A stretch of 64,000 nt of DNA, from positions 3,968,001 to 4,032,000 of the forward strand of contig NZ_CP146022.1 of assembly GCF_036967205.1 (NCBI RefSeq). Reading direction: 5' to 3'. How positions within the stretch are numbered: position 1 is the first letter of the stretch; each line of letters starts with the position of its first letter. Below, in pieces: positions 1-64,000 of this stretch. Source of the stretch: Streptomyces sp. Q6. GTDB lineage: Bacteria > Actinomycetota > Actinomycetes > Streptomycetales > Streptomycetaceae. Made by a program: the position numbers and the translations under genes. Under the pieces are notes generated by a model that was not told the origin of the DNA, did not search any database, and saw only the letters and a list, made by a program, of their open reading frames with translations.

Positions 1-36
1 GAGGTCGGGGTGCAGGTCGGACGGGATCTGGATCAT
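1..36 (-). CDS. FABP-family (nitrobindin-like) protein, N-terminal fragment
   Basis: Only the first 12 codons are inside the window; the gene runs off the left edge. The visible start, MIQIPSDLHPDL, resembles the conserved N-terminus of the actinobacterial FABP/DUF1794 heme-binding beta-barrel family that sits near the sulfurtransferase gene in Streptomyces. The ATG is at 36. The small membrane ORF at 59-157 lies just upstream on the same strand. The family call rests on 12 residues and gene neighbourhood only. Confidence 0.45.
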   Translation of the reverse strand, partial: MIQIPSDLHPDL

Positions 37-58
37 GGGGAGCTCAATCAGTGGGGAG

Positions 59-157
59 TCAGCGCTGGCCCTGGTACAGCTTCTTCACGGTCAGACCGGC
101 GAAGGCGAGAACGCCGACGCAGACCAGGACAAGAAGGGCTTCGAAGAAGACGGTCAC
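59..157 (-). CDS. 32-aa single-pass membrane peptide
   Basis: A GTG start at 157 is preceded by a good ribosome binding site (GAGGAG, about 9 nt upstream). It gives a 32-residue product that is almost one transmembrane helix (FFEALLVLVCVGVLAFAGL) followed by a basic tail (TVKKLYQGQR). The stop is 22 bases before the start of the FABP-family gene, so the two are probably co-transcribed. I know of no function. The strong RBS and clean membrane topology support a real gene. Confidence 0.6.
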   Translation of the reverse strand: MTVFFEALLVLVCVGVLAFAGLTVKKLYQGQR

Positions 158-201
158 AGCGGATGCTCCTCGGTGAGCGGGATGCGGACAACAGAGCCGG
201 A

Positions 202-222
202 CCCCACTCTAGTCGGGTGGGG
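202..222 (-). terminator. possible terminator hairpin
   Basis: Inverted repeat CCCCAC / GTGGGG with a 9-nt loop, just downstream of the minus-strand gene ending at 253. It has no U-tract, as is usual in Streptomyces. This is a weak call. Confidence 0.3.
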
Positions 223-252
223 CCCGGACCTCTCGGCGAGGTCGCCTCCCGC

Positions 253-1167
253 TCAGCCCAGGAGCTGGTTCTGGAGGGCGACGGTCTGCTGGAAGGGGAT
301 CTTCGGCGTGGTCCCCGCGCCGGACTGCACGACGAGGCCGATCACGTCACCGGCCTGGATGTAGGCCTGGCGCAGCTGTTCCTTGCCGTAGGGCTTCTGC
401 TCGTCGTAGACGTGCAGGGAGGTGAACGGCACCTTGCTGCCCTTGGCCGACCACCCGTAGCTCTCCTCCACGTCCGCCGCGCCCAGCAGGGTGGCGCCGT
501 TGTCCGTGATGGCGTTCAGGTGCTCGCGGGCGAACGCCGAGGTGTTGAAGCGCAGCAGGTAGATACGGGTCCGCGTGCCGTCGGGCATGGTCCAGCCGCG
601 CGCGGCGATCTGCCGCAGGCCGCCTTCCTTCAGGGACGTACGCAGATCTCCGCGGGAGTCCTTGTCGTACGTGTCCACGTAGGTGGCGCCGGGCAGCCAG
701 CCGTCGTCCCCGGCGAGCTTCTTGTCCGCCGTGGCGCCCTTGGGCGCGGGCAGCACGAGCGCGCGGAGGTCGGCGAAGTGCTCCTCGCGGGTGTTCTCCT
801 CGGCGAAGGGATCCGGGGCGCCGGAGGGCAGCGGCGGCCGCTCGATCGTCGGGTACTCCCACCGCCCGTCGCTCTCGGTGGCGAGGCCCGGCAGGTCGCC
901 GCGCTTCTGCTCGGTGACGCCGTACGCGACACCGGCCCCGACCACGCCGAACACGACGACGGCCGCGGTCCAGCGCAGCACGGCCCGCAGCACCCGCCGG
1001 TCCTTCTTCACGGGGACGGGAACGACGAGGCCGGGCGGCTGCTGGCCGTAGGCGGGCGGATACGGGTACGGAGCCGGCTGTGGCGGCACGACACCGAGCT
1101 GCATGGTCGACTCGGGCGCCGTCTCGGGGATCGTCCCCGGAGCCGTCTCGGGCTGCTGCTGGGTCAT
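253..1167 (-). CDS. membrane-anchored hypothetical protein (third gene of overlapping trio)
   Basis: The product is 304 aa. It has a Pro/Gln-rich cytoplasmic N-terminus (residues 1-50), a KKDRR stop signal, one transmembrane helix (about 60-85) and a large extracytoplasmic domain starting with a LRALVLPAP segment. The ATG at 1167 overlaps the stop of the upstream gene by 4 bases (ATGA), so the two are translationally coupled. Layout and C-terminal pattern (…LQNQLL) echo the two upstream genes, suggesting divergent paralogues secreted as a set. I recognise no catalytic motif or named family. Function unknown. Confidence 0.75.
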   Translation of the reverse strand: MTQQQPETAPGTIPETAPESTMQLGVVPPQPAPYPYPPAYGQQPPGLVVPVPVKKDRRVLRAVLRWTAAVVVFGVVGAGVAYGVTEQKRGDLPGLATESDGRWEYPTIERPPLPSGAPDPFAEENTREEHFADLRALVLPAPKGATADKKLAGDDGWLPGATYVDTYDKDSRGDLRTSLKEGGLRQIAARGWTMPDGTRTRIYLLRFNTSAFAREHLNAITDNGATLLGAADVEESYGWSAKGSKVPFTSLHVYDEQKPYGKEQLRQAYIQAGDVIGLVVQSGAGTTPKIPFQQTVALQNQLLG

Positions 1168-1934
1168 ACCGCTTCCCCCCGCGACGTGATGTGGTTGAGC
1201 TGCTGGGCGAGGAGGTCGGCGACGGCCTTGCTGTCGAGCGCCTTGGGGCCGGTGGCGGTGACGGACACCAGGAGGTCGTCCTCGTACGCGCTGCAGATCA
1301 GCAGGTCGAGCTTGGTGTCCTTGTCCCGGGGGCCCAGGAAGCAGTCCGCGTTGCGGTGCCCCTTGATCTTCGGGCCCTTGGTGAGGACGCCGAGCGAGCG
1401 CAGGAACTCCGACTGGAACGCCTTGAGGTCGCGGCCCGCCTGCCGGTTCTGGAGCTGGGCGAGCTGGATCTCGACGACGAGATCGGTGTCCTCGGCGGAG
1501 TAGCTGCGCATCGCCAGGCCCTTGAGCTTGAGCTTGTCGATGGAGCGGCGCTGGGCCTCGCGCTGGCGGGCCGGGAGGTCGTCGCTGCTCTTCTTGAAAC
1601 GGGCCACGGCCTCCTTGCTGCCGATGGCCTTGTCGTTGCCGAACTCGTCGATGTCAGGGCCCGGGACGTAGCCGTCGGGCATCGGCAGCAGCCGCGAGCG
1701 CAGGTCGGACCGGCTCGCGCTGCCGCCCGCGTGCTGCTTCGGCGTCTTCGGCTTGCCCCACACCGAGGTGGAGACCGTGCGGTCGGCGTCCTTCACCTTC
1801 GTGACGGTGACGGCGGCGGCGCCCGCGACGGCGAGCACGACCGCGCAGGCCATGACGACGGCGGGCCAGCGCCGGGGCCGTCGCGGAGCCGTTTCGGGCG
1901 CGACGGCGGGCGGGGGCGGGAACTGGTCGCTCAC
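1164..1934 (-). CDS. membrane-anchored hypothetical protein (second gene of trio)
   Basis: The product is 256 aa, starting at GTG 1934 inside a GTGA overlap with the upstream stop. The reading frame is open further upstream, but the overlap and the MSDQFPPPP start make 1934 the natural start. There is a Pro-rich head, a basic RRPRR patch, one transmembrane helix (about residues 23-45) and an extracellular domain with an LRSRLLPMP segment. The C-terminal part contains two cysteines (NADCFLG, LLICSAY) that could form a disulfide. It resembles lipoprotein-like streptomycete membrane proteins of unknown role. No enzymatic motif is visible. Confidence 0.75.
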   Translation of the reverse strand: MSDQFPPPPAVAPETAPRRPRRWPAVVMACAVVLAVAGAAAVTVTKVKDADRTVSTSVWGKPKTPKQHAGGSASRSDLRSRLLPMPDGYVPGPDIDEFGNDKAIGSKEAVARFKKSSDDLPARQREAQRRSIDKLKLKGLAMRSYSAEDTDLVVEIQLAQLQNRQAGRDLKAFQSEFLRSLGVLTKGPKIKGHRNADCFLGPRDKDTKLDLLICSAYEDDLLVSVTATGPKALDSKAVADLLAQQLNHITSRGEAV

Positions 1935-2743
1935 AGGCGCTCCAACTGCCGCTTGGCGAGATCCATCGCGGTCTTCTTCGGGATGGGCTTGGTGTCGTAG
2001 AACCAGATGTCCATGACGATGTCGCCGGTCGCGGCGAGCGCCCTGGCCTGGTAGAGCGGCAGGTAGCCGGCTTCGGTGCGCGGCTTGTCGAAGACGTAGA
2101 CGCGACCGTTGGAGCTGCCGGGGATCGCCTCGCCCAGATTGCCCGCCCACTCGTTCCCCGCCATGTAGCCCTGCTGTCCGCTGAGGAAGTCGCGGGAGCC
2201 GAGGCCTTGGGCGTCCCGGAACTGGACGAGCTGGACCGAGGTGGCCGACTGCCCCTTCTCCCAGGCGGTCAGCGCGGCCCGCCGGAAGCGGGAGGCGGAG
2301 AAGTCGGCGAACATGTCGTCCGGCGCTTTGAAGTAGTTCGCGTAGGCGTACTGGTCGAGCCAGCCCTGCACGGACTCCGCCTTCTGGGTGCCCGCGGGCC
2401 GGCGGACGAGCAGCTTGCGCAGGTCGCCGTCGGTGCGGACGCGGTGGTCGCGGGTGGCGGAGAGCGGCTCGGGGGCCTTGCCGCCCTTGGCCCGCGCCAC
2501 GTTCTGCTGCGCCAGCGGCGGCAACGCGTCCGGCTCCCGCCCCGCCTGCACCACATACCCCGTGCACACGCCCACGACGACGCCGAGGACGGCGGCGCAG
2601 GCGATCAGGGCGGCGGTGCGGCCGCGGCGCCGGGGGCGGGGCTGCGACTGCGTTTCCTCCTGCTGCGGCAGGGGCGGCAAGGGAGGCAGGGGCATGTCAG
2701 GCGGTGATTCCGGCACGCTTTGTGCGTGTTGTACGTGATCCAA
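1931..2743 (-). CDS. membrane-anchored hypothetical protein (first gene of trio)
   Basis: This is the first gene of a three-gene unit with 4-base overlaps. It has a Pro/Gln-rich head, a basic RPRRRGR segment, one transmembrane helix (AALIACAAVLGVVVGVCTG) and an extracellular domain beginning with a LRKLLVRRP segment. The start is uncertain: TTG at 2743 has a GGGGGA sequence 4-5 nt upstream, while ATG 2695 and GTG 2791 are also in frame. I chose 2743 for the RBS. The family is unknown; the resemblance to the next two genes is in architecture more than sequence. Confidence 0.65.
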   Translation of the reverse strand: MDHVQHAQSVPESPPDMPLPPLPPLPQQEETQSQPRPRRRGRTAALIACAAVLGVVVGVCTGYVVQAGREPDALPPLAQQNVARAKGGKAPEPLSATRDHRVRTDGDLRKLLVRRPAGTQKAESVQGWLDQYAYANYFKAPDDMFADFSASRFRRAALTAWEKGQSATSVQLVQFRDAQGLGSRDFLSGQQGYMAGNEWAGNLGEAIPGSSNGRVYVFDKPRTEAGYLPLYQARALAATGDIVMDIWFYDTKPIPKKTAMDLAKRQLERL

Positions 2744-2873
2744 CGGGTCCCCCCACGGAACTCGAAGCACGGATTCCGTATCCGCGCGCACAGGAGACTC
2801 ACAACAACTGCCTCAGGTTGCACGGAAGTTGGTCACGAATACGACTCGGCCAGTAACGAAAAGCACCAACCGG

Positions 2874-3134
2874 TCAACGCGGGCGCTTCTTCCCGTCGAT
2901 CTCGTCCCACCACTCGTCCGACTCAGGGTCACCGGACGGGTCGTCCCACCACCGGTCGTCCGGGCCGCGCCGGTTCGCGACGATCGCGGCGACGGGCGGG
3001 ATGACCATGGCGACGACACACATGGCGACGGCGGCGGGGACGGACCAGAGGCGAACGACGCCCCACGCCAGGACGAAGAGGGCGATGCAGACGCCCATCA
3101 TGGCGAAGTAGAGATGCTTTCGCCGCGCGTACAT
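2874..3134 (-). CDS. small two-helix membrane protein, DUF3099-like
   Basis: The product is 86 aa starting at MYARRKH. It has two hydrophobic helices (about 8-28 and 32-52) separated by a short turn, then an acidic, Trp-rich tail (RWWDD, DEWWDE) ending in KKRPR. This matches what I remember of small actinobacterial DUF3099-type proteins found beside the sulfurtransferase cluster. A GGAGG lies only one base before the ATG at 3134, so initiation may be atypical. The longer frame (to 3194) is less likely. Role unknown. Confidence 0.65.
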   Translation of the reverse strand: MYARRKHLYFAMMGVCIALFVLAWGVVRLWSVPAAVAMCVVAMVIPPVAAIVANRRGPDDRWWDDPSGDPESDEWWDEIDGKKRPR

Positions 3135-3254
3135 GCCTCCAGCGTAAGCCTGCGGGCAAGCCGAAGGACCGCACCCCGTACCAGTGGCGTCCAACCCCCG
3201 GGGGTGCGGCCCTTCAGCCGTTCATACGTGGTCGGCGACCACGTCACCGACCGC

Positions 3255-3542
3255 TCAGACGGCGATCGCTACCTCCGCGAGCCCGCCCGTCTGGGCGACG
3301 ACCGTGCGGTCCGCCGTACCGCCGGGGACCAGGGCGCGCAGCGTCCACGTGCCCTCGGCCGCGTAGAAGCGGAACTGGCCCGTGGCCGAGGTGGGGACCT
3401 CGGCGGTGAACTCGCCGGTCGAGTCCAGGAGACGGACGTAGCCCGTCACCGGCTCGCCGTCACGCGTGACCTGACCCTGGATGGTGGTCTCGCCGGGCTT
3501 GATCGTCGAGGCGTCGGGGCCGCCGGCCTTCGCTCCACACAT
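3255..3542 (-). CDS. DUF1416 domain protein
   Basis: The product is 95 aa and starts with MCGAKAGG, a typical opening for DUF1416. The rest is a transthyretin-like beta-sandwich pattern (GQVTRDGEPVTGYVRLLD, then FRFYAAEGTWTLRAL). It follows cysA by 31 bases on the same strand, and this pairing is conserved in actinobacteria, so it probably serves sulfur metabolism. Cys2 is conserved and might carry or sense sulfur, but that is inference. The exact biochemical role is not established. Confidence 0.85.
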   Translation of the reverse strand: MCGAKAGGPDASTIKPGETTIQGQVTRDGEPVTGYVRLLDSTGEFTAEVPTSATGQFRFYAAEGTWTLRALVPGGTADRTVVAQTGGLAEVAIAV

Positions 3543-3573
3543 GCTGAACTCCTAGAAGAAAAGGGCGGGTTGC

Positions 3574-4419
3574 TTACTTGTTGGCGCCGAGCTCGATCGG
3601 CACGCCGACCAGCGAGCCGTACTCGGTCCACGAGCCGTCGTAGTTCTTGACGTTCTCGACGCCGAGCAGCTCGTGCAGCACGAACCAGGTGAGCGCCGAG
3701 CGCTCACCGATACGGCAGTACGCGATGGAGTCCTTGGCCAGGTCGACCTGCTCCGCGGCGTACAGCTCCTTCAGGTCCTCGTCCGACTTGAAGGTGCCGT
3801 CGTCGTTGGCGTTCTTCGACCACGGGATGTTGCGGGCGGACGGGACGTGGCCCGGACGCTGCGACTGCTCCTGCGGGAGGTGGGCCGGGGCGAGCAGCTT
3901 GCCACTGAACTCGTCGGGCGAGCGCACGTCGACCAGGTTCTGGTTGCCGATCGCGTTGACGACGTCGTCGCGGAAGGCGCGGATCGACGTGTCCTGCGGC
4001 TGGGCCTTGTACTGCGTGGCCGGGCGGTTGGGGACCTGCGAGCCGTCGACCAGGTCGCGGGAGTCGAGCTCCCACTTCTTGCGGCCGCCGTCGAGGAGCT
4101 TGACGTCCTGGTGGCCGTAGAGCTTGAAGTACCAGTACGCGTACGAGGCGAACCAGTTGTTGTTGCCGCCGTAGAGGACGACGGTCGTGTCGTTGGCGAT
4201 GCCCTTCTTCGACAGCAGCTCCTCGAAGCCGGCCTGGTCGATGAAGTCGCGACGGACCGGGTCCTGGAGGTCCTTGGTCCAGTCGATGCGGATCGCGTTC
4301 TTGATGTGGTTCTTCTCGTACGCGGACGTGTCCTCGTCGACCTCGACGATCGCCACGTTGTCGTTGTCGAGGTTGGCCTCGACCCAATCGGCGTCTACCA
4401 GGACGTCGCTGCGGCTCAT
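3574..4419 (-). CDS. cysA: thiosulfate sulfurtransferase (rhodanese)
   Basis: The product is 281 aa, a two-domain rhodanese. The N-terminal domain is structural (DADWVEANLDNDNVAIVEVD, residues 4-130). The C-terminal catalytic domain has the VDVRSPDEFSGK motif and the active-site loop CRIGERS with Cys235, which accepts sulfane sulfur. This is the loop type of actinobacterial CysA-like enzymes. The start at ATG 4419 has GGAGGA 8 nt upstream; the in-frame codons further 5' lack this. It heads a unit with the DUF1416 gene and is preceded by a short Cys-containing leader ORF at 4535-4615, suggesting control by cysteine or sulfur supply. Confidence 0.93.
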   Translation of the reverse strand: MSRSDVLVDADWVEANLDNDNVAIVEVDEDTSAYEKNHIKNAIRIDWTKDLQDPVRRDFIDQAGFEELLSKKGIANDTTVVLYGGNNNWFASYAYWYFKLYGHQDVKLLDGGRKKWELDSRDLVDGSQVPNRPATQYKAQPQDTSIRAFRDDVVNAIGNQNLVDVRSPDEFSGKLLAPAHLPQEQSQRPGHVPSARNIPWSKNANDDGTFKSDEDLKELYAAEQVDLAKDSIAYCRIGERSALTWFVLHELLGVENVKNYDGSWTEYGSLVGVPIELGANK

Positions 4420-4534
4420 GCTGTGTTCCTCCGGGGCAGTTGCGGGGGCATGCGGAAGGGGTGTGCGCACGGGTGCGCGGCCGGCCCCGAGTCGTCTCGA
4501 GGGGCCTGCTGGAGGCGGGGGTTGACCGTCCCGC

Positions 4535-4615
4535 TCAGACGGTGCGACAGAGCATGGCGGCGACGCGGCACAGGTCTACTGCCCGCCGCTTCGTGAGATC
4601 CGCCTGTCGCTGCAT
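4535..4615 (-). CDS. Cys-containing leader peptide upstream of cysA
   Basis: A 26-codon ORF ends in TGA 116 bases before the cysA start. The peptide contains LTKRRAVDLCRVAAMLCR with two Cys codons near its end. This matches the 'putative leader peptide' family seen upstream of sulfur-assimilation and sulfurtransferase genes in actinobacteria, which is thought to work by ribosome-mediated attenuation at Cys codons. No clear Shine-Dalgarno sequence precedes ATG 4615, so translation may be leaderless or weak. The role for this copy is inferred from position and sequence similarity. Confidence 0.8.
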   Translation of the reverse strand: MQRQADLTKRRAVDLCRVAAMLCRTV

Positions 4616-4819
4616 GACACCGATCGTAAGGACGCATCGGCGGCCGTGTCACCGGCGTGTCGGATGATGAGACGCGATCGTCCACGATCCGAGATGGATC
4701 ACGCCGAGAAGCCCGTCCCGTCGAACCCCGGGCCCGCTGTGGCTCCGCTCACTTCTGCTGGGCGGACGGCGCCGTCTCGTATCGCGGACAACGCCGGTCC
4801 CGAGCCCTCACGGTCCGTC

Positions 4820-5548
4820 CTACCCGACCAGGTCGAGGTCGGAACCCTTCACCGAGATCTCGACGCCGTCCGTGCCCGCCTGCACCTTGTCCAGCTTGAT
4901 GCCGGCGGGCAGGTCGTCGATGGCCTGCTGGAAGTCGATGACCCCGCGGACCCGGCCCTCGGCCAGGTCGAACGCGCCCACCTTCGGCAGGCTGTCGGCG
5001 CGGGCCGAGACCTTGCCGTCGGTGACCTTGACGGAGCTGAGGACGTGCGGGCGCAGCGTGCCGAGCGGCGTCTTCACGGCGATCGTCACCTTGACCTTGT
5101 CGCCGCCGCCGTAGGTGAGGCCGTCGATCGACGCGGTGACGCCGGGGGCGACCTCGGCGGGCTCCTGCTGCTTCACGGCCTTGAGCAGCTCGTCGTAGGA
5201 GATGAGGGCGGTGCCGGTGGCCGACTCGGCGGTGGCGGAGCTGTAGCTGCTGTCGAACGTGACGCCGTGCATCTCGGCCTTCAGATCGGCGATCCGGATC
5301 GAGTCCGAGCCGCTCTTGGCCTCGTAGTCCTGGATGCCGATCTCCACGTCGTCCAGGGTGCCGCCGGCGACCTGGGTCAGGAACGGGAAGCCGTTGATCG
5401 ACACGTCCGGGGTGCTCGCCAGCCCCTCGCTCGTGCGGATCTTGTCGGCGGCCTTGTCCTCGGCGAAGTGGACCGCGACGCGGTCGGCGATCACGAAGAG
5501 GCCGCCGACGATGACGACGAAGATCAGCAGTATTCGCAGTGCGCGCAT
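4820..5548 (-). CDS. DUF2993 (LmeA-type) secreted/anchored protein
   Basis: The product is 242 aa. It starts with a signal-anchor helix (LRILLIFVVIVGGLFVIA), followed by the DUF2993 hallmark: an amphipathic stretch ending in VSINGFPFLTQ and a VEIGIQDYEA repeat-like beta region. DUF2993 proteins are related to mycobacterial LmeA, a periplasmic phospholipid-binding protein linked to lipoglycan assembly. The start ATG 5548 is the first codon of the hydrophobic helix. A second DUF2993 gene with the same GFPFLTQ motif lies at 13816-15060. It is probably monocistronic. Confidence 0.85.
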   Translation of the reverse strand: MRALRILLIFVVIVGGLFVIADRVAVHFAEDKAADKIRTSEGLASTPDVSINGFPFLTQVAGGTLDDVEIGIQDYEAKSGSDSIRIADLKAEMHGVTFDSSYSSATAESATGTALISYDELLKAVKQQEPAEVAPGVTASIDGLTYGGGDKVKVTIAVKTPLGTLRPHVLSSVKVTDGKVSARADSLPKVGAFDLAEGRVRGVIDFQQAIDDLPAGIKLDKVQAGTDGVEISVKGSDLDLVG

Positions 5549-5642
5549 GGCCTGGAGGCTCCCCCACGTCCGGTGTCCCCCGGCAGCCCTGTGGTCCCCC
5601 GGCCGGGAGTGCTTCTGGTCGCGAGCGTACGTGGACGGGGGC

Positions 5643-5674
5643 GGTGACAGCTCCCCGCACAGGGAGTTGTCACC
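5643..5674 (-). terminator. terminator hairpin after the MoaD/membrane-protein operon
   Basis: A 13-bp stem (GGTGACAGCTCCC / GGGAGTTGTCACC, one G-U type position) has a 6-nt loop. It lies between the stop of the upstream minus-strand gene (5720) and the start of the DUF2993 gene (5548). It could terminate the upstream operon or act as an operator for the DUF2993 gene. Confidence 0.55.
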
Positions 5675-5719
5675 AAGTTGTCGATCAGCGGTTCGAGCCC
5701 CCGCAGCACGGACCCGCCG

Positions 5720-6853
5720 CTACGCGAACGCCCGGCCCAGGACGTAGACCGCGGGAGCCGCGGCGGCCAGCGGCAGCGCCACGCCCGCCGTCATGTGGAC
5801 GAAGCGGGACGGGTAGTCGTACGAGGCCGCGCGGTGGCCGATCAGGGCGCAGACCGCGGCGCCGAGGCCGAGGAGCGCGCCGTTCGAACCGAGCCCGGTC
5901 ATGCCGCCGACGGCGATCCCCGCACCGGCGGCGGCCGCCAGGGACACGATGACGGACGCGGGCGTCGGCAGCGGCAGGGCGCGGGCCACGATCGCGACCG
6001 CCACGGACACCGCGCCGACCGACACCGCGTCCGGCTCGGCCGCCAGGTGGCCGGTCGCCATGATCGCGAGCGCCGCCGAGGCGACCGTCGCCATCAGGCC
6101 GTACATCCGCTCGTCCGGCGAGGCGTGCGAGCGCAGCTGGAGGACCAGGGTGAGCAGGACCCAGACGCCCAGCGTGCCGAGGATCGCGGCGGGACCGTGC
6201 TCCCGGCCCGCCGCGAGCAGCGCCACGTCCGCGACCACGCCGCCCGCGAAGGCGAGCACGATGCCCTGCCGCGCGGGCCACATCCCGTTGAGCCGGAACC
6301 AGCCCGCGGCCGTGACGGCCTGGAGGATCAGGAGCGGGATCACCAGCGCGTACGAGCCGATCGCGGCGCCGCCCGCGAGCAGCAGGCCGAGGAGCGCGGT
6401 GAGCGCGGCGGGCTGCATGCCCGGCTCGATGACCGGCGAACGGCCCTCGGCACGCGCGCGCTGCGCGTCGGTGACCCGGGTGTTGCCGGTGACGGTGGCG
6501 GGCCCGTAGGCGGGCTCACCGGCCGGAACGACGGGCTCGGCGGCCACGGGCTGCGGCTGCGGCTGGACCTGCGGCTGGGGCTGCGGCTGCGGCTCGTACG
6601 ACGCCCACTGCTGCTGGTGCTGGTTCTGGTGCTGCTGGTCCTGGCCCTGCGGCGGCAGATACGCCTGGGAGACGGGCGCCTGCGCGGGCTGCACCTGCGT
6701 GTCCCACGTCTGCGCCTGCCACTGCTGGGTCTGCGGCGCGTCGTAGTCGTAGTGCTGCCGCGCCTGGGCCTGAGCCTGCTGCGCCTGCTGCCCGTACGGG
6801 TCGTAGGGCTGCCCGTACTGGTCGTACTGCGGATACTGCTGGTTGTCGCTCAT
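5720..6853 (-). CDS. Q/Y-rich multi-pass membrane protein
   Basis: The product is 377 aa. The first 130 residues are low-complexity, rich in Gln, Tyr and Pro (QYDQYGQPYDPYGQQ, repeated PQPQ). The remainder holds about eight transmembrane segments packed with Ala and Gly. The start ATG 6853 is chosen because AGGAGG lies 9 nt upstream; GTG 6862 overlaps that RBS. It directly follows the moaD-like gene and the hydrolase gene in one minus-strand unit. The family is a streptomycete membrane protein without assigned function; the Q-rich head may mediate protein contacts. Confidence 0.8.
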   Translation of the reverse strand: MSDNQQYPQYDQYGQPYDPYGQQAQQAQAQARQHYDYDAPQTQQWQAQTWDTQVQPAQAPVSQAYLPPQGQDQQHQNQHQQQWASYEPQPQPQPQVQPQPQPVAAEPVVPAGEPAYGPATVTGNTRVTDAQRARAEGRSPVIEPGMQPAALTALLGLLLAGGAAIGSYALVIPLLILQAVTAAGWFRLNGMWPARQGIVLAFAGGVVADVALLAAGREHGPAAILGTLGVWVLLTLVLQLRSHASPDERMYGLMATVASAALAIMATGHLAAEPDAVSVGAVSVAVAIVARALPLPTPASVIVSLAAAAGAGIAVGGMTGLGSNGALLGLGAAVCALIGHRAASYDYPSRFVHMTAGVALPLAAAAPAVYVLGRAFA

Positions 6854-6858
6854 CGGGG

Positions 6859-7113
6859 TCACCCTCCTGCGAACGGCGGGAGCACCTCGACCGTGCCGCC
6901 CTCGGCAAGCCGTACCGTCTCATGTTCCCGGGTACCCACGGGATCGCCGTCGACCAGGAACGACGAACGTTGCAGGACACGCACCAGGTCACCGGGGTGT
7001 CGCGTGCGGACCCCGGCCAGGGCGGCGGCCAGCGTCTCGGCGTCGTACGGTTCCTCCGCGATGCCGGCGGCAGCCTTGGCCGCAGCCCAGTAGCGGATCG
7101 TGCCTCGCGCCAT
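6859..7113 (-). CDS. MoaD/ThiS-family small sulfur-carrier-like protein
   Basis: The product is 84 aa with the ubiquitin-like MoaD pattern: TIRYWAAAKAAAG at the start, TLAAALAGVRTRHP mid-way, and a C-terminal tail PPFAGG. The terminal Gly-Gly is the residue pair that is adenylated and thiocarboxylated in MoaD/ThiS/CysO carriers. The protein is therefore likely a sulfur carrier for molybdopterin or another thio-transfer. No moaE or E1-like partner is visible nearby, so the acceptor pathway is open. The gene follows the hydrolase by 30 bases and overlaps the region of the next gene's RBS. Confidence 0.8.
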   Translation of the reverse strand: MARGTIRYWAAAKAAAGIAEEPYDAETLAAALAGVRTRHPGDLVRVLQRSSFLVDGDPVGTREHETVRLAEGGTVEVLPPFAGG

Positions 7114-7143
7114 GCTCCCGGCTCCTCTCAGTGGTGCGGCGTC

Positions 7144-7968
7144 CTATTGTGCGGCAACCGCCGCGACGGCCCACGCCCCGATCCTGCCGAGCAGGTCGTC
7201 GCTCGCCGCGTGCTCCGCGTGCCCCATCCCCGGCTCCAGCCACAGCTCGGCGCCGCCCTCCGCGGCGCCGGCCAGCATCCGCGGATGGTCGACGGGGAAG
7301 TACGGGTCGCGGTCGCCGTGCACCACGAGCAGCGGGGTCGGCGCGATCAGCGGGACCGACTCGACCGGCGAGAGCGGGATCGGGTCCCAGTCGTAGGGCT
7401 GGATCCGGGTACGCAGCCCGAGCCGCCCCACCATCCGCCCCGAACGCCGCGTCACCACCCAGTGCAGCCGCCGCATCGGAGCCGTCCCGCGGTAGAACCA
7501 GCGGGCCGGAGCGCTCACCGCCACGACGGCGTCCGTGCGCGCTTCCGTGCGCCCCCTGTGCAACGCCGCGTGCCGCAGCACCACCGAACCACCCATCGAA
7601 AACCCGACCGTCACCACGCGCGCGTGGCCGAGCGAACGCGCCCAGGCCACGGCCGCCGCGAGATCGAGCACCTCCCGGTCGCCGACGGTCGACCGCCCGC
7701 CGGACCGCCCGTGCCCCCGGAACGAGAACGTGACCACGGCCGCACGCTGCGCGAACACCCTTGCCGCGCGCCGCACATGAGGCCGCTCCAGATCCCCGGT
7801 GAACCCGTGCGCGAGCACGATCACCGGGGCGTCGGGACCGCCGGGACCGGGGTCGTACGCGGCGTCGACGAGGACGTCGTCCTGTGTCCGAAGCATCACG
7901 CGTCGTCGCCGTTCAGTGATCGGCCGCACAGAAGATCCATGTTCGTCACCTGCCGGACCCCAACTCAT
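7144..7968 (-). CDS. alpha/beta hydrolase
   Basis: The product is up to 274 aa with a complete alpha/beta hydrolase signature. It has the oxyanion HGFTGD, the nucleophile elbow GFSMGG (Ser124 in this numbering), the acid loop VVHGDRDPYFP and the catalytic His in GMGHAEHA. It resembles small soluble esterase/dienelactone-hydrolase-like proteins, and its substrate is unknown. The start could be ATG 7968 or GTG 7929 (VRPITERR); neither has a strong RBS. It diverges from glnR, with which it shares the 7969-8145 control region, and heads a unit with the moaD-like gene. Confidence 0.85.
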   Translation of the reverse strand: MSWGPAGDEHGSSVRPITERRRRVMLRTQDDVLVDAAYDPGPGGPDAPVIVLAHGFTGDLERPHVRRAARVFAQRAAVVTFSFRGHGRSGGRSTVGDREVLDLAAAVAWARSLGHARVVTVGFSMGGSVVLRHAALHRGRTEARTDAVVAVSAPARWFYRGTAPMRRLHWVVTRRSGRMVGRLGLRTRIQPYDWDPIPLSPVESVPLIAPTPLLVVHGDRDPYFPVDHPRMLAGAAEGGAELWLEPGMGHAEHAASDDLLGRIGAWAVAAVAAQ

Positions 7969-7974
7969 GTGGGC

Positions 7975-7980
7975 TATTCT
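7975..7980 (+). promoter_or_regulatory. possible -10 box (TATTCT) upstream of glnR
   Basis: TATTCT would place a transcript start about at 7986, only a few bases before the hairpin at 7990. The matching -35 is weak (TGCCGG region). Confidence 0.35.
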
Positions 7981-7989
7981 GCTGGGCAG

Positions 7990-8022
7990 AGGACTCGGGC
8001 AATGCAGCCCCCGAGTCCTTTT
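7990..8022 (+). terminator. intrinsic terminator/attenuator in the glnR leader
   Basis: A perfect 10-bp stem AGGACTCGGG / CCCGAGTCCT with a 10-nt loop is followed by TTTTGTGCTTT, unusually U-rich for this genome. It points towards glnR (start 8199), immediately after a candidate -10 at 7975. It could attenuate glnR transcription or end a short RNA. Confidence 0.6.
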
Positions 8023-8145
8023 GTGCTTTCAGGAGCGTTGTATACGACCTCACTCCCGCAGGTGCAGGGCCCAGGGCGCGGGCCCACCGCAGTACGAAGC
8101 AGTGCCGCAAACGTCCTCGCAGGGACCGAGGAGGAACCAGACGTT

Positions 8146-8202
8146 ATGGGCGAGCGAACCGTGCACGAACGTAAGACGACCCAGGCAGGTGGGCGGCGAT
8201 GA
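8146..8202 (+). CDS. 18-aa upstream ORF overlapping the glnR start
   Basis: The ATG at 8146 has a strong RBS (GAGGAGGAA about 9 nt upstream). The 18-residue product is basic (begins [10 protein letters not shown]). Its TGA at 8200-8202 overlaps the glnR ATG (8199) as ATGA, and glnR itself has only a poor RBS (GGGCGGCG). The geometry suggests that ribosomes translating this short ORF deliver initiation at glnR. No known family; it may act through translation rather than through its peptide. Confidence 0.5.
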
Positions 8203-9008
8203 GTTCTCTGCTGCTCCTGACCAATGCCCTTCAGCCGTCGACGGAGGTGCTCCCCGCTCTCGGCCTGCTCCTGCACAACGTGCGAGTGGCCCCGGCGGAG
8301 GGCCCCGCTCTCGTCGACACCCCCGGTGCCGATGTCATCCTCATCGACGGGCGCCGTGACCTCCCGCAGGTCCGCAGTCTCTGTCAGCTGCTCCGCTCCA
8401 CCGGACCGGGCTGTCCGCTCGTCCTCGTGGTGACGGAGGGCGGCCTCGCGGCCGTCACCGCCGACTGGGGCATCGACGACGTACTCCTGGACACGGCGGG
8501 CCCCGCCGAGGTCGAGGCACGGCTGCGGCTCGCGATGGGCCGCCAGCAGATCGTCGCCGACGACTCCCCCATGGAGATCCGCAACGGCGACCTCTCCGTG
8601 GACGAGGCGACGTACAGTGCGAAGCTCAAGGGCCGGGTCCTCGACCTGACCTTCAAGGAGTTCGAGCTCCTCAAGTACCTGGCGCAGCACCCCGGTCGCG
8701 TGTTCACGCGCGCCCAGCTGCTCCAGGAGGTCTGGGGCTACGACTACTTCGGTGGCACCCGGACGGTGGACGTGCACGTACGGCGTCTGCGCGCCAAGCT
8801 CGGCCCCGAGCACGAGTCGCTGATCGGCACCGTGCGCAACGTCGGCTACCGCTTCGTCACTCCGGAGAAGCCGGAGAAGCACGCCGACAAGCACGCGGAG
8901 AAGATCGCGGACAAGCACGAGAAGGTCGCGGATGTCCCCGCCCCCAAGGCGGACGAAGCGGACAGCCCGGCAGGGGTGCGCGGGGAAGCCGTCACAGCCG
9001 AACCGTAG
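8199..9008 (+). CDS. glnR: nitrogen regulator GlnR (OmpR-family orphan response regulator)
   Basis: The product is 269 aa. The receiver-like domain (1-115) begins [18 protein letters not shown] and has conserved Asp50 (VILIDG) but is atypical, matching orphan GlnR, which is not paired with a kinase. The winged-helix domain (about 125-225) carries [17 protein letters not shown] and the [16 protein letters not shown] recognition region. GlnR controls glnA, amtB and nitrogen assimilation in Streptomyces (established for the family). The C-terminal tail after residue 225 is a charged repeat rich in Lys/His/Glu (KHADKHAEK). Translation is probably coupled to the uORF at 8146. Confidence 0.95.
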
Positions 9009-9060
9009 GAACACCGGAACGGCCTGCCCAGAGGGTGGTCCATCCGCGTAGACTCCGCGC

Positions 9061-10083
9061 GTGGCCAAGGTGACTCGGGACGACGTTGCGCGACTGGCGG
9101 GTACTTCGACCGCCGTCGTGTCCTACGTGATCAACAACGGACCCCGGCCGGTCGCCCCGGCCACGCGCGAGCGCGTACAGGCCGCGATCAAGGAGCTGGG
9201 GTACCGGCCCGACCGGGTCGCCCAGGCCATGGCGTCGCGGCGTACCGACCTCATAGGCATGATCGTGCCGGACTCGCGCCAGCCGTTCTTCGCGGAGATG
9301 GCGCACGCCGTGGAACAGGCGGCCGCCGAGCGCGGAAAGATGGTCCTCGTCGGCAACTCCGACTACGTCGGCGACCGCGAGGTCCACTATCTGCGCGCGT
9401 TCCTCGGCATGCGCGTGTCCGGGCTGATCCTCGTCAGCCACGGCTTCAACGACCTGGCGGCCGCCGAGATCGAGGCGTGGGACGCCCGGGTCGTGCTGCT
9501 GCACGAGCGGCCCGAGGCCATCGACGACGTCGCCGTCGTGACGGACGACGTCGGCGGCGCCCAGCTCGCCACCCGGCACCTCCTCGAACACGGCAATGAG
9601 TACGTGGCGTGCCTCGGCGGCACCGCCGAGACGCCGACCGTCGGCGACCCCGTCTCCGACCACGTCGAGGGCTGGCGGCGCGCGATGCACGAGGCCGGCC
9701 GCTCCACCGAGGGCCGGCTCTTCGAGGCGCCGTACAACCGCTACGACGCGTACCAGGTGGCGCTCGGTCTGCTCGCCGGGCCCGACCGGCCGCCGGCGAT
9801 CTTCTGCTCCACGGACGACCAGGCCATCGGTGTGCTGCGCGCCGCGCGCGAGCTGCGCATCGACGTGCCGGGCGAGCTGGCGGTGGCCGGGTTCGACGAC
9901 GTGAAGGAGGCGGGGCTCACCGATCCGCCGCTGACCACGGTCGCCTCCGACCGCTCGGCGATGGCGCGGGCCGCCGTCGACCTCGTCCTCGACGACTCGC
10001 TGCGGGTGGCGGGGTCGCGGCGCGAGCGCCTGAAGCTGTTCCCGTCGCGGCTCGTGGTCCGTCAGTCCTGCGGCTGCGCGTAA
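9061..10083 (+). CDS. LacI-family transcriptional regulator
   Basis: The product is 340 aa. The N-terminal LacI helix-turn-helix ([23 protein letters not shown], hinge [16 protein letters not shown]) is followed by a periplasmic-binding-protein-like sensor domain ([24 protein letters not shown]) and the canonical [18 protein letters not shown] end. The GTG start at 9061 is preceded by TAGACT with 6 bases between, so the mRNA is probably leaderless. The ligand is unknown, and no sugar-transport genes lie adjacent. It follows glnR by 52 bases but appears to have its own promoter. Confidence 0.92.
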
Positions 10084-10128
10084 CCGCGCGGACCCGTCGG
10101 TCCTGCGCTGCGCGTCACCGCGCGGGCC
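10062..10128 (+). repeat. imperfect 35-bp-period duplication over the LacI gene stop
   Basis: Two copies of TCCTGCG(G)CTGCGCGT[A/C]ACCGCGCGG start at 10066 and 10101, a period of 35 bases. The first copy contains the LacI gene's TAA. Each copy can fold as GCGCG/CGCGC, and the second is followed by CTCTCTTTATTT, so the repeat may form a tandem terminator. Confidence 0.5.
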
Positions 10129-10165
10129 TCTCTTTATTTCGGGCAAACAGGGTTCTGCCGGGACT

Positions 10166-10193
10166 CTCAGGACACGCTCAGGCGGCTCTCATG
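10166..10193 (+). promoter_or_regulatory. three 11-bp-spaced CTCAGG direct repeats, probable response-regulator site
   Basis: CTCAGG at 10166, CTCAGG at 10177 and CTCATG at 10188 are spaced exactly 11 bp, one helical turn. They lie 23-50 bases before the protease start. This spacing is typical of OmpR-family regulator sites. The response regulator encoded at 11627 is the obvious candidate, by analogy with mycobacterial MprA controlling the HtrA-like pepD. Confidence 0.6.
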
Positions 10194-10215
10194 TAGGCGG
10201 CACACGCTTGCTTCC

Positions 10216-11391
10216 ATGACCGAGAGCTTCCGCCGCGACGGCGAGTACCCCCAGGGCCACGAGCAGTCCCCGTACTCCGAGAGCCCGCAGCAGAACCACC
10301 CCACCGCGTCGACCCCGGTCGACAGCGCGTGGCCGCCCCCGCCCGCCTACCGGCCGGCCGAGCCGGTCGGCGTCGCGCCGGGCACCACGGTGTGGCCGGG
10401 CGGCGGCAACGGTGACGGTGGCGACGGCGGCGAGCCGACCAGCCGGTTCGCGGCCTTCGGCGCCGAGCCGCCGGCCGCCGGTCCGGTGGTCGGCGAGCAG
10501 CCGAGGAAGAAGCGGATGCGCGGGCCCTTCGGGCTGCTCGCGGCCGTGGCCATCGCGGCGGCGGCCGTCGGCGGCGGCACCGCGTACGCCTTCCAGGAGC
10601 TGACCGGCTCCGACGCCGCGACGGCGTCGAGCTCCACCAGCACCACCGTCGTACCGAGCGCCAAGAAGGGCACCGTCGCCGGGGTCGCGGAAGCGGTCAG
10701 CCCGTCGATCGTCGAGGTCAACGCGACGCTCACCTCGGGCTCGTCCACCGGCTCCGGCGTCATCCTGACCAGCGACGGCGAGATCCTCACCAACAACCAC
10801 GTCATCTCCGGCGCCTCCTCGGTGAAGGTGCGGACGAGCGACGGCACGTCGTACACCGCCGAGGTCGTCGGCACCGACGCCAAGAAGGACCTGGCGCTCC
10901 TGAAGCTGAAGAACGCCTCGGGCCTCAAGGCCGCCACGCTCGGCGACTCCGACGGCGTGAAGGTCGGCGACGACGTCGTCGCCATCGGCTCCCCCGAGGG
11001 TCTGACCGGCACGGTCACCAGCGGCATCGTCTCCGCACTCGACCGCGACGTCACCGTCTCCACGGGCGAGGAATCGCAGGGGCAGCAGGGCGGCGGAGAC
11101 CAGTGGCCGTTCGAGTACGGCGGTCAGCAGTTCAACGGCGACACCGGCTCGTCCACCACCACGTACAAGGCGTTGCAGACCGACGCGTCCTTGAACCCGG
11201 GCAACTCCGGCGGCGCCCTGATCGACATGAACGGCAACATCATCGGGATCAACTCCGCGATGTACTCGGCCGGTTCGGACTCGTCCTCCTCCTCGTCGAG
11301 CGCGGGCAGCGTGGGCCTCGGCTTCGCCATCCCGATCAACACCGTCAAGGCCGACCTCGACTCGCTGCGGGCCGGAGGCTCCGACAGCTGA
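10216..11391 (+). CDS. HtrA/trypsin-like membrane-anchored serine protease without PDZ domain
   Basis: The product is 391 aa. A disordered Pro/Gly/Gln-rich cytoplasmic head (1-95) precedes one transmembrane helix (about 100-122). The trypsin-2 domain has His195 (LTNNHVISG), Asp225 (KKDLALLKL) and Ser331 ([10 protein letters not shown]). The protein stops at [19 protein letters not shown], so the PDZ domain of classic HtrA is absent. It is likely an envelope quality-control protease. The downstream small ORF, response regulator and kinase resemble the mycobacterial pepD-mprAB arrangement. The start ATG 10216 has no strong RBS. Confidence 0.92.
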
Positions 11392-11417
11392 CCGTTCCCG
11401 CCCAGGGAGGAACCACC

Positions 11418-11585
11418 ATGATCCGCACCGTCCGTCACACCACCGAAGGCACCGGGCCCGCCGACATCGCCCTCCCGGTCGCCGTCGCCTCCGCCCTGCA
11501 CGAGCCCGTCACCCGGGCGCCGGAAGTGGCCCCCGCGGCGCCGCGCCGCGCGGCACGCACCCGCCGCGCGGCCGTGCGAGGCTGA
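11418..11585 (+). CDS. 55-aa small hypothetical protein
   Basis: The ATG at 11418 follows a strong RBS (GGGAGGAA, 6-7 nt away). The product is 55 aa with an Ala/Pro-rich middle and a very basic end ([13 protein letters not shown]). It lies between the protease and the response-regulator gene, 26 bases after the former, and so is probably in the same transcript. I do not recognise a family. The basic tail could bind nucleic acid or membrane lipid, but nothing shows this. Confidence 0.55.
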
Positions 11586-11626
11586 GAACCGGCCTGCCCG
11601 TACCCACCTGTGAGGAAGCCCCGCCC

Positions 11627-12367
11627 ATGAGCCCCGCCGAAGGCGACCGCGACGCCCAGCACCGCATTCTCATCGTCGACGACGAGCCCGCGGTGCGGGA
11701 GGCACTCCAGCGTTCCCTCGCGTTCGAGGGGTACGGGACCGAGGTCGCCGTCGACGGTGCGGACGCGCTGGAGAAGGCGACCGCGTACCACCCCGACCTG
11801 GTGGTCCTCGACATCCAGATGCCGCGCATGGACGGCCTGACGGCGGCGCGGCGGCTGCGCGCCACGGGTTCCACGACACCGATCCTGATGCTCACCGCCC
11901 GCGACACCGTGGGCGACCGGGTCACCGGGCTCGACGCGGGCGCCGACGACTACCTGGTCAAGCCGTTCGAGCTCGACGAACTGTTCGCGCGGGTACGGGC
12001 GTTGCTGCGGCGCAGCTCCTACGCCGCCGCTTCGGTCGGCGGTGCCGACGACGCGGACGTGCTCTCCTTCGCCGATCTGCGGATGGATCTGGCGACCCGC
12101 GAGGTGACGCGGGGCGACCGCACGGTCGAGCTGACCCGCACCGAGTTCACGCTCCTGGAGATGTTCCTGGCCCACCCGCGCCAGGTCCTCACGCGGGAGC
12201 AGATCCTCAAGGCGGTCTGGGGCTTCGACTTCGAGCCGTCGTCCAACTCCCTCGACGTGTACGTGATGTACCTGCGCAGGAAGACGGAGGGCGGCGGCGA
12301 GCCGCGGCTGGTCCACACGGTGCGGGGTGTGGGGTACGTGCTGCGTGCGGGCGGGGCGTCGGAGTGA
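11627..12367 (+). CDS. OmpR/MprA-type response regulator
   Basis: The product is 246 aa. The receiver domain has the acidic pair in [14 protein letters not shown], the phosphoacceptor Asp62 in [13 protein letters not shown], the Thr in MLTARD and the Lys in [12 protein letters not shown]. The winged-helix output domain ends with [30 protein letters not shown]. Its stop overlaps the start of the downstream kinase gene by 4 bases. It most likely controls the protease gene through the 11-bp repeats at 10166 and may regulate its own operon. Confidence 0.93.
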
Positions 12368-13788
12368 ACAGAGTCCTACGACGCCTGCGGTCACTGCCGC
12401 TGAGGTCGCGGCTGGCGCTGCTGGTGACGGTCGCGGTGGCGGCGGCGGTCGCGGCGGTCGCGGTGACGTGCTGGGTCATCACGCGGGGGCAGTTGTACGG
12501 GCAGATGGACCAGGACCTGAAGAAGCAGGTGCAGACGCTGAGCCAGAGCCGCGGGTCGTCGGGACTGCTCACGTGCATCGACGACACCACGACGCCCCAG
12601 CGCCAGGGTCCCGGCCCGACCGTCCAGGTCGTCTGGTCCAACGGCAACGTATGCCTGTGGCAGGGGGAGCCGGCCATCCCCGTGCAGCCCTCCGATCTCG
12701 CGGTCGCGAACGGTACGGCCGACCCCGAGTACCACACGACCGACAACGACGACGGCGACGCCATGCGCGTGCTGACCGTCCCGGTGAGCCCCGGTCCGGG
12801 CAGCACGCTGCAAGGCGTGGCGGTGTCCATCGCCACCCCTCTGTCCGAAGTGACGAAGCCCCTCACCACCCTCGCCTGGGTCCTGCTCCTCGTGGGCGGC
12901 ATCGGCGTGCTGGGAGCCACGGCGGCCGGCCTGTGGATCGCCCGCACCGGGCTGCGGCCCGTGGACGACCTCACCAAGACCGTCGAACACGTCGCCAGAA
13001 CAGAGGACTTGACGGTCCGCATCCCGGTCGAGGGCGACGACGAGATCGCCCGCCTCTCCGCGTCCTTCAACTCGATGACCGCCTCGCTGGCCTCCTCCCG
13101 CGAACTGCAACAACAGCTCATCGCCGACGCGGGCCACGAGCTGCGTACGCCGCTGACCTCCCTGCGGACCAACATCGAACTGCTCACCCGCAGCGAGGAG
13201 ACGGGCCGCGCCATCCCGCCGGACGACCGCAAGGCCCTGATGGCGTCCCTGAAGGCGCAGATGACCGAACTGGCCGCGCTCATCGGCGACTTGCAGGAGC
13301 TGTCCCGCAGCGGGCTGAGCGGGAACGACGGCCCGCTCAAGGTCGTGTCGCTGCACGAGACGGCCCGCGCCGCCCTGGAGCGCGCCCGGCTGCGTGGCCC
13401 CGAGCTGAAGATCGTCTCCGAGCTGGCCCCTTGGTACGTGCGGGCGGAGCCGGCCGCCCTGGAGCGCGCGATCGTCAACCTGCTCGACAACGCGGTGAAG
13501 TTCAGCCCGCCCGGCGGCACCGTCGAGGTCCACCTGATGCGCGGCACGCTGACCGTACGGGACCACGGCCCCGGCATCCCGGCCGACGAACTCCCGCACG
13601 TCTTCGACCGGTTCTGGCGCTCACCGACGGCCCGCGCGCTGCCGGGCTCCGGTCTCGGCCTGTCGATCGTGGCCCGCACCGTGGAGAGCTACGGCGGCCA
13701 GGTCACGCTCGCGGCGGCGGACGGCGGCGGCACGGTCGCGACGCTGCGCCTGCCCGGCGCCCCGACCCCGCCCCCCGAGCTCCCCTGA
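12364..13788 (+). CDS. MprB-type sensor histidine kinase
   Basis: The product is 474 aa. The first transmembrane helix is at about 18-42, followed by an extracellular sensor loop (about 45-165) with two Cys (LLTCIDD and NVCLWQ) that may pair, and a second helix (about 168-192). A HAMP linker precedes the HisKA domain with phospho-acceptor His258 ([13 protein letters not shown]) and the HATPase domain with N box LLDNAVKF, G1 DHGPGIP and G2 GSGLGLSI. The GTG start at 12364 overlaps the regulator's stop. The sensed signal is unknown; an envelope stress signal is plausible given the neighbouring protease. Confidence 0.93.
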
Positions 13789-13815
13789 TCCTCGGCCGCA
13801 CCGCCTGACAAAGTC

Positions 13816-15060
13816 CTACTGGTGCCCCACGGAGAGGCCGGCGCCCGACAGGTCGACGCGGATGCCGTCCTTCTCCACGGTGACGTCCCGCAGCCGCACA
13901 TATCCGTGGTCGCCCGGCACCTTCGGCAGGTTGAAGGCGAGGGAGAGGCGGTCGGCGAGCTGCGGACGGGTGAGCCGGGTCAGGCCGTCGAGGAGGGCCG
14001 GGTCGAGGCCGATCTTCTTCAGGAGCCAGGGGTGGTCGAGCGCGATGTCGATCAGGTTCATCTTCATCAGGTTCTTCACGAAGCGCGGCGAACCGGTCAG
14101 CTCGCTCACCTTCTCGTCGCTGCTCAGCGCCTGGTGCAGCGCCGCGTCCGGCACGCCCGCGCGGTGCGCGAGCGCGGGGATGGCCAGCAGCCGCCTGGCC
14201 TTGTCGGTCTCCTCGGTGATCCGGGCGACCGACTTCGCGGTCAGGTGCAGGCCCTCGCTCTCGCCGGTGCCCGGCCGGTACGTGGCCAGGTCGCCGAGGT
14301 CCAGGCGCATCCCGTCGATGTCGGTGGCGACGCCGCGCGCGCCGAGCCGCCGGATCGTGGCGTCGGCCCGCACCTTCACGTCGTGCCCGGCGACGGGCAG
14401 CGTGCCGCGCGCGAGGACCCGGTCGTGGCCGTGGCCACTGAACGTGACCTGGGAGGCGCCCAGTTCACGGTTCATGTCGGCGAAGCTGAGCAGCACCTCG
14501 CCGTGCATCGCGTCGACGGTGGCGCCGCTGATGCCGGTGAGCCCCGAGCCCGTGATCCGTACGTCCTTCGCGGTCGCGGAGACCTTGGCGAGGGTGACGC
14601 GGTCGGCGGCGACGTCGGGGACGGTGACCTTCAGCTCGTCGACGCGGCGGTCGGCGAGCTGGGTGAGGAAGGGGAAGCCCTCGATCTCGACCTCGGGCGC
14701 GGCCGTCAGCTTCAGCTCCTTCTTGAGCTGCTGGGCGGCGCGATGCTCGGCGTACAGGACGGCCCAGCGGTCGGCGAGGGCGAGGAACGACACGAGCACG
14801 ACGAGCGCGACGAGGCCCTTCGCGACGAGCGGCAGGCCCGCGAACCGGTTGCGGCGGCGGCTGCCGCGCCGGTGGTTCGGCGGCGACCAGGCGTCCTCGT
14901 CGACCGCCGTATCGCGCGCGGGGCCGTCCGCGCGGTCGTCGTGGTCGTCCGCCTCGTCGTCGTACAGCTCCCGGAGGGGAACCAATTCCTCCGGCCAACC
15001 ATCAGACAGAGCGCGGTCGTTGGATATGTGGTCGTCGGACATGCGGTGGGGGGTACGCAT
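13816..15060 (-). CDS. DUF2993 protein with long cytoplasmic head
   Basis: The product is 414 aa from ATG 15060, chosen because GGTGGA lies 8 nt upstream; the later ATG 15042 has no RBS. An acidic cytoplasmic head of about 85 residues is followed by one transmembrane helix (LVALVVLVSFLALADRWAV) and a DUF2993 domain with EIEGFPFLTQLADRRVDEL, the same motif as the shorter paralogue at 4820. The C-terminal half extends beyond the paralogue. It is probably an envelope lipid-binding protein. It converges on the histidine kinase gene with 27 bases between. Confidence 0.85.
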   Translation of the reverse strand: MRTPHRMSDDHISNDRALSDGWPEELVPLRELYDDEADDHDDRADGPARDTAVDEDAWSPPNHRRGSRRRNRFAGLPLVAKGLVALVVLVSFLALADRWAVLYAEHRAAQQLKKELKLTAAPEVEIEGFPFLTQLADRRVDELKVTVPDVAADRVTLAKVSATAKDVRITGSGLTGISGATVDAMHGEVLLSFADMNRELGASQVTFSGHGHDRVLARGTLPVAGHDVKVRADATIRRLGARGVATDIDGMRLDLGDLATYRPGTGESEGLHLTAKSVARITEETDKARRLLAIPALAHRAGVPDAALHQALSSDEKVSELTGSPRFVKNLMKMNLIDIALDHPWLLKKIGLDPALLDGLTRLTRPQLADRLSLAFNLPKVPGDHGYVRLRDVTVEKDGIRVDLSGAGLSVGHQ

Positions 15061-15125
15061 CGGCTGATTCCACCACACACCCCCACCCTCTACGCAAACG
15101 ATCTTCACCGCGTACGAGTCAACGC

Positions 15126-15158
15126 CGAGTGGCCCACGGTTCGACCGTAGGCCACTCG
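15126..15158 (-). terminator. terminator hairpin after the 5'-nucleotidase gene
   Basis: The outer stem CGAGTGGCC / GGCCACTCG (9 bp) and inner stem ACGGT / ACCGT around a TCG loop form a long hairpin. It lies 66 bases downstream of the minus-strand gene ending at 15224. Confidence 0.7.
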
Positions 15159-15223
15159 ACGGGAAGACCGCGTCGCGGCCCGTGCGGCTGCTGCCTGATG
15201 CCGCTCGGTGCCGCCCGGTGGGG

Positions 15224-17026
15224 CTACTTGATGAGGGTGATCCGGTTCGCGGCGGGCGGCGCGATCGGGTTCGCCGCCGAGGAGTTGGCGGTCAGGTAGT
15301 CGTTGAACGCCTTCAGGTCGTCGCTGCCGACCAGCGGGTTCTTGCCGGCGCCGAGCGCCGCGAAGCCGTCGCCGCCGCCCGCGAGGAAGGAGTTCATCGC
15401 GACGCGGTAGGTCGCGGCCGGGTCGATCGCGGCCCCGTTCAGCCTGATGGAGTCGACGACCACACGGGCCGCGCCCGACTTCGTCATGTCGAGCGTGTAG
15501 GTGAGTCCGGCCGACGGCTGAAGGATCTTCGGCGACGCCTCGTTGGAGCCGCTGACCTGCTGCTGGAGCGCGGTGACGACCTGCTCACCGGTCAGATCGA
15601 CCAGGTTGACCGTGTTGCTGAACGGCTGCACGGTGAACGCCTCGCCGTACGTCACGACCCCGTCGCCCTCGCTCCCGCTCGCCTTGAAGACCAGGTCGGA
15701 GCGGACGCCGCCCGGGTTCATCAGGGCCAGCGAGGCCTTCGGGTCGAGGGACTTGGCGTGCGCGAGCTGCGCGTCCGCGATCAGGTCGCCGAGCGGCTCC
15801 TCGGGTGTGGTGGCACCGCGCCCGGGGATGTCGGCGGAGATGTACCCGACGCTCTGGTTCGAGACCGGCGCGGCCAGCTTGTTCCACTGCCCGATCAGCG
15901 CCGTCATGTCGGGCGCCTTCTCCTGCGTACGCGACACGACGTGGTTCGCCGACGTCGGCGACTTCACCGACGTGCGGACGATGTCCTGGGTACGGCGGTC
16001 GTAGGTCAGCGTCGTGTCGGTGTAGAGCTTCCCGTACGAGGACGCGGACGTGACCATGCGCGGGTTGCCCGCCGGGTCGGGGACGGTGCACACGTACGCC
16101 TGGTGCGTGTGGCCGGTGACGAGGGCGTCGACCTTGGGCGTGATGCCCTTGGCGATGTCGACGATCGGGCCGGAGATGCCGTCACCGGCGCCGGGCGAGT
16201 CACAGGTGTAGTTGTACGAACCGGAGGCGGGGGTGCCGCCCTCGTGGATGAGCGCGACGATCGACTTCACGCCCTGCTTGTCGAGGATCTTCGCGTACTT
16301 GTTGACCGTCTCGATCTCGTCGTGGAACTTCAGTCCCTTGACGCCCTCGGCGGACACGATGTTCGGCGTGCCCTCCAGGGTGACGCCGATGAAGCCGACC
16401 TTCACGCCGTGCTGCTTCCACACCCAGTAGGGGGCGAGGATCGGCTTGCCGGTCTTCTCGTCCGTCACATTGGCGGCGAGGTACGGGTAGTCGGCGCCCT
16501 CGAAGGTGCGGCCGTCCTCGTAACAGCCGTCCTTGGGGTGACAGCCGCCGTTCTGGAGGCGCGCCAGTTCGGTGGCGCCCTCGTCGAACTCGTGGTTGCC
16601 GACACCGGTGACGTCCAGGTCGAGCTTGTTCATGGCCTCGACGGTGGGCTCGTCGTGGAAGAGCCCGGAGAGCAGCGGACTGGCGCCGATCAGGTCGCCG
16701 GCCGCGGCGGTCACGCTGTACGGGTGCCCCTTGCGCGCGGTGCGCAAGGAAGTGGCGAGGTACTCCACACCGCCCGCGTCGATCTTCTTTGTCGTCCCGT
16801 CCGCCTGCGTCTCGGTGACCTGGCCCGACGAGCCCGTCGGCGGCTCCAGGTTCCCGTGCAGGTCGTTGAAGGACAGCAGCTGTACGTCCTGGTAGCGGCC
16901 CTGCGCGGGGTGGCGGGCGGCGTCCGCGGGCAGGGCGGCGATCAGCGCCCCTGCGGTGGCGAGCGTGGCGGCACCGGCGAGAGCGGCTCTCAGGCGGCGC
17001 CCCGGCCTACGGTTCTGTGCGGGCAT
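15224..17026 (-). CDS. secreted bifunctional metallophosphatase/5'-nucleotidase
   Basis: The product is 600 aa with an Arg-rich signal peptide (1-37). The calcineurin-like catalytic domain has VQLLSFNDLHGNLEP, VTGVGNHEFDEG and TGHTHQAYVC as metal ligands. The C-terminal 5'-nucleotidase domain (from about 370) has LADAQLAHA, NPGGVRSDL and the substrate stack SFLAGGGDGF. It hydrolyses extracellular nucleotides to nucleosides and phosphate, which suits the phosphate genes further right. The ATG at 17026 sits just after GGGGGGA. It diverges from mshD with a 201-base intergenic region in which I see no clear PHO box. Confidence 0.94.
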   Translation of the reverse strand: MPAQNRRPGRRLRAALAGAATLATAGALIAALPADAARHPAQGRYQDVQLLSFNDLHGNLEPPTGSSGQVTETQADGTTKKIDAGGVEYLATSLRTARKGHPYSVTAAAGDLIGASPLLSGLFHDEPTVEAMNKLDLDVTGVGNHEFDEGATELARLQNGGCHPKDGCYEDGRTFEGADYPYLAANVTDEKTGKPILAPYWVWKQHGVKVGFIGVTLEGTPNIVSAEGVKGLKFHDEIETVNKYAKILDKQGVKSIVALIHEGGTPASGSYNYTCDSPGAGDGISGPIVDIAKGITPKVDALVTGHTHQAYVCTVPDPAGNPRMVTSASSYGKLYTDTTLTYDRRTQDIVRTSVKSPTSANHVVSRTQEKAPDMTALIGQWNKLAAPVSNQSVGYISADIPGRGATTPEEPLGDLIADAQLAHAKSLDPKASLALMNPGGVRSDLVFKASGSEGDGVVTYGEAFTVQPFSNTVNLVDLTGEQVVTALQQQVSGSNEASPKILQPSAGLTYTLDMTKSGAARVVVDSIRLNGAAIDPAATYRVAMNSFLAGGGDGFAALGAGKNPLVGSDDLKAFNDYLTANSSAANPIAPPAANRITLIK

Positions 17027-17227
17027 GTGTCCCCCCTGGGGATGCGGTGCGTGCTGTACCTGCTGTGCGTGCTGCGGGTTCGGTCCGTGCCGTGCGCGCC
17101 GTGCGTGACGCGCGAGGTCGGTGACCGCGGGGGCAGCCTAGGGTCAACGCGCGTAGCGCAACAGGGGATTGCGGGTTACGAGCTCGTTGCCATCGCCTCG
17201 TCACACCCGCGCCGTACCCTCGTACCC

Positions 17228-18172
17228 ATGACCACGGACCCCGCACCCAGCACCGATCCGGACTCCTCCGGCCGCTCCGTCGAGACGCTCACCACCCTGA
17301 CCTCCGAGCAGGCCGGCGCCGTGCTCGCCCTCCTCGCCGAGGCCGCGCGGGCCGACGGGCAGCAGGCCGTCTCGGAGCAGGGGCGGCTGCAACTGCGCGG
17401 CGGGGAGCGAGAGGGGGTCCGGCATCTGCTGCTCCGCGTCGACGGGCAGCTGGTCGGATACGCGCAGCTGGAGGACACCGATCCGATCGAGGCCCCGGCC
17501 GCCGAGCTGGTCGTGCACCCGGCGCACCGCGGGCACGGGCACGGGCGGGCGCTCGGCGCGGCGCTGCTCGCGGCGTCCGGCAAGCGGCTGCGGGTGTGGG
17601 CGCACGGCGGGCACAGCGCGGCGCGGCATCTCGCGCAGGTGCTCGGGCTCACCCTGTTCCGCGAACTGCGGCAGATGCGGCGGCCCCTGGGTGGAGCCGA
17701 CGACCTCGGCCTGCCGGACCCCGTGGTCCCGGCGGGGGTGCGGATCCGCACGTTCGTACCCGGTCAGGACGACGCGGCCTGGCTGGCGGTGAACGCCGCG
17801 GCGTTCGCCCACCACCCCGAGCAGGGCTCCCTCACCCAGCGCGACCTGGACGACCGCAAGGCGGAGCCGTGGTTCGACCCGGCCGGTTTCTTCCTCGCGT
17901 TCAAGGGCGAGACGCTGGTCGGCTTCCACTGGACGAAGGTGCACGCCGAGGAGCAACTCGGTGAGGTGTACGTGGTCGGTGTCGCACCCGGACAGCAGGG
18001 CGGCGGCCTCGGCAAGGCGCTCACCACGACGGGCCTGCGGCACCTCGCCGCGGCCGGTCTGCCGACCGCGATGCTCTACGTCGACGCGGACAACAAGGCG
18101 GCCGTGAGCGTGTACGAGCGGCTGGGTTTCACTACGTACGAAACGGACCTGATGTACCGCACCGAGTCCTGA
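17228..18172 (+). CDS. mshD: mycothiol synthase (GNAT acetyltransferase)
   Basis: The product is 314 aa with two tandem GNAT domains. The N-terminal domain includes ELVVHPAHRGHGHGRALG, and the C-terminal catalytic domain includes GEVYVVGVAPGQQGGGLGKALT with the acetyl-CoA-binding loop, then LYVDADNKAAVSVYERLGF. MshD acetylates the Cys amine of Cys-GlcN-Ins in the last step of mycothiol synthesis. The ATG at 17228 follows TACCCT by 7 bases, so it may be leaderless. It is followed by a strong terminator at 18223. Confidence 0.93.
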   Translation: MTTDPAPSTDPDSSGRSVETLTTLTSEQAGAVLALLAEAARADGQQAVSEQGRLQLRGGEREGVRHLLLRVDGQLVGYAQLEDTDPIEAPAAELVVHPAHRGHGHGRALGAALLAASGKRLRVWAHGGHSAARHLAQVLGLTLFRELRQMRRPLGGADDLGLPDPVVPAGVRIRTFVPGQDDAAWLAVNAAAFAHHPEQGSLTQRDLDDRKAEPWFDPAGFFLAFKGETLVGFHWTKVHAEEQLGEVYVVGVAPGQQGGGLGKALTTTGLRHLAAAGLPTAMLYVDADNKAAVSVYERLGFTTYETDLMYRTES

Positions 18173-18222
18173 CCCGAGGGCCGTCCAGCGCCCTGAGACC
18201 GCTCTGACCTGGGATTTCCAAA

Positions 18223-18256
18223 AGAGGGGGCGGCGTCGCTTGACGCCGCCCCCTCT
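18223..18256 (+). terminator. mshD terminator
   Basis: A perfect 15-bp stem AGAGGGGGCGGCGTC / GACGCCGCCCCCTCT with a GCTT tetraloop, followed by CTTG, 50 bases after the mshD stop. Confidence 0.85.
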
Positions 18257-18265
18257 CTTGCATGA

Positions 18266-18293
18266 CCCTTTCACTACTTGATTAGTGAAAGGG
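18266..18293 (+). promoter_or_regulatory. GntR operator palindrome
   Basis: A perfect inverted repeat, CCCTTTCACTA - 6 nt - TAGTGAAAGGG, lies 10 bases before the GntR start at 18304. Its position and symmetry fit autorepression of the GntR/ABC operon. It also contains the AT-rich stretch most like a promoter here. Confidence 0.8.
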
Positions 18294-18303
18294 GGGTGCG
18301 CCA

Positions 18304-18720
18304 GTGGCTGAGTCCGAGCGTGTGATCGAGTTCCGGATCGACCGGCACAGCGGCGTTTCCACCTACCTGCAGATCGTCCATCAGACGGAGCAGGCCCTGC
18401 GGCTCGGCATGCTCGAGCCCGGCGACAAGCTGCCCACGGCCCGCGAGGTCGTCGAGGCGACGGCCATCAATCCGAACACGGTGCTCAAGGCCTACCGCGA
18501 GCTGGAGCGCGCGGGTCTCGTCGAGGCCCGCCGGGGCCTCGGCACCTTCGTGCGCAGGACGCTCGGCTCCGCCCCCGCCGACTCCCCCCTCCGGGGCGAG
18601 CTCGACGACTGGGCGCGGCGGGCCAGGGAGGCGGGGCTCGACCGCGACGACGTGGCGGCCCTGTTCAGCAGCGCGCTGGAAGCGCACTTCGGCACCATCA
18701 CCACCAAGGGGAACGCATGA
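18304..18720 (+). CDS. GntR-family (YtrA-type) regulator
   Basis: The product is 138 aa: an N-terminal winged helix (STYLQIVHQTEQALRLGMLEPGDKLPTAREVVEATAINPNTVLKAYRELE) and a short C-terminal helical tail of about 55 residues without an effector domain. This is the YtrA type that usually controls adjacent ABC transporter genes. The GTG start at 18304 is 10 bases after a perfect 28-bp palindrome. The stop overlaps the ATPase gene by 4 bases, making a five-gene operon. The inducer is unknown; YtrA-type systems often answer to cell-envelope-active compounds. Confidence 0.93.
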   Translation: MAESERVIEFRIDRHSGVSTYLQIVHQTEQALRLGMLEPGDKLPTAREVVEATAINPNTVLKAYRELERAGLVEARRGLGTFVRRTLGSAPADSPLRGELDDWARRAREAGLDRDDVAALFSSALEAHFGTITTKGNA

Positions 18721-19613
18721 GCACGGCCATCGAGGCCACCGGTCTCGCCAAGCGCTACGGGCGGCGCGCCACCGCCGCCCTGGAGGACTGCTCCTTCCGG
18801 CTGCCCGCCGGCCGGATCAGCGCCCTCGTCGGACCCAACGGCGCGGGCAAGTCCACGCTGCTGTCCATAGCCGCCGGTCTGCTGCGGCAGAGCTCGGGCC
18901 GGATCAGCGTGCTCGGCGGCGCCCCCGGCGAGCACCGCGCCAAGGTCTCCTACCTCTCGCAGGACAAGCCCCTGCACCCCCAGCTGTCCATCGCGGACAC
19001 GCTGCGCATGGGCGCCGAGCTGAACCCCGGCCGGTGGGACGCGGCCTACGCGGCGGGCATCGTCGAGCAGGGCTCCCTCGACCCGCGGGCCAAGGTCCGC
19101 ACCCTCTCCGGCGGCCAGCGCACCCGCGTCGCGCTCGCCCTGGCCCTCGGCAAGCGGCCCGAGCTGATGCTCCTGGACGAGCCGGTGGCCGACCTGGACC
19201 CGCTGGCCCGGCACGAGCTGATGGGCACGCTGATGGCGGACGCCGCCGAGCACGGCACGACCGTCCTGATGTCGTCGCACATCGTCTCCGAGCTCGCCGA
19301 CGCCTGCGACCACCTGCTGCTCCTGGGCGGCGGCCGCATCCGTCTCGGCGGCGGCATCGACGATCTGATCGGCGCGCACAGCCTGGTCACCGGCCGCGGC
19401 GACCTCGGCGGCCACACGGTCGTCGAGTCCCGCCCCTCGGGCCGCGGCCTCACCGCCCTGATCCGCCGCGACGGACCGGTCGGCGAGGGCTGGCAGGTGC
19501 AGGAGCCCTCCCTGGAGGAGCTGCTCCTCGCGCACCTGCGCTCCCCCGAGGCCCCCGCCCTGCTCACCCCGGGCACCACCGCGGGCACGTACCGTCCGGC
19601 GGTGTCCGCATGA
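18717..19613 (+). CDS. ABC transporter ATP-binding protein
   Basis: The product is 298 aa with Walker A GPNGAGKST (near residue 40), Q-loop YLSQDKPLH, signature LSGGQRTR, Walker B LMLLDEPVADLDP and a switch His in MSSHIVSE. It belongs to the group of exporter ATPases related to those for bacteriocin or drug efflux. It overlaps gntR upstream and the first permease downstream by 4 bases each, and so energises one or more of the three permeases that follow. Confidence 0.94.
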   Translation: MSTAIEATGLAKRYGRRATAALEDCSFRLPAGRISALVGPNGAGKSTLLSIAAGLLRQSSGRISVLGGAPGEHRAKVSYLSQDKPLHPQLSIADTLRMGAELNPGRWDAAYAAGIVEQGSLDPRAKVRTLSGGQRTRVALALALGKRPELMLLDEPVADLDPLARHELMGTLMADAAEHGTTVLMSSHIVSELADACDHLLLLGGGRIRLGGGIDDLIGAHSLVTGRGDLGGHTVVESRPSGRGLTALIRRDGPVGEGWQVQEPSLEELLLAHLRSPEAPALLTPGTTAGTYRPAVSA

Positions 19614-20590
19614 GCGCCCCGACCCTGGAGCGGCCCGTCGCCCCGGCCCGCCGCACCCTGCCCGGCACCGACGGCCTCGTGTGGACCGTGCGCCGGCTGC
19701 ACCGCACCGCCCTGTGGGTGTGGGCCGGATACGTCGCCGTCAGCGCGGGCCTGCTGCTCTGGCTGTGGGGACCGGGCTCGTCCGCCGCGCGCAAGGCGTT
19801 CGACACGTTCGGCTACGCCGGGGCGCAGGAGAACGGGTGGGAGGGGCGCTCCCTCTCCTTCCCCGGGGTGGGCACCTCCTTCGACGCCCTCTTCTACGAT
19901 CCGCTGACGCTGACCCGGATCGTCGCGGTCGCCGTCGCCGTGTTCGCGGCGGGCCCGCTGATCGCCCGCGAACTGGAGTCGGGCACCGCGCGGCTGGCGT
20001 GGACGCAGTCCGTGTCGCCGGCCCGCTGGCTCGCCGCGAAGCTGGCCGTGCCCGCGCTGCTGATCACGGTCGGCACCGGCCTGGTCGTCGCCCTCTACCG
20101 CCTGGTGTGGGACGACGGCAACCACCTGCTGATCGCCGGGATCGGCCCGCGCGACGTCGCCTTCTCCGTCGGCCCCGCGACCATCGCGAACGCCCTGTTC
20201 GGTCTCGCCCTCGGCGTGCTCGCCGCGCTGGTGCTCCGCCGCACGCTGCCCGCGATGGCCGTCGCCGGGATCGGCCAGTACCTGGTCGGCGCGGCACGCG
20301 GCAACTCCTGGCCGTTCCAGGGCGCCTACCAGCAGCCGGTGCTGCCCGTGCACAGCAAGGCGATCACGTCCGGCGGCGCGGAGATCAGCGACCCCGGCTG
20401 CTACCTGGACCAGAGGTGCCTCGACAGCCACCACGTCACCGGCTTCACCCGGCACTACCTGCCCTCCCCCGACTACTGGCCGCGCCAGCTCACCGAGACG
20501 GGCATCCTGCTCGGCCTCACCGCGCTCGCCGTCGTCGCCGCGTTCCTGGTGCTGCGCCGGTACCAGCCGAAGAAGGAGACCACCGCGTGA
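19610..20590 (+). CDS. ABC transporter permease, copy 1 of 3
   Basis: The product is 326 aa with about six transmembrane segments. Family marks shared by all three copies are an N-terminal WTVRRLHRTALWVW, the cytoplasmic loop RELESGTARLAWTQSVSPARW after helix 2, an extracellular region with Cys residues (DPGCYLDQRC) and a periplasmic-side YWPRQLTETG before the last helix. The ATG at 19610 overlaps the ATPase stop. It is probably a transporter subunit of ABC-2 type; the substrate is unknown. Confidence 0.9.
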   Translation: MSAPTLERPVAPARRTLPGTDGLVWTVRRLHRTALWVWAGYVAVSAGLLLWLWGPGSSAARKAFDTFGYAGAQENGWEGRSLSFPGVGTSFDALFYDPLTLTRIVAVAVAVFAAGPLIARELESGTARLAWTQSVSPARWLAAKLAVPALLITVGTGLVVALYRLVWDDGNHLLIAGIGPRDVAFSVGPATIANALFGLALGVLAALVLRRTLPAMAVAGIGQYLVGAARGNSWPFQGAYQQPVLPVHSKAITSGGAEISDPGCYLDQRCLDSHHVTGFTRHYLPSPDYWPRQLTETGILLGLTALAVVAAFLVLRRYQPKKETTA

Positions 20591-21537
20591 GCACCGCACT
20601 CCTCTCCCCCTCCACCGGCCTCAACTGGACGGTGCTGCGCCTGCACCGGGGCGCCCTGTGGCTGTGGTGCGCCTACGTGGCCGTCGCGGCGGGCCTGCTG
20701 CTGTGGGCCTGGGGCCCCGGCACCGCGGGGCTCGGCGTCACCGGGCACTGCTCCTCGCTGGTGGCGAACGCCTGCGCCGCGAAGGGCCCGACCGCGGACG
20801 CCTACCACTACGTCCTGTTGACCGTCGACACCTTCCTCACCCTCCTGCCGCTGGCCGTCGCGGTGTTCGCGAGCGGCACGCTGATCGGCCGCGAGCTGGA
20901 GAGCGGCACCGCCCACCTGGCGTGGACCCAGTCGGTGTCCCCCACACGCTGGCTCATGGCCAAGCTGGTCCTGCCCGCACTGGCGCTCACCCTCGGCACC
21001 GGGATCCTGGTCCTGCTGCGCCGGGCGGTCGCGGCGCAACAGCCCGACCTCGCCGACAACCGGTGGTTCTCGTTCTCCGACAACTTCGAGGTCCTCGGCC
21101 CGATCGTGGTGGCGCTGCCGCTGCTGGGCCTGGCCTGCGGCACCCTCGGAGCCCTGCTGCGGCGCCGGATGCTCGCCGGGGCGGGCGTCGGCTTCGTCCT
21201 CACGCTCCTGCTGTGGCAGACCGCCGGGTACCTGAGCCCTCACCTGTGGCCGACGAAGACCGTGGTCGGCACCGTCGCCCAGGGAAACCTCCCCTTCGCC
21301 GGCGTGACCATGGGCGACGGGGCCGTCACCGCCTCCGGCGCCCACATCGCCGACCCCTTCTGCGGCGACGACACCGCCTGCCTCACCGACCACCACATCA
21401 CCGGCTACTACACCGAGGGCCACCCGCCCTCCCACTTCTGGCCGCTCCAACTGGTCGAGACCGGACTCCTGTTGGGCGCCGCGGGAGTCATCACCCTGAT
21501 CGTCTTCCGCGTCCTCAGCAGGAGAGTGGGTTCATGA
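20587..21537 (+). CDS. ABC transporter permease, copy 2 of 3
   Basis: The product is 316 aa from a GTG overlapping the previous stop. It has the same six-helix plan and motifs: [35 protein letters not shown], a Cys-containing extracellular loop (DPFCGDDTACL) and FWPLQLVETG. It is clearly a tandem duplicate of its neighbours that has diverged mostly in the extracellular loop. The upstream permease gene is coupled to it by GTGA. Confidence 0.9.
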   Translation: MSTALLSPSTGLNWTVLRLHRGALWLWCAYVAVAAGLLLWAWGPGTAGLGVTGHCSSLVANACAAKGPTADAYHYVLLTVDTFLTLLPLAVAVFASGTLIGRELESGTAHLAWTQSVSPTRWLMAKLVLPALALTLGTGILVLLRRAVAAQQPDLADNRWFSFSDNFEVLGPIVVALPLLGLACGTLGALLRRRMLAGAGVGFVLTLLLWQTAGYLSPHLWPTKTVVGTVAQGNLPFAGVTMGDGAVTASGAHIADPFCGDDTACLTDHHITGYYTEGHPPSHFWPLQLVETGLLLGAAGVITLIVFRVLSRRVGS

Positions 21538-22499
21538 CGTACGCGCTCCCGGCCCTGCGGCCCCGCCGTCTCACGGGGCTGACCTGGACGGTCTTCCGGC
21601 TGCACCGCCTCACCTTGTGGACCTGGACCGGCGTCGTCCTCGCCACCACCGGACTGCTGCTGTGGCTGTACGGGCCGGGAGCGGACGCGGCGGCACGCGA
21701 ACTGGCCCGGTGCACCGGGACCTGCGAGCCCACCAACGGCGCGTACGACACGTACGAGGCCCTCTACGGGCTGACCACCGCGGTCATCTCCGCCACCCCG
21801 TACCTCGCGGCGATCTTCATCGGCGGCCTCTGCACAGGCCGTCAACTGGAGCAGGGAACCGCCCAGTTGACCTGGGTGCAGTCCGTCTCCCCGACGCGCT
21901 GGCTGGCCACGACCCTCGCGGTGCCCGCCGCCTGGTTCCTCACCGGCCTGGTCCCGCTGGTCGTCCTGCACCGCCTCGTGTGGTCCTCGGGACCGCTGCC
22001 CGCCGCCGACCACGCCTGGCACGACCCGGACGTCTTCGCCTTCACGGGCCCCCTCCCGTTCGCCCGGGTCCTCCTCGGCCTCGGCGCCGGGGCGCTGGCG
22101 GGCGTGCTCTACCGCAAGACGGCGGCCGCGGCCCTCGCCGGCATCCCGGTCCTCCTCGTCGTCGGCACCCTCGGCATGCGCTACCGCCCGAGCCTGTGGC
22201 CCACCGTCACCGACACCGGCCGGAAGGCCCTGAATCCACCCGCCGACGCCGACGTCCTGGTCCACGGCGCCGTCCTCCGAGGCACCGGCGAACGCCTCAC
22301 CAACGACAACGCGTGCGTGGGCACCGACAGCGCCGCGGACCTCCACCGCTGCACCCAGAAGTTCCAGGACTTCTGGGTGACGTACCACCCGAAGTCCCAC
22401 TACTGGCCCCTCCAACTGGCGGAAACCTCCGTGGTGCTCATCCTGGCCGCGCTCGCCACCGCCGTCGCCTTCCGGCTGCTGAAACGCCGCACGGCCTGA
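21534..22499 (+). CDS. ABC transporter permease, copy 3 of 3
   Basis: The product is 321 aa. The ATG at 21534 overlaps the copy 2 stop by 4 bases. It shares [35 protein letters not shown] and [10 protein letters not shown] with the other copies; extracellular Cys residues occur at [15 protein letters not shown] and HRCTQ. This is the last gene of the GntR operon, followed by a GC-rich hairpin (about 22507-22528). Whether the three permeases form hetero-oligomers or separate pumps with one ATPase cannot be told from sequence. Confidence 0.9.
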
Positions 22500-22547
22500 C
22501 CGGCGAGGCCCCCGGACAGCGGGGGGCCGCCCGCCCATAGCCCGGAC

Positions 22548-22580
22548 GTCATGTCGCCGTAACCAGCGATTCAGACGGAC
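22548..22580 (+). promoter_or_regulatory. weak candidate PHO box before ppk
   Basis: Three 11-nt units in tandem (GTCATGTCGCC, GTAACCAGCGA, TTCAGACGGAC) fit the spacing of PhoP direct repeat units but match the GTTCACC core poorly. PhoP control of ppk is established in other Streptomyces. Confidence 0.3.
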
Positions 22581-22728
22581 TTGCGACGCTCACGGAATGC
22601 AGCCCCCCGCGCCCGACCCCTCGAAGGCCCCGCAGGAACCGGCCCCCCAGGCCCGGCTCCGGCTCGCGCCCGCGCTCTGCGACCTCGTCGGCGCGCCCGA
22701 GAGCGTCTCCACGCGGAAGAATGGGTCC

Positions 22729-25014
22729 ATGAGCCAGCCGAATGCCGCCCAGGACCAGTCCGCAGCCCCCTCGGCCCCGCAGCCCCAGCCCTCCGTGGGC
22801 TCCCTCGCCGCCCACCGCCCGCATCCCGTGGCGTCCGGCGACTTCGACGCGAAGCTCGCCGGGATCGTCGCCGACATCGACGCGGATCCCGACGACTACG
22901 AGGACGAATACGCGAACCAGGACGGCGCCGAGCTGCCGCAGGGCCGCTTCCTGGACCGCGAGCGCAGCTGGCTGGCGTTCAACGAACGGGTCCTCGAACT
23001 CGCCGAGGACCCGAACACCCCGCTCCTGGAGCGGGCCAACTTCCTGGCGATCTTCGCCTCGAACCTGGACGAGTTCTTCATGGTCCGCGTCGCGGGCCTC
23101 AAGCGCCGCATCGCGACCGGTGTCGCCACCCGATCGGCCTCCGGGCTCCAGCCCCGCGAGGTCCTCGAACTGATCTGGAACCGCTCCCGCGAGCTCATGG
23201 CCCGGCACGCCGCCTGCTACCAGGACGACGTCGCCCCGTCACTGGCCGACGAGGGCATCCACGTCGTGCGCTGGAACGAGCTGACGGAGAAGGAGCAGGC
23301 CCGGCTCTACACGCTGTTCATGCAGCAGATCTTCCCGGTCCTCACCCCGCTGGCCGTCGACCCCGCGCACCCGTTCCCGTACATCTCGGGACTGTCCCTG
23401 AACCTCGCGGTCGTCGTCAGCAACCCGGTGAGCGGCCACCGCCACTTCGCCCGCGTCAAGGTGCCGCCGCTGCTCTCCCGCTTCCTGGAGGCGTCCCCGC
23501 AGCGCTACGTCCCCATCGAGGACGTCATCTCCGCGCCCCGCCACCTCGCCGAGCTGTTCCCCGGCATGACGATCGAGGAGCACCACATGTTCCGCGTCAC
23601 GCGGAACGAGGACCTGGAGGTCGAGGAGGACGACGCGGAGAACCTCCTCAAGGCCCTGGAGAAGGAGCTCATGCGGCGCCGCTTCGGCCCGCCGGTCCGC
23701 CTGGAGGTCGAGGAGACCATCGACTCCGAGGTACTGAGCCTGCTCGTACGGGAGTTGAAGATCAGCGAGGCCGAGGTGTACCCGCTGCCCGGCCCGCTCG
23801 ACCTCACCGGCCTGTTCTCCATAGCGGGCCTGGACCGGCCCGAGCTGAAGTACCCCAAGTTCGTGGCGGGCACCCACCGCGACCTCGCCGAGGTGGAGTC
23901 CGCGTCCGCGCCCGACATCTTCGCGGCCCTGCGCAACCACGACGTCCTCCTGCACCACCCGTACGACAGCTTCTCCACCTCCGTACAGGCCTTCCTGGAA
24001 CAGGCGGCCAACGACCCGGACGTGCTGGCGATCAAGCAGACGCTGTACCGCACGTCCGGCGACTCACCGATCGTGGACGCGCTGATAGACGCCGCCGAGG
24101 CGGGCAAGCAGGTCCTCGTCCTCGTCGAGATCAAGGCGCGCTTCGACGAGCAGGCCAACATCAAGTGGGCCAGGAAGCTGGAGGAGGCGGGCTGCCACGT
24201 CGTCTACGGCCTCGTCGGCCTCAAGACGCACTGCAAGCTGTCGCTCGTGGTCCGGCAGGAGGGCGACTCGCTCGTCCGCTACAGCCACGTCGGCACCGGC
24301 AACTACCACCCCAAGACCGCCCGCCTGTACGAGGACCTGGGCCTGCTCACGGCCAACCAGGAGGTCGGGGCCGACCTCTCCGACCTCTTCAACCGGCTGT
24401 CCGGCTACTCGCGCCGCGAGACCTACCGCCGCCTCCTCGTCGCCCCCAAGTCCCTGCGTACGGGACTGATCACGCGGATCGACAAAGAGGTCCAGCACCA
24501 CCGCGCGGGACGCCCCGCGTACGTCCGTATCAAGGTCAACTCGATGGTCGACGAGGCCGTCATCGACGCCCTCTACCGGGCGTCGCAGGCCGGAGTCCCG
24601 GTCGACGTGTGGGTACGCGGCATCTGCGCGGTGCGGCCCGGCGTCGTGGGCCTCTCGGAGAACATCCGGGTCCGCTCGGTGCTCGGCCGCTTCCTGGAGC
24701 ACTCACGCGTCTTCGCCTTCGGCAACGGCGGCGAGCCCGAAGTGTGGTTCGGCAGCGCCGACATGATGCACCGCAACCTCGACCGCCGCATCGAGGCCCT
24801 GGTCCGCGTCGAGGACCCGGCCCACCGGGCCGCCCTCAACCGGCTGCTCGAAACGGGGATGTCCGACGCCACCGCCTCCTGGCACCTGGGCCCGGACGGC
24901 AACTGGACCCGCCACGCGGTGGACAGTCAGGATCCTGCCGGACGCCCCCTGCGCAACGTACAGGAGATGCTCATAGACGCCCGGAGGCGCCGGCGTGGCA
25001 CAGCGACACCTTGA
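22729..25014 (+). CDS. ppk: polyphosphate kinase
   Basis: The product is 761 aa. A low-complexity, Gln/Pro/Ala-rich head of about 60 residues precedes the PPK1 core: N domain ([22 protein letters not shown]), head domain, and two phospholipase-D-like C domains containing the phospho-His motif [23 protein letters not shown] and [15 protein letters not shown]. It makes polyphosphate from ATP reversibly. The start ATG 22729 (MSQPNAAQ) was preferred because GGAAG lies upstream; the frame is open to 22597. The CHAD gene overlaps its 3' end by 20 bases, indicating an operon. Confidence 0.95.
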
Positions 25015-25951
25015 TTCCAGCGGGCCGTCGACAGCGCGGGACGGGGGCACGGTCCTGGGGTGCCACCTGCGGTCCCAGGCCACCGAGTTCCTGCGCTCGC
25101 TGCGCCTGCACCGCGAGAGCGGCGCGGGCGGCGACACGGCGGACGCGGCCCTCGCCCTGCGCCGCGCCGCCCGCCGGATCAGCGGGACCCTGCACACCTT
25201 CCGCCCGCTGCTCGACGCGGACTGGTCGGACGCGCTGCGGCCCGAACTGGCATGGCTGTCCGGCACGTTGGCGCAGGAGCACGCGTACGGCGACCGCCTC
25301 GACCGGCTGAACGGCGCGCTGCAACGGCTCACCACCAACGGGCCCGCGCCGGCCGCCCGACTGCCCCAACAGGCGCCCGGCACCACCGCGTTGACGGTCG
25401 GCGCGGCCAAGGCGGCGGCGCTGCTCGACCGTCAGCTCACCCTCGCCCGCACCCGCGCGCACAGCACCGCGCTCCAGGCCCTCGGCTCGTCCCGCTTCCA
25501 CGCGGTCGCGGACAACGTCGCGGTGCTCGCCAGCGAGGTCCCGCTGTCCGGCGCGGGCACCGGCCTGGAGAAGCTCGCCGCGGAGGCCGCGTCCCGGCTC
25601 GACGAGGCGGTCGCCGCCCTGCGCCACACCGGCCACCCGTACAACGCGGACGCCGACACGCCCTGGCACCACGTACGCCTGCTGCTGCGCCTGCACCGGT
25701 ACGCCGAGGAGGTCGTGCTCGGCGTACCGGCGGCCGACCCGCGGCTGCGGCGGGCCGCGCACGCCCTGAACACGCACCGGGACGCCGCCGAGGCCGCGGC
25801 CGCCGCCGCGCACGCGGCCCGCACCCCGCGCATCGCCCCCGCGACGGCGTACGCCCTCGGTGTGCTCCACGCCGACCAGCGGCACGCGGTGGAAGCCGCC
25901 AGGATCGAGTTCCGGCAGACATGGCAGCGAGAGGCGGTGGGCACCCCATGA
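24995..25951 (+). CDS. CHAD-domain protein
   Basis: The product is 318 aa, almost wholly alpha-helical, with the conserved-histidine helical repeats of the CHAD family ([39 protein letters not shown]). CHAD domains bind polyphosphate, which fits its position overlapping the end of ppk by 20 bases. The GTG at 24995 has GGAGG 7 nt upstream, inside the ppk coding sequence. It probably recruits to, or regulates, polyphosphate granules. It overlaps the Nudix gene by 4 bases downstream. Confidence 0.9.
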
Positions 25952-26376
25952 CCGCACCCGAGGACGACACCCGCACGGTGCGAGCGGCGGGCTGCGTCCT
26001 GTGGCGCCGCTCGCCGTTCGACGACGGCCTGGAGATCTGCCTGGTCCACCGGCCGAAGTACGGCGACTGGTCGCACCCCAAAGGGAAGCTGAAGCGCGGC
26101 GAGGCCCCGCTGGCCGGCGCGCTGCGCGAGGTGGCGGAGGAAACCGGCCACTCCTGCACCCCGGGCACCACCCTGCCCACGGTCCGCTACGTCGCGAACG
26201 GCCGCCCCAAGCGCGTCGACTACTGGGCGGCGGAGGCCGCGGGCGGCGCCTTCACCCCGAACGCCGAGGTCGACCGCATTGTCTGGCTCTCGCCGGCCGC
26301 GGCCAGAAACCGCCTCACACAGCCCCGCGACCGCAAGCTCGTGGACGCGCTGCTCGACGCCCTCCGCGTCGCCTGA
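25948..26376 (+). CDS. Nudix hydrolase (MutT-like)
   Basis: The product is 142 aa with a complete Nudix box (GKLKRGE-x7-REVAEETGH) at about residues 46-68. It is similar to actinobacterial MutT1-type proteins but lacks their C-terminal histidine-phosphatase domain. The ATG at 25948 overlaps the CHAD stop. With ppk and CHAD it forms a phosphate/polyphosphate operon; likely substrates are oxidised nucleotides or (di)nucleoside polyphosphates. It may supply phosphate or clean the nucleotide pool. Confidence 0.92.
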   Translation: MTAPEDDTRTVRAAGCVLWRRSPFDDGLEICLVHRPKYGDWSHPKGKLKRGEAPLAGALREVAEETGHSCTPGTTLPTVRYVANGRPKRVDYWAAEAAGGAFTPNAEVDRIVWLSPAAARNRLTQPRDRKLVDALLDALRVA

Positions 26377-26425
26377 CCTGTACCGGGCGTAATCGCTCCG
26401 TGACCTAACCACACCGCCTGCTTAG

Positions 26426-26469
26426 GTTCACCCGCCGTTCACTCATGCCCATCGACCGCTTCACCTGAT
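26426..26469 (+). promoter_or_regulatory. PHO box (PhoP binding site) of pstS
   Basis: Four 11-nt units in tandem: GTTCACCCGCC (26426), GTTCACTCATG (26437), CCCATCGACCG (26448) and CTTCACCTGAT (26459). Units 1, 2 and 4 match the GTTCACC core of Streptomyces PhoP boxes. A TAATTT -10 follows at 26475-26480, so PhoP would occupy the -35 position as an activator. Confidence 0.88.
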
Positions 26470-26480
26470 CTGCCTAATTT

Positions 26481-26633
26481 CGGCCTTACGCGGTGAGTCA
26501 CCGCCCCCGGAACGACCACGGGGGACTACGGGGACTCCGGAGGCAGGACTCACCGCGCACCGAACACTCCGCAGACTCCGCACGCCGCCACAGACGACAA
26601 GAGGCCGGCGGCTCCTGGAAGGAACATCCGAAG
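26481..26633 (+). other. structured pstS 5' leader
   Basis: The leader runs about 148 nt from the probable start site near 26486 to the GTG. It holds a 15-bp palindrome GCGGTGA-G-TCACCGC (26490-26504) and a second strand, GACTCACCGCG at 26547-26557, that can pair with CGCGGTGAGTC (26489-26499) instead. Two mutually exclusive folds are thus possible. GGAAGGAA near 26617-26624 is the RBS. Confidence 0.5.
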
Positions 26634-27761
26634 GTGAAGCTTCAGCGCAAGAACCGGCTCCGCGCCCTCTCTCTCGGCGCTCTCGCCGTCTCCGGCGCCC
26701 TGGCCCTCACGGCGTGCGGCTCCGACGACACCAACAGCACCGGCGGGGGCGGTTCCAGCTCCTCCGCGAAGGCCGGCAACATCAAGTGCGACGACGCCAA
26801 GGGCCAGCTCCTCGGCATCGGTTCCTCCGCCCAGGCCAACGCGGTCGACGCCTGGCGCCAGTCCTTCGCCCAGGCCTGCTCGGGTGTCCAGATCAACTAC
26901 AAGCCCGACGGTTCGGGCGCCGGTGTCACGGCGTTCAACCAGGGCCAGGTCGCCTTCGCGGGCTCGGACTCGGCGCTCAAGCCCGAGGAGATCACCGCCT
27001 CGAAGAAGGTCTGCAAGACCGGCCAGGGCATCGACCTCCCGATGGTCGGCGGCCCGATCGCCGTCGCGTTCAACGTCTCGGGCGTCGACAGCCTGACGCT
27101 GGACGCGTCGACCCTCGCGAAGATCTTCGACTCGAAGATCACCAAGTGGAACGACGTGGCGATCAAGAAGCTGAACCCCGAGGCGAAGCTCCCGTCGACG
27201 AAGATCCAGGCGTTCCACCGCTCGGACGAGTCCGGCACCACGGACAACTTCACCAAGTACCTCAAGGCCGCTTCCCCGAACGACTGGAAGTACGAGGGCG
27301 GCAAGGCCTGGCAGGCCAAGGGCGGCCAGTCCGCGCAGGGCTCCTCCGGCCTGGCGCAGCAGGTCAAGCAGGTCGACGGCGCCATCTCCTACTTCGAGCT
27401 GTCCTACGCCAAGGACATCAAGACGGTCGACATCGACACGGGCGCCTCGGCCCCGGTCAAGGCGACCACGGAGAACGCCACCAAGGCGATCGCCGACGCC
27501 AAGGTCGTGGGCACCGGCAAGGACCTCGCCCTCGAGCTGAACTACGCCACCAAGGCCGACGGCGCGTACCCGATCACCCTGGTCACGTACGAGATCGTCT
27601 GCGACAAGGGCAACAAGGCGGACACCCTGGCCGCCACCAAGGCCTTCCTGACCTACACGGCCTCGGACGAGGGCCAGGGCGCGCTCGCCAAGCTCGGCTA
27701 CGCCCCGATCCCGACCGAGATCAACGCCAAGGTCCGCGAGACCGTCGCCGGCCTCAGCTGA
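26634..27761 (+). CDS. pstS: phosphate-binding lipoprotein PstS
   Basis: The product is 375 aa from GTG 26634. A signal peptide with lipobox LTAC (Cys near residue 25) is followed by a Gly/Ser linker and the phosphate-binding fold with GIGSSAQANAV, KPDGSGAGVTAFNQGQVAFAGSDSAL and HRSDESGTTDNFTKYL, whose Ser/Thr/Asp residues hold phosphate. It is the extracellular receptor of the Pst transporter. It is transcribed from a PhoP-controlled promoter and separated from pstC by a strong hairpin, so pstS is probably made in excess over the membrane parts. Confidence 0.96.
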   Translation: MKLQRKNRLRALSLGALAVSGALALTACGSDDTNSTGGGGSSSSAKAGNIKCDDAKGQLLGIGSSAQANAVDAWRQSFAQACSGVQINYKPDGSGAGVTAFNQGQVAFAGSDSALKPEEITASKKVCKTGQGIDLPMVGGPIAVAFNVSGVDSLTLDASTLAKIFDSKITKWNDVAIKKLNPEAKLPSTKIQAFHRSDESGTTDNFTKYLKAASPNDWKYEGGKAWQAKGGQSAQGSSGLAQQVKQVDGAISYFELSYAKDIKTVDIDTGASAPVKATTENATKAIADAKVVGTGKDLALELNYATKADGAYPITLVTYEIVCDKGNKADTLAATKAFLTYTASDEGQGALAKLGYAPIPTEINAKVRETVAGLS

Positions 27762-27767
27762 CCCAGC

Positions 27768-27800
27768 GTGCGGGCCACCCGAACCACGGGTGGCCCGCAC
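27768..27800 (+). terminator. pstS-pstC intercistronic hairpin
   Basis: A perfect 14-bp stem GTGCGGGCCACCCG / CGGGTGGCCCGCAC with a 5-nt loop lies 6 bases after the pstS stop. It is probably a leaky terminator or an mRNA 3'-end stabiliser giving more pstS than pstCAB. Confidence 0.8.
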
Positions 27801-27874
27801 CGTCCGGTGCACCGCCGCCAGAAGTCCCGTCACTGCTCCGCGTGACACGGGACTTCGCAGACCGGAGAACCCCC

Positions 27875-28882
27875 ATGGACATAACCACGCAATCACCCGC
27901 GCCACCCGCGCCCGCCGATCGCCCGACCCCGGCCCAGCAGAAGCGCGCCGCCCGCGGCGCCACCCGCCCCGGTGACCGGATCTTCCTCGGTCTCTCGCGC
28001 GGTTCGGGCATCCTGCTGCTGGTGATCATGGCCGCGATCGCGGTCTTCCTGACCTACCGCGCCTCGCTGGTCCTCTCGAAGAACGAGGGCAACTTCCTCA
28101 CCACCTTCGAGTGGAACGCGACCGCGACACCCCCCGTCTTCGGCATCGCCGTCCTCGCCTTCGGCACGATCGTCACGTCGGTCATCGCCATGCTGATCGC
28201 GGTCCCCGTGGCCGTCGGCATCGCGCTCTTCCTGACGCACTACGCGCCGAAGAAGCTGAGCGGCACCATCGCCTACGTCATCGACCTGCTGGCCGCCGTG
28301 CCGTCCATCGTGTACGGCCTGTGGGGCGCCCTCTTCCTGGTGCCGCACATGCAGGGCCTGTTCAGCTGGCTCGACGACTACTTCGGCTGGACCGGAATCT
28401 TCGAGTACCAGGGCGGCGCCCCGCGCACCCTGCTCACCGTCGGCATCCTGCTGGCGATCATGATCCTGCCGATCATCACGAACGTCTCCCGCGAGGTCTT
28501 CCGGCAGGCCCCCCTGATGCACCAGGAGGCGGCCCTCGCCCTCGGCGCCACCCGCTGGGAGGTCATCCGCATGTCGGTGATCCCCTTCGGCCGCTCCGGT
28601 GTGATCTCCGCGTCGATGCTCGGCCTCGGCCGCGCGCTCGGCGAGACGATGGCCGTCGCCACGGTCCTCTCCCCCGACTTCCTGATCCACGCCAGCCTGC
28701 TCGACCCGGGCGGCGGCACGTTCGCGCAGAACATCGCCGCGAAGTTCTCCGAGGCCAACGACCAGGGCCGCGACGCCCTGATCGCCTCGGGTCTGGTCCT
28801 GTTCGTCATCACCCTGCTGGTGAACGGCGCGGCCCGCCTGATCATCGCCCGCCGCAAGGAGTACTCGGGGGCCAACGCATGA
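27875..28882 (+). CDS. pstC: phosphate ABC transporter permease PstC
   Basis: The product is 335 aa with six transmembrane helices. The cytoplasmic EAA loop (EAALALGATRWEVIRMSVIPFGRSG) contacts PstB. The N-terminal 40 residues are Pro/Ala-rich. The ATG at 27875 follows GGAGAA. It forms the channel with PstA and overlaps pstA by 4 bases. Confidence 0.95.
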   Translation: MDITTQSPAPPAPADRPTPAQQKRAARGATRPGDRIFLGLSRGSGILLLVIMAAIAVFLTYRASLVLSKNEGNFLTTFEWNATATPPVFGIAVLAFGTIVTSVIAMLIAVPVAVGIALFLTHYAPKKLSGTIAYVIDLLAAVPSIVYGLWGALFLVPHMQGLFSWLDDYFGWTGIFEYQGGAPRTLLTVGILLAIMILPIITNVSREVFRQAPLMHQEAALALGATRWEVIRMSVIPFGRSGVISASMLGLGRALGETMAVATVLSPDFLIHASLLDPGGGTFAQNIAAKFSEANDQGRDALIASGLVLFVITLLVNGAARLIIARRKEYSGANA

Positions 28883-29943
28883 GCCACGCCACCATCCCCG
28901 CCAAGCGCGCCACGTCCCTGAGCGCCGCGCGCCTGCCCCGCTGGTCCTCCTGGGCCATCGCGGTCGGCTCGGTCGCCGCGGGCTGCGCCATCGGGCTCGG
29001 CGGCGGCCTCGACAGCCGGATCCAGTGGGGTCTGATCGCCGCGCTGCTCTACGTCCTCGTCACGTACGGGCTCGCCGCCAAGGTCGAGGGCACCCGCCAG
29101 GCCAAGGACCGCGTCGCGACCAGCATCGTCTGGGTCGCCTTCATCCTCGCCGTGGTCCCGCTCGCCTCACTGGTCTACGAGACGGTGCAGCGCGGCATCA
29201 AGGTCCTCGACCCGTACTTCCTGACGCACTCGATGGGCTTCGTCACCAGCTACCAGCCCGGCGGCGGCATCTACCACGCCATCCTCGGCACGCTGGAGCA
29301 GGTCGGCCTCGCCACCCTGATCTCGGTCCCGATCGGCCTGCTCACGGCGATCTACCTGGTGGAGTACGGGCGCGGCAAGCTCGCGAAGGCGGTCACGTTC
29401 TTCGTCGACGTCATGACGGGCATCCCCTCGATCGTGGCGGGCCTGTTCGTCCTGTCCTTCTGGATCCTGATCCTCGGCTTCGGCTTCTCCGGCTTCGCCG
29501 GCTCGATGGCCCTGTCGATCCTGATGATCCCGGTCGTGGTCCGCTCCACCGAGGAGATGCTCAAGCTCGTCCCGAACGAGCTGCGCGAGGCCTCCCTGGC
29601 CCTCGGCGTCCCGAAGTGGCGCACGATCCTCAAGGTCGTCCTGCCCACGTCGATCGGCGGCATCACCACGGGCATCATGCTCGCGGTCGCCCGGATCGCG
29701 GGCGAGACGGCCCCGGTGCTGCTCCTGGTCTTCGGCAACCCGCTGATCAACGCCAACCCGTTCGACGGCCCGCAGGCCTCGCTGCCGCTGTACATCTACC
29801 AGCAGTACGCGGGCAGCGGCGGCAGCGAAGCGGCGTACGACCGCGCCTGGGCCGCGGCCCTGGTCCTCATCGCCTTCATCATGATCCTCAATCTCGTGGC
29901 TCGCGGCATCGCCCGCTGGAAGTCCCCGAGCGCCGGTCGCTGA
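28879..29943 (+). CDS. pstA: phosphate ABC transporter permease PstA
   Basis: The product is 354 aa. It has two N-terminal hydrophobic segments and then the six-helix permease core with the EAA loop EASLALGVPKWRTILKVVLPTSIGG. The RIAGETAPVLLLVFGNPL segment is a PstA hallmark. The ATG is coupled to the pstC stop. The stop is 46 bases before pstB. Confidence 0.95.
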   Translation: MSHATIPAKRATSLSAARLPRWSSWAIAVGSVAAGCAIGLGGGLDSRIQWGLIAALLYVLVTYGLAAKVEGTRQAKDRVATSIVWVAFILAVVPLASLVYETVQRGIKVLDPYFLTHSMGFVTSYQPGGGIYHAILGTLEQVGLATLISVPIGLLTAIYLVEYGRGKLAKAVTFFVDVMTGIPSIVAGLFVLSFWILILGFGFSGFAGSMALSILMIPVVVRSTEEMLKLVPNELREASLALGVPKWRTILKVVLPTSIGGITTGIMLAVARIAGETAPVLLLVFGNPLINANPFDGPQASLPLYIYQQYAGSGGSEAAYDRAWAAALVLIAFIMILNLVARGIARWKSPSAGR

Positions 29944-29989
29944 CGCGACCTTCCCTCAGCGACAGACGTATCGGAAGTGAACTGACCCC

Positions 29990-30766
<777 letters not shown>

Positions 30767-30785
30767 TCCCCGGGACACCCCGACC

Positions 30786-30859
30786 CCTCGTGGTGCTGCA
30801 TGGCGGTGCCACCACGAGGACAGAGAGAAGGCCCGCCCCTCTGCGAGGGGCGGGCCTTC
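30786..30859. terminator. double hairpin between convergent pstB and pit
   Basis: Two adjacent stems: CCTCGTGGTG / CACCACGAGG (30786-30795 with 30810-30819) and GAAGGCCCGCCCCT / AGGGGCGGGCCTTC (30827-30840 with 30846-30859). They probably stop both converging transcripts. Confidence 0.8.
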
Positions 30860-30881
30860 GATCGTGTTCGGGGGTTCGGGC

Positions 30882-31880
30882 CTACCCGAAGGCCAGCCAG
30901 ACGATCCCGTACGAACCGGCGGCGACGAGCGCCGCGGCCGGCATCGTGATGAACCAGCCGAGGATGATGTTCTTGGCGACACCCCAGCGGACCGCGTTGA
31001 CCCGCTTGGTCGCGCCCACACCCATGATCGCGGACGTGATGACGTGCGTCGTCGAGATCGGCGCGTGGAAGAGGAACGCGGACCCGAACATGATCGAGGC
31101 GCCCGTCGTCTCCGCGGCGAAGCCCTGCGGCGGGTCCAGCTCGATGATCTTGCGGCCGAGCGTCCGCATGATCCGCCAGCCACCGGCGTACGTACCGAGC
31201 GACAGCATCAGCGCACACGCGATCTTGACCCAGACCGGGATCGGGTCGTCGTACGACTCGTGACCGCCGATGACGAGCGCCATGACCACGATGCCCATGG
31301 TCTTCTGCGCGTCCTGGAGGCCGTGGCCGAGCGCCATGCCGGCCGCCGAGACGGTCTGCGCGATACGGAATCCGCGCTTGGCCTTGTGCGGGTTGGACCG
31401 CCGGAACAGCCACATGATGAGGCACATCACGAGGTAACCGACGACGAGACCGATCACCGGCGACGTGAACATCGGGATGACGATCTTCTCCCACACGCCC
31501 GACCAGTAGACGGTGGTGCCGCCCGCGAGAGCGGCGCCCACCATGCCACCGAACAGGGCGTGCGAGGAGGACGAGGGAAGCCCGAAGTACCAGGTGATGA
31601 GGTTCCAGACGATCGCGCCCGCGAGGGCCGCGAACAGGATGCCCATCCCCTTGTCGCCGTGGGGCGTGGCGATGATCCCCTCACTCACCGTCTTGGCGAC
31701 ACCGCTGCCCAGGAAGGCACCGGCGAGGTTCATCACGGCGGCCATGGCCAGCGCCGCGCGAGGCGTCAGCGCCCGCGTGGAGACGGACGTGGCGATGGCG
31801 TTCGCAGAGTCGTGAAAGCCGTTCGTATACGTAAATCCGAGCGCGACGGCGATCGTCACGATCAGGGAGAAGGTGTCCAT
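30882..31880 (-). CDS. pit: low-affinity inorganic phosphate transporter (Pit family)
   Basis: The product is 332 aa with about 10 transmembrane helices and the two PHO4-family signature repeats: FTYTNGFHDSANAIATSVSTRALTPR near the N-terminus and APISTTHVITSAIMGVGATKRVNAVRWGVAKNI near the C-terminus. It carries phosphate or metal-phosphate driven by protons. It lies 9 bases downstream of the DUF47 gene in one unit, the standard pairing for Pit transporters, and converges with the pst operon. Confidence 0.95.
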   Translation of the reverse strand: MDTFSLIVTIAVALGFTYTNGFHDSANAIATSVSTRALTPRAALAMAAVMNLAGAFLGSGVAKTVSEGIIATPHGDKGMGILFAALAGAIVWNLITWYFGLPSSSSHALFGGMVGAALAGGTTVYWSGVWEKIVIPMFTSPVIGLVVGYLVMCLIMWLFRRSNPHKAKRGFRIAQTVSAAGMALGHGLQDAQKTMGIVVMALVIGGHESYDDPIPVWVKIACALMLSLGTYAGGWRIMRTLGRKIIELDPPQGFAAETTGASIMFGSAFLFHAPISTTHVITSAIMGVGATKRVNAVRWGVAKNIILGWFITMPAAALVAAGSYGIVWLAFG

Positions 31881-31889
31881 GAGCCGGCC

Positions 31890-32510
31890 TCAGGACTCCT
31901 TCACGGCGATGGTCTCCACCGTGTTAGCCACGTGCTCGAAGGCGTCGGCGGCCTCTTCCAGCACATCCACGATCTGCTTCAGCTTCAGCACCTCCATGGC
32001 GTCGTACTTGCCGTTGAAGAGCTGCGCGAGCAGCTTGCGGTGGATCTGGTCGGCCTGGTTCTCCAGCCGGTTGACCTCGATCCAGTACTCGGTGAGGTTG
32101 TCCATGGTGCGCAGGTTCGGCATGGCCTCCGCGGTCAGCTCGGCCGCGCGGGCCAGGACCTCGATCTGCTGCTCCACACCCTTGGGCAGCTCCTCGACCT
32201 GGTAGAGGACGACCAGGTCGACGGCCTCCTCCATGAAGTCCATGATGTCGTCGAGGGACGACGCGAGGTTGTAGATGTCCTCGCGGTCGAAGGGCGTGAT
32301 GAACGAGGAGTTCAGTTGGTGGAAGATCGCGTGGGTGGCGTCGTCACCGGCGTGTTCCGCTGCCCGCATCCGCTCCGCGATCTCGGCCCGGGCGGAGGAA
32401 TCCGCCCCGAGCAGTTCCATCAGGAGCTTCGAGCCCGTGACGATGTTGTCCGCGGATGCGGCGAACATGTCGTAGAAGCTCGTCTCCCTGGGGGTCAGAC
32501 GAAAGCGCAC
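31890..32510 (-). CDS. DUF47 PhoU-like protein, Pit accessory
   Basis: The product is 206 aa, all-helical, with PhoU-type acidic metal-binding motifs (EHAGDDATHAI, DREDIYNLASSLDDIMDFMEEA and ENQADQIHRKL). DUF47 proteins pair with Pit transporters and are thought to restrain or tune them. The GTG at 32510 has GAGGA 7-8 nt upstream. It is the first gene of the minus-strand pair with pit. Confidence 0.93.
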   Translation of the reverse strand: MRFRLTPRETSFYDMFAASADNIVTGSKLLMELLGADSSARAEIAERMRAAEHAGDDATHAIFHQLNSSFITPFDREDIYNLASSLDDIMDFMEEAVDLVVLYQVEELPKGVEQQIEVLARAAELTAEAMPNLRTMDNLTEYWIEVNRLENQADQIHRKLLAQLFNGKYDAMEVLKLKQIVDVLEEAADAFEHVANTVETIAVKES

Positions 32511-32676
32511 GTGGGGTCCTCGGGGTGCTCTGGATTCGGTCAGGCTGATGCTAGGCGCATCATCCGGCCACGGCTAACCGGCGTTCCCCCAGTGTCGCCC
32601 ATCAGGCACAGTGATCAGCACGGGGTCCGGTCAAGCCGGGACGAACCGGCCGCGGCCGGGGAAAATCCGGTACCAT

Positions 32677-32693
32677 ATACCCACCGGGGGTAT
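32677..32693 (+). promoter_or_regulatory. CsoR operator
   Basis: The inverted repeat ATACCC - 5 nt - GGGTAT, embedded in TACCATATACCCACCGGGGG, lies 30-46 bases before the CsoR start. It matches the GC-tract palindrome bound by CsoR-family repressors and overlaps the AT-rich probable -10, indicating autoregulation. Confidence 0.75.
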
Positions 32694-32722
32694 GTGAGAT
32701 CGACAACGGGAGGTCGGACACG

Positions 32723-33067
32723 ATGACCACGGACGCGACACAAGCAGGGCCCACGGCCGAGATCGTGACCGACCACGACCGAGGCATCCACGGGTACCAC
32801 CACCAGAAGGAAGAACACCTCAAGCGCCTGCGCCGCATCGAGGGGCAGATCCGCGGGCTCCAGCGCATGGTCGACGAGGACGTCTACTGCATCGACATAC
32901 TCACGCAGGTGTCGGCCTCCACGAAGGCCTTGCAGTCCTTCGCCCTCCAGCTCCTGGAGGAGCACCTGCGGCACTGCGTCGCCGACGCCGCGATCAAGGG
33001 CGGCGACGAGATCGACGCCAAGGTCGAAGAGGCGACGAAGGCGATCGCCCGGATGCTGCGCACCTGA
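32723..33067 (+). CDS. csoR: CsoR-type copper-sensing repressor
   Basis: The product is 114 aa, the DUF156/CsoR helical fold. The Cu(I) ligands have canonical spacing: Cys56 (DVYCIDIL), His81 and Cys85 (EEHLRHC). The N-terminal 25 residues include extra His (GIHGYHH). Copper binding releases the repressor from DNA (established for the family). A matching operator lies just upstream. No copper ATPase or chaperone gene is in the window, so its targets must be elsewhere. The start ATG 32723 has GGAGG about 12 nt upstream. Confidence 0.92.
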   Translation: MTTDATQAGPTAEIVTDHDRGIHGYHHQKEEHLKRLRRIEGQIRGLQRMVDEDVYCIDILTQVSASTKALQSFALQLLEEHLRHCVADAAIKGGDEIDAKVEEATKAIARMLRT

Positions 33068-33085
33068 CCACCGCCCGGGGTGCCG

Positions 33086-33265
33086 TCACCCCTCGTCGTC
33101 CGGCCCTTCGGGCAGCGCCTCGGCGAGCCGCAGCACCTCGTCGATCCGGTCCACGCTGAGCCGCTCGTCGGGGACCGCGGACGCCGCGATGATCAATTCA
33201 CCGCACAACTCGATCTCGGCGAGGGCGACGCGGTCCTGCACAGCCGTACCACCCACCGGAGCCAC
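33086..33265 (-). CDS. 59-aa conserved small acidic protein
   Basis: A GTG start at 33265 with GAGGTGA about 8 nt upstream gives 59 residues. It opens APVGGTAVQDRVALAEIELCGELI and ends acidic (PEGPDDEG). I recall near-identical short proteins at this place in other Streptomyces, and the codon usage is strongly third-position GC. It converges with csoR, 18 bases apart. It has one Cys in a helix (ELCGEL). Function unknown. Confidence 0.7.
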   Translation of the reverse strand: MAPVGGTAVQDRVALAEIELCGELIIAASAVPDERLSVDRIDEVLRLAEALPEGPDDEG

Positions 33266-33365
33266 GGTGCATCACCTCTTCCAGCCGTATGCGACTTCCT
33301 AGCGTAGGGAGCGGCCTACGCAGCGCGCATGGCACGGAAGAACCATTTCCGGTGGCCGAGGAGCC

Positions 33366-34214
33366 CTACTTCTCGGCCACCCGCCCGGAGAAGATGTCCT
33401 TCTTGTCCGGAAGCCGGACCTGGACGGTCTTCCCGAACCCGTACAACAGGGTCGTGGAGGCCACTTCCTTCTTCTGCGGCCCGTTGGCGAATCCGAAGCG
33501 GTGCCGGACCTTGCGGATCAGCCCGTCCTCGTCGAGGTAGACGTCGAACAGCACCGGCTCCTTGCCGAACCCTTTCGCCGCCGCGGCGAGCGCCCCTTCG
33601 TTCCCCCTGGACGCGGCCCGCGCGGCGGCGGTGAGGTCGATGCTCCCCCGGTAGTGCCGGGTCGTCGTCCCCTCGATCTCGCTCTCCCCCGCGTACGTCA
33701 CCTGCCGGGCGCCGCGCAGCAGTTCGGCCGCCGCGAGCGGGTCGGTGGCGCCGCCGGTGACCAGGTTGCCGTCGGTCAGGGACGCGGTGTCGACGCGGAC
33801 CCACTTGTCGTCGGGCACGCCCGAGCCGCGGTTCTTCATGAACAGGGCGCCGGGCGCGAGGAGTTCGGTGATCGGGCGGTGCTCCTGGGCCCCGGCCGCG
33901 TCCTGCGGCAGCCGCACCTTCAGCTCGCCGATGCCCTTGCGGTAGTCGTAGACGCCCTCGCCCTCGATGGTCACGCGGGTACCGCCGCTGGCCATCTCCA
34001 TCGCCGTACGGGCCCGTGAACTGCCCTCGCGGACCAGCCGGTCGGGGGCCTCGCGCACGGCCTGCGTCGGGTCCGCGTTCCGGTCGCCCGCTTCTGCTCC
34101 GCCGCCGCACCCGCTGACGCCGGCCACGAGGGACGCCACGGCCACCGCCGCCGCCACTCTCCTCGCCGGGACCCCTGCCGAGTCTCCCGGGCGCCCGTGC
34201 TGCTGCACCACCAT
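33366..34214 (-). CDS. LppX/LprG-like lipoprotein
   Basis: The product is 282 aa from ATG 34214 (MVVQQHG). It has a signal peptide with lipobox VSGC followed by GGG, then a mostly beta domain (RTAMEMASGGTRVTIEGEGVYDY, ARQVTYAGESEIEGTTTRHYRGSIDL, VYLDEDGLIRKVRHRF) typical of the LolA-like LppX_LprAFG family, which binds lipids at the outer face of the membrane. It is probably monocistronic. Its cargo is unknown; it may work alongside the DUF2993 proteins in envelope lipid handling, but that is speculation. Confidence 0.82.
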   Translation of the reverse strand: MVVQQHGRPGDSAGVPARRVAAAVAVASLVAGVSGCGGGAEAGDRNADPTQAVREAPDRLVREGSSRARTAMEMASGGTRVTIEGEGVYDYRKGIGELKVRLPQDAAGAQEHRPITELLAPGALFMKNRGSGVPDDKWVRVDTASLTDGNLVTGGATDPLAAAELLRGARQVTYAGESEIEGTTTRHYRGSIDLTAAARAASRGNEGALAAAAKGFGKEPVLFDVYLDEDGLIRKVRHRFGFANGPQKKEVASTTLLYGFGKTVQVRLPDKKDIFSGRVAEK

Positions 34215-34332
34215 CGCTTGTCTACCCCCAAGCTGGTCCGTGGGTGTGCGGCCCCCTGTCGCCGGGTTAACGACGAGTAGGGGCACCCGTCACGCGAACG
34301 GGGGGTTTACATCGGCCCGCTACCGTGGCGGG

Positions 34333-34482
34333 GTGGCACAACAGCAGCACGAGCACACGACGACCGTCGTCGAGCAGGGCCGGTTCTGTCTGGCCCGCTG
34401 CACCTGCGGCTGGCGAGGGCCGGCCCGCAGGGCGCGCAGCAAGGCCCGCTCGGACGCCGAGGACCACACCAGCACGGCGTGA
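34333..34482 (+). CDS. 49-aa Cys-containing small protein
   Basis: A GTG at 34333 lies 6 bases after TACCGT, suggesting a leaderless mRNA. The 49-aa product has a CLARCTCGW cluster with three Cys in a short span, then a basic stretch (RGPARRARSKARSDAEDH). The pattern suggests a small zinc-ribbon-like or nucleic-acid-binding protein, and similar DUFs with CxCGW...A..DAxxH occur in Streptomyces. It lies between the lipoprotein and the FAD oxidoreductase. Confidence 0.6.
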   Translation: MAQQQHEHTTTVVEQGRFCLARCTCGWRGPARRARSKARSDAEDHTSTA

Positions 34483-34552
34483 GGGGAACCCCCCGCTCCT
34501 GTACGCCGTCTCGTACCCCGGGGAAGCATCGGGTGCCCGAGGGAGACACGGC

Positions 34553-36112
34553 ATGCAGCGTCGTACGTTCATAGCGGCTTCGGCGACGGTCGCGGCGGGC
34601 GCGCTGTCGGCCTGCACCCCGGGCGGCGGCCACCCGTCCCGCGCGGCCTCCTCGTCGGCCCCGGTCCGCTCCACGAGCGCGTCGGCGTCCACCCGCGCGG
34701 CCGCGAACCTGGCGGCGCTCGCCAAGGACCTGGACGGCTCCCTGGTGCGCCCGGGGCAGTCCTCCTGGGCGGCGGCCCGCCAGCTGTACAACACCCGCTT
34801 CGACGCGCTGAAGCCGAGCGGGGTCGCCTACGTCGCGGGGCCCGACGACATCCGGACGGTGCTCGCGTACGCCCGCGCCCGCGAGGTCCCGGTCGCGATC
34901 CGCAACGGCGGCCACTCGTACGCGGGCTGGTCGTCCGGCGACGGCCGGCTGATCCTCGACGTCTCGCGCATGAGGACGGTCCGCGCCTCGGCGAACGAGG
35001 CGGTCGTCGGCGCGGGCGCCAAACTCATCGACGTCTACCGCGCCTTGGCCGCCCAGGGCGTCACGATCCCCGCGGGCTCCTGCCCCACGGTGGGCGTCTC
35101 GGGCCTCACGCTCGGCGGCGGCCACGGCGTGGTCTCGCGCGCGTACGGTCTGACCTGCGACAGCCTGACCCGGGCCACGCTGATCACGGCGGACGGCAAG
35201 GAGGTCACCGCCGACGCGGCCACGCACAAGGACCTGTTCTGGGCGCTGCGCGGCGCGGGCAACGGCCAGTTCGGGGTCGTCACGGAGCTCCGCTTCAGGA
35301 CCCACCCGGCGCCGCAGGGCGTCTCGGCGTACATGACGTGGCCCTGGTCGAAGGCGGCGGCGGTGCTGACGGCGTGGCAGAAGTGGGGCCCCGACCAGCC
35401 GGACGAGATCTGGTCGTCGCTGCACGTGGCGAACGCGGCGGGCGGCCGTCCCACGATCTCGGTCGCGGCCTTCTCGCTCGGCACCTACACCGAGCTCCAG
35501 AACGCGGTCGACCGCCTCGCCGACGGCCCCGGCGGTCCGGGCTCCGCGACGTCGGTCTCCCTCAAGCGCCGCTCCTACGAGGAGTCGATGGAGGTGTACG
35601 CGGGCTGCTCCGCGTTCTCCTCGGACGCCCAGTGCCACCTGCCCGGCGCCACCCCGGGCCGCTCCCCGCAGGGCGCGTTGCAGCGGGAGACGTACGCGGC
35701 GCACTCGGACTTCTTCGACCGCGCGCTCTCCGACGCGGGGATCCGCGCGCTCCTGAAGCAGATCGAGACCGTGACGGCGGGCGCGGGCTCCATCGCCTTC
35801 ACCGCGCTCGGCGGCGCGATCAACCGGGTCGACCCGACGGCCACGGCGTTCGTCCACCGCCGCTCGCGGATGCTCGCGCAGTACATCGTGTCGTGGCGGG
35901 CCGGCACGTCCGGCACGGCGGCCCGCGGCTGGCTGAAAAGGGCACACGACGCGATGGGCCCGTACGCGTCCGGGGCGGCGTACCAGAACTACACGGACGC
36001 GACGCTGAAGGACTGGAAGCGGGCGTACTACGGGGACGCGGCGAGCCGCCTGACGAAGGTGAAGCGGTCCTACGACCCGTCAGGCTTCTTCACCTTCCCG
36101 CAGGCCCTGTAG
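34553..36112 (+). CDS. secreted FAD-linked (BBE-type) oxidoreductase
   Basis: The product is 519 aa. The N-terminus MQRRTFIAASATVAAGALSAC looks like a Tat signal with a lipobox (LSAC). The FAD-binding PCMH domain includes VPVAIRNGGHSYAGWS, whose His is the covalent FAD site, and AGSCPTVGVSGLTLGGGHG, whose Cys fits a second covalent link as in bicovalent oligosaccharide oxidases. The BBE domain ends with YYGDAASRLTKVKRSYDPSGFFTFPQ. It probably oxidises a sugar or an alkaloid-like compound outside the cell. The start ATG 34553 has GGGAGA 6-8 nt upstream. Confidence 0.88.
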   Translation: MQRRTFIAASATVAAGALSACTPGGGHPSRAASSSAPVRSTSASASTRAAANLAALAKDLDGSLVRPGQSSWAAARQLYNTRFDALKPSGVAYVAGPDDIRTVLAYARAREVPVAIRNGGHSYAGWSSGDGRLILDVSRMRTVRASANEAVVGAGAKLIDVYRALAAQGVTIPAGSCPTVGVSGLTLGGGHGVVSRAYGLTCDSLTRATLITADGKEVTADAATHKDLFWALRGAGNGQFGVVTELRFRTHPAPQGVSAYMTWPWSKAAAVLTAWQKWGPDQPDEIWSSLHVANAAGGRPTISVAAFSLGTYTELQNAVDRLADGPGGPGSATSVSLKRRSYEESMEVYAGCSAFSSDAQCHLPGATPGRSPQGALQRETYAAHSDFFDRALSDAGIRALLKQIETVTAGAGSIAFTALGGAINRVDPTATAFVHRRSRMLAQYIVSWRAGTSGTAARGWLKRAHDAMGPYASGAAYQNYTDATLKDWKRAYYGDAASRLTKVKRSYDPSGFFTFPQAL

Positions 36113-37132
36113 GCCGGGCGCGAGGGCCGGACCGGGGAACCCCCACCCCGTATGGCGCACACGACACGCCCTCGGGTGGCCCAAAGCTCCGGCCGGGGTT
36201 GCCCTGGATCCATGAACACTCCCCGAATAGCCGCCGCCACGGCGGCCACCGCGGCCGTCCTCACCCTGGGCGCGGCCACCGCCTCCGCCGTCGACGACGG
36301 AGCGGCCCATCCGGCGGCGGGACTGCTGGCCACCGCCTGCGCCGGCATCGCCGTCGCGGCCGGCGCCACCGGCACCGCCCTGGCCCGCCGCGGCGCGACT
36401 ACGCGGCCAAGTCCCGCTCCTCCGAGGAACCCGAGGACCCCGAGCCTCAGGAAGCTCCACCGCTCCGGACGCCGACGCCACAGTCGTAGGCGCCCAGGCC
36501 AGCCGCGACACGCGGCCGCCGGAGCGCCCGACGGCCCGCACCACGGGCGTGAGCAGCGCCGACGCGAGCGGCGACAGCAGCAGCGCGACGGCGGTGCCGA
36601 GCGCGAACCCGCCGATCACGTCGGTCGGGTAGTGCACGCCCATGAAGACCCGGCAGAACCCTTCGAGGGCGGCGAGACCGATCGCGACGAAGCCGATCTT
36701 CCGGTTCGCGACGAAGAGGGCGGCGGCGATGGCCATCGCGAGGGTGGCGTGGTCGCTCACGAACGAGAAGTCGTTCTTCCCGTCGACGAGGACGGTCAGT
36801 CCGTCGTGGTCCTTGAAGGGCCGCGGCCGCTCGACGAACGACCGGATCGGTACGTTCACGAGGACGGCGACGCCCGCGGCGAGCGGCGCCCAGACGACGG
36901 CGGCGACGGACGAGGCGGCGTCTTCGAGGGCGCCCCGCTTACGGGCTCCCCACCAGCACCAGAGCACGACCAGCACGAGCCCGAGCAGGATCCCGTACTC
37001 GCCGACGAACTCCATGGTCCGGTCGAACCAGCCGGGGGAGTCCTGCGCCAGACCGTTGATGTCGTAGAGCAGCGTGACGTCGGGGTTGGATCCGGATGTC
37101 TCGAGCGCTTCCAGTGCCACGAGTCCAGCCAT
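36080..37132 (-). CDS. PAP2-family phosphatase, probable 3' frameshift
   Basis: The frame reads 350 aa, but only residues 1 to about 210 are convincing. There are six transmembrane segments with the PAP2 motifs VERPRPF, FSFVSDHATL and CRVFMGVHYPTDVIGG, of the undecaprenyl-diphosphate or phosphatidate phosphatase type. After SGAVELPEARG the codon bias collapses. A one-base shift would give an SSEERDLAA ending and a TAG at 36399-36401, like homologues I remember. As read, the frame runs into the oxidoreductase gene's end, which is implausible. The start ATG 37132 is supported by MAGLVALE and AAGGGG about 11 nt upstream. Confidence 0.75.
   Translation of the reverse strand: MAGLVALEALETSGSNPDVTLLYDINGLAQDSPGWFDRTMEFVGEYGILLGLVLVVLWCWWGARKRGALEDAASSVAAVVWAPLAAGVAVLVNVPIRSFVERPRPFKDHDGLTVLVDGKNDFSFVSDHATLAMAIAAALFVANRKIGFVAIGLAALEGFCRVFMGVHYPTDVIGGFALGTAVALLLSPLASALLTPVVRAVGRSGGRVSRLAWAPTTVASASGAVELPEARGPRVPRRSGTWPRSRAAAGQGGAGGAGRDGDAGAGGGQQSRRRMGRSVVDGGGGGRAQGEDGRGGRRGGGYSGSVHGSRATPAGALGHPRACRVRHTGWGFPGPALAPGLQGLREGEEA
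36212..36489 (+). other. uncertain small secreted-protein ORF opposite the PAP2 3' end
   Basis: An ATG at 36212 begins a plausible signal peptide (MNTPRIAAATAATAAVLTLGAATASA) and a second hydrophobic stretch to about residue 60. It then has no stop in frame. The single-base correction that would repair the PAP2 gene also puts this ORF into the frame ending at TAG 36489. It overlaps the PAP2 gene in antisense, so I am not sure it is expressed. Confidence 0.3.
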
Positions 37133-37310
37133 AGTTCAGCGGCCCCTTCGTCTTCAGCCACCCCCGTGGTTGTTTTTCCGGTTCAGCAAAAGGAACGCAC
37201 GGTCCCACTCCCTACGTTCCACACTCCACCGAATGATCACGCAGACGTTATCGAAGAGAGATACAAACCCGCAGCTCAGGGCCAGGCATTAACAGAGAGT
37301 TCAAGCCACG

Positions 37311-38300
37311 TCACAGCGCCTTCGCCCCGTCCTCGGTGACGCGCGTGGCACCGAAGTAGTCAGGCGTGTCGATGGGGTCGAATCGAATGACGGCCCCCGG
37401 CCGCGGGGCGTCGATCATGTACCCGCCCCCGACATAGATCCCCACATGGCGAATGGCCCGGCTGTTGGTGAGGTCGTCCGAGAAGAACACCAGGTCACCC
37501 GGGAGCAGCTCGGCGCGCTTGGGGTGCGGTCCGGCGTTGTACTGGTCGTTCGCCACGCGCGGCAGCGTGATCCCGACCGTCTCGTACGCGGCCTTGGTCA
37601 GCCCGGAGCAGTCGAACCGCCCGCCCTGGTCGGCGGTGCCGTTCCCGCCCCACAGATACGGGGTGCCGAGCTTCTTCTGCGCGAAGTAGATGGCCGCCGC
37701 GGCCTGCTGCGACGGCTGCACCCGCCCGACCGGCCGGGCGAAGGACTTCTCCAGCGTCGTGATCGTCTTCACGTAGTTCTGGGTCTCGCGGTACGGCGGC
37801 ACGCCCTTGTACTTGATGACGGCGTACGCGCCCGCGTTGTAGGAGGCGAGCATGTTCTTCGTCGCGTCGCCGGGCACGTCCTTCACGTACGAGGCGAGCT
37901 TGCAGTCGTAGCTCGCGGCCGACGGGATGGCGTCGTCCGGGTCCCAGATGTCGCGGTCCCCGTCCCCGTCCCCGTCCACCCCGTGCGTGGCCCAGGTCCC
38001 GGCGATGAACTGCGCGATCCCGTAGGCCTTCGCCGGGCTCGTCGCCTTCGGGTTGAACCCGCTCTCCTGGTAGAGCTGCGCGGCGAGCAGCGCCGGGTTG
38101 ATCGCGGGGCACAGATTGCCCCACTTCTGCACGAGCGCCTGGTACGCGGCCGGCACGGAGCCCTTGGCGAGGCCGACGGCCCCCTGCCCGACCCCGTTGG
38201 TCAGGCTTCCCGCCGCCATGTACGTGCCGACGACCAGCAGGGTCATGAATCCGGTGCCCCCGGCGACGGCCGATCCCGCGACGATCCACGCCTTACGCAC
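37311..38300 (-). CDS. VirB1-like bifunctional wall hydrolase (lytic transglycosylase + NlpC/P60)
   Basis: The product is 329 aa. A membrane anchor (about 5-28) precedes a lytic transglycosylase domain with catalytic Glu in QLYQESGFNPKA and SYNAG, and then an NlpC/P60 peptidase domain with Cys in GRFDCSGLTKAAY and His in RAIRHVGIYVGGG. Such two-domain enzymes open peptidoglycan for type IV secretion in Gram-positives. GTG 38300 was chosen for the RBS (GAGGCGG, about 8 nt). It is transcribed away from the secretion-like genes to its right and probably serves them. Confidence 0.88.
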   Translation of the reverse strand: MRKAWIVAGSAVAGGTGFMTLLVVGTYMAAGSLTNGVGQGAVGLAKGSVPAAYQALVQKWGNLCPAINPALLAAQLYQESGFNPKATSPAKAYGIAQFIAGTWATHGVDGDGDGDRDIWDPDDAIPSAASYDCKLASYVKDVPGDATKNMLASYNAGAYAVIKYKGVPPYRETQNYVKTITTLEKSFARPVGRVQPSQQAAAAIYFAQKKLGTPYLWGGNGTADQGGRFDCSGLTKAAYETVGITLPRVANDQYNAGPHPKRAELLPGDLVFFSDDLTNSRAIRHVGIYVGGGYMIDAPRPGAVIRFDPIDTPDYFGATRVTEDGAKAL

Positions 38301-38630
38301 CGTCAACCGCCTCTCGCCACAAGGAAGTCCCACGCCCGGACGCCCGCATTCTACGGGCGGCCGCCGGGACACAGGGGGTGTTGTCGCCTGTCGTGGCGTT
38401 CTCCCAGCTCATTGCTCCACGTAATCCCCCGTGATACACAGAGTGACCATACGTTCCTTCGCATACGGACCCGCCTCCCACAGCGGGCCTCCGAGCGCGG
38501 AGGCGTAGGAACTCAGCCAAGGAATGGCGCCAAGTGTGCAGGCATCAGCGGCGTTCTGAGGAAGAATGGGCTTGACCTCTGCGCTGCGGCGGGGGCGACA
38601 GAACTACCCACATGGGGCGGTGAGTTACAC
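38301..38630. other. divergent promoter region of the secretion-like locus
   Basis: This is 330 bases without a convincing gene, between the divergent VirB1-like and VirB2-like genes. TTGACC at 38572 could be a -35 for the rightward transcript; the -10 is not clear. Otherwise I see nothing distinctive. Confidence 0.4.
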
Positions 38631-38939
38631 ATGCTGCTGGCAGCCGAAAAGGGCGACATCACGACCATCATCGGCGGGATCGCCCCTGACTGGGGCCCGT
38701 TCGGGACCCTGGGCAACGAGGCGCGCGTGATGATCGAGGTGGTGATGGCGGTGGCCATCCTGCTGTGCCTCGGCATCGCGATCTGGGGCGCGGCCAAACA
38801 ACGGATCGGGGCGACGGCGCTGCGCGACACCTTCAGCGCCGAGCAGGGCAAGGGCCTGATCATCGCGGGCCTGACCGGGGTCTTCATCATCGGGTCCCTC
38901 GGCACGCTCTTCACCATCGTGTACGGCATGGCCGTCTAG
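38631..38939 (+). CDS. VirB2/TrbC-like two-helix membrane protein
   Basis: The product is 102 aa. It has a short N-terminal amphipathic part (MLLAAEKGDITTIIGG), a hydrophobic helix (IEVVMAVAILLCLGIAIWG), a charged loop (AAKQRIGATALRDTFSAEQGKG) and a second helix (LIIAGLTGVFIIGSLGTLFTIVYG). This hairpin topology and position are those of VirB2/TrbC pilin-type subunits and their Gram-positive equivalents. The RBS is a purine run before ATG 38631. The pilin role is inferred from topology and neighbours, not sequence identity. Confidence 0.75.
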   Translation: MLLAAEKGDITTIIGGIAPDWGPFGTLGNEARVMIEVVMAVAILLCLGIAIWGAAKQRIGATALRDTFSAEQGKGLIIAGLTGVFIIGSLGTLFTIVYGMAV

Positions 38940-39138
38940 CCCGGCCCACGCACCGTCAGTTTCGGGCCGGTCCCACCCGGTTACCTCTCCTTCACCCCTG
39001 TCCCCCACGTCCCGTCGTGCCCACCGGCTGAGGTTGCGTCTCCCTGATGTCGAGTCACCACACCGCGCCCGCGCGGGAACCAGCACGGCTACCGTCGTAT
39101 GCGGTGGTTCAACCAGAGGTTGAGGGGGCGTGCGCCGA

Positions 39139-39951
39139 ATGAGTCTCGACGACCGTGGTGACGACGACTTCTACGGCGGTACGGGGCAGACCCGCACCCG
39201 GCTCCCCGAGGGCTCGGGCAGCGATGTCTACGGCGGTTCCCGCAGACCGGGCCGCTCCTCGTCCCGTTCCCTGGTGACCGTGGTCGGCGTGGTGGTGCTC
39301 CTGATCGCGGCGATCGCGTTCGCGAACCGCGGCGACGACGGGCCGTCCGGCGGCGAGGCGGGCTCCGAGGCCGCGGCGGGGGCGTCCCCGACGGCCCCCA
39401 CCGGCACGAAGCCGGTGAGTTCGGGCTTCGCCCACGACGAGCAGGGGGCGCAGTCCGCGGCGGCGAACTACGCGGTGCAGCTCGGCGGGGACGGCATGTT
39501 CAACACCGAGCGGCGGCACTCCATCGTGGACGCCCTCTACACGAGCGCCGCGGCGGCCAGGCTCAAGGACCCGATGGACAAGGCGTACTCCACGGACTTC
39601 CTGAGCAAGCTGGGTCTCGACGCCGACGGCCGGGCGCCGCAGGGCAGCACGTTCGTCTCGCGCACGATTCCGGCCGGCACGAAGACGCTCCGGTACGGCG
39701 GCGGCACCGCGAAGGTCTCGGTCTGGTTCATGGGGCTCCTCGGCGTCTCCGGCACGAACTCCACGAACCCGGTCACCACGACCTGGCAGACCTGGACCTT
39801 CGACCTGCGCTGGACCGGCGGCGACTGGAAGATCGTCTCCGACTCCCAGAAGGACGGGCCCACCCCCGTCCCCGGGGACCAGCGGGCCTCCGACTCCGAC
39901 GACATCAGCAAGGCCATCGAGGAGTACGGAGGGTTCTCGTATGCCCGGTAG
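39139..39951 (+). CDS. single-pass membrane protein, VirB8/TcpC-position subunit
   Basis: The product is 270 aa. An acidic/Gly-rich cytoplasmic head (DDRGDDDFYGGTGQTRTRLPEG) precedes one helix (about 42-60) and an extracellular alpha/beta domain with WQTWTFDLRWTGGDWKIV, reminiscent of NTF2-like folds used by VirB8/TcpC. The start ATG 39139 (MSLDDRG) has GAGGGGG about 10 nt upstream; GTG 39130 is an alternative. The next gene starts inside its last codons. The subunit role is inference from topology and place in the locus. Confidence 0.75.
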   Translation: MSLDDRGDDDFYGGTGQTRTRLPEGSGSDVYGGSRRPGRSSSRSLVTVVGVVVLLIAAIAFANRGDDGPSGGEAGSEAAAGASPTAPTGTKPVSSGFAHDEQGAQSAAANYAVQLGGDGMFNTERRHSIVDALYTSAAAARLKDPMDKAYSTDFLSKLGLDADGRAPQGSTFVSRTIPAGTKTLRYGGGTAKVSVWFMGLLGVSGTNSTNPVTTTWQTWTFDLRWTGGDWKIVSDSQKDGPTPVPGDQRASDSDDISKAIEEYGGFSYAR

Positions 39952-41293
39952 TCCACGCCGCGCGCTCAGGATCACCGCCGCCGTCGCGGCCGTACAGACC
40001 ACGGCCGTCCTGCTGGCCACGCGGGCCATGGCCGCGCCCGAACCCACCAGCGACCCCTGCGGCCTCATCCACGGCCGCGCCAAGCAGTACTGCGAGCGCG
40101 GCGACAAGGGCGGCACCGGTGGCACCACCGGCGGTGGCGGGACCACCCCCGACGTCACCAACCCCCTCGACCCCCTGTCCAGCCTCGCCAAGGGCTGCGC
40201 CGACGCCGCGTCCTGGACCGTCGACCTGCTCAGCGAGGCCGTGAAGAAGACCGCCGAGGTCGACTTCACCAACACCAAGTTCCTTCAGCAGTACGCCGTC
40301 GTGTTCGCCGCGTCGACGATCCTCACGCTGCTCCTGTGGCTGCTCGCCGTCGCCAAGCGGGCCGTGCGCGGCGTGCCGCTGAGCACGGCGATCTCGGAGG
40401 CCGTCGGCTTCCTCTGGCTGACCGTGCTGGCGTCGGCGTTCACGCCGCTCATCCTGTACACGGTCGTCTCCGCGGCGGACGGCGTCACCGACGTGCTGGC
40501 CAAGGCGACGGGCAACCAGACGGACACGTTCTTCGGGACGTTCTCGCAGGCGCTGAAGAAGGGCGACGACATCGGCGGCGGGCCGATCATGCTGATCATC
40601 GTCTCGCTCGTGTCGATCATCGCCGCCGGTGTGCTCTACCTGGAGCTGTATCTGCGGGCCGTGCTGCTGTACGTCGGTGCCCTGCTCGGCGTCATCGTGT
40701 ACTCGGGGCTCGTCGACAAGAACCTGTGGGGCCATGTCCGCCGCTGGGTCGGGATCATGGTCGCCGTCATCCTCGTCAAACCGGTGATCGTCATCGTGCT
40801 CGGGCTCGCGGGCGCGCTGTCCAGCAGCGACGACGGACCGGACGCGCTCGCGGCCGTCGTCTCCGGACTCGCCATCGTGCTGCTCGCCATCTTCGCGAGC
40901 GGCATGATCTACCGCTTCGTCCCCGGCTTCGGCGACGAGATGGCCAACGTACGAAAGAACCGGATCATGCAGGGCGCCGAGGGCAAGGCCGCCGCGATGA
41001 TCTCCTCGCCCGCCGCGCTCGTCTCGCAGGGCATCAAGACCCACAGCACCCGCGCGGACAGCGGAGGTGCCTCGGGCGGAGCCGGCCAGGCCCGTCCGTC
41101 CAACCCCGCGTCCGGTGGTGTGGCCGCGCACAGCTCGCGGCAGGGCGGGTCAGGGGGCGGCGGCGGAACTGTCCCCTCCGCCGCACCCCCACCCCGTACG
41201 AGTCCCACGAACACCCCGCACGCGGGCAGCCGCGGCGGTAGCGACACCGGTCCCCGAAGCAACGGCAAACCGCAAGGAGGTGCAGGGCGTTGA
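39941..41293 (+). CDS. VirB6/TrbL-like polytopic membrane protein
   Basis: The product is 450 aa. A cleavable-looking signal (to about residue 32), a Cys pair (DPCGLIHGRAKQYCERG) and a Gly/Thr linker precede about six transmembrane helices between residues 110 and 325, in the pattern of TrbL/VirB6 channel proteins. The C-terminal 120 residues are a disordered Gly/Ser/Pro-rich cytoplasmic tail. The start ATG 39941 has GGAGGG 7 nt upstream. It overlaps the preceding gene by 11 bases and the next by 4. Confidence 0.82.
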   Translation: MPGSPRRALRITAAVAAVQTTAVLLATRAMAAPEPTSDPCGLIHGRAKQYCERGDKGGTGGTTGGGGTTPDVTNPLDPLSSLAKGCADAASWTVDLLSEAVKKTAEVDFTNTKFLQQYAVVFAASTILTLLLWLLAVAKRAVRGVPLSTAISEAVGFLWLTVLASAFTPLILYTVVSAADGVTDVLAKATGNQTDTFFGTFSQALKKGDDIGGGPIMLIIVSLVSIIAAGVLYLELYLRAVLLYVGALLGVIVYSGLVDKNLWGHVRRWVGIMVAVILVKPVIVIVLGLAGALSSSDDGPDALAAVVSGLAIVLLAIFASGMIYRFVPGFGDEMANVRKNRIMQGAEGKAAAMISSPAALVSQGIKTHSTRADSGGASGGAGQARPSNPASGGVAAHSSRQGGSGGGGGTVPSAAPPPRTSPTNTPHAGSRGGSDTGPRSNGKPQGGAGR

Positions 41294-42849
41294 CGACCCA
41301 GTCCCATGTGTCCCCCCAGGTCACGCCCCGCCGTACATATCTGATCGGCCGCGCCCGGCCGAACGCGATCGTCGGCAGGAACCGCGAATCCGGCGAGCTC
41401 GCCCTGATCATCGTCGGTGCCTTCCTCGGCATGATGTGCGGTCTTCTCGTCCCGGTCCTCTCCCTGCGGATCGTGCTGCTCATGGGCTTCCCGCTGCTGG
41501 CACTCGCCGCGGTCTACGTCCCGTACAAGCACCGCACGTTCTACAAGTGGTTCGAGATCAACCGGAGTTACAAGCGGTCCCTGCGGCGCGGCACCGCCTA
41601 CCGCTCGCGCCCCATGGAGGCCGGCACCCGGCTCGACGGGCGTGAGGTCGAGGTCGGGCCGCCGCCCGGGATCGGCCGCCTGACCTGGCTCGCCGCGCCG
41701 TTCGGCCCTGACGAGATCGCCGTCCTGCTGCACGCCGACCGGCGCACGGTGACCGCCGCCATCGAGATCGAGGGCCCGGGTGTGGGCCTGCGCGACTCCG
41801 AGGACCAGGAGGCCCTCGTCGACCGGTTCGGGACGCTGCTCAAGCACGTCGCCAACGGGGACGGGTTCGTGACGCGGCTCCAGATGCTCGCCCGCACCCT
41901 GCCCGCCGACCCCGACGCCCACGCCAAGGACGTCGCGGTACGCGGTGACGACCGCGCCCCCGGCTGGCTCCAGGAGTCGTACGAACAGTTGCAGTCCATG
42001 GTGTCGACGAGCAGTGAGCAGCACCGCGCGTACCTGGTGGCCTGCATGCACTACACCCGCGAGCTCGCCGCCGAGGCCAACGCGATGGCCCGCGCCACCC
42101 GCCCGAAGGCCGGCAAGAAGGTCGACAGGGACGCGGGGCTCGCGGTCGTCATGGCCCGGGAACTGACCGACATCTGCTCGCGGTTGCAGGAGGCCGACAT
42201 CCGGGTCCGGCAGCCGCTGGGCCAGGGGCGGCTCGCCTCGCTGGTCCACTCCATGTACGACCCGGACCACCCCATCGACCACATCCAGGCGATGACGAAA
42301 CGTAATGCCTGGCCGGCCGAGCTCGACGCCATGGAGCCCACGTACCTCCAGGCCAAGACGCGCGAGTCGTCGACGCGCGCGCCCTGGTGCCACGCCACGG
42401 CCTGGGTCAAGGAGTGGCCGATGACGCCGGTGGGCGTCAACTTCCTCGCGCCGCTGCTCGTGCACACCCCGGACGTGATCAGGACCGTCGCCGTCACGAT
42501 GGACCTGGAACCGACGGAGGTCGCCATCGAGCGCATGCTGACGGAGAAGACGAACGACGAGGCGGAGGCGTCCCGCGCCGCCAAGATGAACCGGACCGTC
42601 GACCCCCGCGACATCGCCGCGCACGGCCGCCTCGACCAGCGCGGCGAGGACCTGGCGAGCGGCGCGGCCGGCGTGAACATCGTCGGCTACATCACGGTCT
42701 CCTCGCGCAATCCGGACGCCCTGGCCCGGGACAAGCGGACCATCAGGGCGTCGGCCGGAAAGTCGTACCTGAAGCTGGAATGGTGCGACCGCGAGCACCA
42801 CCGGGCGTTCGTGAACACCCTGCCGTTCGCCACCGGCATCCGACGGTAG
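41290..42849 (+). CDS. SCO6880-family protein (PrgI/TcpE head plus VirB4 N-terminal-like domain)
   Basis: The product is 519 aa. Two transmembrane helices (LALIIVGAFLGMMCGLLVPVL and IVLLMGFPLLALAAVYV, residues about 37-80) are followed by a long soluble region without a P-loop. The fold and position match the SCO6880 family, in which the membrane and N-terminal parts of a VirB4 system sit in a separate polypeptide from the ATPase. The gene overlaps the VirB6-like gene by 4 bases, and the ATPase gene follows 15 bases later. It is probably the platform on which the ATPase docks. Confidence 0.85.
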   Translation: MTTQSHVSPQVTPRRTYLIGRARPNAIVGRNRESGELALIIVGAFLGMMCGLLVPVLSLRIVLLMGFPLLALAAVYVPYKHRTFYKWFEINRSYKRSLRRGTAYRSRPMEAGTRLDGREVEVGPPPGIGRLTWLAAPFGPDEIAVLLHADRRTVTAAIEIEGPGVGLRDSEDQEALVDRFGTLLKHVANGDGFVTRLQMLARTLPADPDAHAKDVAVRGDDRAPGWLQESYEQLQSMVSTSSEQHRAYLVACMHYTRELAAEANAMARATRPKAGKKVDRDAGLAVVMARELTDICSRLQEADIRVRQPLGQGRLASLVHSMYDPDHPIDHIQAMTKRNAWPAELDAMEPTYLQAKTRESSTRAPWCHATAWVKEWPMTPVGVNFLAPLLVHTPDVIRTVAVTMDLEPTEVAIERMLTEKTNDEAEASRAAKMNRTVDPRDIAAHGRLDQRGEDLASGAAGVNIVGYITVSSRNPDALARDKRTIRASAGKSYLKLEWCDREHHRAFVNTLPFATGIRR

Positions 42850-42864
42850 AGGGAGAGCGCGCGC

Positions 42865-44280
42865 ATGCGGGATCCGATGTCGCTTCTCACGGACGCCTTC
42901 ACCTCCTTCCTGTTCGGGAAGGTGGAGACGACCCGGCTGCCCGTCCGGACGTCGACGGGTCAGGCCCAGGCCGTCTATCTGCCGACCGCCGCCCCCGGGC
43001 TCGGCGACTCCGGCGTGATCATCGGCCGTGAGGTGTACTCCGGCAAGGGCTACATCTACGACCCCTTCCAGCTGTACGGGCAGCAGCTCCCCGCGCCGCA
43101 CTGGCTGGTCCTCGGCGAGTCCGGGAACGGCAAGTCGGCGCTGGAGAAGACGTACGTGCTGCGGCAGTTGAGGTTCCGCGACCGGCAGGTCGTCGTCCTC
43201 GACGCGCAGGGCGAGGACGGGGTCGGCGAATGGAACCTCATCGCGCAGGAGCTGGGGATAACTCCCATCCGGCTCGACCCGACGGCCGCCCTGGACATGG
43301 GCATCCGGCTCAACCCGCTCGACCCGGCGATCACGACGACGGGCCAGCTGGCGCTCCTTCGCACCATCATCGAGGTCGCGATGGGGCACGGCCTGGACGA
43401 GCGCTCCGGCTTCGCCCTGAAGGTCGCGCACGCCTATGTCAACGAGACCATCGTCGAGCGCCAGCCGGTCCTGACCGACATCGTCGAGCAGCTGCGCCAC
43501 CCGGAACCGGAGTCGGCCGAGGCGATGAACGTCGCCATAGAGGACGTACGGGCCTGGGGGCTCGACGTCGCTCTCGTCCTCGACCGGCTCGTCGACGGTG
43601 ACCTGCGCGGCATGTTCGACGGCCCGACGACGGTCGGCATCGACCTGGACGCGCCGCTGATCGTCTTCGACCTCTCGCACATCGACCGCAACTCGATCGC
43701 GATGCCGATCCTGATGGCGATCGTCGGCGTCTGGCTGGAGCACACCTGGATCCGCCCCGACCGGAAGAAGCGCATCTTCCTGGTCGAGGAGGCCTGGCAC
43801 ATCATCAACTCCCCGTTCGTGGCGCAGCTGTTCCAGCGTCTGCTGAAGTTCGGGCGACGGCTCGGCCTGTCCTTCGTGGCGGTGGTCCACCACTTGTCCG
43901 ACGTGGTGGACGGCGCGGCGGCGAAGGAGGCCGCGGCGATCCTGAAGATGGCCTCCACGAGGACGATCTACGCCCAGAAGGCCGACGAGGCGCGGGCCAC
44001 GGGCCGCGTCCTCGGGCTGCCACGCTGGGCGGTCGAGATCATCCCGACGCTCACACCGGGCATCGCGGTCTGGGACGTCAACGGCAACGTCCAGGTGGTC
44101 AAGCACCTGATCACCGAGACGGAACGCCCACTGGTCTTCACCGACCGCGCCATGACCGAGACGTCCGAGGAGCATCTGGCCGAGGACGCCCTGCACGCCG
44201 CCGAGTTGGAGGCGGAGGAGCGGGCGGCGGCGTTCGTCGAGCAGCGGCTGAGCGACTCCTCCGAATCCACGGTGGCCTGA
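42865..44280 (+). CDS. VirB4-type secretion ATPase
   Basis: The product is 471 aa. Walker A GESGNGKS (residues about 84-91) and Walker B RIFLVEEAWHI (about 300-310) are intact, followed by the FGRRLGLSFVAVVHHLSDV motif and arginine-rich sensor regions typical of VirB4/TraC ATPases. The N-terminal domain of canonical VirB4 is missing and is supplied by the upstream SCO6880-type protein. It is a cytoplasmic motor for substrate or pilin movement. The RBS is GGGAGAG before ATG 42865. Confidence 0.9.
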   Translation: MRDPMSLLTDAFTSFLFGKVETTRLPVRTSTGQAQAVYLPTAAPGLGDSGVIIGREVYSGKGYIYDPFQLYGQQLPAPHWLVLGESGNGKSALEKTYVLRQLRFRDRQVVVLDAQGEDGVGEWNLIAQELGITPIRLDPTAALDMGIRLNPLDPAITTTGQLALLRTIIEVAMGHGLDERSGFALKVAHAYVNETIVERQPVLTDIVEQLRHPEPESAEAMNVAIEDVRAWGLDVALVLDRLVDGDLRGMFDGPTTVGIDLDAPLIVFDLSHIDRNSIAMPILMAIVGVWLEHTWIRPDRKKRIFLVEEAWHIINSPFVAQLFQRLLKFGRRLGLSFVAVVHHLSDVVDGAAAKEAAAILKMASTRTIYAQKADEARATGRVLGLPRWAVEIIPTLTPGIAVWDVNGNVQVVKHLITETERPLVFTDRAMTETSEEHLAEDALHAAELEAEERAAAFVEQRLSDSSESTVA

Positions 44281-44285
44281 GCGAG

Positions 44286-45914
44286 ATGATGATGCGGGAC
44301 GAGCGCGGGTACCGACGTGACGACGGGCGCCGGTACGGCGGTGACGAGCGCGGCCGTGGCGGTGTCCCGGACGGCCTGCTCGTCGGCGTGCTGGCGTTCC
44401 TGCTCGGCATGACGATCCTGGTGTGGACGGCGACGGGCCTCTCGGGTCTGTTCGCGAAGGGCGCGTGGCCGAACCGGGTGACGTTCGGTCATACGCCGCT
44501 CGCCATGCGGTCGTTGATCGCGGCGCCGCACGATCTCGTGGGCGCCTGGCCGAACACCCCGAAGGCCCAGCTGTCGGGGTACGGCCTGTTCTGGGGCCTG
44601 TTCATCGGGCAGCTGATGATCCTGGTGGTCCTCGCGGTGTTCGTGGCGGGAACGCTGGCGCGGTGGCGCGCGGTGCGCCGGGGAGCCCCCGAGCGGGCCG
44701 CCCGCCGGGGGCGCGGGGCCGTGTCGGTCAGCGGCTCCCCCGCGGGGCGCGGCCAGTCTCCCGCGCCGGTCACGGACGACGAACCTCCGGCCCGGCGGAC
44801 GCCCGTCCCGCACCCGGTCGAGGCCGAACCTCCCCTCGAAGCCGCACCCCCGCCGGCTCAAGCGGCATCCCCGGACCAAGCGGTACCCCCGGTTCAAACG
44901 GCATCCCCGACCCAAGCGGTACCCCCGGCGCAAGCCGAATCCCCCGTCCAGGCCGAGCCTGTGGTGCATGCGGGGCTCCCGGCCCCGCGCGGCCCCCTCC
45001 TCCTGGGCACGCCCCAGGACCGCCACCCCCAGGCCGTCCAGGCCATCCAGGACGCCGAGGGCCCGGCCCTCGTCATCACGTCGTCGCCGCAGGTCTGGGA
45101 GGAGACGAAGGACGCGCGGGCCAAGCTCGGCCCGGTCCTCCTCTACGACCCCACGCACCGCTGCGACACCCCGGCCCGTATGCACTGGAACCCCGCGTCC
45201 GGCTGCGAGAACAAGGCGGTCGCGGCGCACCGGGCCAGTGCGCTGCTCGCCCCGATAAGGCCGACGGCCCGCCTCGACTCCGAGCTGGCCGAGACCGCCG
45301 AGATCCTCCTGCGCTGCTACCTGCACGCCGCGGCCGCCGAAGGCAAACCGTTCCGCCATGTCCACCGCTGGGCGCAGGGCACCCAGGTCCAGGACGCCGT
45401 GCGCATCCTCCGTACGAACCCCAAGGCCGTCTCCGGCACAGCGGGTGAACTCGAAGCCGCCCTCACCTCGCACCCCGAACGCCGCGACATGGCACAGGAG
45501 TTGACCGCCCGCGCCCTGTCCTCCCTGTTCACCGTGCACATCCGTGAGGCGTGCACCCCGAACCGAACTGATGCGCTCACCCTGGATTCCTTCGTGGACG
45601 AAGGGGGCACGCTTTATGTGGTGGGTGAACCCATCGAGGACCCGAAGGGAAATCCCGGTGCGATGCCGCTCCTGACGGCCCTCGCCTCGAGCGTGGTCGA
45701 GCACGGCCGGCGCATGGCCGAACGGTCACCCGCCGGTCGGCTCGACCCACCAATGACGCTCGTCCTGGACGACGTCGCGGCGGTGGCTCCGCTTCCCCAG
45801 CTGCCGGAGCTGCTGTCCACCGGAGCGGACCGGGGCCTTCTGACCCTGGCCCTGCTCCGGTCCCGGGAACAGGGCCGCTCCCGCTGGCCGGACGCGGAAC
45901 TGCCGCTCGCCTGA
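44286..45914 (+). CDS. VirD4/TraG-like coupling protein with degenerate P-loop
   Basis: The product is 542 aa. Two transmembrane helices (about 28-56 and 95-122) are followed by a Pro/Ala-rich linker (130-235) with two 12-residue repeats and a TraG/VirD4-type domain. Where coupling proteins have a GPxxSGKT Walker A, this one reads LGTPQDRHP (about 239-247). The following GPALVITSSPQVWEETKDARAKLGPVLLYDP and the Walker B-like LVLDDVAAVAPLPQLPELL (about 489-508) are kept. It therefore probably does not hydrolyse ATP, or uses another subunit's site. It is the last gene of the locus. Confidence 0.82.
   Translation: MMMRDERGYRRDDGRRYGGDERGRGGVPDGLLVGVLAFLLGMTILVWTATGLSGLFAKGAWPNRVTFGHTPLAMRSLIAAPHDLVGAWPNTPKAQLSGYGLFWGLFIGQLMILVVLAVFVAGTLARWRAVRRGAPERAARRGRGAVSVSGSPAGRGQSPAPVTDDEPPARRTPVPHPVEAEPPLEAAPPPAQAASPDQAVPPVQTASPTQAVPPAQAESPVQAEPVVHAGLPAPRGPLLLGTPQDRHPQAVQAIQDAEGPALVITSSPQVWEETKDARAKLGPVLLYDPTHRCDTPARMHWNPASGCENKAVAAHRASALLAPIRPTARLDSELAETAEILLRCYLHAAAAEGKPFRHVHRWAQGTQVQDAVRILRTNPKAVSGTAGELEAALTSHPERRDMAQELTARALSSLFTVHIREACTPNRTDALTLDSFVDEGGTLYVVGEPIEDPKGNPGAMPLLTALASSVVEHGRRMAERSPAGRLDPPMTLVLDDVAAVAPLPQLPELLSTGADRGLLTLALLRSREQGRSRWPDAELPLA
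44863..44934 (+). repeat. 36-bp tandem repeat inside the VirD4-like gene
   Basis: Two copies with a period of 36 bases encode ASPDQAVPPVQT and ASPTQAVPPAQA in the flexible linker between the membrane and the ATPase-like domain. Copy number could vary between strains. Confidence 0.7.
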
Positions 45915-45924
45915 GGCGAGTCGC

Positions 45925-46566
45925 TCACACCCCGTACAGCTTCAGGAACGTCCGCACGCCGCTCTCCACGCGCGCCTCGACCTCCGCCTCCGGCATCGGC
46001 ACCACCCCGAAGAACGTGTCGACGGTCACGGACCCCGGCACCAGCAGCATCAAGTACCGTGCCGCTTCCGCCGATCCGTCCTCGTCGATCGCCAACAGCC
46101 CCCGCGCGCCCAGCTCGGCGAGCCGCTCGCGCACCGCCTCCACCGACGCGCGCGGTCCCGTGCGCTGCCACTCCTCGACGACACCGGCGGGCAGCCGCGT
46201 CCCCTCGGAGATGATCTGGCGTACGAGCCGCATGTGCGCGGCGTGCTCGCCGCGCCGCCCCATCCACTCCCGGGCGAAGGCGACGAGGTCCTTCTCGACG
46301 TCCGTGACCTTGCTCAAGTGCCGTTCCGCGATGGCGACATGGACCGCGGTGACGGCGGCGGCGCTGTCGAGCAGCGCCTCGCGGAAGAGGTTCTCCTTGC
46401 CGCCGAAGTGGTTGTAGAGCGTGCGCGTCGAGACCCCCGCCTCGGCCGCGATCTCGTCGATGCCCGCGCGCGTGTAGCCCTCGCGTCCGAAGACCGTCCG
46501 CGCCCCGCGCAGCAGTGCCTGCCGCTTCTCGGCCGTGCCCCTGCGCCCCTGCCGCTGCTCCGCCAT
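45925..46566 (-). CDS. TetR-family repressor
   Basis: The product is 213 aa: a TetR helix-turn-helix (IDEIAAEAGVSTRTLYNHFGGKENLFREAL) and a C-terminal ligand domain related to AcrR/QacR-type regulators. It diverges from the MFS gene at 46660; the 93-base gap contains two palindromic TACAAC sites, so it most likely represses both itself and the efflux gene. The ATG at 46566 has GGAGGA upstream. Inducer unknown. Confidence 0.93.
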   Translation of the reverse strand: MAEQRQGRRGTAEKRQALLRGARTVFGREGYTRAGIDEIAAEAGVSTRTLYNHFGGKENLFREALLDSAAAVTAVHVAIAERHLSKVTDVEKDLVAFAREWMGRRGEHAAHMRLVRQIISEGTRLPAGVVEEWQRTGPRASVEAVRERLAELGARGLLAIDEDGSAEAARYLMLLVPGSVTVDTFFGVVPMPEAEVEARVESGVRTFLKLYGV

Positions 46567-46612
46567 GCCAGAACTCCTCCGCTCACGTCCAGCCTAGGCA
46601 CAGAGACCTAGG

Positions 46613-46649
46613 TACAACGACCGTTGCACCTACTACAACCACGGTTGTA
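46613..46649. promoter_or_regulatory. TetR operator pair
   Basis: Site 1 is TACAAC - 4 nt - GTTGCA (46613-46628). Site 2 is TACAACC - AC - GGTTGTA (46634-46649), a perfect 7-bp palindrome. Start-to-start distance is 21 bp, two helical turns. Site 2 ends 10 bases before the MFS ATG. Confidence 0.75.
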
Positions 46650-46659
46650 CTTTACCGGC

Positions 46660-48171
46660 ATGGCAACCGCACCCCAGGCATCGGCGGCCCGCGAAGTCGG
46701 CGGCGGCCGCGCCGCTCTCACCCTGATCGTCGTCCTCCTCGGCATGCTCACGCTCCCGATGGCGATGTCCGGCACCACCGTGGCCCTGCCCCGGATCGGC
46801 GCCGACCTCGACGCCTCCGGCGCCGCCCTCCAGTGGGTGGTCGTCGGCTACTTCCTCGCCGCTTCCTCGTTCATGCTGGTCGCCGGGTCGCTCGGTGACC
46901 TCTACGGCCGCCGCAGGATCCTCACGACGGGCGCCGCCCTCTACACGGCGGGCACCCTCGCCTCGGCCCTCGCGCACCACATCCTGCTGCTCGACGCGGC
47001 CCGCCTCCTGTCCGGCGTCGGCGCCGCGGGCGTGATGGCGAGCGGCGGCTCCCTGCTCGCCGCCACCTTCACCGGAGCGGCCCGCACCCGCGTCTTCGCC
47101 TCGCTCGGCACCACGGCGGGCCTCGGCCTCGCCTTCGGCCCGACCTTCTCCGGCCGGCTGGTCGACGCCCTCGGCTGGCGCGCCACGTTCCTGTCGTACG
47201 TCGCCGTGGGCGCCGTCATCCTCGCCGGTACGCGCCTGATGCCCGAGTCCCGGGCCGACCTCGCGCCGCGCGTCGACAAGGCGGGCGCCGCGACGTTCAT
47301 CGCCGGCCTGGCCCTCGCCCTCTTCGCCGTCACCCAGGGCTCCGCGTCGGGCCCGACCGCCCCCGCCACCCTGCTGCCCGCGACGCTCGCGGCGGCCCTC
47401 CTGCTCGCCTTCGTACGGGTCGAGCGCCGCGTCGTCCGCAGCGGCGAGGGCCGCCCGATCCTGGATCTGCGGCTCGCCCGCAACCCCGCGTTCCTCGGCT
47501 GGATCGTCGGCGCCTTCGGGCTCGGCGCGGGCACCACCGGCGTCCTCGCCTTCCTGCCCACCTACCTCCAGGGCGCGAGCGGCACGACGGCCGGGACCGC
47601 GGGCCTGACCCTCCTCCTGATGACGGTGCCGGTCCTCGCCCTGCCCCCGCTCGGCGCCCGCCTGGTCAACCGCGGCGTCCCGGCCCGGCACCTCCTGGTC
47701 CTGTCCCTGCTGCTGATCGCGGCGGGCAACGCCTGGCTGACCACGCTCCACCCCGACATCCCCGCCACCGCCCTCGCGGGCCCGCTGCTCACCATCGGCG
47801 CCGGCCAGGGCCTGTCCCTCGGCATCGTCGACGCGCAGGCCCTGTCGATGGTCGCCCCGTCCGAGGTCGGCATGGCCTCCGGCTTCCTGAACACGGTGCG
47901 CGGCGGCACCGGCGCCGTCATGCTCACGGCCTTCGGGGCGCTGCTCCTCACCGCGGTCGAGTCCCGCGTCGGCCCCGACGTGTCGGCGGCGCGGATCACG
48001 GCGGGCGCGGGCGGCCACGCGGCCGCGTTCACAGCGGCCTGGAAAGTGGCGCTGTGGTCGGTGACCGGCCTGATGGCGGCACTGGCGGCGCTCACGTACC
48101 GGCTGCTGTCCCCTCCCGCCCGGCGCCCGGCACCACGCGCCGGCACCTCCCCGTACACGAAGACAGCCTGA
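46660..48171 (+). CDS. MFS efflux transporter, DHA2 (EmrB/QacA) type
   Basis: The product is 503 aa with 14 predicted transmembrane helices. It has motif A LGDLYGRRRI, motif C-like GLGLAFGPTFSGRLVD and the N-terminal SGTTVALPRIGADLDAS. It expels drugs or toxic organics with proton exchange. The ATG at 46660 starts MATAPQ; the mRNA leader is short because the operator lies immediately upstream. The FMN-reductase gene follows after 29 bases, so the two are likely one detoxification operon. Confidence 0.92.
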   Translation: MATAPQASAAREVGGGRAALTLIVVLLGMLTLPMAMSGTTVALPRIGADLDASGAALQWVVVGYFLAASSFMLVAGSLGDLYGRRRILTTGAALYTAGTLASALAHHILLLDAARLLSGVGAAGVMASGGSLLAATFTGAARTRVFASLGTTAGLGLAFGPTFSGRLVDALGWRATFLSYVAVGAVILAGTRLMPESRADLAPRVDKAGAATFIAGLALALFAVTQGSASGPTAPATLLPATLAAALLLAFVRVERRVVRSGEGRPILDLRLARNPAFLGWIVGAFGLGAGTTGVLAFLPTYLQGASGTTAGTAGLTLLLMTVPVLALPPLGARLVNRGVPARHLLVLSLLLIAAGNAWLTTLHPDIPATALAGPLLTIGAGQGLSLGIVDAQALSMVAPSEVGMASGFLNTVRGGTGAVMLTAFGALLLTAVESRVGPDVSAARITAGAGGHAAAFTAAWKVALWSVTGLMAALAALTYRLLSPPARRPAPRAGTSPYTKTA

Positions 48172-48200
48172 CCCCCGACCCACACCCGAGGAGAACCCAG

Positions 48201-48788
48201 ATGTCCAGCACCACGCCCCTCCGCGTCGCCGTCGTCATCGGCTCCACCCGCGAAGGCCGCCTCGCCCCCACCGTCGGCGCCTGGTTCGCTGACCGCGCCC
48301 GCGGCCACTCCCCCCACACCCACTTCGACGTCATCGACCTCGCCGACCTGGACCTCCCGGACACCCATCCGAGCTGGGGACACCAACGCACCCCCGCCCA
48401 GGCCGAGTTGGCGGCCCGCGTCGAGGACGCCGACGCCTATGTGATCGTCACCCCCGAGTACAACCACAGCTTCCCCGCCCACCTGAAGCACTTCATCGAC
48501 CTCCACCACACCGAGTGGAAGGCCAAGCCGGTCGGCTTCGTCTCGTACGGGGGCGTGGCGGGCGGCCTGCGCGCGGTGGAGCAACTGCGCCTGGTCTTCG
48601 CCGAGTTGCACTGCGCCACGGTCCGCGACGGCGTCAGCTTCCACAAGGTCACCGGCGACCACTTCGCCGAGGGCGGCCTGGCCCACGACGAGCGGGGCGC
48701 GGCCGGCGCCGCCAAGGTCATGCTCGACCAGCTGGACTGGTGGGCCCGCGCCCTGCGCACCGCACGGGCCCAGACCCCGTACCGCTAG
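48201..48788 (+). CDS. NAD(P)H-dependent FMN reductase
   Basis: The product is 195 aa, flavodoxin-like. The FMN phosphate loop is GSTREGRLAP and the FMN site continues TPEYNHSFPAHLKHFID, both hallmarks of the NADPH-dependent FMN/azoreductase family. It starts ATG 48201 after AGGAGAA. It reduces flavins, quinones or azo compounds; pairing with the efflux pump suggests defence against redox-active compounds. It overlaps the convergent acetyltransferase gene by 4 bases. Confidence 0.92.
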   Translation: MSSTTPLRVAVVIGSTREGRLAPTVGAWFADRARGHSPHTHFDVIDLADLDLPDTHPSWGHQRTPAQAELAARVEDADAYVIVTPEYNHSFPAHLKHFIDLHHTEWKAKPVGFVSYGGVAGGLRAVEQLRLVFAELHCATVRDGVSFHKVTGDHFAEGGLAHDERGAAGAAKVMLDQLDWWARALRTARAQTPYR

Positions 48789-49330
48789 GGCTTCTCGAAC
48801 TCCATCTCGCGCTCCATCCGCGAGGGGTCGCTCGCCATCGGGGTGACCTCTCCGGTGGGCACGAAGCCGTACCGGCGGTAGCACGCCTCGGCCCGCGCGT
48901 TGTCCTCGTGGACGTACAGCCGCACGCGGTCCACCCCGTCGAGCGTCCAGGCCCATGCCACGGCCGCGTCGAACAGCCCCCGGATCACGGCGCCGCCGCG
49001 CGCCTCGGGCCGTACGTACACGCCGACGATCACGCCCTGGGTGCGGTCCACGACCGTGCCGAGGTAGTCCTTCGCCCCGGCCCGCTCCACGAGCAGCACG
49101 ACGCTGCCCGCGAACCGCCCGTCGGGGGCGACCGCCACGAACATCCGGGAGTCCGTGCCGCGCGCGTTCCCCGCGGCCCGGTCCCGCCAGAAGGAGTCCG
49201 ACCGCGCGCGAGCCTCTTCGTACGACTCCTGGAAGGCGATCGGCGCGGCCTCGTCCCGCAGCGCGGCGAGCCGCAACTCCTTCGCCAGGGCCCACTCATC
49301 GGCACGCAACGGGCGAATCTCGTAGTCCAT
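48785..49330 (-). CDS. GNAT-family N-acetyltransferase
   Basis: The product is 181 aa with a full GNAT fold: GVYVRPEARGGAVIRGLFDAAV (acetyl-CoA pyrophosphate loop) and VRLYVHEDNARAEACYRRYGFVPTGE. The substrate is unknown. The start ATG 49330 (MDYEIRPLRADEW) fits the usual beginning of this group. It is monocistronic and convergent with the FMN-reductase gene. Confidence 0.9.
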   Translation of the reverse strand: MDYEIRPLRADEWALAKELRLAALRDEAAPIAFQESYEEARARSDSFWRDRAAGNARGTDSRMFVAVAPDGRFAGSVVLLVERAGAKDYLGTVVDRTQGVIVGVYVRPEARGGAVIRGLFDAAVAWAWTLDGVDRVRLYVHEDNARAEACYRRYGFVPTGEVTPMASDPSRMEREMEFEKP

Positions 49331-49532
49331 GCGTCCGCACCCTACGGGCCCGCAGTACCGGGGTACTACACCATTTTCCGCTGCTCGGTGCCGGGTGCGC
49401 TCGGACGACTTCAGCTAGGTCCTGTCCGGCGACCCACGGCATCCCGCGCTCCCGGGTGGAGTCCGTCCTCGACCTCGTAATTGGTGGAGCCGGCCTAGAA
49501 GACGGAACGCCTCGAATACCCTTGAAACGCAG

Positions 49533-49563
49533 AAAAGCCCCGTGCCAGAGGCACGGGGCTTTT
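49533..49563 (-). terminator. rRNA operon terminator
   Basis: A perfect 14-bp stem AAAAGCCCCGTGCC / GGCACGGGGCTTTT with an AGA loop. Read on the minus strand it ends in a U-run just after 5S rRNA. Between 49331 and 49532 I see nothing else recognisable. Confidence 0.9.
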
Positions 49564-49575
49564 CCCTAAAACTTG

Positions 49576-49693
49576 TTCGGCGGCGTCCTACTCTCCCACA
49601 GGGTCCCCCCTGCAGTACCATCGGCGCTGTGAGGCTTAGCTTCCGGGTTCGGAATGTAACCGGGCGTTTCCCTCACGCTATGACCACCGAAAC
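49576..49693 (-). rRNA. rrf: 5S ribosomal RNA
   Basis: About 118 nt on the minus strand, beginning GTTTCGGTGGTCATAGCG and ending near CGCCGCCGAACAA. These sequences, and the central CCGAACCCGGAAGCTAAG, are those of streptomycete 5S rRNA. Ends are within a few bases. Confidence 0.95.
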
Positions 49694-49780
49694 ACTATGA
49701 AACTGTCAACCGGAGTCGTGGCCTATGACTACGACGGTTGTTCATGGTTTCAGAACCAACACAGTGGACGCGAGCAACTG

Positions 49781-54730
<4,950 letters not shown>

Positions 54731-55406
54731 ATGTTTCCCCGTAATCGGGGTGACACCACGAGAGCGGAACAACCAGGAGGAATAATCCCGGTCGTTCACA
54801 GCGTCCTCGCTGTGCGCCTGCCAACCCACTAGAGGCCGACAGGACTTTTTCAAAGGAACCTCATCTTCGACCCGAAAGGGCCGGAGACGGGGTATCAACA
54901 TATCTGGCGTTGATTTTTGGCACGCTGTTGAGTTCTCAAGGAACGGACGCTTCCTTTGTACTCACCCTCTCGGGCTTTCCTCCGGGCGCTTCCCTTCGGT
55001 CTTGCTGTCTTGCGTTTCCGACTCTATCAGATCTTTCCGATCCGATTTCCTCGGGGTCTTGCTGGTCCTGCTTTTCGCTTTCCGGCCTTTCGGCCTTCCT
55101 GCGGTGTCGACTCTATCAGATCCTTTCGGGCCTGATTCCCAGTCAACCGGGTTTGTCTTTGCGGCTGTTGGGCCGTTCCGACGTCCAGAACATTAGCGGA
55201 TTCCCGCCCCCGTACCTAATCGGGGTCGAAATCGAATTCGGGCATGCCGAAAACAATCCCGGAAGGAGATCGTGCTGGTGTTTTGGGTGCCGCATCAGCG
55301 GCGGAAGGTGTTGTCGGAGAACCGTTACGGCTCTGCGGCAACCCGAAGAACCTTACGCATCGGGCGGGGGCGTGTCAACCCCCGCCTCCATGAATCTCTG
55401 GGAGCC
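54731..55406 (-). other. rRNA operon leader and promoter region
   Basis: This is 676 bases without a gene. Nearest 16S lies the processing/antitermination leader with TTGAGAACTCAACAGCG (near 54930). Further upstream are two copies of an element reading AAAG[A/G]ATCTGATAGAGTCG on the minus strand (55019-55036 and 55108-55126, 89 bp apart), each with a possible TAGAGT -10. The strongest promoter is at 55350-55378. Several tandem promoters are normal for streptomycete rrn operons. Confidence 0.8.
55350..55378 (-). promoter_or_regulatory. rRNA promoter (TTGACA-17-TAAGGT)
   Basis: On the minus strand, TTGACA (55373-55378), a 17-base spacer and TAAGGT (55350-55355) form a near-consensus vegetative promoter directed to the rRNA genes, about 620 bases upstream of 16S. 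It lies 28 bases beyond the stop of the marR gene. Confidence 0.75.
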
Positions 55407-55961
55407 TCAGTCGAGGTCGTTGAGGCGGCCGCCGGCGTCCGGCTGGGCGTCCTCCACGCGGCGCAGCAGGCGGGTGAGGACCTCGCCGAGTGCGCCGCGC
55501 TCCGCGGGGGTGAGGTCCTGGAGGAGGTCCTCCTCGAAGACCGAGGCCAGGCGCATCGCGGCCAGCCACTTCTCGCGGCCCTCGGCGGTGAGCTCGACGA
55601 TGACGCGGACGCGGTTGCTCTCGTCGCGGTCCCGCGTGACCAGGCCCTCCTGGACCATGCGGTCGATGCGGTGGGTCATCGCGGCGGGGGTGAGGCCGAG
55701 CCGCTTGGCAAGGTCGCCGGGGCCCATCCGATAGGGGGCGCCCGAGAGGACCAGGGCCTTGAGGACCTCCCACTCGGCGTTGCTGATGCCGATCTCCGAG
55801 GTCTGCCGGCCGTACGCCACGTTCATGCGGCGGTTGAGTCTGCCGAGCGCCGAGACGATCTGCTCGACCTGGGGGTCGAGGTCCTGGAACTCGCGCTGGT
55901 ACGCGGCGATCTGCTCTTCGAGGGTCGGCTCGGCTGTCGGCCCGCCGGGGGTGTCCGCCAT
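55407..55961 (-). CDS. MarR-family regulator
   Basis: The product is 184 aa from ATG 55961. It has a MarR winged helix: ISNAEWEVLKALVLSG, PGDLAKRLGLTPAAMTHRIDRMVQEGLVTRDRDESNRVRVIVELTAEGREKW, with flanking dimerisation helices. It diverges from the MFS gene; tandem 13-nt repeats at 56016-56041 in the 123-base gap are its likely operator. It probably represses the transporter until a small ligand binds. The rrn promoters begin just past its stop. Confidence 0.92.
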   Translation of the reverse strand: MADTPGGPTAEPTLEEQIAAYQREFQDLDPQVEQIVSALGRLNRRMNVAYGRQTSEIGISNAEWEVLKALVLSGAPYRMGPGDLAKRLGLTPAAMTHRIDRMVQEGLVTRDRDESNRVRVIVELTAEGREKWLAAMRLASVFEEDLLQDLTPAERGALGEVLTRLLRRVEDAQPDAGGRLNDLD

Positions 55962-56015
55962 GGCGGGAAGTATGGCACGCATGTGGTTGGCGTTGAAGTC
56001 CTTCTCTGTGTACTG

Positions 56016-56041
56016 TTTAGCATCGAACTTTAGCTTCGAAG
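56016..56041. promoter_or_regulatory. tandem repeat operator between marR and MFS genes
   Basis: TTTAGCATCGAAC and TTTAGCTTCGAAG lie back to back (11 of 13 identical) and also contain an inverted repeat TCGAA - 7 nt - TTCGA. This is the only AT-rich stretch in the divergent gap, a likely MarR site overlapping the promoters. Confidence 0.65.
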
Positions 56042-56084
56042 TCTTCAGGTCTAACGCCTGACGGCGGCACACTCGAAAGGGCAG

Positions 56085-57374
56085 GTGAAAGTGACCAGGG
56101 CGATGGGCGCGGCGATGCGCCGGATCCAGGTGGGCAGCGCGCTGAGCGCGTTCGGCATCGGCTTCACGGTTCCGTTCCTCTACGTGTATGTGGCGGAGGT
56201 CAGGGAGCTGGGGGCCGGGGCGGCCGGCATCGTGCTGGCCGCGTTCGCCATGGCCGCCCTCATCGTCCTGCCCTTCACCGGTCGCGCGATCGACCGGCGC
56301 GGACCGCTGCCCGTACTGGTGGCGGCGTCCGTCGTGGCGTCCGTCGGTGCGCTGAGCCTGGGGCTCGCGAACAGTGAGGCGACCGCGATCGCCGCGGCCG
56401 CCGTGCTGGGTGCGGGTACCGCCGTGCTCCAGCCCGCGCTCGCGACGATGATCGTGTGGTGCTCGGCGCCGGAGACACGGACGCGCTCCTTCGCCATGCA
56501 GTTCTTCCTCCAGAACCTGGGTCTCGGTATCGGCGGCCTCATCGGCGGCCAGATCGTGGACGAGAGCCGCCCGGACAGCTTCCTGCTGCTCTTCGGCATC
56601 GAGGCCGTGATGTTCCTGGTGCTCGCCGGTGTCGTCCTGACCGTACGGATCCCGCACGCGCCCGGCATCGGTGACGCGGTGCCGAAGGGGCAGGGCGGGG
56701 GCGGGCTGCGGACGCTGCTCGGGCACCGGGCGATGGTGCAGCTGTGCGTGCTCGGCTTCGTCCTGTTCTTCGCCTGCTACGGGCAGTTCGAGTCGGGGCT
56801 GAGTGCCTACGGTGTCGAGGCGGCCGGGATCTCCCCGTCCACGCTGGGCATCGCGCTGGCCGCCAACACGGCCATGATCGTCGTCGCGCAGTTCGCCGTG
56901 CTCAAGTTCGTCGAGCGCAGGAAGCGGTCGCGGGTCATCGCCTCCGTCGGGCTGATCTGGGCCGTCGCCTGGATCGCGGCGGGGTACGCGGGGCTCGGGG
57001 GCGGCAGCCAGGCCATGGCCACCGCCGCGTTCATCTCCACGTACGCGCTGTTCGGGCTCGGTGAGGCGATGCTGTCGCCGACCGTGGCGCCGCTGGTCGC
57101 CGATCTCGCGCCGGCCGGAATGGTCGGCTCGTACAACTCGGCCTTCGCGCTGGTCAAGCAGCTCGCGCTGGCCGTCGGTCCGGCCGTGGGCGGGCCGATG
57201 GGGGCCGCGCTGCACGGCCCGTACATCGTGACGTTCGTGCTGTTCTCGCTGGGGATCACGGTCCTCGCGCTGCGGCTCGGGAAGCGGCTGACCCCCGTAC
57301 AGAACCAGCCGTCGCTGGCGGGGAGCCGGGTCGTGGCGCAGAGCGTGCCGGAGCCGGCCGCAGCGGAGGCGTGA
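56085..57374 (+). CDS. MFS transporter, 12-helix
   Basis: The product is 429 aa with 12 predicted transmembrane helices in two halves linked by a basic loop (PKGQGGGGLRTLLGHR). Motif A-like sequence GRAIDRRGPLPVL follows helix 2. It is likely a drug or metabolite exporter of the DHA1 type. Start candidates are GTG 56085, GTG 56091 and ATG 56103; AAAGGG lies just upstream of the first. It is controlled by the divergent MarR. Confidence 0.9.
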   Translation: MKVTRAMGAAMRRIQVGSALSAFGIGFTVPFLYVYVAEVRELGAGAAGIVLAAFAMAALIVLPFTGRAIDRRGPLPVLVAASVVASVGALSLGLANSEATAIAAAAVLGAGTAVLQPALATMIVWCSAPETRTRSFAMQFFLQNLGLGIGGLIGGQIVDESRPDSFLLLFGIEAVMFLVLAGVVLTVRIPHAPGIGDAVPKGQGGGGLRTLLGHRAMVQLCVLGFVLFFACYGQFESGLSAYGVEAAGISPSTLGIALAANTAMIVVAQFAVLKFVERRKRSRVIASVGLIWAVAWIAAGYAGLGGGSQAMATAAFISTYALFGLGEAMLSPTVAPLVADLAPAGMVGSYNSAFALVKQLALAVGPAVGGPMGAALHGPYIVTFVLFSLGITVLALRLGKRLTPVQNQPSLAGSRVVAQSVPEPAAAEA

Positions 57375-57381
57375 GCGCGGG

Positions 57382-58209
57382 TCAGCGGGTCGCGGTCGTC
57401 AGCGTCGCCGTGAAGGGGAGCGTCACCGTGCCGTCGGGGGACGTGCGGTCCGCGAAGCGGGCGGCGAGGACACGGCCGGTCTCCTTCAGCGCCTGCTCCC
57501 CGTGCGCCTCGGCGATCCTGCGGCCCCACGGCAGCGCCGACAGATGGCCCGCCGCGAAGCCGGCGAGCGGGGGCAGCGTCACGTCGAGCGTGAGGACGCG
57601 GGACGTCGCGTCGTGGAAGCCCGCCTTGTGCAGCGCCTCGGCGACGACGTCGCCGGTGCAGCGGAACGCCGCGGTGAAGTCGGTCGCGGCGTCCGGACCC
57701 GCGTACCGGTCGACGGCCTCGTGCTGTGCGGTGAAGTAGGGGGAACGGTCCGGATGCGTCCAGGTCGTGGCGGCGAACCGGCCGCCGGGGCGCGTGACCC
57801 GGGCCGCCTCGCCGAGCGCCGTCGCGAGGTCGGGGAAGAACTGCACGCCCTGCTGGCACAGGACCGCGTCGAAGAGGTCGTCGTCGTACGGCAGGTGCTC
57901 GGCGGGAGCCTCGGTGAACTCGATGTCGGGGTAGAGGTGCGGCCGGTGCGCGAGGGCGACCGTGAGCATCGCCGCGTTGACGTCCGCGCCGTGCACCCGG
58001 CCGGTCGGGCCGACCCGGGCCGCGGCGAGCCGGGCGGTGAAGCCCGTGCCGCAGGCCAGGTCGAGGACGGAGTCGCCGGGGGCGAGACCCGCGCTGTCGA
58101 CGAGCGCGGTGACGAACGGCGCCATGATCGGGGCGACGTACCGCTCGTAGCGCTCGGGGGCGTTGCCGGTGAGGTGGAAACCTGCTGAGGCGTCGCTCAT
58201 GTCGGTCAT
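57382..58209 (-). CDS. SAM-dependent methyltransferase (class I)
   Basis: The product is 275 aa. The SAM-binding motif I is VLDLACGTGFTARLAA, motif II GADVNAAML, motif III FDAVLCQQGVQFFPDL and post-motif ARVTRPGGRFAATTW. It resembles UbiE/Methyltransf_11 enzymes acting on small molecules. The start could be ATG 58209 or the second Met at 58200. It converges on the MFS gene with 7 bases between. Substrate unknown. Confidence 0.9.
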   Translation of the reverse strand: MTDMSDASAGFHLTGNAPERYERYVAPIMAPFVTALVDSAGLAPGDSVLDLACGTGFTARLAAARVGPTGRVHGADVNAAMLTVALAHRPHLYPDIEFTEAPAEHLPYDDDLFDAVLCQQGVQFFPDLATALGEAARVTRPGGRFAATTWTHPDRSPYFTAQHEAVDRYAGPDAATDFTAAFRCTGDVVAEALHKAGFHDATSRVLTLDVTLPPLAGFAAGHLSALPWGRRIAEAHGEQALKETGRVLAARFADRTSPDGTVTLPFTATLTTATR

Positions 58210-58249
58210 AGGAGCTGACTAGCACCCCCGCCCGGCGGGCGGAAGCCTC

Positions 58250-59902
58250 TCAGCCCGTGGCGCGCGGGAGGACGAACTCGCACCACACCGCCTTGCCGCC
58301 GCCCGGCGTGCGCCGCGAGCCCCAGTTCGAGGTGATCGTCGCGACGATGGCGATGCCCCGGCCCGTCTCGTCCGCCGGGTCCGCTCTGCGGCGACGGGGC
58401 AGGTGGTCGTCGCCGTCGGTCACCTCGATGATCAGGCGGCGGTCCGTGCGGCGCAGCCGCAGCCGCATCGGTGGGGTGCCGTGCTGGAGCGAGTTGGCGA
58501 CGAGCTCGCTCGCGGCGAGGACGCCCAGGTCGTGGAGTTCCGGGGTGAAGCGCCAGCTCGACAGGACGCCGGAGGCGAAGGCCCGCGCGCGCGGTGCCGC
58601 CTCGACGCCGCCGAGGAGTTCGAGCGCCGCGTTGCGGAACAGTTCGCCGTCCGCGCCCTTGCGGGCCGGGTGCTGGAGGACCAGGACCGCGACGTCGTCG
58701 TCGTGGTCCGCGGTGACGCCGAGCGCGCGGATCAGCCGGTCGCAGACGACCTGGGGCGTGCCGGTCGCACCGCCCAGCGCCCGTTCGAGCGCGGCCACGC
58801 CCTCGTCGATGTCCTCGTCCCTGCGCTCCACCAGACCGTCGGTGTACATGACGGCGGTCGAGCCGGGGCCGAGCGGCACCGAGCCCGAGGTGTGCAGCCA
58901 GCCGCCGGTGCCGAGCGGCGGGCCCGTGGGCTCCTCGGCGCGGTGGATCGTGCCGTTCTCGTCGCGTACGAGGATGGGGAGATGGCCCGCGGACGCGTAG
59001 ACCAGGCGGCCCTCGTTCGGGTCGTGGACGGCGTAGACGCAGGTGGCGATCTGCTGCGGGTCGATCTCCGTGGCCAGGCCGTCGAGGAGTTGCAGTACCT
59101 CGTGCGGGGGCAGGTCGAGGCGGGCGTAGGCGCGGACCGCCGTGCGGAGCTGGCCCATGACGGCCGCCGCGCGGACACCGCGGCCCATGACGTCGCCGAT
59201 GACCAGGGCCGTGCGGCCGCCGCCGAGGGTGATGACGTCGTACCAGTCGCCGCCGACCGCGGCCTCGGTGCCGCCGGGCTGGTAGGTGGCGGCGATCCGC
59301 AGGTCGTCGGGCTCCTCCAGCTCCTGGGGCAGCAGGGAACGCTGGAGGGTGACGGCCGTCTCGCGCTGCTCGCGCTCGCTGGTCCGCAGCCGCTCGGCGG
59401 CCTCCGCGTGGTCGGTGACGTCGGCCGCGAAGATCAGCACGCCGGGGCCCTCCGCGGTCTCCAGCGGAGTGCAGGTGATCGTGTACGAGCGGCCGCCGGC
59501 GGCCTTGCGGGACTTGACCGTGCGCGGCTTCGCGCTGCGCAGCACCTGGTCGAGCAGGGGCAGCAGGCTCAGGTCGGCGAGTTCGGGCAGGGCCTCGCGG
59601 GCCGGTTCGCCGGTGGGGCGGTCGCCGAAGGCCGCGGTGTACGCGTCGTTGACGTACGCGACGCGGTGCTCCGGGCCGTGCACCAGGGCGACCAGGGCCG
59701 GGATGCGGTCGAGGACCTCGCGGACGGGCAGCTCGCCGACGACGCCACCGCCGCCGTCCTCGGGGAGTTCGTCGGTCGGCAGCTGCTCGGCGCGGGCCGC
59801 GGGCACCGCGCCGTCGCCTCGCTGGGGTACGCCGTGGTCGACCCGCGCCGCGGCGCGGCGCTGCGTTCCGGGGAGCCGGGCGCTCCAGCGCGTGAAGTTC
59901 AC
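58250..59902 (-). CDS. PAS-SpoIIE phosphatase-HATPase signalling protein
   Basis: The product is 550 aa from GTG 59902 (NFTRWSARLPGTQRR); ATG 59950 is an alternative start. Domains in order are PAS (about 55-150: EHRVAYVNDAYTAAFG), PP2C/SpoIIE (about 185-385: SLLPQELEEPDDLRIAATYQPGG, GGDWYDVI, IGDVMGRGVRAAAVM, VMYTDGLVERRDEDI, HDDDVAVLVL) and an RsbW-like HATPase (about 415-545: LAASELVANSLQHGTPP, DETGRGIAIV). Kinase-like and phosphatase domains together suggest control of an anti-anti-sigma factor in stress or development, as is common in Streptomyces. Confidence 0.92.
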   Translation of the reverse strand: MNFTRWSARLPGTQRRAAARVDHGVPQRGDGAVPAARAEQLPTDELPEDGGGGVVGELPVREVLDRIPALVALVHGPEHRVAYVNDAYTAAFGDRPTGEPAREALPELADLSLLPLLDQVLRSAKPRTVKSRKAAGGRSYTITCTPLETAEGPGVLIFAADVTDHAEAAERLRTSEREQRETAVTLQRSLLPQELEEPDDLRIAATYQPGGTEAAVGGDWYDVITLGGGRTALVIGDVMGRGVRAAAVMGQLRTAVRAYARLDLPPHEVLQLLDGLATEIDPQQIATCVYAVHDPNEGRLVYASAGHLPILVRDENGTIHRAEEPTGPPLGTGGWLHTSGSVPLGPGSTAVMYTDGLVERRDEDIDEGVAALERALGGATGTPQVVCDRLIRALGVTADHDDDVAVLVLQHPARKGADGELFRNAALELLGGVEAAPRARAFASGVLSSWRFTPELHDLGVLAASELVANSLQHGTPPMRLRLRRTDRRLIIEVTDGDDHLPRRRRADPADETGRGIAIVATITSNWGSRRTPGGGKAVWCEFVLPRATG

Positions 59903-60060
59903 TGTGGGACAAGCCTCGTGGGGTCGAGGGCGGGCGAAGAGCCCGCCCATGGTCGTGGACCAGTCTGGCCGACCGTACTGACAAACATCAGACGCCGGTC
60001 CGTGGGCGGGAGTTCCGCGTTCCGGTGGGCCGGACGCCCGCGATGGCGTCAACAGAGCGG

Positions 60061-61494
60061 TCAGGGCGACCCTTTCGGGCTGCCGGACGGCGGTGCGGAA
60101 GGGTCCTCAGGAGGGACGGCACCGGCCGCGAGTTCGAACTCGGCGCGCGGCTGCTCCAGGGAACCCAGCGAGACGATCTCCCTCTTGAACAGTCCTGAGA
60201 GGGTCCATTCGGTCAGGACGCGGGCCTTCCGGTTGACGGTGGGCACCCGGCTGAGGTGGTAGACGCGGTGCATGAACCAGGCAGGGTAGCCCTTCACCTT
60301 GCGTCCGTAGACGTGTGCGACGCCTTTGTGGAGGCCGAGCGAGGCCACCGAGCCCACGTAGGCGTGCTCGTAGTCGGTGAGCGGCTGCCCGCGCAGGGAG
60401 GCCGCGATGTTCTCGGCGAGGGTCCTGGCCTGGCGCACGGCGTGCTGGGCGTTGGGCGCGCACTCCTTGCCGGGCGCGGTGACGTCGGGGACGGCCGCGG
60501 CGTCGCCCGCGCCCCACGCGTGCGGGGCGCCGTCCACGGCGAGCTGCGCGGTGCACTTGAGGCGGCCGCGTTCGTTCAGCGGCAGGTCCGTGGCGGCGAG
60601 CAGCGGACTCGGTTTGACGCCGGCCGTCCACACGACCGTACGCGTGGGGAAGCGGGAGCCGTCGCTGAGCACGGCGACCCGGTTCTCGCAGGATTCGAGG
60701 CGGGTCTCCAGGCGTACGTCGATGTTGCGGCCGCGCAGTTCACGGATCGTGTACCGGCCCATTTCCGGGCCGACTTCGGGGAGGATCCGGTCGCTGGCCT
60801 CGACGAGGATCCACTTCAGGTCCTCGGGTTTCACGTTGTGGTAGTACTTCGCCGCGTACCGGGCCATGTCCTCCAGCTCGCCGAGCGCCTCGACGCCCGC
60901 GTACCCGCCGCCCACGAAGACGAAGGTGAGCGCCGCGTCGCGGATCGCCGGGTCGCGGGTGGAGGACGCGATGTCGAGCTGCTCGATGACGTGGTTGCGC
61001 AGGCCGACGGCCTCCTCGACCGTCTTGAACCCGATGCCGTGGTCGGCGAGTCCGGGGACCGGGAGGGTGCGCGAGATCGAGCCGGGCGCGAGGACCAGTT
61101 CGTCGTACGGGAGCGCGGCCGGGCCGGTGCCCTCCTCGTCGCTGGCGAGGGTGGTGTACGTGGCGCTGCGCTTGGTGTGGTCGACGGCGACGACCTCGCC
61201 GACGATGACGTGGCACTGGTCGAGGACGCGGCGCAGCGGGACGACGACGTGGCGCGGCGAGATGGAGCCCGCGGCGGCCTCGGGCAGGAACGGCTGGTAC
61301 GTCATGTACGGGTCGGGGGTGATCACGACGATCTCCACCGCGCCGCTCCTGAGCTCGTGTTTGAGCTTCTTCTGGAGGCGCAGGGCCGTGTACATCCCGA
61401 CGTAGCCGCCGCCGACAACGAGAATGCGCGCACCCCTCGGGGGTTCGGGGGTCGTCCCCCGCTTGTTTGCAGCCCTCACCCTCCCATGACGCAT
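60061..61494 (-). CDS. ndh: type II NADH dehydrogenase
   Basis: The product is 477 aa. The first dinucleotide-binding fold is RILVVGGGYVGMYTALRLQ (FAD) and the second TFVFVGGGYAGVEALGELEDM (NADH). The FAD-contacting VWTAGVKPSPL and WGAGDAAAVPD follow, with a hydrophobic C-terminal region for membrane docking (SLGLHKGVAHVYGRKVKGYPAWFMHRVYH). It passes electrons from NADH to menaquinone without proton pumping. The start is uncertain: ATG 61494 was chosen; GTG 61515 and GTG 61479 are also in frame. Confidence 0.92.
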   Translation of the reverse strand: MRHGRVRAANKRGTTPEPPRGARILVVGGGYVGMYTALRLQKKLKHELRSGAVEIVVITPDPYMTYQPFLPEAAAGSISPRHVVVPLRRVLDQCHVIVGEVVAVDHTKRSATYTTLASDEEGTGPAALPYDELVLAPGSISRTLPVPGLADHGIGFKTVEEAVGLRNHVIEQLDIASSTRDPAIRDAALTFVFVGGGYAGVEALGELEDMARYAAKYYHNVKPEDLKWILVEASDRILPEVGPEMGRYTIRELRGRNIDVRLETRLESCENRVAVLSDGSRFPTRTVVWTAGVKPSPLLAATDLPLNERGRLKCTAQLAVDGAPHAWGAGDAAAVPDVTAPGKECAPNAQHAVRQARTLAENIAASLRGQPLTDYEHAYVGSVASLGLHKGVAHVYGRKVKGYPAWFMHRVYHLSRVPTVNRKARVLTEWTLSGLFKREIVSLGSLEQPRAEFELAAGAVPPEDPSAPPSGSPKGSP

Positions 61495-61856
61495 CGGCCC
61501 CTTGTGTTTGTCCACAGCCCCGACAATTTGTGTGACGGAACGGAAGGGCTCGTACCGGTCCGGCGGCCGACCGGGGGCTGGGAAAGGTCCGCAGGTCAGG
61601 GGGCGCACGGGGGGTGGACGACAGGGGTGCAATCGGGGCGGAAACGGCGGGTACTCCGTTCGGGGGGCGCTCTGTGCGGAACCTGCCCCTTCTGAATTGA
61701 CTCCCGCTCAACTATGTTCGTGTGCTGTCGGGGTGTCGGGGGATGCACTGGCGGGCCCGTCAGGCGGACCCGGAAATCGCTGTCTGTTCCTCACGCTCCG
61801 GCTGACAATGACGGGGAGTGTCTCCGGGGGGAGACGTCATTACCGGGGGAACACAT
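61495..61856. other. divergent intergenic region between ndh and a TetR gene
   Basis: This is 362 bases without a convincing gene. TTGACT at 61697 could be a -35 for the rightward gene, but no good -10 is spaced from it. Several G-runs (about 61730-61740 and 61825-61832) are present. I see no palindrome strong enough to name as an operator. Confidence 0.4.
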
Positions 61857-62621
61857 ATGCACATTCAGGACTCTCATTGGACCTCAGCGTCTGCCGTCGC
61901 GCCTTCGGGCGTCGCCGGAGGCGCCAACGGGCGCGGTGCGAGCGACAGTTCGCGCAACACGCCCCTGCGCGTGGACGCACAGCGCAATCTCGAACACGTG
62001 CTGCGCGCGGCCCGCGAGGTCTTCGGCGAGCTGGGGTACGGGGCACCCATGGAGGACGTGGCGCGTCGCGCCCGCGTCGGTGTGGGCACGGTCTACCGGC
62101 GCTTCCCCAGCAAGGACGTACTGGTGCGACGGATCGCCGAGGAGGAGACCTCCCGGCTGACCGACCAGGCGCGGACGGCGCTCGGCCAGGAGGACGAGCC
62201 GTGGTCGGCGCTCTCGCGCTTCCTGCGGACCTCGGTGGCCTCGGGCGCGGGCCGGCTGCTGCCGCCCCAGGTGCTGCGCGTGGGCGTCGCGGACGAAGGC
62301 GCCGAGCGGGACGAGACCAGGGTTCCGCAGCAGCGGGCCGCGGCGGACGGGCCCGAGCTGCGGCTCGTGGAGCAGCGGACGCCGGTGCAGGACGGTGTGC
62401 CCGCGGACGACGCGGGGGCGGCGGCGCTGCTCGAGGTCGTGGGGCGGCTCGTGGACCGGGCGCGCGAGGCCGGCGAACTGCGGTCGGACGTGACCGTCTC
62501 GGACGTGCTGCTCGTCATCGCGACGGCGGCGCCCTCGCTGCCGGACGCGGCGCAGCAGCAGGCGGCGTCCTCGCGGCTGCTGGACATCCTTCTGGAAGGG
62601 CTGCGCTCGCGGCCCGCATAG
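61857..62621 (+). CDS. TetR-family regulator with long N-terminal extension
   Basis: The product is 254 aa. About 45 residues of Gly/Ser/Ala-rich extension precede the TetR helix-turn-helix (ARRARVGVGTVYRRFPSKDVLVRRIAEEE). The ligand domain is acidic and Ala-rich. The ATG at 61857 has GGGGGA 6 nt upstream, which supports the long form. It is divergent from ndh, so regulation of the NADH dehydrogenase is possible but unproven. Confidence 0.9.
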   Translation: MHIQDSHWTSASAVAPSGVAGGANGRGASDSSRNTPLRVDAQRNLEHVLRAAREVFGELGYGAPMEDVARRARVGVGTVYRRFPSKDVLVRRIAEEETSRLTDQARTALGQEDEPWSALSRFLRTSVASGAGRLLPPQVLRVGVADEGAERDETRVPQQRAAADGPELRLVEQRTPVQDGVPADDAGAAALLEVVGRLVDRAREAGELRSDVTVSDVLLVIATAAPSLPDAAQQQAASSRLLDILLEGLRSRPA

Positions 62622-62846
62622 CACGTCGGGTGAGGTGACCGCGGGCGGCAGGATCGCGCCGCTCGCGGTCAACTCCCTTACACGGACAGTTCGTTGATCC
62701 TTCCCCGTACGGGTGAGCCGTAGTGCTCAGGTCCGGGAAGTCTCCACGGATGAGTGGTTGCCGTGCAGGGACCCGCTCCGCACTCGGCCCGTGTGGCACT
62801 CTTTCCCGGTGGTCGGGTCAGAGTGTGGGGTCGGGGGCTTTCCGCG

Positions 62847-64000
62847 ATGAGCGTTGACGGGCGGGACGAGCAGCGGTCGGACGGTGAGGGGGAGAGCGCC
62901 GGGGAACCCGTGGTCCAGCAGGTGCCGAGCCAGGGCGGCCCCGGGCGGGCGTCGGGCGCGGCACGGGCCGGGACCGGGGCCGAGGCGTCCGTCCCGGCGC
63001 AGCGCGAGAGCGGACCGGGTGAACCTCCCTCCTCCGACGCCGACTTGATCGGGCGGATGCGTGGGGGCGACGACACCGCGTACGAGGAGCTGTACCGCAG
63101 GCACGCCGCCGCCGTACGCCGCTACGCCCGCACCTGCTGCCGGGACGGGCACACCGCCGACGACCTGACCGCCGAGGTCTTCGCCCGCATGCTCCAGGCC
63201 GTGCGCGGCGGCAGCGGGCCCGAGCACGCCGTGCGCGCCTATCTGCTGACCACCGTGCGACGCGTCGCCGCGGGGTGGACGAAGTCGGCCAAAAGGGAAC
63301 ATCTGGTAGATGACTTCGCGGTGTTCGCCGCGCAGGCCTCCCGGACGAACGAGGTGTCCGACGACGACACCCTCGACCTCGGCGCCGACGTCCTCGCCAT
63401 GCACGAGGCCGAGCAGTCGATGGCCATGCAGGCCTTCCGCTCACTGCCCGAGCGCTGGCAGGCCGTGCTGTGGCACACCGAGGTCGAGGACGAGTCGCCC
63501 AGTGACGTCGCCACGCTCTTCGGCCTCGACGCCAACGGCACCCGGGTGCTCGCCAAGCGCGCCCGCGAGGGCCTCAAGGAGGCCTACCTCCAGGCGCACG
63601 TCTCGGCCACGCTGACCGAGTCCGAGGAGTGCTCCCGGTACGCGGACCGGCTCGGCGCGTACGCCCGCGGCAGCCTGCGCACCCGGGCCGAGCGCGGCCT
63701 GCGCAAGCACCTGGAGGAGTGCGCCAAGTGCCGCCTCGCGGCCGGGCAGATCAAGGAAGTCGCCAGCGGCATCCCCGGTGTCGTGCCGATCGCGGTCATC
63801 GGCTGGTTCGGTGCCGCCGGGTACGCGAAGGCCGCCGCCCTCATCGGCGGTGGCGCCGCGGGTGCGGCGGGCGCGGGGGCCGCGGGTGCGGCCGCGGCGT
63901 CGGGTGGCTCGTCGGGCGGTGCGGCCGGTGGCGCCGCCGCCTCCGAGGGCTCGGCGCGCCCGCGAAGGCCGGGATCGCGGCCGGTGTGGTGGCGGCCGCG
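62847..64000 (+). CDS. sigma-70 (ECF-like) factor with C-terminal zinc-finger/membrane segment, partial
   Basis: The gene is open to the right edge (384 codons seen). After a disordered head (1-65) comes region 2 (DTAYEELYRRHAAAVRRYARTCCRDGHTADDLTAEVFARML) and region 4 (SLPERWQAVLWHTEVEDESPSDVATLFGLDANGTRVLAKRAREGL). An anti-sigma-like zinc finger follows (KHLEECAKCRLA), then a hydrophobic Ala/Gly-rich stretch (VVPIAVIGWFGAAGY). From about 63948 the reading frame loses codon bias; a one-base insertion would restore GAPAKAGIAAGVVAAA, so a frameshift near the end is suspected. Confidence 0.88.
   Translation, partial: MSVDGRDEQRSDGEGESAGEPVVQQVPSQGGPGRASGAARAGTGAEASVPAQRESGPGEPPSSDADLIGRMRGGDDTAYEELYRRHAAAVRRYARTCCRDGHTADDLTAEVFARMLQAVRGGSGPEHAVRAYLLTTVRRVAAGWTKSAKREHLVDDFAVFAAQASRTNEVSDDDTLDLGADVLAMHEAEQSMAMQAFRSLPERWQAVLWHTEVEDESPSDVATLFGLDANGTRVLAKRAREGLKEAYLQAHVSATLTESEECSRYADRLGAYARGSLRTRAERGLRKHLEECAKCRLAAGQIKEVASGIPGVVPIAVIGWFGAAGYAKAAALIGGGAAGAAGAGAAGAAAASGGSSGGAAGGAAASEGSARPRRPGSRPVWWRP

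Follow-up and report, generated by a model that had tools for sequence, protein, structure and literature searches.

Within Streptomyces, the closest described system is the operon cmdABCDEF (SCO4126-4131 in S. coelicolor) with the adjoining tgdA (SCO4132). The operon is needed for normal sporulation (Xie 2009); its loss brings about branching, septation and chromosome-segregation faults in aerial hyphae, with 8% anucleate spores upon deletion of cmdB and 6% upon deletion of cmdA-F versus 0.1% in the wild type, and a cmdA mutant has no visible phenotype. Deletion phenotypes have been published for three species. The 2009 paper described CmdB as VirB4-like and CmdB-D as related to SLP2 transfer genes, asked whether there might be a type IV-like channel, and reported that transfer of an SLP2-derived plasmid was unchanged by the deletion (authors' data not shown). 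Lysines of CmdB are required in vivo, with the authors' caveat that the mutant proteins were possibly just unstable. In addition, transposon insertions have been recovered in cmdB-F and tgdA, the tgdA mutants having the same antibiotic phenotype, and tgdA, cmd and SCO5677 mutants have been linked by others to envelope homeostasis. Among the products, SCO4130 (CmdE) is a membrane glycoprotein, and SCO4131 (CmdF) and SCO4132 (TgdA) have been described as a two-TM protein and a transglycosylase, respectively. We found no published demonstration of cmd secretion or channel activity in the literature searched. Paralogues are encoded in the SCO6880-type conjugation cluster (SCO6871-6884), whose SCO6878, SCO6880 and SCO6881 resemble CmdB, CmdC and CmdD, respectively; just a portion of the 199 Streptomyces genomes have high-scoring copies of SCO6880, and SCO6878 and SCO6881 mutants have no sporulation phenotype (authors' unpublished data).

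The locus and its identity

In this work, we analyzed a window of 64,000 nt (NZ_CP146022.1, 3,968,001-4,032,000) in which an earlier note had taken seven genes at 37311-45914 for a type IV secretion system (T4SS)-like set with no known function. All seven are open frames at the coordinates that note had assigned to them:

37311-38372, minus strand: tgdA (SCO4132) orthologue; VirB1-like wall hydrolase with a hydrophobic anchor, an SLT transglycosylase and an NlpC/P60 peptidase
38373-38630, no strand: tgdA/cmdF divergent intergenic region; conserved block and conserved leader in the alignment
38631-38939, plus strand: cmdF (SCO4131) orthologue; two-helix VirB2/pilin-like membrane protein
39139-39951, plus strand: cmdE (SCO4130) orthologue; bitopic, VirB8-fold domain at residues about 96-246
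39941-41293, plus strand: cmdD (SCO4129) orthologue; candidate polytopic VirB6/TrbL-like channel protein
41290-42849, plus strand: cmdC (SCO4128) orthologue; membrane-anchored VirB4 N-terminal domain, SCO6880 family
42865-44280, plus strand: cmdB (SCO4127) orthologue; VirB4 ATPase domain, Walker A GESGNGKS
44286-45914, plus strand: cmdA (SCO4126) orthologue; VirD4/TraG-like, without Walker A, DD replacing DE in Walker B

The locus is the orthologue, in another Streptomyces, of cmdABCDEF-tgdA: a six-gene operon running from cmdF to cmdA lies beside tgdA, the gene set and the neighbors agree with those in print, and two cmdB mutagenesis primers from the literature each have a single match in the window, with 0 and 3 mismatches once the mutated bases are disregarded. 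This identity was established through the gene set, the neighbors and the primers, the SCO4126-4132 proteins having been compared by description only. The system thus has published sporulation and antibiotic phenotypes, and the statement that no function was known for it falls. An operon from 39139 to 45914, proposed from overlaps and short gaps, is borne out by its junctions: 11 bp (cmdE/cmdD) and 4 bp (cmdD/cmdC) of overlap, and gaps of 15 bp (cmdC/cmdB) and 5 bp (cmdB/cmdA). The end of cmdF and the start of cmdE are 199 bp apart, and a GTG in frame with cmdE is present at 39130.

When 75 upstream regions were aligned (the window and 74 Streptomyces loci), the block GTGATACACAGAGTGAC at 38431-38447 proved to be conserved, as did the leader up to the cmdF start; no WhiA-type GACAC motif occurs at a shared position among these regions. 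Control of the locus by bldA was rejected, there being 0 TTA codons across all seven genes. A general, not oriT-specific, search for inverted repeats gave zero pairs in 38373-38630 and 14 pairs, imperfect or short, in 45915-46700. The tgdA-cmdF gap varies between loci, and its inspection by eye revealed no cargo candidate common to them. Among its contents are a secreted trypsin-like protease, TetR/SDR pairs and XRE regulators.

Components and their type IV secretion relatives

The seven genes do form a T4SS-like set, in that CmdB, CmdC, CmdE and CmdA have a T4SS family or fold. CmdB matches AAA_10 (E 1.8e-13), its nearest solved structure is that of VirB4 (4ag5, E 2.4e-6), and its Walker A GESGNGKS is invariant in 80/80 sequences; this ATPase with an intact Walker A has its N-domain in a separate protein. 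CmdC has the VirB4 N-terminal fold, which is described here for the first time and which the search of solved structures with its sequence profile did not reveal (no relative). CmdC and CmdB therefore constitute a split VirB4, as had been supposed from their arrangement as a membrane/N-terminal gene and an ATPase gene. Likewise, CmdE, a bitopic protein placed by the earlier note in the VirB8 position, has the VirB8 fold, also new here, and its profile found no relative by sequence among solved structures. Structural similarity to T4SS parts is thus present in both CmdE (VirB8) and CmdC (VirB4 N-domain).

The assignment of TgdA as a VirB1-like hydrolase stands with Pfam matches to SLT (E 4.8e-16) and NLPC_P60 (E 2.1e-23); tgdA adjoins cmdF in nine of the 12 loci fetched (order and f10), and the remaining 3 end or break before tgdA. 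CmdD is a candidate VirB6 and CmdF a candidate VirB2, judging by their topology, their place in the gene order and weak matches to profiles. CmdD has 7 hydrophobic segments and matches TrbL_4 (E 7.6e-4) and the SCO6881 family (E 1.8e-8), each below the family cut-off; among 18 relatives, three match TrbL_4 and one TrbL. CmdF has two hydrophobic segments and a C-terminal TIVYGM kept in all 17 aligned rows, and a single sequence of 17 has a T4SS_pilin match, which is weak (E 0.0066). Neither profile found a relative among solved structures, and the ribosomal, capsid and histone chains matched by the CmdC, CmdE, CmdF and CmdD profiles had low scores and were taken as chance.

The description of CmdA as VirD4-like was right as to family, with matches to TraG-D_C (E 4.6e-5) and, for the CmdA profile, to TrwB (E 5.2e-5), but its nucleotide-binding motif is gone: Walker A is absent from the P-loop place in 72 aligned Streptomyces CmdA sequences (2 unreadable there). 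Matches of the CmdA profile to ATP synthase b (E 0.0013) were set aside, since they fall at profile positions 85-191 and not in the ATPase part. The locus thus carries no active VirD4 coupling ATPase; in the cmd locus of another family in the order CmdA is missing, the coupling protein family PF02534 has no match in the genome, and a search with CmdB for a VirD4/VirB4 partner elsewhere in the genome gave its sole other match in a type VII cluster. The CmdA core is nevertheless under purifying selection, and CmdA therefore does something.

Gene order, descent and mobility

The gene order of the chromosomal locus is shared, as reported here for the first time, with a relaxase-bearing plasmid. 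pMDJK44.2, a MOBF plasmid of Streptomyces that carries a mobF relaxase, shows the identical succession of tgdA-, cmdF-, E-, D-, C-, B- and A-like genes, with profile scores of 291, 94, 207, 378, 570, 347 and 324 bits, respectively. The seven plasmid genes are all on the same strand, with a DUF6238 gene separating the B- and A-like genes, and the CmdB counterpart is 39.9% identical. In contrast to the chromosomal CmdA, which is without Walker A, the plasmid VirD4 is intact (Walker A GPMGSGKT, LDE). Ptl, Brucella VirB and ComB are VirD4-less, VirB4-driven T4SSs of Gram-negative bacteria. The cmd machine would resemble them in being driven by VirB4 and in doing without VirD4, whereas those systems are diderm and cmd, which has no outer-membrane parts, serves the cell's own development.

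The absence of a nearby relaxase, claimed in the earlier note, extends to the whole genome for the families searched, PF03432 and PF08751, and the sole Replic_Relax gene lies on the second contig. The window holds neither an integrase nor a tRNA, and thus no integrase with an att site at the locus; the genome has 10 integrase matches, the nearest about 270 kb past the window end. That the locus is resident among core genes agrees with the rRNA operon nearby (49575-54731) and with the presence of CmdB in 292 of the 294 genomes of the order, which is too common to be accidental. The phylogenetic tree tracks family and genus, and median dN/dS values (CmdB 0.059, CmdF 0.072, CmdC 0.126, CmdA core 0.216) indicate purifying selection, CmdF being among the most conserved parts. 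The grouping of the chromosomal copies as one clade is poorly supported (55/0), and a single domestication is therefore not firmly established.

Taken together, these results make it probable that cmd-tgdA represents the channel half of a conjugative T4SS of actinobacteria whose domestication predates the diversification of the order, and that it is vertically inherited and acts in aerial hyphae. A decaying relic of an integrative conjugative element (ICE) would also lack relaxase and integrase and carry a degenerate VirD4, and ICE screens may label such loci as defective ICEs; one marker screen found a mid-chromosome element so called in 11/11 strains, which may be cmd. Near-universality in the order, a tree that follows families, purifying selection and deletion phenotypes in three species speak against decay, and we disfavor this reading as highly improbable. 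Equally disfavored, and just as improbable, is a hidden conjugation system that still works, with its relaxase and coupling protein supplied by other elements: the Replic_Relax gene on the second contig and plasmid copies of the machine are in its favor, but PF02534 is absent from the genome and transfer of the SLP2-derived plasmid was unaffected by the deletion.

Possible functions and significance

The description as a resident secretion machine holds as regards residence and T4SS likeness, while secretion is the function that its predicted parts suggest. TgdA would open the wall, CmdE (VirB8), CmdD (VirB6) and the CmdC anchor would form the membrane complex, and ATP hydrolysis by CmdB would power CmdF assembly and/or export through this complex, while CmdA would at best be a docking protein without a motor function. 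The system works in aerial hyphae, and its cargo may be a protein, a wall-active factor or the CmdF polymer alone.

Relaxase/VirD4-type DNA export is unlikely. Xie and co-authors suggested a DNA pore at sporulation septa that aids FtsK and ParAB in chromosome segregation, which would account for the anucleate spores and for a VirB4-type ATPase, whose RecA-like fold the authors pointed out; against it stand a coupling motor that is degenerate or missing and a genome without PF03432 and PF08751 relaxases. Besides, branching and delayed aerial growth precede septation, so that segregation faults may be secondary, and we consider such a pore decidedly unlikely. The parts might instead move nothing and make up a signaling or scaffold complex that positions wall enzymes and senses the envelope, in line with the pleiotropic phenotypes, the envelope-homeostasis mutants and a CmdA without ATPase motifs. 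The CmdB Walker A, identical throughout, with a lysine that is needed in vivo (stability aside), and a pilin-like CmdF among the best conserved parts argue against such a complex, and we consider it unlikely.

We propose, as a tentative reading that falls somewhat short of probable, that cmd-tgdA uses VirB4 as its only power source, relaxase and coupling motor having been lost, to export or assemble something across the hyphal envelope, and that CmdC and the type VII secretion protein EccE share an ancestor. EccE seems to be a homologue of both CmdC and the N-domain of VirB4, a link on which the accessible portions of the literature searched hold no statement. If CmdC and EccE do come from one ancestor, type IV and type VII secretion share a core part, and EccE would be a further component tying the two together, in addition to the link between TraF and YukC that was published in 2026.

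The sporulation operon of 2009 is now a defined machine with named parts, and its cargo can therefore be sought directly. That the coupling ATPase was lost shows which part may be dispensable in a T4SS-derived machine. Should cmd transport anything, it would be a T4SS that works for the development of its own cell, and not for mating or attack; we know of no other example of such a role, which goes unmentioned in the accessible part of a 2025 T4SS review.

Identity and surroundings of the locus

The window spans positions 3968001-4032000 of an 8.57-Mb contig, in a Streptomyces genome of 8.95 Mb as a whole. Judged by its sequence, the gene set that it carries is the cmd operon, in the following setting:

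37311-45914, six forward genes and one reverse: cmd-tgdA locus
Flank: PAP2 phosphatase, FAD oxidase, TetR regulator
Flank: MFS transporter, phosphate uptake genes, polyphosphate kinase
Flank, 49575-54731: rRNA operon

The operon-like tight junctions and the core-gene flanks proposed in the earlier note were both borne out, the neighbours being ordinary chromosomal genes. In 39 other ORFs of the window there were 55 Pfam families, of which 25 are listed; positions 58253-60052 encode a SpoIIE-type phosphatase that has PAS and HATPase domains.

Two cmdB mutagenesis primers printed in PMC2782261 have one window match each; leaving aside the mutated bases, the mismatches number 0 and 3. The lysine codons that they target are 413 and 90 of the window CmdB. 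The K90-named primer falls on the C-terminal lysine region and the K404-named one on the Walker A lysine, so that the two names look swapped. Three further products fit published descriptions: the two-helix protein that of SCO4131 (in a table of PMC2000904, a membrane protein with two TM domains that a bldA study marks as "down"), the protein in the VirB8 position that of SCO4130 (a membrane glycoprotein; PMC6593405), and the hydrolase that of SCO4132, or tgdA.

Upstream of cmdF, GTGATACACAGAGTGAC (38431-38447) is near-invariant across 75 aligned regions and is likely a regulator site; the leader preceding cmdF is likewise conserved. The tgdA-cmdF gap ranges from 293 to 7223 bp in 50 Streptomyces loci and holds assorted genes, often including a secreted trypsin-like protease (named by eye) adjoining tgdA.

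Conservation of the locus and its plasmid relatives

The suggested synteny check speaks for a core locus. CmdB was matched at E 1e-30 or better in 292/294 genomes of the order; of the two misses, one shows cmdC at the end of a contig, and the other is an assembly of about 850 contigs. At least two CmdB matches in the order are interrupted; in the Streptomyces genomes G177 and G284 cmdB is in two pieces, through sequencing error or a broken gene. CmdC-family genes occur in 199/199 Streptomyces genomes, paralogues counted. Across twelve loci from the order and family f10 (L085-L096), tgdA-cmdF-E-D-C-B stand in line in nine; the exceptions are two short contigs (L089, L090) and L086, where a stretch of Ns at the start of cmdE, apparently a scaffold join, is followed by neither cmdF nor tgdA. 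tgdA fell inside the fetched stretch in 50 of the 80 named Streptomyces loci. At class level, 40/148 genomes match CmdB at 1e-20: 11 belong to the same genus, one further genome reaches 78% identity, and the remaining 28 lie at 27-37%. In the CmdB tree the sequences group by family and genus, with poor support (55/0) for a single clade of chromosomal copies.

Matches at E 1e-15 were found in 114 plasmid records, the best at 46-50% identity. The plasmid pMDJK44.2 repeats the whole gene order by profile, from the transglycosylase to the TraM-domain protein, and differs in carrying mobF. Four linear plasmids inspected, all typed non-mobilizable, each have cmdF-to-cmdA-like genes; no TgdA-like match was found in these four, and an M23 peptidase adjoins the cmd-like genes in three.

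The T7SS core protein EccE (7991-9382, reverse strand, of the locus L111) and CmdC (window 41290-42849) resemble each other in structure and in reciprocal profile comparisons, with controls run, and on this basis EccE appears homologous to CmdC and hence to the VirB4 N-terminal domain. The ORF adjoining eccE (L111 7254-7988, reverse), which has no Pfam or NCBIfam match, resembles CmdB residues 362-430 (38% over 71); the pair reads as if it were a degenerate split VirB4. Genera of family f20 (L097-L100, L127) hold a VirB8-VirB6-CmdC-CmdB set with 31-32% CmdB identity, possibly a second resident system, and their four longer stretches gave no CmdA-like match.

The coupling protein CmdA

A cmdA match was present in 80 fetched loci, the window's own genome among them; of the remaining 79, 71 with a closed frame were kept and 8 dropped, giving 72 sequences with the window (one apparently out of frame, one ending early in the P-loop region). 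GK[S/T] occurs at the P-loop place in 0/72 and elsewhere in 3/72, and Walker B reads LDD, with LED in one. In contrast, plasmid and second-copy relatives retain GPMGAGKT, GPMGSGKT or APPREGKT, with LDE or GDE as Walker B; a family f2 genome has GPARSGKA. Streptomyces CmdA thus looks like a dead coupling motor. It is nevertheless, by codon comparison, no pseudogene, since the median dN/dS of the whole gene is 0.333 and that of its core 0.216 (CmdB 0.059, CmdD 0.299, CmdE 0.453).

Elsewhere, no cmdA match follows cmdB in four f3 loci (L091, L093, L094, L095), two f3 fragments (L089, L090) and one other f1 genus (L088). In whole-genome searches of 12 genomes, a cmdA-like gene was absent from two (G207, G393); in three (G200, G202, G206) the main match adjoins a different VirB4 gene (27-31% identical) away from cmd, in two (G201, G203) presence alone was scored, and in five the match lies at cmd. 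From this series of CmdA losses we infer that transfer probably ran from plasmid to chromosome.

Published phenotypes and the proposed machine

The earlier note could name no function for the system, yet deletions of the cmd operon in S. coelicolor have a published sporulation phenotype. As described in PMC2782261, SCO4126-4131 are co-transcribed; pale colonies with fewer spores result from deletion of the whole operon and from every single deletion except that of SCO4126; branching is aberrant in cmdB and cmdA-F deletions, which give 8% and 6% anucleate spores, respectively, against 0.1% in the wild type; and cmdB, D, E and cmdA-F deletions overproduce actinorhodin. The same text notes kinship with the SLP2 transfer genes and with VirB4, only asks whether there might be a type IV-like channel, and states that plasmid transfer was the same in the cmd deletion (data not shown by its authors). 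A transposon screen recovered cmdBCDEF and tgdA, with actinorhodin up to the same level, and along with them SCO5677 (PMC6585502). A defective ICE reported near the middle of the chromosome in 11/11 strains (PMC9513070) is possibly the cmd locus, picked up by a screen for ICE markers.

The loss of the motif or the gene, together with the silent cmdA deletion, suggests a machine that needs no VirD4 motor to run. The best supported reading takes cmd for a putative VirB4-powered envelope complex in aerial hyphae rather than a relaxase/VirD4-type exporter of DNA.
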